Of a stretch of 6,775 nucleotides of DNA, positions 1 through 6,775 are shown one piece after another. The notes beneath the pieces were generated by a model. The model saw only the letters and a program-made list of their open reading frames with translations. It did not search any database and was not told the origin of the DNA. The stretch is from assembly GCA_036381125.1 (NCBI GenBank), contig DASVDK010000180.1, forward strand, positions 1 to 6,775, written 5' to 3'. Source of the stretch: DASVDK01 sp036381125 [NCBI: Thermodesulfobacteriota bacterium]. GTDB taxonomy: Bacteria > DASVDK01. The stretch's first letter is position 1; each line of letters begins with the position of its first letter. A program made the position numbers and the translations under genes.

Positions 1-458
1 ACGACCTCATCCCCAACCTGGTGAACACGGTGAAGGGCTTCGCGCAGCAGGAGCGCGACGTCATCGGCTCGGTCACGGAGGCGCGCGCGCGGCTGGCCGG
101 CGCCCGGACGCGGTCCGAGCAGATCGAGGCGGCCCGCGAGGTGGAGGCGGCCCTCGCGCGCCTGCTCGTCGTCGTCGAGAACTACCCGCAGCTCAAGAGC
201 GACGCGACCTTCATCCGCCTCATGGACGAGCTGGCCGGGACGGAGAACCGCATCGCCGTCGAGCGGATGCGGTACAACGAGCTGGTCGCCAACTACAACA
301 TCAGGATCCAGCAGGTCCCGACGAGCTTCGTCGCGGCGGTCGGCGGGTTCGAACCGGAGGTGCCGTTCACGGCCGCACCGGGGGCCCGCGACGTGCCGAC
401 GGTCGACTTCAGCCGGAGCCCGGCGCCGGCCGCCCCCGCGGCGTCGCCGGCGAACTAG
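1..458 (+). CDS. lemA: LemA family protein, C-terminal part (5' end outside window)
   Basis: The reading frame is open from the window edge (first full codon at 3), so the GTG at 21 is internal, not the start. The first visible residues, DLIPNLVNTVKGFA, are the family's signature helix. It continues with long Ala/Arg/Glu-rich helices, the conserved block VVVENYPQLKSDATF, then the TENRIAVERMRYNELVANYN helix and the IQQVPTSFVAAVGGFEPEVPF segment typical of the LemA C-terminus. LemA proteins have an N-terminal membrane segment (not visible here) and a four-helix domain facing out; their biochemical role is not settled. The last ~25 residues are a Pro/Ala-rich tail with no recognisable motif. It ends with TAG 18 nt before the NYN-domain gene and probably heads or joins the operon that runs to nagA. 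The family assignment is firm; any link to wall recycling is inference from position. Confidence 0.93.
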   Translation, partial: DLIPNLVNTVKGFAQQERDVIGSVTEARARLAGARTRSEQIEAAREVEAALARLLVVVENYPQLKSDATFIRLMDELAGTENRIAVERMRYNELVANYNIRIQQVPTSFVAAVGGFEPEVPFTAAPGARDVPTVDFSRSPAPAAPAASPAN

Positions 459-476
459 GGAGCGGGAAGGGGTCCG

Positions 477-1058
477 GTGGCGAGCCACGTCATCGTCGAT
501 GGCTACAACGTCATCCGGCAACTGCCGGCGCTGGCCGACCGCGAGCGGTGGAGCCTCGAGGCGGGACGGACGGCCCTCATCGACCGGCTGGCGCGCTACC
601 GCCGGGCCACCGGCCACCGCCTGACCGTCGTCTTCGACGGCGTCGAGGCGGGTTGGCACGAGGAGCAGCGGACGCGGGAGCGCGGCGTCGACGTCGTTTA
701 CACCGCCCGCGGCACGCGCGCGGACGAGACGATCGTCCGGATCGCGCGGGACGCCTCGCGAGGGGCCGTGGTCGTCGTCACCGCCGACCGCGAGGTCGCC
801 CGCCGCGTCGAGCGGGGCGGCGGGGCGGTCGTGTCGCCCGCGGCCTTCGAGGCGCGCCTCGACCGGACACGCGACGCCGGCCATGCCGGCCGTCCGCCGG
901 CAGAGGCGGGTGCGCCGGCCCCGGCGGACGCCCCCGACCCTGCCGAGGGGCGCGACGACGACCTCGAGGACGCCGGCCCGAGGCCCGGCAAGCGGGGCAA
1001 TCCGCGCAAGGCGCCGAAGGCCGAGCGCCGGGCGGCCCGCCGGATGCGGACGCTGTGA
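477..1058 (+). CDS. NYN-domain (YacP-like) putative ribonuclease
   Basis: The 193-residue product opens with VIVDGYNVI, the hallmark of YacP/NYN proteins, a PIN-like nuclease fold. Four acidic residues sit where the fold binds metal: D8 (VDGYN), D54 (VVFDG), D83 (TRADETI) and D104 (VVTADREVA). The domain ends near residue 130. After it come ~30 residues rich in Pro, Ala and Asp/Glu, then a basic tail (residues 171-193, KRGNPRKAPK followed by many Arg) that could bind RNA. YacP relatives are thought to act in RNA processing or decay; no substrate can be named here. The GTG start at 477 is chosen because the family's first strand begins directly after it and a purine-rich site, GGGAAGG, lies at 464-470. 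The end overlaps anmK by 4 nt (GTGA), which suggests translational coupling. The domain call is firm; the cellular role is unknown. Confidence 0.88.
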   Translation: MASHVIVDGYNVIRQLPALADRERWSLEAGRTALIDRLARYRRATGHRLTVVFDGVEAGWHEEQRTRERGVDVVYTARGTRADETIVRIARDASRGAVVVVTADREVARRVERGGGAVVSPAAFEARLDRTRDAGHAGRPPAEAGAPAPADAPDPAEGRDDDLEDAGPRPGKRGNPRKAPKAERRAARRMRTL

Positions 1059-2269
1059 TCGCCGTCGGGCTCATGTCGGGCACCTCGGCCGACGGGATCG
1101 ACGCGGCCGTCGTCGACCTCCCGCCCGCCGGGACCCCGGGGGCGGGCCGGCTCCTCGCGCTCACCCACCACCCCTACCCCGCGGGCGTCTCCGCCCGCGT
1201 CCTCGCGGCGGGCGAGGGGCGCGCGACGACGGCGGAGATCTGCCACCTCCACGTCTACCTCGCGGAGCTCTTCGCCGAGGCCGCGCTCGCCGCCATCGCG
1301 CGGGCGGGGCTCGCGCCGGACGACGTCGCGGTCATCGGCTCGCACGGGCAGACGGTGTACCACGCGCCGGAGCCGCGCGAGGAGCCGTCGCTCGGCTCAC
1401 GCCCCGTCCGGGTGCGCGCCACGCTGCAGCTCGGGCAGCCGCAGGTCATCGCCGAGCGGACGGGCGTGACGACGGTGGCCGACTTCCGGCCGCGCGACCT
1501 CGCGGCCGGCGGCCAGGGGGCGCCGCTCGCCACCTACGCGCACGCGCTCCTCTTCGGCCGCCCCGACGCCGCCGTCGCCGTGCAGAACCTCGGCGGGATC
1601 GCCAACGTCACCTTCGTCCCGGCCGGCGCCGGACCCGACCGGGTCCTCGCCTTCGACACCGGGCCCGCCAACATGGTCATCGACGGCCTCGTCCGGCTCG
1701 CGACCGGCGGCCGGGAGACGTACGATCGCGACGGCACCCGCGCGGCGCGCGGCCGCGTCCACGCCGGGCTCCTCGAGGCGCTGCTCGAGGAGCCCTACTT
1801 CGCGCGGCGGCCCCCCAAGTCGACCGGCCGGGAGCGGTTCGGCGAGCCGTACCTCGCGGCCGTCCGGTCGCGCGGCGCGGCGCTCGGCCTCGCCGACGAC
1901 GACCTGGTCGCCACCGCCACGGCGCTCACCGCCTGGTCGGTCGCCCGGGCGTACCGGGACTTCCTGCCGCAGGCGCCCGGCCGGGTCCTCCTCTGCGGCG
2001 GCGGCGCCCGTAACCCCACCCTGGCGCGGATGATCGCGGAAGCGGCCGCCGAGACGTTCCCGGGCGCCCCGCCCGTCGTGGAGGCGACCGACGCGGCCGG
2101 CGTGCCGGCCGAGGCGGTGGAGGCCGTGGCGTTCGCCGTCCTCGCCCGCGAGACGCTCGCGGGCCTGCCGGCCGGGCTTCCGCAGGTCACCGGCGCCGCG
2201 CGGCCGACGGTGCTCGGGGTCGTCGCGCCCGGTCGGCGCGCCGCCGATCTCTTCAGGGAGAGCCGTTGA
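1055..2269 (+). CDS. anmK: Anhydro-N-acetylmuramic acid kinase
   Basis: AnmK opens and phosphorylates 1,6-anhydro-MurNAc with ATP, giving MurNAc-6-phosphate in the cytoplasm during peptidoglycan recycling. The 404-residue product has the family motifs in order: GLMSGTSADGID (5-16, phosphate-binding loop), SHGQT (96-100), ADFRPRDLAAGGQGAPL (142-158), NLGGIAN (178-184), FDTGPAN (200-206; D201 lies in the motif that carries the catalytic Asp of known AnmK enzymes), PKSTGRERF (254-262), CGGGARN (314-320) and EAVEAVAFA (353-361). It is somewhat longer than the roughly 370 residues of the E. coli enzyme, partly through an insertion near 104-120. The GTG at 1055 is the start: it overlaps the upstream stop as GTGA and puts the first strand (IAVGLMSG) at the N-terminus as usual. 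The frame is open further upstream to 548, but that part is out-of-frame reading of the NYN gene. It overlaps the SIS gene by 1 nt. Confidence 0.96.
   Translation: MIAVGLMSGTSADGIDAAVVDLPPAGTPGAGRLLALTHHPYPAGVSARVLAAGEGRATTAEICHLHVYLAELFAEAALAAIARAGLAPDDVAVIGSHGQTVYHAPEPREEPSLGSRPVRVRATLQLGQPQVIAERTGVTTVADFRPRDLAAGGQGAPLATYAHALLFGRPDAAVAVQNLGGIANVTFVPAGAGPDRVLAFDTGPANMVIDGLVRLATGGRETYDRDGTRAARGRVHAGLLEALLEEPYFARRPPKSTGRERFGEPYLAAVRSRGAALGLADDDLVATATALTAWSVARAYRDFLPQAPGRVLLCGGGARNPTLARMIAEAAAETFPGAPPVVEATDAAGVPAEAVEAVAFAVLARETLAGLPAGLPQVTGAARPTVLGVVAPGRRAADLFRESR
2255..2260 (+). promoter_or_regulatory. Ribosome binding site for the SIS-domain gene
   Basis: AGGGAG lies inside the end of anmK, 8 nt before ATG at 2269. 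This spacing favours that ATG over the in-frame TTG at 2266 and supports coupled translation across the TGATG stop/start junction. Confidence 0.6.
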
Positions 2270-3006
2270 TGCCCACGTACTACGAGGTCGTTCGCGACCT
2301 CCTCGCCCGCGCGGAAACCACCCAGGGGACGACCCTCGACGCCGCCGCGGAGGCCGGCGCCGCCGCGATCGCGGCAGGCCGCCTCCTGCACGTGTTCGGC
2401 AGCGGGCACTCGGCCTCCGTCGCGGCCGAGGCGTTCCACCGGGCGGGCGGCCTCGTCCCGGTGAACGCCATCCTCGAGCCCTTCCTCTCCCCCTTCGCCC
2501 CGCCCAGGCAGGTCTCGGCCATGGAGCGCCTCCCCGGCCTCGCGGCCACGCTCCTCGACGCGAACCGGGTCGAGCGAGGCGACCTCCTCCTCGTCGCCTC
2601 GAACTCCGGCATCAACGCCCTCCCGGTCGAGATGGCCATCGAGGGCAAGGCGCGCGGCCTCACGGTGGTGGCCGTCACCTCGGTCGCCCACTCGCGGGCC
2701 GAGGCGCCGCGGCACGCTTCCGGCAAGCGGCTCTTCGAGCTCGCCGACCACGTGCTCGACAACGGCGGCGCGCCCGGCGACGTCGCCGTGCCGGTGCCGG
2801 GCGGTCCCGAGGGGGCGCGCATGGGCCCGACCTCCGGCGTCGTCGGCGCCTTCCTCGTGAACGCCTGGGTGGTGCGGATCGCCGAGCGCCTGGCGGCGCG
2901 CGGCATCCGGCCGCCGGTCTACGTCAGCGCGAACGTCGCGGGGGGCGACGCGCACAACCGCGAGGCGGAGGCGCCTTACCGCGGCCGCATCCGCCTGCTG
3001 TCCTGA
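2269..3006 (+). CDS. UPF0309/COG4821-type SIS-domain phosphosugar protein
   Basis: The 245-residue product is a single-SIS-domain protein of the UPF0309 (COG4821) type. It shows HVFGSGHSASVAAEAFHRAGG (41-61), whose GSGHS loop (44-48) and SNSG (111-114) are the phosphosugar-binding elements of the SIS fold. Other family-typical parts are ILEP (68-71), HSRAE...SGKRLFELADHVLDN (141-165), GPTSGVVGAF (186-195) and the C-terminal SANVAGGDAHN (220-230). It lacks the motifs I would expect in a true MurQ (GTSGRLGVLDASE-like) and is shorter than the usual ~300 residues. The gene sits between anmK and nagA, where a MurNAc-6-phosphate etherase would be expected. From memory, the Streptomyces relative NagS has been reported to dehydrate GlcNAc-6-phosphate; I cannot verify this here. 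The ATG at 2269 is chosen from its RBS and its 1-nt overlap with the anmK stop. Family: confident. Reaction: open. Confidence 0.9.
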   Translation: MPTYYEVVRDLLARAETTQGTTLDAAAEAGAAAIAAGRLLHVFGSGHSASVAAEAFHRAGGLVPVNAILEPFLSPFAPPRQVSAMERLPGLAATLLDANRVERGDLLLVASNSGINALPVEMAIEGKARGLTVVAVTSVAHSRAEAPRHASGKRLFELADHVLDNGGAPGDVAVPVPGGPEGARMGPTSGVVGAFLVNAWVVRIAERLAARGIRPPVYVSANVAGGDAHNREAEAPYRGRIRLLS

Positions 3007-3019
3007 CGGCGGGGGCGCG

Positions 3020-4249
3020 ATGGGGGACCGCCGCCTCCTCGTCGCCGGCCGGCTCCTCACCCCCGACGGGGTCGTCGAAGGGGGCGCCTGCGTCGAGGTC
3101 GAGGACGGGTACGTCGCGCGACTCGGCGTGCGCGCCGGCATCGAGGCGGCGCCCGGCATGCCGGTGGACGACTTCGGCGAGGAGGCCTGGCTCGCGCCCG
3201 GCTACGTCGACCTCCAGGTCAACGGCGGCGGCGGCTCCGACCTCATGGCCGGCGCCGGGGCGCTCGCGGTGGCCGGCCGCGCCCACCTCGCCCGCGGCGT
3301 CACCGCCTGGTGCCCGACGGTCATCACCGCGCCGCGCGACGCCCTCCTGCGAGCGCTCGACGACCTCTCCCGCGACCTCGAGCGGGCCGACCCGGCGACC
3401 CTCCCGGCCTGCCTCGGCCTCCACGTGGAGGGGCCGTTCATCGCCCACGGCGCCCGCGGCGTGCACGACCCCGGCGCCCTGCGCGACCCCGACCTCGCCG
3501 AGGTGGACGCCTGGCAGGCGGCCGCGCGGGGCCGCGTCCGGCTCGTGACGCTCGCGCCGGAGCGGCGCGACGCGCTCGCCGCCGTGCGCGGCCTCGTCTC
3601 GCACGGCATCGCCGTCTCGATCGGCCACACCGAGGCGACGGCCGAGCAGGTCCGCGCGGCGGCCGACGCCGGCGCGCGCCTCGTGACGCACACGTTCAAC
3701 GGCATGCGGGGGCTCCACCACCGGGAGGTCGGGCCGGTCGGGATGGCGCTCCTCGACGAGCGCCTCCACCCCGCGATCATCCCCGACGGCCTGCACGTGG
3801 GGGCCGACGCGCTGCGCCTCTTCCACCGGCTCGCCGGCTCCCGCCACCGTTCCGGCCGCGGCTTCCTCGTCACCGATGCGGCAAGCCCCGCGGGGCTGCC
3901 GGCCGGCGCGACCGGGACCTTCACGATCGGAGGCCGGCCGGTCGCCTACGCGGCGGGCCGGGTCACCGACGAGGCGGGCCGGCTGGCGGGCAGCGCCCTC
4001 ACCATGGACGCCGCGGCCGCCACGTACGCGCGTCTGGCCGGCGCGTCACCCGAGTCCGCCCTCCGGATGGCGACGGAGCGGCCGGCGCGGGCCCTCGAGG
4101 CCGGGCTCGCGGCCGGACCCGGCGCCGCCGCCTCCCCCCTCGCGTCCGCCGGCCGCCTCGTGGTCGGCGGTCCGGCCGACCTCGTCGCCGTCGGCCCCGA
4201 CCTCGCGCTGCTGGCCGTCTACCGCCTCGGCCGGCGCGTCGGCGTCTGA
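3020..4249 (+). CDS. nagA: N-acetylglucosamine-6-phosphate deacetylase
   Basis: NagA hydrolyses GlcNAc-6-phosphate to glucosamine-6-phosphate and acetate, the entry of recycled or scavenged GlcNAc into central amino-sugar metabolism. The 409-residue product is an amidohydrolase: a short N-terminal beta segment, then a TIM barrel from about residue 58 with metal ligands E137 (GLHVEGPFI), H203 (IGHTEA) and H224 (THTFNGM), and the catalytic D286 (VTDAASPAG). Likely substrate contacts are H149, R235 and H259 (PDGLHV). After PGYVDL the sequence is Q66-V-N68 rather than the HxH of most amidohydrolases, as in the single-metal E. coli-type enzyme. The C-terminal GGPADLVAV strand (383-391) is also typical. 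It starts at ATG 3020, 13 nt after the SIS gene, with a G-rich site (GGGGGCG) just upstream. It is the last gene of the plus-strand block. Confidence 0.95.
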   Translation: MGDRRLLVAGRLLTPDGVVEGGACVEVEDGYVARLGVRAGIEAAPGMPVDDFGEEAWLAPGYVDLQVNGGGGSDLMAGAGALAVAGRAHLARGVTAWCPTVITAPRDALLRALDDLSRDLERADPATLPACLGLHVEGPFIAHGARGVHDPGALRDPDLAEVDAWQAAARGRVRLVTLAPERRDALAAVRGLVSHGIAVSIGHTEATAEQVRAAADAGARLVTHTFNGMRGLHHREVGPVGMALLDERLHPAIIPDGLHVGADALRLFHRLAGSRHRSGRGFLVTDAASPAGLPAGATGTFTIGGRPVAYAAGRVTDEAGRLAGSALTMDAAAATYARLAGASPESALRMATERPARALEAGLAAGPGAAASPLASAGRLVVGGPADLVAVGPDLALLAVYRLGRRVGV

Positions 4250-4302
4250 GCCGGCCGCAGCCGTCCCCGGCCTTGCCGCCGAGCAGGCCACGGACCTCGC
4301 GC

Positions 4303-4325
4303 CGACGGGCGGATCGCCGCCGTCG
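4303..4325. terminator. Weak GC hairpin between convergent genes
   Basis: In the 76-nt gap between the nagA stop and the SGNH gene stop, CGACGG (4303-4308) pairs perfectly with CCGTCG (4320-4325). Inside, GCG (4309-4311) can pair with CGC (4315-4317) around a 3-nt loop, with a 2-nt bulge. Its place between two convergent stops suits a bidirectional terminator, but there is no T-run on either side, and such hairpins arise by chance at this GC content. Nothing else is visible in the gap. Confidence 0.25.
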
Positions 4326-5567
4326 TCAGGGCGCGCCGGCCGCGGCGACCGGCACGAAGAGGTCGAGGTCGATCGCGGCCGCCATGGCCGCGTAGCCTGC
4401 CGGGTTGGGATGCACGTGGTCGCCCGAGTCGTACTCGGGGCGGAGACGGTCCGGGTCGGTCGGGTCGCGAAGCACGGCGTCGAAGTCGATCACGCCCCGG
4501 TAGGCGTCCGCCTCGCGTATCCAGGCGTTCACCGCGTGGCGGACGGCGTGCATCGCGGCGGGGTTCGAGTAGGTGCGCGGCCCGATGGTCGCGCCGACGA
4601 CCGCGATGCCCCGTTCGGCCGCCCGCGCGGCGACCTGCTCGAGCGCGGCGATCACCTGGTCGGCGCCGGCGCCCCTGGCGATGTCGTTGCTCCCGTGGAA
4701 GAGGATCAGGTGGCTTGCGCCGGCGAGGTCGAGGGCGTCGGCGTCGAGCCGCTCGAGGCCGGGCGGGCCGGCGCCGGGGCTCGACGGCCAGGCGAGGAGG
4801 GTGTTGCCGCCGATGCCCGCGTTGACGACGGCGCGTCGCTCGGCCGCCGGCCGCTCGCCGAGCCTCCGCGCCAGCCGGTCGGTCCACCGGTCGTAGCCGT
4901 CGGGCGTGGCGCCGACCCCCTCGGTGCTCGAGCTGCCGAAGGCCACGACCGCGCCGGCCGCCGTGGAGAGGACGTCGATCCCCGCCACCCAGAGCGTCCA
5001 GCCGGTTGCCGCGACGAAGGGTGATGCGCCTTCCTCGCCCACGGCGTCGCCGGCCCCGGCCGCGGTCCGGTACGAGGTCACGAGCGCGTTGCGGTGTCCG
5101 CTCGCCGGGGCCTCCGGGCCGGGCACGTAGAGGCTCACGGCGAGGTCGGCCTGCTCCTGGACCGGCAGCTCCACCGGATCGCTCGTGACGCGCGCGCCCG
5201 GCGGCAGCGTCACCGCGAGGTCGCCGCCGAAGGTCACGCGGCGCAGCGTCCCGGGGACGACCGCCGCGCCCGCCGCCCGCAGGCCGACCGAGACGCCGCC
5301 GAAGGTGACCGCCGTCTCGCCGAACCGGTTCTCGAGGCGCACCCGCAGCGCGGTCCCCGAGGCGGTCGGCCGCAGGACCATGCGCACGGTCGTGTCGGTG
5401 ACCGCCTCGCCGGCCGGACCACGGGCGTCCTGAGCGGCGCCGACCGCCGCCACCCACCGGCGCGGCGCCTCGTCGGGCGACTCGCGCCAGACCTCGCTCC
5501 CACCGCACCCGACCAGGAGCAGCGCCGACGCCACCGGCGCCGCGAGTGCGCGGGCGAGCCTCGGCAT
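4326..5567 (-). CDS. SGNH/GDSL-type esterase, predicted lipoprotein
   Basis: The 413-residue product starts with a short basic N-region, a hydrophobic stretch and a lipobox LVGC (18-21), so it should be exported and lipid-anchored at C21. Residues ~55-170 form a beta-rich N-terminal domain (RVRLENRFGE, PGTLRRVTFGGD, DPVELPV, DLAVSLYVPGP) like that of secreted XynE-like carbohydrate esterases. The SGNH hydrolase domain follows, from ~205: block I FGSSSTEG (210-217, likely nucleophile S213), block II NAGIGGN (249-255), block III GSND (292-295) and block V DHVHPN (383-388, D383 and H386). Block I has Ser where GDS enzymes have Asp, but the full Ser/Gly/Asn/Asp-His set is present, so activity is likely. 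Substrate is unknown; acetyl esters on glycans are a fair guess. It lies 76 nt downstream of the Rieske gene, behind an inverted repeat. The ATG at 5567 is chosen for the signal peptide; its ribosome binding site is weak (GGGCGG). Confidence 0.9.
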   Translation of the reverse strand: MPRLARALAAPVASALLLVGCGGSEVWRESPDEAPRRWVAAVGAAQDARGPAGEAVTDTTVRMVLRPTASGTALRVRLENRFGETAVTFGGVSVGLRAAGAAVVPGTLRRVTFGGDLAVTLPPGARVTSDPVELPVQEQADLAVSLYVPGPEAPASGHRNALVTSYRTAAGAGDAVGEEGASPFVAATGWTLWVAGIDVLSTAAGAVVAFGSSSTEGVGATPDGYDRWTDRLARRLGERPAAERRAVVNAGIGGNTLLAWPSSPGAGPPGLERLDADALDLAGASHLILFHGSNDIARGAGADQVIAALEQVAARAAERGIAVVGATIGPRTYSNPAAMHAVRHAVNAWIREADAYRGVIDFDAVLRDPTDPDRLRPEYDSGDHVHPNPAGYAAMAAAIDLDLFVPVAAAGAP

Positions 5568-5575
5568 GCCGCCCG

Positions 5576-5620
5576 GCCAGGCAAGGGGCGTACCGCTACC
5601 CGGGTAAACCCCAGCCTGGC
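5576..5620. repeat. Imperfect inverted repeat with palindromic core, upstream of the SGNH lipoprotein gene
   Basis: GCCAGGC (5576-5582) is matched by its exact reverse complement GCCTGGC (5614-5620). A second arm, GGGG (5585-5588) with CCCC (5609-5612), stacks inside after a 2x1 internal loop. The 20-nt centre contains the perfect 10-bp palindrome TACCCGGGTA (5597-5606). In the minus-strand transcript the hairpin begins 23 nt after the Rieske stop and ends 8 nt before the ATG of the lipoprotein gene. It could be a leader structure touching the ribosome site, an operator or a terminator without U-tract. I see no convincing promoter in the gap. Confidence 0.5.
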
Positions 5621-5643
5621 GACGAAGAGGCAGGAGACCCGGG

Positions 5644-5988
5644 CTAGCGCTCGATGTAGACGACCACCTCGCCCGCCTCGACCGCCACGCGAAGGGGGTC
5701 GAGGCCGGCGCCGAGGGGGGGACCGGCGACGCAGGCGCCGGTGTCCGGCTCGTAGAGGGCGCCGTGGGTCGGGCAGACGAGGTAGCGGCACTCGCGGTCG
5801 AAGAACTCGTTCTCGAACCAGTCGAGCGACACGGGAATGTGCGCGCACTCGTTCACGAACGCGCGGATCGTGCCGTGGTAGTTGAGGACGAAGCCGCCTC
5901 GCCGGCGGCCTCCCGCCTCCCAGGAAAACTTCGCGGTCGCGCCGTGCGGGAGGTCGGCCGCGTTGACGACCGGGATCCGGAGCGTCAT
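5644..5988 (-). CDS. Rieske [2Fe-2S] domain protein (ferredoxin-type)
   Basis: The 114-residue product is a stand-alone Rieske domain. The cluster ligands are C48 and H50 (NECAH) and C72 and H75 (VCPTHG), a CxH...CxxH pair 21 residues apart, followed by LYEPDTGACVAGPP (78-91), typical of small soluble Rieske ferredoxins. No signal peptide or membrane helix is seen, so it is probably cytoplasmic and carries electrons for an unknown partner. The ATG at 5988 overlaps the stop of the upstream nagZ-type gene as ATGA and has GAGG 7 nt before it; the frame is open further upstream, but that stretch lies inside the hexosaminidase gene and encodes Arg/Ala-rich nonsense. No oxygenase or nitrite reductase gene is in view, so NirD or a dioxygenase component cannot be supported. 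The domain is firm; the role is unknown. Confidence 0.93.
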   Translation of the reverse strand: MTLRIPVVNAADLPHGATAKFSWEAGGRRRGGFVLNYHGTIRAFVNECAHIPVSLDWFENEFFDRECRYLVCPTHGALYEPDTGACVAGPPLGAGLDPLRVAVEAGEVVVYIER

Positions 5989-6775
5989 CCGCGCGCCTCG
6001 GTCGGATCGAGGCCGCGGGTCGCCAGGCGCGGCGCCGCGGCCCCGGCGCGGGCGAGGACCTCGGCCGCGAGCGCCGCGTGCGCCTCGCAGCCGACCACCC
6101 CGAGGCGCTCCGGGTCGGGCGCCACGACCTGCGGGTCGTCGGCCGGCGCGTATCGCGACGCGAGGCGGGCGATGCGCGCGAGCGACGCCTCGACGCGCGC
6201 GGCCGACACCCTCCCGCTCGCCATCGCCGCACGGACCGCGTCGACGGCCCGCCGCTGCCGCTCGGCGTCGTGGCAGACCAGCAGGAGGTCGCACCCCGCC
6301 TCGACGGCCATCACCACCGCCTCCTCCCAGCCGAAACGGTCCGCGATGGCGGCCATCTCGAGGTCGTCGGTGGCGACGACGCCGTCGAAGCCGAGCCGGC
6401 GCCGCAGGATCCCCTCCACGATGGCGGGCGACAGGGTGGCAGGCCGGTCGGGGTCGAGCGCCGGGTACACGACGTGCGCGGTCAGGACCATCGGCACGCC
6501 GGCGGCGACGGCGGCGGCGAAGGGGGCGATCTCGACCGCCTCGAGCCGCGCGCGGTCGTGGGAGACGACGGGCAGGGCGTGGTGGCGGTCCTCCGCCGTG
6601 TCGCCGTGGCCCGGGAAGTGCTTCGCGCAGGCCGCCACGCCGCCCGCCTCGAGGCCGCGCGCGAACGCGAGCCCGAGCCGCACGACGGCCTCCGGGTCGC
6701 GGCCGAAGCTGCGCCGCGCGATCACCGGGTTGGCCGGGTTGGTGAGGACGTCCAGGACCGGCGCGAAGTCGACCG
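5985..6775 (-). CDS. nagZ: Beta-N-acetylhexosaminidase, glycoside hydrolase family 3 (NagZ-type), N-terminus outside window
   Basis: NagZ removes GlcNAc from GlcNAc-1,6-anhydroMurNAc muropeptides, feeding AnmK and NagA. The visible 262 residues begin with VDFAPVLDVLTNPANPVIARRSFG, the family's core barrel segment, so the GTG at 6725 is internal. Then come KHFPGHGDT (51-59) with the D62-R63-H64 pair on the flexible loop (the Asp-His dyad used as acid/base in NagZ enzymes; the middle residue is more often Ser), LTAHVVYPALDP (97-108), and GFDGVVATDDLEM (128-140) with the likely nucleophile D136. The C-terminal part has AGCDLLLVCHD (159-169), then about 95 residues of mostly helical, Ala/Arg-rich sequence. 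Whether it is cytoplasmic or exported cannot be judged without the N-terminus. The 4-nt overlap with the Rieske gene suggests coupled translation. A general beta-hexosaminidase of the family remains possible. Confidence 0.93.
   Translation of the reverse strand, partial: VDFAPVLDVLTNPANPVIARRSFGRDPEAVVRLGLAFARGLEAGGVAACAKHFPGHGDTAEDRHHALPVVSHDRARLEAVEIAPFAAAVAAGVPMVLTAHVVYPALDPDRPATLSPAIVEGILRRRLGFDGVVATDDLEMAAIADRFGWEEAVVMAVEAGCDLLLVCHDAERQRRAVDAVRAAMASGRVSAARVEASLARIARLASRYAPADDPQVVAPDPERLGVVGCEAHAALAAEVLARAGAAAPRLATRGLDPTEARG
5996..5999 (-). promoter_or_regulatory. Ribosome binding site of the Rieske gene
   Basis: On the minus strand GAGG stands 7 nt before ATG (5988-5986), inside the end of the hexosaminidase gene. 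It supports this start over longer in-frame alternatives. Confidence 0.5.

Follow-up and report, generated by a model that had tools for sequence, protein, structure and literature searches.

A UPF0309-type SIS protein encoded between anmK and a nagA-like gene is a putative non-orthologous replacement for MurQ

We lean toward reading the SIS protein encoded between anmK and a nagA-like gene as a UPF0309 MurNAc-6-P etherase, a non-orthologous functional replacement of MurQ. The evidence comes from gene order and its conservation, from exclusion of MurQ in one phylum and co-occurrence with anmK and a nagA-like gene in another, and from the catalytic residues and the fold. The window, by which we mean the whole stretch of 6,775 nucleotides analyzed, carries the following features.

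1055..2269, plus strand: anmK, anhydro-N-acetylmuramic acid kinase (PF03702, 347 bits; NF007148, 452 bits, cut-off 387)
2267..2271, plus strand: overlap of the anmK stop codon (TGA, 2267-2269) with the SIS-gene start codon (ATG, 2269-2271), 1 nt being common to both in the sequence
2269..3006, plus strand: UPF0309-type SIS gene, putative MurNAc-6-P etherase (245 aa; NF002805, 265 bits)
3020..4249, plus strand: nagA-like gene, N-acetylglucosamine-6-phosphate deacetylase family (TIGR00221, 199.3 bits; Amidohydro_1, 34 bits)
5985..6773, minus strand: nagZ-like GH3 beta-N-acetylhexosaminidase gene, truncated by the window end (PF00933, 219 bits; PRK05337, 170 bits, cut-off 207)

Open reading frames and profile matches bear out the sequence-only reading, which had placed the SIS gene between anmK and nagA and described a 1-nt overlap with anmK. 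The gap between the SIS gene and the downstream gene is 13 nt, and we call the latter NagA-like because its TIGR00221 score lies below the cut-off for nagA (225.65). The anmK gene starts with a GTG that, as read from the sequence, overlaps the stop codon of an upstream YacP/NYN gene; its highest identity among the relatives compared was 54%. The GC content of the window is 77.5%.

The assignment of the SIS protein to a family other than that of MurQ also held: it matched the UPF0309 model NF002805 (PRK02947.1) over residues 3 to 244, well above the cut-off of 135 bits, and had no match to the MurQ model TIGR00274 (cut-off, 302 bits) at an E value of 0.01 or less. The GSGHS, SNSG, and SANVAGGDAHN motifs were all found in it, and a single SIS domain (SIS_2, PF13580; 136.6 bits, gathering threshold 27) was matched within its 245 residues. 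Its highest identity among the relatives compared, 60%, was to a Methylomirabilota protein, and initial scans with this protein alone against genome and viral contigs revealed no relative. In the PDB, the best sequence match was 3cvj (BH3325; 159 bits), and UPF0309 has a further solved member, 9eol, named "UPF0309 protein SCO4393."

The coupling to anmK is not peculiar to the window. Among 95 Methylomirabilota genomes, counted as raw genomes with kinship ignored, 26 contained UPF0309, directly after anmK in 25 and at a contig end in 1. Counted by match, 26 of the 29 that could be placed immediately followed anmK in the same orientation; left out of the 29 were two fragments above 40 bits, one the second half of a split gene in G017 and the other a 46-bit piece in G010. 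Counting the window, 20 of 26 loci had an in-frame start that overlapped the anmK stop codon or lay within 10 nt of it (19 of 26 when the start nearest the aligned N terminus was used). Since the pair recurs in 25 other genomes, with a contig-end fragment in a 26th, the adjacency seen in the window is not a chance one. The anmK gene (at least 190 bits) was found in all 26 UPF0309-bearing genomes and in 5 of the remaining 69. MurQ (at least 184 bits) was present in 51 of the 95, and in none of the 95 did it occur together with UPF0309. A survey of neighbors had been proposed from the sequence, and its outcome, a conserved anmK-UPF0309 junction and an anticorrelation with murQ (0/26 versus 51/95), favors a MurQ substitute. 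In one case (G025), the UPF0309 gene lies on a contig of 2,752,854 bases that makes up nearly the entire 2.8-Mb genome, and no MurQ was found there. The counts cover these genomes, and the one from which the window comes may encode a MurQ of its own.

The two proteins also share a genomic setting. MurQ lies directly upstream of anmK in G093 and G094, both of which are without UPF0309. Around 12 UPF0309 loci with flanking sequence, a C26 peptidase gene was near in 11 and nagZ in 6, and nagZ was inside the stretch at 9 of 12 MurQ loci. The UPF0309/MurQ split falls largely between two blocks of the genome listing; the exclusion may therefore reflect one or a few evolutionary events. Two genomes, G008 and G009, have anmK and neither UPF0309 nor MurQ, so either anmK can dispense with both or these drafts are incomplete. 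No NagA match above 40 bits was obtained in 21 of the 26 UPF0309 genomes, nor in the 51 MurQ genomes. The usual next enzyme for an etherase product is thus missing from those 21.

In a second phylum (290 genomes, again raw counts with kinship ignored), MurQ exceeded the cut-off in only 1 genome. The anmK gene was present in 32 of 36 UPF0309 genomes versus 33 of 254 others, and among the anmK genomes a nagA-like gene occurred in 24 of 32 with UPF0309 versus 1 of 33 without it. Among the 8 genomes nearest L032, just 3 carry one. UPF0309 and anmK never share a contig in this phylum, and the UPF0309 neighbors, read by eye, are LptD/surE/M23 genes, not recycling genes. NagB (E value of 1e-15 or less) was found in 0 of 36 UPF0309 genomes versus 47 of 254 others, which would fit a GlcN-6-P deaminase/isomerase replacing NagB. 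We regard this reading as very unlikely, and it has lost ground since the sequence-only reading listed it: NagB was missing from all 42 genomes with a NagA-like gene, with or without UPF0309; in two Bacilli relatives, the SIS gene lies within a nagA-nagB-gntR-SIS run; the 21 Methylomirabilota genomes without NagA have no such enzyme to supply GlcN-6-P; and NagS, a characterized UPF0309 protein, bound GlcNAc-6-P, not GlcN-6-P (PMC12680351).

In the family tree, the proteins from the two phyla group together in a single clade of 46 rows (support, 100/98), which is marked by the invariant residues H57, P75, I115, Y218, and E234 in window numbering. H57 was present in 46 of 46 clade members versus 2 of 86 proteins outside, P75 in 46 of 46 versus 0 of 85, and E234 in 46 of 46 versus 1 of 84. 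It is for this clade that the etherase reading is favored, given the absence of MurQ from all 26 genomes, the conserved junction, and the MurQ-anmK pairs in two genomes; for UPF0309 as a whole, it fails. Outside Methylomirabilota, 23 of 50 UPF0309 genomes tested also have MurQ, and because of this coexistence, we confine the claim to the clade. An etherase function for the entire family was rejected: 14 of 19 UPF0309 genomes outside Methylomirabilota that bear AnmK (more than 200 bits) have MurQ, some of them with anmK beside or near it. The family also occurs in archaea, which to our knowledge lack peptidoglycan.

The proposed role would have AnmK open and phosphorylate 1,6-anhydro-MurNAc to give MurNAc-6-P. 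The SIS protein, whose translation is probably coupled to that of AnmK on a shared transcript, would then open the sugar ring. Glu86 would take the C2 proton, D-lactate would be eliminated from C3, water would then probably be added to give GlcNAc-6-P, and the NagA-like enzyme would deacetylate that product. H57 and E234 are clade-specific candidates for the acid that would protonate the leaving lactate. There is a small chance that the putative etherase stops at the 2,3-unsaturated 6-phospho-chromogen I and D-lactate, with no water re-added, at least in the Methylomirabilota that are without NagA; if so, muramic acid would exit recycling by a route undescribed in the literature examined.

The elimination catalyzed by NagS is also the opening half of the MurQ reaction. 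NagS (SCO4393) is a GlcNAc-6-P dehydratase that removes O3 of its substrate and forms a C2-C3 double bond (PMC12680351). By alignment, its residues H53, R64, E94, D179, S91, and N228 correspond to H47, R58, E86, D171, S83, and N222 of the window protein, all of them kept, and the positions matching the essential H53, R64, E94, and D179 are invariant in 46 of 46 clade members. The window protein might accordingly be a NagS-type dehydratase making 6-phospho-chromogen I, to be deacetylated by the adjacent NagA-like enzyme; NagA reportedly accepts the product of NagS (PMC12680351). We consider this quite improbable, and the case for it has weakened. Identity to NagS is only about 38 to 40%, and of three distant homologs (26 to 36% identity), none showed more than negligible activity (PMC12680351). 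Although the window protein retains Ser91, only 2 of 46 clade members do, the other 44 having Gly or Arg there, and S91A lowers the kcat/Km of NagS 40-fold (PMC12680351). NagA is missing in 21 of the 26 Methylomirabilota members, and a dehydratase would leave both the tie to anmK and the exclusion of MurQ unexplained.

In a fold search, NagS and 3cvj came first (Z of 35), followed by MurQ (20.0) tied with GmhA (19.2). Sequence comparison gives the clade no particular affinity to MurQ: when searched against the PDB, the clade profile found GmhA (5i01; E value of 0.001) and MurR but not MurQ at an E value of 0.1 or less, and the MurQ profile placed GmhA (9e-12) well ahead of 3cvj (4.5e-4). The many TAL-repeat chains returned in the clade-profile search were taken as repeat artifacts, with no stretch passing alone. 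These matches, together with the second-phylum gene lying beside LptD-like genes (by eye) and the deposition of 3cvj as a putative phosphoheptose isomerase, would suit a different SIS enzyme, one that isomerizes or epimerizes an (amino-)sugar phosphate as a 2-epimerase or a GmhA-like protein would. Its gene would then be only a passenger in the recycling operon, with a route such as MupP-AmgK-MurU taking care of MurNAc-6-P. Such an enzyme is unlikely in our view: it predicts neither the exclusion of MurQ nor the link to a nagA-like gene, and the Pseudomonas-type route, as PMC5371407 describes it, needs no SIS protein. A noncatalytic regulator sensing phosphosugars, also raised from the sequence, is hardly credible now; MurR/RpiR regulators do contain SIS domains and were among the proteins returned by the fold search, but SIS is the sole domain matched in the 245 residues, and the NagS-essential positions are invariant across the clade.

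Our literature search, which covered few subscription journals, returned no earlier report of a UPF0309 or SIS protein as a non-orthologous substitute for MurQ. The literature examined named no MurNAc-6-P etherase besides MurQ, and MurQ-less bacteria are assigned the AmgK-MurU route in PMC5371407. If the etherase reading is true, recycling maps would change for at least two phyla, including the NC10 group, and an ordinary housekeeping role would fall to a family of which the sole characterized member found makes a toxic sugar. A 2026 preprint on mycobacteria postulates an etherase "other than MurQ" and gives no gene (PMC13041923); the clade, whose counts here come from Methylomirabilota and one further phylum, would be a candidate type for it.

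Among known systems, MupP-AmgK-MurU is the other described fate of the MurNAc-6-P made by AnmK when MurQ is missing and differs in using a phosphatase, a kinase, and a uridylyltransferase, with no SIS protein, as described in PMC5371407. The uncharacterized BH3325 (3cvj) is of the same family but in the other part of its tree. NagS (PDB 9eol) is of the same family and fold (Z of 35.0; root mean square deviation of 1.7 over 243 residues), but its identity to the window protein is below the 58.7% or more of the NagS orthologs in PMC12680351, its gene lies beside dmdR1 rather than anmK and a nagA-like gene, and H57, P75, I115, and E234 set the clade apart from it. MurQ (PDB 4lzj, 4s12, and 1nri) shares the SIS fold with the window protein (Z of 19 to 20). 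We take its catalytic glutamates to be Glu83 and Glu114, the first presumably in the GAGTSGRLG..E signature and the second in EGAED. The signature is missing from the window protein, which has GSGHS, with Arg58 at the ungapped equivalent of the first Glu. In our alignments, this first Glu has no sure counterpart in the clade; Glu70, to which hhalign pointed, was dropped: all 26 members of the first clade have Glu or Asp at this position, but 11 of 12 members of one second-phylum group have Ala. Glu86 aligns by hhalign with the second Glu of EGAED, with a gap just before that position, in a profile comparison that covers the SIS core only (probability, 94.9). In Methylomirabilota, MurQ lies beside anmK or near nagZ, a setting like that of UPF0309, and its overall reaction is the one that we propose for the window SIS protein as well.

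We lean slightly toward a clade-restricted, non-orthologous MurNAc-6-P etherase, a putative activity judged from sequence comparisons and a predicted structure, as the best-supported reading of the SIS gene that lies in the following order of genes in the window.

cut, + strand, lemA
477-1058, + strand, YacP/NYN gene
1055-2269, + strand, anmK
2269-3006, + strand, SIS gene (UPF0309; NF002805, SIS_2)
3020-4249, + strand, nagA-like gene
GDSL lipase gene, - strand
Rieske protein gene, - strand
cut, - strand, nagZ-like GH3 gene

The stop codon of anmK and the ATG of the SIS gene have one base in common. The product, 245 aa with a single SIS_2 domain, matches NF002805 with 265 bits (cut-off, 135), and no match to the MurQ model is listed for it; together with the gene order, this upholds the sequence-only reading that a UPF0309 SIS protein, and not MurQ, is overlapped by 1 nt with anmK and precedes a nagA-like gene. 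The YacP/NYN gene and the anmK start also overlap, by 4 nt (GTGA; 1055-1058), and because of this overlap anmK may be translationally coupled to the upstream NYN-domain gene too.

Among the best 80 of at least 490 relatives, used as loci (L-numbers) in named genomes (G-numbers), the top three were from Methylomirabilota (56 to 59% identity). Across 95 genomes of this phylum, NF002805 was matched above its cut-off in 26, AnmK (at least 190 bits) in 31, and MurQ (at least 184 bits) in 51, 43 of them above the model cut-off. UPF0309 and MurQ never occurred together (0 of 95), which bears out the anticorrelation with murQ envisaged in the sequence-only reading; 18 genomes had neither, and all 26 UPF0309 genomes had anmK. 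UPF0309 directly followed anmK in 26 of 29 placed matches, including a fragment in G028 and leaving out two further fragments of >40 bits (G017 and G010); the exceptions were G002, in which each of the two genes ends a separate contig, and the additional copies that G007 and G010 carry, which are members of another branch. At 20 of 26 loci (19 by a stricter start choice), an in-frame UPF0309 start overlapped the anmK stop or lay no more than 10 nt from it. In G025, whose UPF0309 gene is on a contig of 2,752,854 bases (nearly the entire genome), the two genes overlap by 4 nt and MurQ is absent. Two of the 31 anmK genomes (G093 and G094) have MurQ immediately upstream of anmK, and two (G008 and G009) have neither UPF0309 nor MurQ; there, the slot after anmK (L127:4001-4651 and L128:2938-3636) holds a LysM-type lipoprotein-like gene, as read by eye, with no Pfam match for the G009 gene.

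To compare the genetic setting, 12 MurQ loci were set beside 12 loci from the 26 UPF0309 genomes, the latter taken with long flanks wherever the contig was long enough. Near UPF0309 were a PF07969-kind amidohydrolase (11/12 loci), a C26 peptidase (11/12), an M20 peptidase (10/12), and nagZ (6/12); nagZ was within the fetched stretch in 9 of 12 MurQ loci. These neighbors place both genes among muropeptide recycling functions. NagA matches of >200 bits were restricted to 5 of the 26 UPF0309 genomes; in the remaining 21, no match exceeded 40 bits. This scarcity speaks against a simple E. coli-type pathway; since NagA matches of >40 bits are also absent from all 51 MurQ genomes, its absence does not divide UPF0309 from MurQ genomes. 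A recurring cluster (L136:3339-11544 in G025, and L181-L190) comprises an M20 peptidase, anmK, UPF0309, a PF07969 amidohydrolase, a C26 peptidase, an M48-like gene, and nagZ, and is a candidate muropeptide recycling cluster, the peptide part included.

A protein from a second phylum (L032, from the Deltaproteobacteria-labelled genome G107, which has anmK and no MurQ) groups with the window protein (support 99/91). Of 290 genomes of that phylum, 36 have UPF0309, 65 have anmK, and 32 have both (Fisher odds ratio 53.6, p 3e-20, with genomes counted regardless of descent), never on one contig. MurQ was above the cut-off in a single genome, and seven others gave weak matches (90 to 96 bits); none of these eight has UPF0309 or anmK. 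The weak matches are open frames of 509 to 534 aa (G281, G316, G330, G361, G418, G428, and G434), perhaps two-SIS proteins like GCKR. Among anmK genomes, a NagA-like gene (E<=1e-25) was found in 24 of 32 with UPF0309 versus 1 of 33 without. Of the 8 genomes nearest L032, 3 have it; NagB (E<=1e-15) was found in none of the 36 UPF0309 or 42 NagA-like genomes. With names assigned by eye, the UPF0309 neighborhood is conserved (20 loci, L191-L210) and does not consist of recycling genes: upstream is an LptD-like or, in some, a fadJ-like gene, and the downstream side of most loci carries genes resembling surE and those for M23-type lipoproteins.

A 132-protein tree grouped the window protein with 25 from Methylomirabilota and 20 from the second phylum into a set of 46 (support 100/98); the other 86 included NagS, 3cvj, two Bacilli nagA-nagB-gntR runs, and Clostridia BadF-kinase operons. 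His57 (46/46 versus 2/86 others), Pro75 (46/46 versus 0/85), and Glu234 (46/46 versus 1/84) mark the clade, as do Tyr218 (44/46 versus 10/86) and Ile115 (43/46 versus 7/86), a position at which Arg or Lys prevails outside the clade. MurQ was found in none of the 62 genomes (26 + 36) with clade-type proteins (the tree included 45 of these 62 proteins), versus 23 of 49 other UPF0309 genomes tested. These counts and the clade-private residues suggest that the family's two halves likely differ in function, so that the proposal of a non-orthologous etherase survives for the 46-member clade but not for UPF0309 elsewhere. Doubt comes chiefly from shared descent as a possible source of the occurrence counts, from the NagA gap in most Methylomirabilota members, from an AmgK-MurU-MupP route that these genomes may use, and from a MurQ that the window's own genome may carry.

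Other UPF0309 settings were also seen. Crenarchaeal genomes carry such proteins (L060 in G127 and L075 in G134; also L062 and L081), and in G127 and G134 the AnmK family is matched too (260 and 263 bits) but MurQ is not; archaea are not known to have peptidoglycan. Bacillota operons (L001, L013, L016, L020, L021, L025, L027-L029, L031, L038, L041, L048, L055, and L061) have two divergent UPF0309 paralogues, one on each side of a gene for a BadF-type kinase; the second paralogue belongs to a highly diverged branch. In the other family half, UPF0309 repeatedly has as a close or immediate neighbor a gene similar to that of the "neutral ceramidase N-terminal domain" protein (L004, L005, L015, L017, L026, L043, L046, L058, L063, L065, L066, L076, L077, L079, L080, L082, L084, and L086).

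The solved relatives of the window protein are 3cvj and NagS (9eol, "UPF0309 protein SCO4393"). In line with the dehydratase activity named in the sequence-only reading, Streptomyces coelicolor NagS dehydrates GlcNAc-6-P to 6-phospho-chromogen I, with H53, R64, E94, and D179 essential and S91 and N228 important, according to the main text of its report, in which Clostridium, Paenibacillus, and Acidothermus homologues (26 to 36% identity) had no or negligible activity (PMC12680351). No test with MurNAc-6-P was found in that main text, and MurNAc appears there, by word search, only in a pathway legend and reference titles (PMC12680351); S. coelicolor has its own MurQ, given as SCO4307 (PMC5061867). 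All six residues are also in the window protein, and the essential ones are kept across the clade, where the residue equivalent to Ser91 is Gly in 30 members and Arg in 14, with Ser kept in just 2, including the window protein.

The predicted structure (mean pLDDT 96.3) best matched NagS and 3cvj (Z 35), followed by MurQ (20.0, 19.8, and 19.3), tied with GmhA (19.2). Profile comparison with MurQ (probability 94.9, SIS core only) aligned Glu86, just after a gapped stretch, with the latter of the two Glu residues in EGAED; in the E. coli enzyme this is Glu114, the base that acts at C2. Sequence profiles revealed no special closeness to MurQ: the clade's profile found GmhA and MurR in the PDB but no MurQ at E<=0.1, and a MurQ profile search placed GmhA ahead of 3cvj. 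MurQ acts on MurNAc-6-P by C2 proton removal, followed by elimination at C3. The same order, C2 proton removal from GlcNAc-6-P and then C3 elimination, is proposed for NagS in the main text of its report (PMC12680351). Given this proposed parallel, a NagS-like site turned to MurNAc-6-P would mainly need a change of leaving group.
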